From a bacterium (lineage in GTDB: Bacteria > JAJVIF01 > JAGGVT01), in assembly GCA_021157815.1 (NCBI GenBank), contig JAGGVT010000141.1:1-8619 (forward strand): a stretch of 8,619 nt of DNA. Direction: 5' to 3'. Below are positions 1 to 8,619 of the stretch, piece by piece. The notes below the pieces were generated by a model. The model saw only the letters and a list, made by a program, of their open reading frames with translations, was not told where the DNA came from and searched no databases. The number at the start of each line of letters is the position of its first letter. Position 1 is the first letter of the stretch. The translations under genes were made by a program, and so were the position numbers.

Positions 1-227
1 GCTCTTGTAATGAGTCCGGTAAATACTTGAGCGATATACTCCCCTATTTCGGTGGAAACATCGATAATCAGCTGGGATTTCTCAGGTGCTATGTAGCATC
101 CAGCATTGATTCGGACCTTGGGCCTCCCGTAAATACTTTCTGCTACTATGAAAGCCTGGGCAATCTGATCTTCATACTGCTTTTTCTCAATGTCATCAGG
201 AAAGGTGAAACGGCATACTGTTGTCAT
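1..227 (-). CDS. Unrecognised small protein, 3' end cut by window edge
   Basis: An open frame of 75 codons runs from ATG at 227 off the left edge without a stop. It begins MTTVCRFTFPDDIEKKQYED and continues with alternating charged and hydrophobic stretches, ending near GEYIAQVFTGLITR. A good ribosome binding site (GAGG, about eight bases upstream) supports the start. It lies 69 bases downstream of the sigma-like gene in the same direction, so the two probably share a transcript. There is no signal peptide or membrane segment in the visible part, and I do not recognise a family. The opposite strand also has an open frame here, but this strand has the better start signal and the more protein-like composition. 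Function unknown; likely an element-encoded accessory or regulatory protein. Confidence 0.6.
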   Translation of the reverse strand, partial: MTTVCRFTFPDDIEKKQYEDQIAQAFIVAESIYGRPKVRINAGCYIAPEKSQLIIDVSTEIGEYIAQVFTGLITR

Positions 228-296
228 GTTTATTCCTCACAATAATTTAATCCTCACTGATTATGAATACGAATTATTTGTGCGATGTGACGAGAT

Positions 297-902
297 TTAT
301 TTAAGATAACTCTTTAAGCCGTTTCGCATGAAATGCTTTTCGATACGCTTGTATTCATCTTGTAATGTTGTTCGTGGAATTTTTAGTATTTCTGCAATTT
401 CAACTTTCGAATATCCTTCTTTTAAGTACTCACAAATTTGAATCTGCTTTGGTTCTAATTTCTCATATACCTTCTCAATCTGGAGTTCGAATTCAGTCAA
501 TTCAAAACGGTCTAAATCAATCTGAGTCAATCCATCCTTATCGATAAACTCTATCAACTCCGAGGAATCTTCATCCTCATTTATTAATTTGTTTAATGAT
601 CCAAGATTATTATGAATTTCTCGCTTTGCTGTATCCTTTTCACGGACTAAGTCCATCAATCTGTTATTTATCACTCTGGACATATACGTTTCTTTTTTGA
701 CACCTTTCGTTTCATCGAATTTATGCCTTTTGAAAAACCAATGGGTCAAGCACTCTTGGAGAAGGTCATTTTCATCCTCTTGTGTAAAATAGGATGTGTT
801 TCGTATGAAAGTCCTGATGACAATTGTAGCTGTTCTAACTTCCCATTCCTGAAAGTCATCGCTACTATACTGATTTCCTGAGATACCTTTGCTTTTTAAC
901 AT
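297..902 (-). CDS. Sigma-70-like RNA polymerase sigma factor of the mobile element
   Basis: The 201-residue protein has the two-domain layout of a minimal sigma-70-family factor. Residues about 22-92 resemble region 2, with an acidic EDENDLLQE stretch and a basic RVINNRLMDLVREKDTAKR helix that would contact core polymerase and the -10 element. An acidic linker follows (about 108-130), then region 4 (about 143-192) with a helix-turn-helix, YSKVEIAEILKIPRTTL, for -35 recognition. Housekeeping region 1.1 and 3 are absent. Related small sigma-like proteins occur in mobile elements, for example ORF7 of Tn916, where they take part in control of transfer and excision genes. It is divergent from the recombinase genes and followed by an unrecognised gene on the same strand. 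A role in switching on element genes is inference. The start at 902 has only a weak upstream GAG. Confidence 0.8.
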   Translation of the reverse strand: MLKSKGISGNQYSSDDFQEWEVRTATIVIRTFIRNTSYFTQEDENDLLQECLTHWFFKRHKFDETKGVKKETYMSRVINNRLMDLVREKDTAKREIHNNLGSLNKLINEDEDSSELIEFIDKDGLTQIDLDRFELTEFELQIEKVYEKLEPKQIQICEYLKEGYSKVEIAEILKIPRTTLQDEYKRIEKHFMRNGLKSYLK

Positions 903-1045
903 TGCGGTATCTCAAATCAGTCAATTTAAATGTAACGCAGGCACAAGGGTTTGGAAATCACGGAGGGCTCACGGAGCTAACACAAGAAAATCATTCCGTC
1001 ACATTCCGAAGATTTTCCGTATGTACACATCAGGTGGAACATATT
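903..1045. promoter_or_regulatory. Divergent control region between sigma-like gene and plus-strand genes
   Basis: This 143-base stretch separates the two divergent transcription units and is unusually rich in short repeats. TCACGGAG occurs twice (958-965 and 969-976), CATTCCG twice (992-998 and 1002-1008), and GAAAATC (986-992) pairs with GATTTTC (1011-1017). The CGGA and TCCG motifs are complementary, so several binding sites or hairpins are possible. I find no convincing -35/-10 pair on either strand, which would fit use of a non-standard sigma factor such as the one encoded next to it (inference). Confidence 0.45.
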
Positions 1046-1052
1046 GTGTACA
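1022..1052. promoter_or_regulatory. Palindrome TGTACACA/TGTGTACA over the start of the 70-residue gene
   Basis: A perfect eight-base inverted repeat, TGTACACA (1022-1029) and TGTGTACA (1045-1052), is separated by 15 bases. The ribosome binding site AGGTGGA (1032-1038) lies in the loop and the GTG start (1046-1048) lies in the right arm. As DNA it could be an operator for a dimeric regulator; as RNA it could form a hairpin hiding the start codon. Which of these applies is not decidable from sequence. Confidence 0.45.
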
Positions 1053-1258
1053 GGGAAATAGAAGAAAAATACGTTGATGAAGAAACGGGTAATAACCAGA
1101 GTGAAAGGATCATAAGTATCCTCTCAGATGGCATCTATGATTATTTGCGATTGAATGGTTATCTCAAATCGGACACAACCAGAAAAAACAGGATAAATAA
1201 GCTAATCAAGGACGTAAGAATCCTTTCTAGTTCTGGTATTGAAGAATCAGGTGATTAA
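1046..1258 (+). CDS. Unrecognised 70-residue protein with GTG start
   Basis: The frame is open from 902, but the best start is GTG at 1046, preceded seven bases upstream by AGGTGGA. No upstream in-frame start has a comparable site, and the translated stretch before it looks like non-coding control DNA. The protein is hydrophilic and probably mostly helical, with an acidic N-terminal part (EIEEKYVDEETGN), a central ERIISILSDGIYDYLRL helix, and a basic RKNRINKLIKDVR stretch near the C-terminus that could contact nucleic acid. No cysteines, signal peptide or membrane segment are present. I do not recognise the family. Its place before the ribbon-helix-helix and recombinase genes suggests an element regulator or excision helper; this is inference. 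Confidence 0.6.
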   Translation: MYREIEEKYVDEETGNNQSERIISILSDGIYDYLRLNGYLKSDTTRKNRINKLIKDVRILSSSGIEESGD

Positions 1259-1265
1259 TAATCAG

Positions 1266-1294
1266 TTGCATTTCAGATAGAATAATTATATACT
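1266..1294 (+). promoter_or_regulatory. Sigma-70-type promoter of the RHH-recombinase operon
   Basis: TTGCAT (1266-1271) and TATACT (1289-1294) are separated by 17 bases. The -10 matches five of six consensus bases, the -35 only three. It lies just after the stop of the preceding gene and 38 bases before the next start codon, so it could give the recombinase operon its own transcription. Confidence 0.45.
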
Positions 1295-1305
1295 TATGGA
1301 AGTAT
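1290..1305. promoter_or_regulatory. Inverted repeat overlapping the -10 box, candidate operator
   Basis: ATACTT (1290-1295) and AAGTAT (1300-1305) form a perfect six-base inverted repeat with a four-base centre, placed over the -10 box and expected transcription start. A protein bound here would block the promoter. The ribbon-helix-helix protein encoded next is the obvious candidate for autorepression, since that family binds short palindromes at its own promoters (inference). Confidence 0.4.
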
Positions 1306-1332
1306 TCCTTTATAAATCTGGATGTCGGCCAC

Positions 1333-1494
1333 ATGAGAAAAACAACGATTGAACTTACAGATGATCAGTATTTCTATCTGATGGAAAGAGTCTTGATACT
1401 AAAAAAACAGAATAAGAGGGCATCAATGGGAGCATTGATAAGAGAGTTAATCGATAGGGATATGAAGTCCCGAAAGAAGGAGGAATCACAATGA
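1333..1494 (+). CDS. Ribbon-helix-helix DNA-binding protein (53 residues)
   Basis: The frame starts at ATG 1333 and ends with TGA at 1492-1494. The sequence shows the plan of the Arc/CopG/MetJ fold. Residues 2-8 (RKTTIEL) form the DNA-contacting beta strand. Helix A covers about residues 9-25, and a turn rich in K, R and S is followed by helix B, SMGALIRELIDRDM (about 31-44). The tail is basic and acidic, SRKKEESQ. Such proteins act as dimers and usually repress their own operon; in some mobile elements similar small proteins steer recombination direction. Its stop overlaps the recombinase start as ATGA, so translation of the two is probably coupled. The ribosome binding site before its own start is weak (GGAT). 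The fold is well supported by pattern; the exact role is inferred. Confidence 0.7.
   Translation: MRKTTIELTDDQYFYLMERVLILKKQNKRASMGALIRELIDRDMKSRKKEESQ
1477..1485 (+). promoter_or_regulatory. Strong ribosome binding site of the recombinase
   Basis: AAGGAGGAA lies inside the end of the ribbon-helix-helix gene, five bases before the recombinase ATG at 1491. Together with the ATGA overlap it fixes the recombinase start. Confidence 0.7.
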
Positions 1495-3155
1495 AAAAGT
1501 GCGGTCTGGTAATTCGTGTCAGTACTGTTAAACAAGCTGAAAACGATGAAGGTTCTCTTAAGAATCAGTCTCAAAGATTACGTGCTCATATCGATTACAA
1601 AAATAATGCCTGCGGTGAAGAGTGGACCGAAACAGAGAAATACGTTCTAAAAGCGGTTTCTGGAAAAGATTCATTTCGAAGTATTGAGTTCCAAAGACTG
1701 TTTGAGGATATTCGGTCTGGCAGAATTAATACAGTAATTTGCACTGCCCTGGACAGGATAAGTAGATCGGTAAAAGACTTTCTGAACTTCTTCGAAATAA
1801 TTAATGAATACGATGTTGAATTTGTATGCCTGAAGCAAAATTATGATACTACATCCCCACAAGGCAAACTTTTCATCACGATTATGATGGCGCTGGCTGA
1901 GTTTGAAAGAGAACAGACATCAGAACGAAATAAAGAAGCTACTCTTGCACGGGCTGAAAGAGGATTGTGGAATGGTGGTTATCTGTTGGGATATGATCTT
2001 GATGAAACTAGAAAGGGTCACTTAATCCCAAATAAAAAAGAAAAAGTGTTGGTAAATACGGTCTTTAATACTTACTTAAAATGTGGTTCCTTTTTGGAAA
2101 CTGCAAGAATCATGAATAGCAAAGGATTCAGGACAAAAGCATACACAACCAGAGCTGGGAAATATCGTCCTGCAAAAGAGTTCTGCTATTCATCTATCCA
2201 GCTGATGCTTACCAATCAGGCATATATTGGCAAAAAGGAAATCAACAAGGGTAAGAAGAAAATTGTGGATGAGAATATGCCAGAAAGGAAAAGGTATCGT
2301 ATTGTCGATGCAGTTTGGAAACCTATTGTTGATGAGAAAAAGTTCATTGAAGTTCAGGAACTTATCAGAAAAAATCATAAAACCAGGCATAATCAGGTCA
2401 AATCGATAAAGCACAACTACATTTTGAATAGTGGTCTGTTATGGTGTGAACATTGCGGATCTGAAATGGAGGGAAGATCAGGAACCGGTAAATTGGGAGT
2501 TCGATATTACTACTATCGATGTAAAAATCCAGATTGCCATTTTAAAGTTCCTGCCAGTGAAATAGAGTCCCTAATTCTAGGTAGAATCAAGAAAATCTCC
2601 GATAAAAAGGAGATTATAGACGCAATTGTTAAGCAGACAAATTTAAATCTTCAAAAGGAACTCCCTCTGATAAAAGAACAAAGGACAGTTTTAATGAGTG
2701 AGTTGGATAAAACCAAGGAATTCGCTGAGGGGATCATCAATAAATGGGAATCAATGGCTGATGATGAAACCAGTGTTTTTATCAAAGAAAAACTTGAGAA
2801 ACTGGGGAAACGTCGAAAGGATATTGAATCGGGAATACAAGCACTGGATGAAATGATAGAGGAAATTGAACGGGAAAATATCAGTCAGAAAATGGTTGAA
2901 TTAGCCCTTGGTAAGTTCAACGATGTCTTCCAGCATATCAAGCCCTATCAACAAAAAGAGTTGGTTGGACTGGTTCTTCACAAAGCAATTGTTGGTCCTG
3001 AAAAACTGAAAATCGCCCTTTATGGACGATTACCTGAAGTTGATGCTGTTATCAATGCCAGTCTTGATGCACGCTCTGTGACAGCAGTGTGGCGTCCCAG
3101 ACAGGATTCGAACCTGTGGCCTCAACCTCCGCAGGGTTGCGCTCTATCCAGCTGA
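1491..3155 (+). CDS. Large serine recombinase (site-specific integrase), C-terminus extended into tRNA-Arg
   Basis: This is a serine integrase that would cut and rejoin attP and attB through a covalent serine-DNA link. The N-terminal resolvase domain (about 1-150) holds the nucleophile S11 with R9 (VIRVST), the LDRISRS motif (D88, R89, R92), and the long helix GKLFITIMMALAEFEREQTSER. The recombinase DNA-binding domain is about 160-290. A zinc ribbon follows with cysteines C319, C322, C344 and C349. A coiled coil (about 385-465), which in this family controls synapsis and direction, precedes a short C-terminal part. The frame does not stop at the element edge: residues 534-554, starting WRPRQDSNLWPQPPQGC, are the complement of tRNA-Arg. 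The unintegrated form therefore probably has a different C-terminus. At 554 residues it is in the usual range for the family. No terminator follows, so transcription would run antisense into the tRNA. Confidence 0.93.
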   Translation: MKKCGLVIRVSTVKQAENDEGSLKNQSQRLRAHIDYKNNACGEEWTETEKYVLKAVSGKDSFRSIEFQRLFEDIRSGRINTVICTALDRISRSVKDFLNFFEIINEYDVEFVCLKQNYDTTSPQGKLFITIMMALAEFEREQTSERNKEATLARAERGLWNGGYLLGYDLDETRKGHLIPNKKEKVLVNTVFNTYLKCGSFLETARIMNSKGFRTKAYTTRAGKYRPAKEFCYSSIQLMLTNQAYIGKKEINKGKKKIVDENMPERKRYRIVDAVWKPIVDEKKFIEVQELIRKNHKTRHNQVKSIKHNYILNSGLLWCEHCGSEMEGRSGTGKLGVRYYYYRCKNPDCHFKVPASEIESLILGRIKKISDKKEIIDAIVKQTNLNLQKELPLIKEQRTVLMSELDKTKEFAEGIINKWESMADDETSVFIKEKLEKLGKRRKDIESGIQALDEMIEEIERENISQKMVELALGKFNDVFQHIKPYQQKELVGLVLHKAIVGPEKLKIALYGRLPEVDAVINASLDARSVTAVWRPRQDSNLWPQPPQGCALSS

Positions 3156-3166
3156 GCTACTGGGAC
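3090..3166 (-). tRNA. tRNA-Arg (GCG anticodon), element integration site
   Basis: The minus strand from 3166 folds into a full cloverleaf. The acceptor stem is GTCCCAG/CTGGGAC, the D stem GCTC/GAGC, the anticodon stem CAACC/GGTTG with loop CTGCGGA, the variable loop AGGCC, and the T arm ACAGG-TTCGAAT-CCTGT. The discriminator is G and CCA is encoded (3090-3092). The anticodon GCG (3130-3132) reads CGC and CGU. In most bacteria this box is served by an ACG anticodon instead, so GCG is worth noting. The gene is intact although the recombinase frame overlaps it on the other strand, as expected when an element supplies the missing 3' tRNA sequence on integration. Confidence 0.95.
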
Positions 3167-3187
3167 ACGTTTTGAACTGCTGCTTGA

Positions 3188-3216
3188 ATTATACATCAAA
3201 ACCAGATTCCTGCAAA
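3188..3216 (-). promoter_or_regulatory. Promoter of tRNA-Arg
   Basis: On the minus strand a perfect TATAAT (3188-3193) lies 21 bases before the tRNA 5' end. A -35-like TTTGCA (3211-3216, 17-base spacer) or TTGCAG (3210-3215, 16-base spacer) precedes it. The -35 falls in a 13-base palindrome, CTGCAA-A-TTGCAG (3210-3222). Position and -10 quality make a tRNA promoter likely. Confidence 0.6.
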
Positions 3217-3388
3217 TTGCAGCCCAAGTATATTTTATCCCGGCGATATTTGTTTCATTTCTGATACCCCTCAAAAGAAAAATAGATGGCGGATTTCTTT
3301 AATCTGTGCTGGTATTTTCCGCTAAAAAATATCAGAATATGCGGGTTTGATTCTATCTACACGCACAGATATTTTAGGGAGATCAAAG

Positions 3389-5404
3389 TTGACAAAGGTA
3401 AAAGAGAATATCGACCAGCTTTGCATTAACACAATCCGAACGCTGTCAATCGACATGATTAACAGGGCGCAATCAGGGCATCCGGGAATGCCGCTTGGGG
3501 CGGCGCCTATGGCGTATGTTTTGTTTACGCGGCACTTGAGATTCAATCCGAAGAAACCTGACTGGCATGACAGGGACAGGTTTGTGCTTGCCGGGGGGCA
3601 TGGCAGCGCGATGCTATATTCCATGCTTCATTTGTGCGGATATAAACTCTCGATGAAAGATATAAAAAACTTCCGGCAGCTCGACAGCATAACTCCGGGA
3701 CATCCTGAATTTCTCCTCACGCCCGGAGTCGAGGCTACCACCGGCCCTCTCGGACAAGGCGAGGCAAACGCGGTTGGCATGGCAATCGCTGAAAGAGCGT
3801 TGGCGAATCGTTTTAACAAGAGCGGTTTAAATATTATTGGCCATTACACTTATTCGATAGTTACAGATGGCGGCCTTATGGAGGGGGTTTCAGCAGAGGC
3901 GGCATCGCTGGCAGGGCATCTAAAACTAGGAAAACTGATTTATCTATATGATGCGAACGATATCTGCCTTGACGGTCCAATCTCTCTTACCTTCTCGACT
4001 GAGAATGTCGCGCAGCGTTTTAAAGCTTACGGTTGGCATGTTCAGACAGTCAAGGATGGCAATACCGATATCGATGCCATTGACAAAGCGATAATCAAAG
4101 CGAAAGAGGAAACATCGAAACCATCGCTGATAATCGTCAAAACCACAATCGGTTACGGCTCCCCGCATAAAGCGAATACCTCATCATGCCACGGAAGCCC
4201 CCTTGGAAAAGAGGAAACCAAACTAACTAAAAAGGAACTTGGCTGGAATTATGAAAAGGAGTTTTATATTCCCCAAAAAGTAAAAGCGCATTTTAAGAAA
4301 TTTGAGAAAAAAGATATTGCTCTCTATAACAAATGGCAGGTGATGTTCAATAAATATAAAAAGAAATACCCCGAACTTGCAAAGGAGTGGAAACGCGTCT
4401 GGACAAGGGGGATTCCCGCAGATATCAACAAGGTTTTCCCGAAATTTAAAACCGGAGAAATGGCCGGAACACGTCACGCATCGAAAAAGATTCTGAATGC
4501 GGTTGCCGCAAAGATGCCTGAAATAATCGTCGGTGCAGGTGATGTCGCGATGTCCACTCTCGCGCAGCTTGATGGCATGGGCGTTTTCGATGGCCAATCC
4601 GGCGAGGGTCGAAATATCTATTACGGAGTGCGCGAACATGCGATGGGAGCAATCGCAAACGGGGTGGCATACCACGGCGGAATCCTTCCGTTCGTTTCGT
4701 CCTATTTCACTTTCACGGATTACATGCGACCCGCGATGCGCCTTGCCGCAATGAATAACCTGAATGTTTTTTATATTGTAACCCACGATTCAATCGCGGT
4801 TGGCGAGGATGGCCCTACCCATCAGCCGGTAGAGCATCTGATGTCCCTTAGAGCAATGCCGAACATGATTGTATTTCGTCCCGCGGATGCCACAGAAACC
4901 GAACAAGCGTGGAAATGGGCGTTGGCAAATCAGAACCAGCCAATCGCGTTTGTGTTTACCCGCCAGAAACTACCGGTTATAGACAGACAGAAATTCTCAT
5001 CCGTGCGGGGAGTGATCAAAGGCGCGTATGTCATTTCCGACCCGCCTGATTGTAAAGCAAAAGCGATAATAATCGCCACCGGCTCAGAGGTTCATATCGC
5101 TCTTGATGCTCAGGAGATTTTAGCGCGCAAAGGAATTAAAACACGTGTTGTTTCGATGCCGTCATGGGAGATTTTCGAAAAGCAAAGCGCAAAATACAGG
5201 GAGAATGTTCTGCCGTCATCTATAAAAGCGCGTGTTTCGGTCGAGGCTGGCGTTACAACAGGCTGGGAGAAATGGATTGGATTCGATGGCGCAGCTGTTG
5301 GCGTTGATGAATTCGGCAAGTCTGCTCCGGGTGATGTTCTTATGAAGGATTTTAAAATCACGTCTGGAAATATTGTAAGCAAAGTAATGAAGTTGTTGGA
5401 ATAG
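3389..5404 (+). CDS. tkt: Transketolase
   Basis: Transketolase moves two-carbon ketol units between sugar phosphates in the non-oxidative pentose phosphate pathway, using thiamine diphosphate and a divalent metal; it acts as a cytosolic dimer. The frame is open from 3347, but AGGGAGA (3376-3382) sits six bases before TTG 3389. That start gives 671 residues, matching the usual length. In this numbering H31 (SGHPG), H71 (GGHGS), D160 and N190 (metal ligands), H268, catalytic E416 (REHAMG), D474, H478 (GPTHQP) and R525 line up with the known Escherichia coli residues, nearly all at a constant offset of five. The usual GDG of the cofactor motif reads TDGG here (T159), a mild deviation. Pyrophosphate, pyrimidine and C-terminal domains are all present. 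The gene is GC-richer than the element to its left, stands alone and is divergent from tRNA-Arg. Confidence 0.95.
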
Positions 5405-5745
5405 ACGATACACGGATTTAGCAAAATCACGAAACGCGGACAGCCTATGGTCTGTTGAAAAAGTTGATTTCCACTGTAACCCGGTCATGCCGTCCCGAAT
5501 AAAATCAACAATTACCTATTAGGCAAATCAGGCATGCCGGGGTCCCGTATAAACAACCACAACCTTGACCACATTCCAATAAACACAATGATTACAGCAA
5601 ATCATTTGTTTGCTGCACATGTCTAACAACATATTAACAGGGCAAACGGGATTATGTTATTCGGAGGCAATTATGTCGATTAAAATACTGCTCATGACGG
5701 AAATCAAACTCTCAACGGAAATCAAACTAACACGCAAATTTGTTT
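5405..5745. other. Non-coding region after transketolase with small repeats
   Basis: No confident gene is seen. GTTGATTT (5463-5470) pairs with AAATCAAC (5502-5509), enclosing a GC-rich stretch, and ATGCCGTCCCG is followed about 45 bases later by a similar ATGCCGGGGTCCCG. This looks like a worn copy of a dispersed intergenic repeat. AATGATT (5587-5593) pairs with AATCATT (5600-5606) and is followed by TTGTTT, a weak candidate terminator for transketolase. A 14-base direct repeat and a possible small reading frame lie at the right end and are listed separately. Confidence 0.4.
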
Positions 5746-5759
5746 TGGCTCTTCAATAA
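5673..5759 (+). CDS. Possible 28-residue peptide with internal repeat
   Basis: ATG 5673 is preceded by CGGAGG (5662-5667) at a five-base spacing, a good ribosome binding site. The frame encodes 28 residues including a tandem TEIKLSTEIKL, and stops at TAA 5757-5759. The last codons lie in the left inverted repeat of the MITE-like element, so if this peptide is real its end was set by that insertion. There is no clear promoter. It may be a chance frame or a truncated gene; low confidence. Confidence 0.25.
   Translation: MSIKILLMTEIKLSTEIKLTRKFVLALQ
5697..5728. repeat. Tandem 14-base direct repeat, period 18
   Basis: ACGGAAATCAAACT occurs exactly at 5697-5710 and 5715-5728, separated by CTCA. 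The 18-base period is in frame with the possible 28-residue peptide and makes its TEIKL repeat. It could also be a pair of protein-binding sites. Confidence 0.6.
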
Positions 5760-5794
5760 ATCGTGTGGGTTGAGTTTAGATTGAGTAATAAATA

Positions 5795-5805
5795 GGGACT
5801 GTCCC
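5795..5805. repeat. Palindrome GGGAC-T-GTCCC
   Basis: This is an eleven-base perfect inverted repeat inside the MITE-like element. It could form a short hairpin or bind a dimeric protein; no function is assigned. Confidence 0.4.
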
Positions 5806-5886
5806 AACATAATGAATAAATACAGTATAAATAAGAGGTTACAGCATAGTATATTGATAACATCAGATTTGAAGCATCATGTGGAC

Positions 5887-5927
5887 GTACCCCGTTATCG
5901 GGGAATGCCCCTTTTTTTACGGGGTGC
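5887..5927 (+). terminator. GC-rich competing hairpins with a T7 tract
   Basis: Four complementary segments follow one another: ACCCCG (from 5889), CGGGG (5899-5903), CCCC followed by seven T (5908-5918), and ACGGGGT (5919-5925). GGGG (5900-5903) with CCCC (5908-5911) and the T tract make a short intrinsic terminator on the plus strand. Pairing of the first with the second segment, or of the first with the fourth, would compete with it. The arrangement resembles an attenuator, but no plus-strand gene follows. It may simply be the end of transcription from the transketolase side, or a relic of the parent transposon. Confidence 0.45.
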
Positions 5928-6030
5928 AAATAACCCACACAGTTTATTGAAGCGCCAGATAATTACAACTTAGTATAGCAGAAGTTAAAACCGTATGCGT
6001 ATAGTTTCGGAGTAATTGGTTTTCGTTATG

Positions 6031-6050
6031 CACCATGCTAAAGAATGGTG
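6031..6050 (-). terminator. Hairpin immediately after the HEAT gene stop
   Basis: On the minus strand CACCAT and ATGGTG form a six-base stem with an eight-base loop directly after the stop codon at 6051-6053. There is no T tract after it, so it is at best a weak terminator or a transcript-end stabiliser. Confidence 0.3.
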
Positions 6051-6710
6051 TTATTTCGTCAGGCCATTTCCACTATTTTCGATATGCTCAGACGATTGCT
6101 CAATAGTGGCGATGGTATATAAAATATAACTTCTCTCTGATAAATCAATGCTTTCCGAGTATTGCTTAAGATATGGAAGCGCAGAGGTTGCTCCAGGTCC
6201 GATTGTTCTCAGTACTCGAATTGCATTTTTAATTTCTTTTGGTGAGCCATTTTTCAATACTCCAATTAACCGTTCCACAGCAGATTCGTAATTACCATTT
6301 ATTCTATTTATTGCATTTGCAGCATCAAGAGCGAGGGGATAATATTCGCATGTTAAAAGGGGAAGAATGTCTTTAATTGAAGTATTTGATTCTGATGTTA
6401 CGGTTTCTAGAATCTCTTTAATTGCTCTCCTTGACCTGTATTTATTTTCATTGTCAAGCATATGAGTCAATATTGGCAATGTTGGGGAAGATATGCTTCC
6501 CAAATCACCAAGTGTTGTTATTGCCAAATCCCTTCTGTCAAAATCTTTACTCAGTGCCATTTCAATCAGTATTTCCATTACTCTATCGGAGTCAATTTTA
6601 TCCTGCAATACGAGTTGAACGATTCTTTGCATGTTATTTCTGTCAAAGCTGTTTAATGTATCGAAAAGAATGTCAATCAGAACATCATCATTCAAATCGA
6701 TTGATGCCAC
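6051..6710 (-). pseudogene. C-terminal part of split HEAT-repeat protein
   Basis: This 219-codon frame encodes helical repeats continuing the preceding gene. Clear units are DRVMEILIEMALSKDFDRRD followed by LAITTLGDLGSISSPTLPILT, and AVERLIGVLKNG followed by IRVLRTIGPGATSALPYLK, the pattern of HEAT (PBS-lyase-type) repeats, which act as protein-binding scaffolds. The nominal start is GTG at 6710 with no ribosome binding site at a proper distance. The frame stays open upstream through the six-G run at 6749-6754, giving DSKTHSFKAINSI before the GTG. It is therefore best read as the detached end of the upstream gene. If an independent product is made, it would lack the membrane anchor. Repeat assignment is good; whether the split is real, a sequencing error or functional is open. 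Confidence 0.7.
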
Positions 6711-6718
6711 AATACTAT

Positions 6719-8437
6719 TTATTGCCTTGAAGGAATGTGTCTTAGAATCCCCCCTGCAAACCTGGTATAGATTTGATGAAGCACAGGGAGAGATTTATCT
6801 GGTACTGGCTTGAGTTTGCCAAGCATGTTAATAATTGGAATCCGTCTTGTTCTATCTGCCTGTATTAACACTTCCAATAGCCTCTTCACAACAACATCAT
6901 AATCACCCCCAAGTGTTAGAATCATTTCAGCAATGCCAGTTATATTCATGTTTGAATTGCGATTCAATAATTTGTATAACCCGGGAAGGGCATCACTGCT
7001 ATCAGAATTTGGGAAATTTCTCAACATATCAATGGCATTTTGTGCTTTGGTGGCTGGTTGGTCCGCATTGATTATCTCTATTAATGCTGGCAGTATGAGT
7101 TCGTTTTCTGGTTCATTAGCAAAAATTCTGCGAACAGCGAGATATTTCACATCAGGATCAATATCATCAAGTGATTCAAACAACATGGATTTGATTTCAG
7201 GATAATCGCAATATCTTGTCATTTCTTCAATCGCTTTCTCTCGATATCGCGGGTTTTTATTATTCAGCATCTCACCAAAAATACTAATCAAAGCTTCGTT
7301 TGAACCTTCTATGCTTTGTATTGCCTCTCTTGCGTCCTGGCGTATTAACTCATCATCGTTTTTCGCCAGTTCTATCAGTCTTGGTATCGCTTCATATGCT
7401 GACGAGCCAATTCGATTTAGCCTGTTCATAATAAAAAACGAATTATAGTCAGGTAACTGACTATTTAACTCTTTTATCAAAAATGCCAGATGTTCTTTCT
7501 TTTCATTATCAATCATGTAAAGGGAAGATCGTATGTTTATCTCATCAAAATGGTTGCTATTTAACAGTTTCTTTTCCAGTATAGGAATTGCATCCGTTGC
7601 CGAAGGTCCTATATTACCAAGCGCGGTTATTACAGTATCATGCAAGGAATAGTTTTTATTCCTTGAAATTGAACTACCGGGAACATCCCGGTTAATATCC
7701 TTTCTTTTTAGAACGCTAATCAATGCTGGAACCGCATCAACAGAACGGTCTCCCAGCAATCCAAGTTGACCAACTGCATACGCTTTTTCATACATAATGT
7801 TGGTGTTCATCATTTTTAAATAGAATTTGACAATATCGACTGGGTAATCAATGTCGATTAGCTCGTCAGAACTATGATCATGCCGGTATTTATCCCTAAA
7901 TCTGCGAATATATTGACTATCAGATTGAAATATTCTGAGCTTTCTATTTTCGATTATCTGCTGCAATAACTCCATTTGATCCTGAATAGATGCTTGAGGA
8001 TTGTCACGACAAATTCTATCCTTGAACGGTTGTGGTTCTGCTACATAATTACTTAGTTCAAGTTTGATTCGCGCTGAGCCTCTTTCATACGCTTGCTTGA
8101 TTACCGGCATTGCATCTTCGCGTCTTTTATTCAACACAGAATGAGTTGCCAGGCGAACATCAACACAACGATGTGATAAAAAAGGGATTACTGTTTTCGT
8201 GGATGTGTTTTGAAATATGCAATGCAAATGTTTGTGACGTGGTGATTTATTCAATTGAAAATGATTTAAATGATTTGTAGATTCCGGCGTGGCCAAGAGC
8301 ACTATTTCAACAGCCTGTTTCAAAAGCCACGGAGCTTTAACATCACCGTTATACTGCCTGATGCCTTCCTGCACGTAAATGAATGCGCAAATCACAAGGA
8401 AAATAATCAATATTATGCGTCGTTTGCGTGAAAGCAT
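6719..8437 (-). CDS. Membrane-anchored HEAT-repeat protein, frameshifted near its end
   Basis: The 572-residue frame starts at ATG 8437 behind GAGG about nine bases upstream. Residues 1-7 are basic (MLSRKRR) and 8-22 are hydrophobic (ILIIFLVICAFIYV region), a signal anchor that would place the rest outside the cytoplasmic membrane. The N-terminal third shows no family I recognise. From about residue 200 helical HEAT-type repeats are evident, for example YAVGQLGLLGDRSVDAVPAL, VITALGNIGPSATDAIPIL and MNRLNRIGSSAYEAIPRLIE, running to the end. HEAT arrays bind partner proteins; no catalytic motif is seen. After G563 the frame leaves the repeat pattern and ends in ILRHIPSRQ, while the next frame carries on the repeats. 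One more G at 6749-6754 would give a single 795-residue protein. The partner and process are unknown. Confidence 0.75.
   Translation of the reverse strand: MLSRKRRIILIIFLVICAFIYVQEGIRQYNGDVKAPWLLKQAVEIVLLATPESTNHLNHFQLNKSPRHKHLHCIFQNTSTKTVIPFLSHRCVDVRLATHSVLNKRREDAMPVIKQAYERGSARIKLELSNYVAEPQPFKDRICRDNPQASIQDQMELLQQIIENRKLRIFQSDSQYIRRFRDKYRHDHSSDELIDIDYPVDIVKFYLKMMNTNIMYEKAYAVGQLGLLGDRSVDAVPALISVLKRKDINRDVPGSSISRNKNYSLHDTVITALGNIGPSATDAIPILEKKLLNSNHFDEINIRSSLYMIDNEKKEHLAFLIKELNSQLPDYNSFFIMNRLNRIGSSAYEAIPRLIELAKNDDELIRQDAREAIQSIEGSNEALISIFGEMLNNKNPRYREKAIEEMTRYCDYPEIKSMLFESLDDIDPDVKYLAVRRIFANEPENELILPALIEIINADQPATKAQNAIDMLRNFPNSDSSDALPGLYKLLNRNSNMNITGIAEMILTLGGDYDVVVKRLLEVLIQADRTRRIPIINMLGKLKPVPDKSLPVLHQIYTRFAGGILRHIPSRQ
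6749..6754 (-). other. Frameshift site: run of six G joining the two HEAT frames
   Basis: On the minus strand the codons GCA GGG GGG ATT lead to the early stop. Re-reading one G, or a seventh G, gives GCA GGG GGG GAT TCT and continues without stop into the 219-codon frame. Homopolymer runs are prone to indels in replication and in sequencing. Slippage back by one on GGG is also possible, since the P-site codon stays GGG. Confidence 0.65.
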
Positions 8438-8619
8438 TTATCAATCCTCAGGTAAATTATATCCCCTCTGTTATAAAGAGCGCCAGTAAAATAGATTTGG
8501 TTCAATTCACTTCATTATTCAACTTCACTACTATCCGGTAAAAATAGACGCTAATTACATGGTTTCTGATTAATAGAGAATATACCGGTTATTTGGTATT
8601 TATCAGACGTGAAACGAAA
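8438..8619 (-). promoter_or_regulatory. Upstream region of the HEAT gene with a TATAAT box
   Basis: No gene is seen in this AT-rich stretch. On the minus strand a perfect TATAAT lies at 8456-8461, 18 bases before the start codon. No good -35 sits at 16-18 bases from it, so it may need an activator or be fortuitous. Confidence 0.35.

Follow-up and report, generated by a model that had tools for sequence, protein, structure and literature searches.

Large serine integrases known from phages (those of the A118, TP901-1 and Geobacillus E2 type) mostly use protein-coding or intergenic targets. At the locus analyzed here, the reading frame of such an enzyme runs into a tRNA gene and is closed there, which raises the question of whether this gene end is an accident of one strain, the consequence of an attachment site embedded in the integrase gene, or a device by which the enzyme responds to its own integration. 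The window (the whole stretch of DNA that was analyzed) is one entire contig of 8619 bp from a bacterial genome of 3.2 Mb that is 91% complete. The host side lies to the right of the tRNA-Arg gene and the left side consists of element genes up to the contig end, the last 3.1 kb of the element being all that the window holds.

The integrase gene (1491..3155, plus strand) encodes 554 aa and was assigned by Pfam and by the integrase family PHROG 95 (E 9.6e-97). The Pfam domains above the cut-off are PF00239 (Resolvase), PF07508 (Recombinase), and PF13408 (zinc ribbon), and their order is that expected of a large serine recombinase, with the catalytic resolvase domain at the N-terminus followed by the Recombinase domain, the zinc ribbon, and a coiled coil; in the AlphaFold2 model, long helices occupy residues 373-461. 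Judging from this domain content, the enzyme is a putative catalyst of attP x attB recombination. The tRNA-Arg(gcg) gene (3090..3166, minus strand; ARAGORN and Rfam, 68.8 bits) is intact, has an encoded CCA, and is taken as the integration target. As the earlier note had claimed and the ORF, ARAGORN, and Rfam calls confirm, there is no integrase stop ahead of this tRNA: the TGG codon of W534 (3090-3092) is the antisense of the CCA, codons 534-554 (3090..3152, plus strand; 21 residues, WRPRQDSNLWPQPPQGCALSS) are read off the antisense strand of the tRNA, and the frame ends at 3155 with a TGA (3153-3155) that is antisense to the D arm. The chance of 21 open codons is approximately 0.37 for random codons, and an open frame of this length is unremarkable alone. 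The integrase gene adjoins the intact tRNA and the element lies on the tRNA 3' side, an arrangement found alike in the relatives. We infer that the edge of the element is at the tRNA, the other prophage end being absent from the assembled genome.

Relatives of the integrase were collected by alignments built around the window protein, which yielded L071, L151, L152, L153, and a truncated L154 from viral contigs and L158 and L159 from bacterial genomes, and by profile searches of two samples of the group around L158, which yielded G356 and then G487, G530, G522, G710, and G705; the first scans, which used a single integrase sequence as query, had given no matches. Thirteen members, including the window, keep this gene end, and the 12 relatives are 27-63% identical over the conserved part. 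The target is tRNA-Arg in the window only and tRNA-Asn in L071, L151, L158, L159, G356, G530, G522, G710, and G705. That of L152, which is cut, was judged by the anticodon to be tRNA-Gln, L153 stops after nine tRNA bases, and G487 has only a 24-bp piece of a tRNA 3' end, which no tRNA follows. The part of the tail read from the tRNA ranges from 4 to 21 residues across the relatives, and where a tRNA-Asn member has a 13-residue tail, its stop is a TAA read from the anticodon region. The previous description of a large serine integrase with a tRNA target and a shared C-terminus is borne out. No overlap with a tRNA occurred in a set of 84 more distant serine integrases taken from viral contigs. 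Two distant serine integrases from other lineages, L014 and L010, end in antisense tRNA-Met and tRNA-Glu (L065 9373-9445 and L066 12969-13041; ends ...GGGFEPPTSGL and ...APTGIEPVPSP), and the available contig stretches gave no convincing copy of the tRNA 3' end at the far side.

Next to the integrase the members share a gene order: a sigma-like regulator is accompanied by a small gene on the same strand, and a small ORF directly precedes the integrase. In the window these neighbors include a sigma-70-like regulator (297..902, minus strand; Pfam, PHROG, and the relatives' gene order) and a small conserved phage gene with homologues in L154, L071, and L158, of which only the start is present ahead of the contig end (1..227, minus strand). 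The small ORF upstream of the integrase (902..1258, plus strand) resembles ORFs of several relatives in its C-terminal part (BLASTP E 5e-9 to 4e-4) and had no match in Pfam and PHROG searches; as a guess, it could be a candidate directionality factor. A 53-aa ORF (1333..1494, plus strand; ORF call) overlaps the integrase start by four bases. The closest relative, L154, has 171 residues of the integrase, 83% of them identical to the window protein, and continues into a helicase-like gene, a primase, a methyltransferase, and both terminase subunits. These packaging and replication genes (both terminase subunits and the primase) make a tailed temperate phage the most likely identity of the element. 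A host transketolase gene (3347..5404, plus strand; Pfam) follows on the chromosome side of the tRNA. Two adjoining HEAT-repeat proteins of 219 and 572 aa (Pfam HEAT_2) are encoded further along the host side (6051-8437, minus strand).

The frame was open to the TGG of the tRNA end in 13/13 members, and this TGG was always a codon in the same phase. Between Y511, the last conserved position, and the tRNA there are 19 to 27 codons across the members, and at least nine changes of spacer length, all of whole codons, can be counted on a tree of the conserved part. If the frame were free, this would have a probability of (1/3)^9 = 5e-5, which is approximate since several tree nodes are weakly supported. 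On this comparison of sequences, the shared phase despite at least nine length changes is beyond chance, and such conservation suggests either a need for translation through the arm-bearing last codons ahead of the tRNA (see below) or harm from tails in another frame. The 19 bases preceding the TGG follow a common pattern, RCGCNNTGNGNNACCAAAC, in which T at -13 and G at -10 are invariant. Their conservation amounts to 1.28 bits at codon position 3, compared with 0.75 at position 1 and 0.68 at position 2, and this peak at third positions argues for a DNA site rather than a peptide. The motif kept in the 13 members, which in the window is ACGCTCTGTGACAGCAGTG (3071..3089, plus strand), is read here as the phage arm (P arm) of attP lying within the last codons of the integrase gene.

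Several further observations concern this arm. A search of viral contigs for a free attP with the DNA pattern of the arm returned known members and chance matches only. In the window (3071-3105), TCTGNGACNNCA occurs in the arm and, inverted, in the tRNA 3' end, the pair being centered near 3088 and possibly representing the two half-sites of the integrase; this dyad is pronounced in the window but weak in most of the relatives and was therefore not relied on. Approximately 20 bases of the G487 arm (GCGCTCTGCGCCGTTAGCC) recur in opposite orientation upstream of two host genes, far beyond chance (73348, 9371, and 10653 on the reverse complement of G487:C1; L206-L209), and 80 bp inward from the far end of the G356 element there is an inverted arm-like sequence, CCAGTTTGGTGCTCATCAGCACG (reverse-complement 10948 of G356:C11; L185/L186).

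The earlier note had expected a copy of the tRNA end at the far side of the element, and such a copy was seen in G356. This genome supplied the single complete att pair, from a decayed element with a frameshift in the first half of its integrase and with two surviving junctions 3.9 kb apart. On the reverse complement of G356:C11, position 14753 on the tRNA side and position 10868 on the far side carry a 17-bp exact repeat of the tRNA 3' end, TGGCTCCCCGGGCAGGA, and the match extends to 20 bases with one mismatch. By position, and with the length taken from the G356 pair, the probable shared core in the window is TGGCGTCCCAGACAGGA (3090..3106, plus strand), i.e., the tRNA 3' end. In the window's own genome, an incomplete bin, searches for a second tRNA copy (a 23-mer with three mismatches and a 16-mer with two) returned the known one only, and the left end of the contig showed no overlap with other contigs of the bin. 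Prophage contigs are often missing from genome bins. Phage primase and terminase genes were likewise not found in this bin, which probably accounts for the missing far end of the prophage. No second copy was found in G705 (46 kb upstream), G487, or L159, where a 10-bp CACGATTGGC repeat near 3925 was judged to be chance, and in G064 and G065 the search matched other tRNA-like sequences only. A search for the empty site matched only other tRNA genes of the comparison genomes, a set without a close relative and with only three genomes from the class of the window's organism.

Other features were noted around these ends. The frame of G487 (L206; G487:C1, reverse-complement 73367-73469) crosses the 24-bp tRNA fragment and then a sequence of approximately 50 bp that is repeated about 720 bp further on, near the end of proA; this stretch may be a rearranged junction or a captured attP. 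Moreover, tyrosine-recombinase-like genes, judged from translation, are present in L159 (6489-7523) and G487 (reverse-complement 22606-23529), positioned either ahead of the serine integrase gene or close to the far side.

Taken together, the window is very probably the right end of a tailed temperate prophage that was inserted by its own integrase at the 3' end of tRNA-Arg, with an attP that overlaps the integrase gene and with a C-terminal tail of little consequence. The left arm of attP would be formed by the last codons of the gene, and the core by a tRNA 3' copy of approximately 17-20 bp comprising the CCA, the discriminator, the acceptor strand, and part of the T stem; the core length in the window phage and the crossover point are presumed. 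Recombination with the real tRNA would leave a working tRNA and fuse the integrase frame to it. In the prophage the last codons and the stop would be supplied by the host tRNA; the frame of the free circle would instead continue through the tRNA copy carried by the phage into further phage sequence.

A C-terminus that depends on the integration state, as previously proposed, was sought in attP rebuilt for G356 by joining arm, core, and right arm. The frame ends ...VVPNWLPGQDSGPLLCTHVLNVRAGQFYKGAQFGAHQHAHAKA in this attP versus ...VVPNWLPGQDSNLQPIG in the integrated state, with the C-termini ...WLPGQDS-GPLLCTHVL... and ...WLPGQDS-NLQPIG, respectively, the former being longer by 26 residues. The seven residues after PN are identical in both states and the remainder is different, so the proposal holds for G356 only beyond the seven residues encoded by the phage's own 17-bp copy. 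It does not hold for L071 (WLPE) and L151 (WLLG), in which the stop is reached within the first 15 bases of the tRNA and hence inside the shared segment; a phage-borne stop would follow, and the free and integrated forms are expected to give the same product, provided that the core has that length in these two.

Whether such a difference acts as a switch is a separate question. It has been suggested that integrase activity could be coupled to integration. In such a switch, the longer attP tail of the free circle or the tRNA tail of the prophage would alter the stability, activity, or direction of the enzyme, much as integration affects the repressor in the integration-dependent immunity of mycobacteriophages. 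The frame into the core has been kept through at least nine indels and the rebuilt G356 product is 26 residues longer than the prophage form, both of which would fit such a role. However, residues 512-554 have a pLDDT below 50 and are predicted to be disordered (AlphaFold2, seven family sequences), the tRNA-read part varies between 4 and 21 residues, L071 and L151 would be alike in both states, and the arm is kept as DNA rather than as peptide. A disordered tail of variable length argues against coupling, for which no support was obtained, and a switch of this kind is very unlikely. A built-in switch, in which free-circle and prophage tails would differ in stability or direction and the enzyme would sense integration through the host tRNA, is very unlikely. 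The overlap probably does not act as a switch, and the tail is best regarded as a disordered appendage whose state-dependent part is most likely of little consequence.

It is also very unlikely that the integrase is an isolated remnant to which the tRNA is merely a neighbor. Neither a far end nor other genes of the phage were found in the bin, which would fit this explanation, but relatives at tRNA-Arg, tRNA-Asn, and tRNA-Gln always enter at the same base, G356 carries the tRNA repeat, and the window's integrase and adjoining genes are open and full-length. Finally, loss of the integrase's own stop in this strain, with an accidental reading into the tRNA, is extremely improbable and was rejected because the 12 relatives share the phase with no stop ahead of the tRNA despite spacer-length changes, even though 21 open codons can readily arise by chance.

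An attachment site at the gene end would have several implications. These enzymes appear to form a coherent family of large serine integrases from several uncultured bacterial groups that use tRNA 3' ends as a rule, and the carrier in the window would be a bacterial virus of a little-known family whose insertion point is precisely where a host tRNA gene ends. With a natural attP embedded in the gene, gene and site would travel together and half of the site could be read from the gene. Such integrases could serve as tools for integration into a type of target that every bacterium possesses, and the overlap accounts for some integrase annotations that end in tRNA-like peptides.

Several known systems resemble parts of this arrangement. 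The A118, TP901-1, and Geobacillus E2 integrases have the same domain order and fold family as the window enzyme, at an identity under 32%. In the open-licence literature, no paper was found on a large serine integrase frame closed by its tRNA target. The filamentous Ralstonia phages phiRSM1/phiRSM3 and phiRs551 likewise use a serine recombinase at a tRNA 3' end in reverse orientation, with a 13-bp core that begins with TGGCG, i.e., at the CCA; in contrast to the window, their recombinase is a small resolvase-type enzyme, the target is tRNA-Ser, and attP is described between ORF14 and ORF15, outside the recombinase frame (PMC3816273, PMC5608472). Eight serine recombinases of mycobacteria at tRNA-Leu were reported, and called rare, in a survey of actinobacterial elements that cites phiRSM1; these AICE recombinases are also Recombinase-family (PF07508) enzymes at a tRNA, whereas their elements, compared by description only, are conjugative (PMC3218068). 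The tRNA sites reported in Mycobacterium abscessus are those of tyrosine integrases (PMC10654092). An attP within a reading frame whose product is altered by integration is described for the repressor of mycobacteriophage BPs (PMC4557955, PMC10865867) and for ORF13 of phiRSS0, a putative repressor (PMC3816273). Both share with the window an attP in a reading frame and a C-terminus altered by integration; the difference is that the gene there is a repressor or putative repressor, whereas in the window it is an integrase with no sign of a switch. Serine recombinases at tRNAs and attP-in-frame repressors were thus already known, and what appears to be new is that the target tRNA closes the frame of a large serine integrase.
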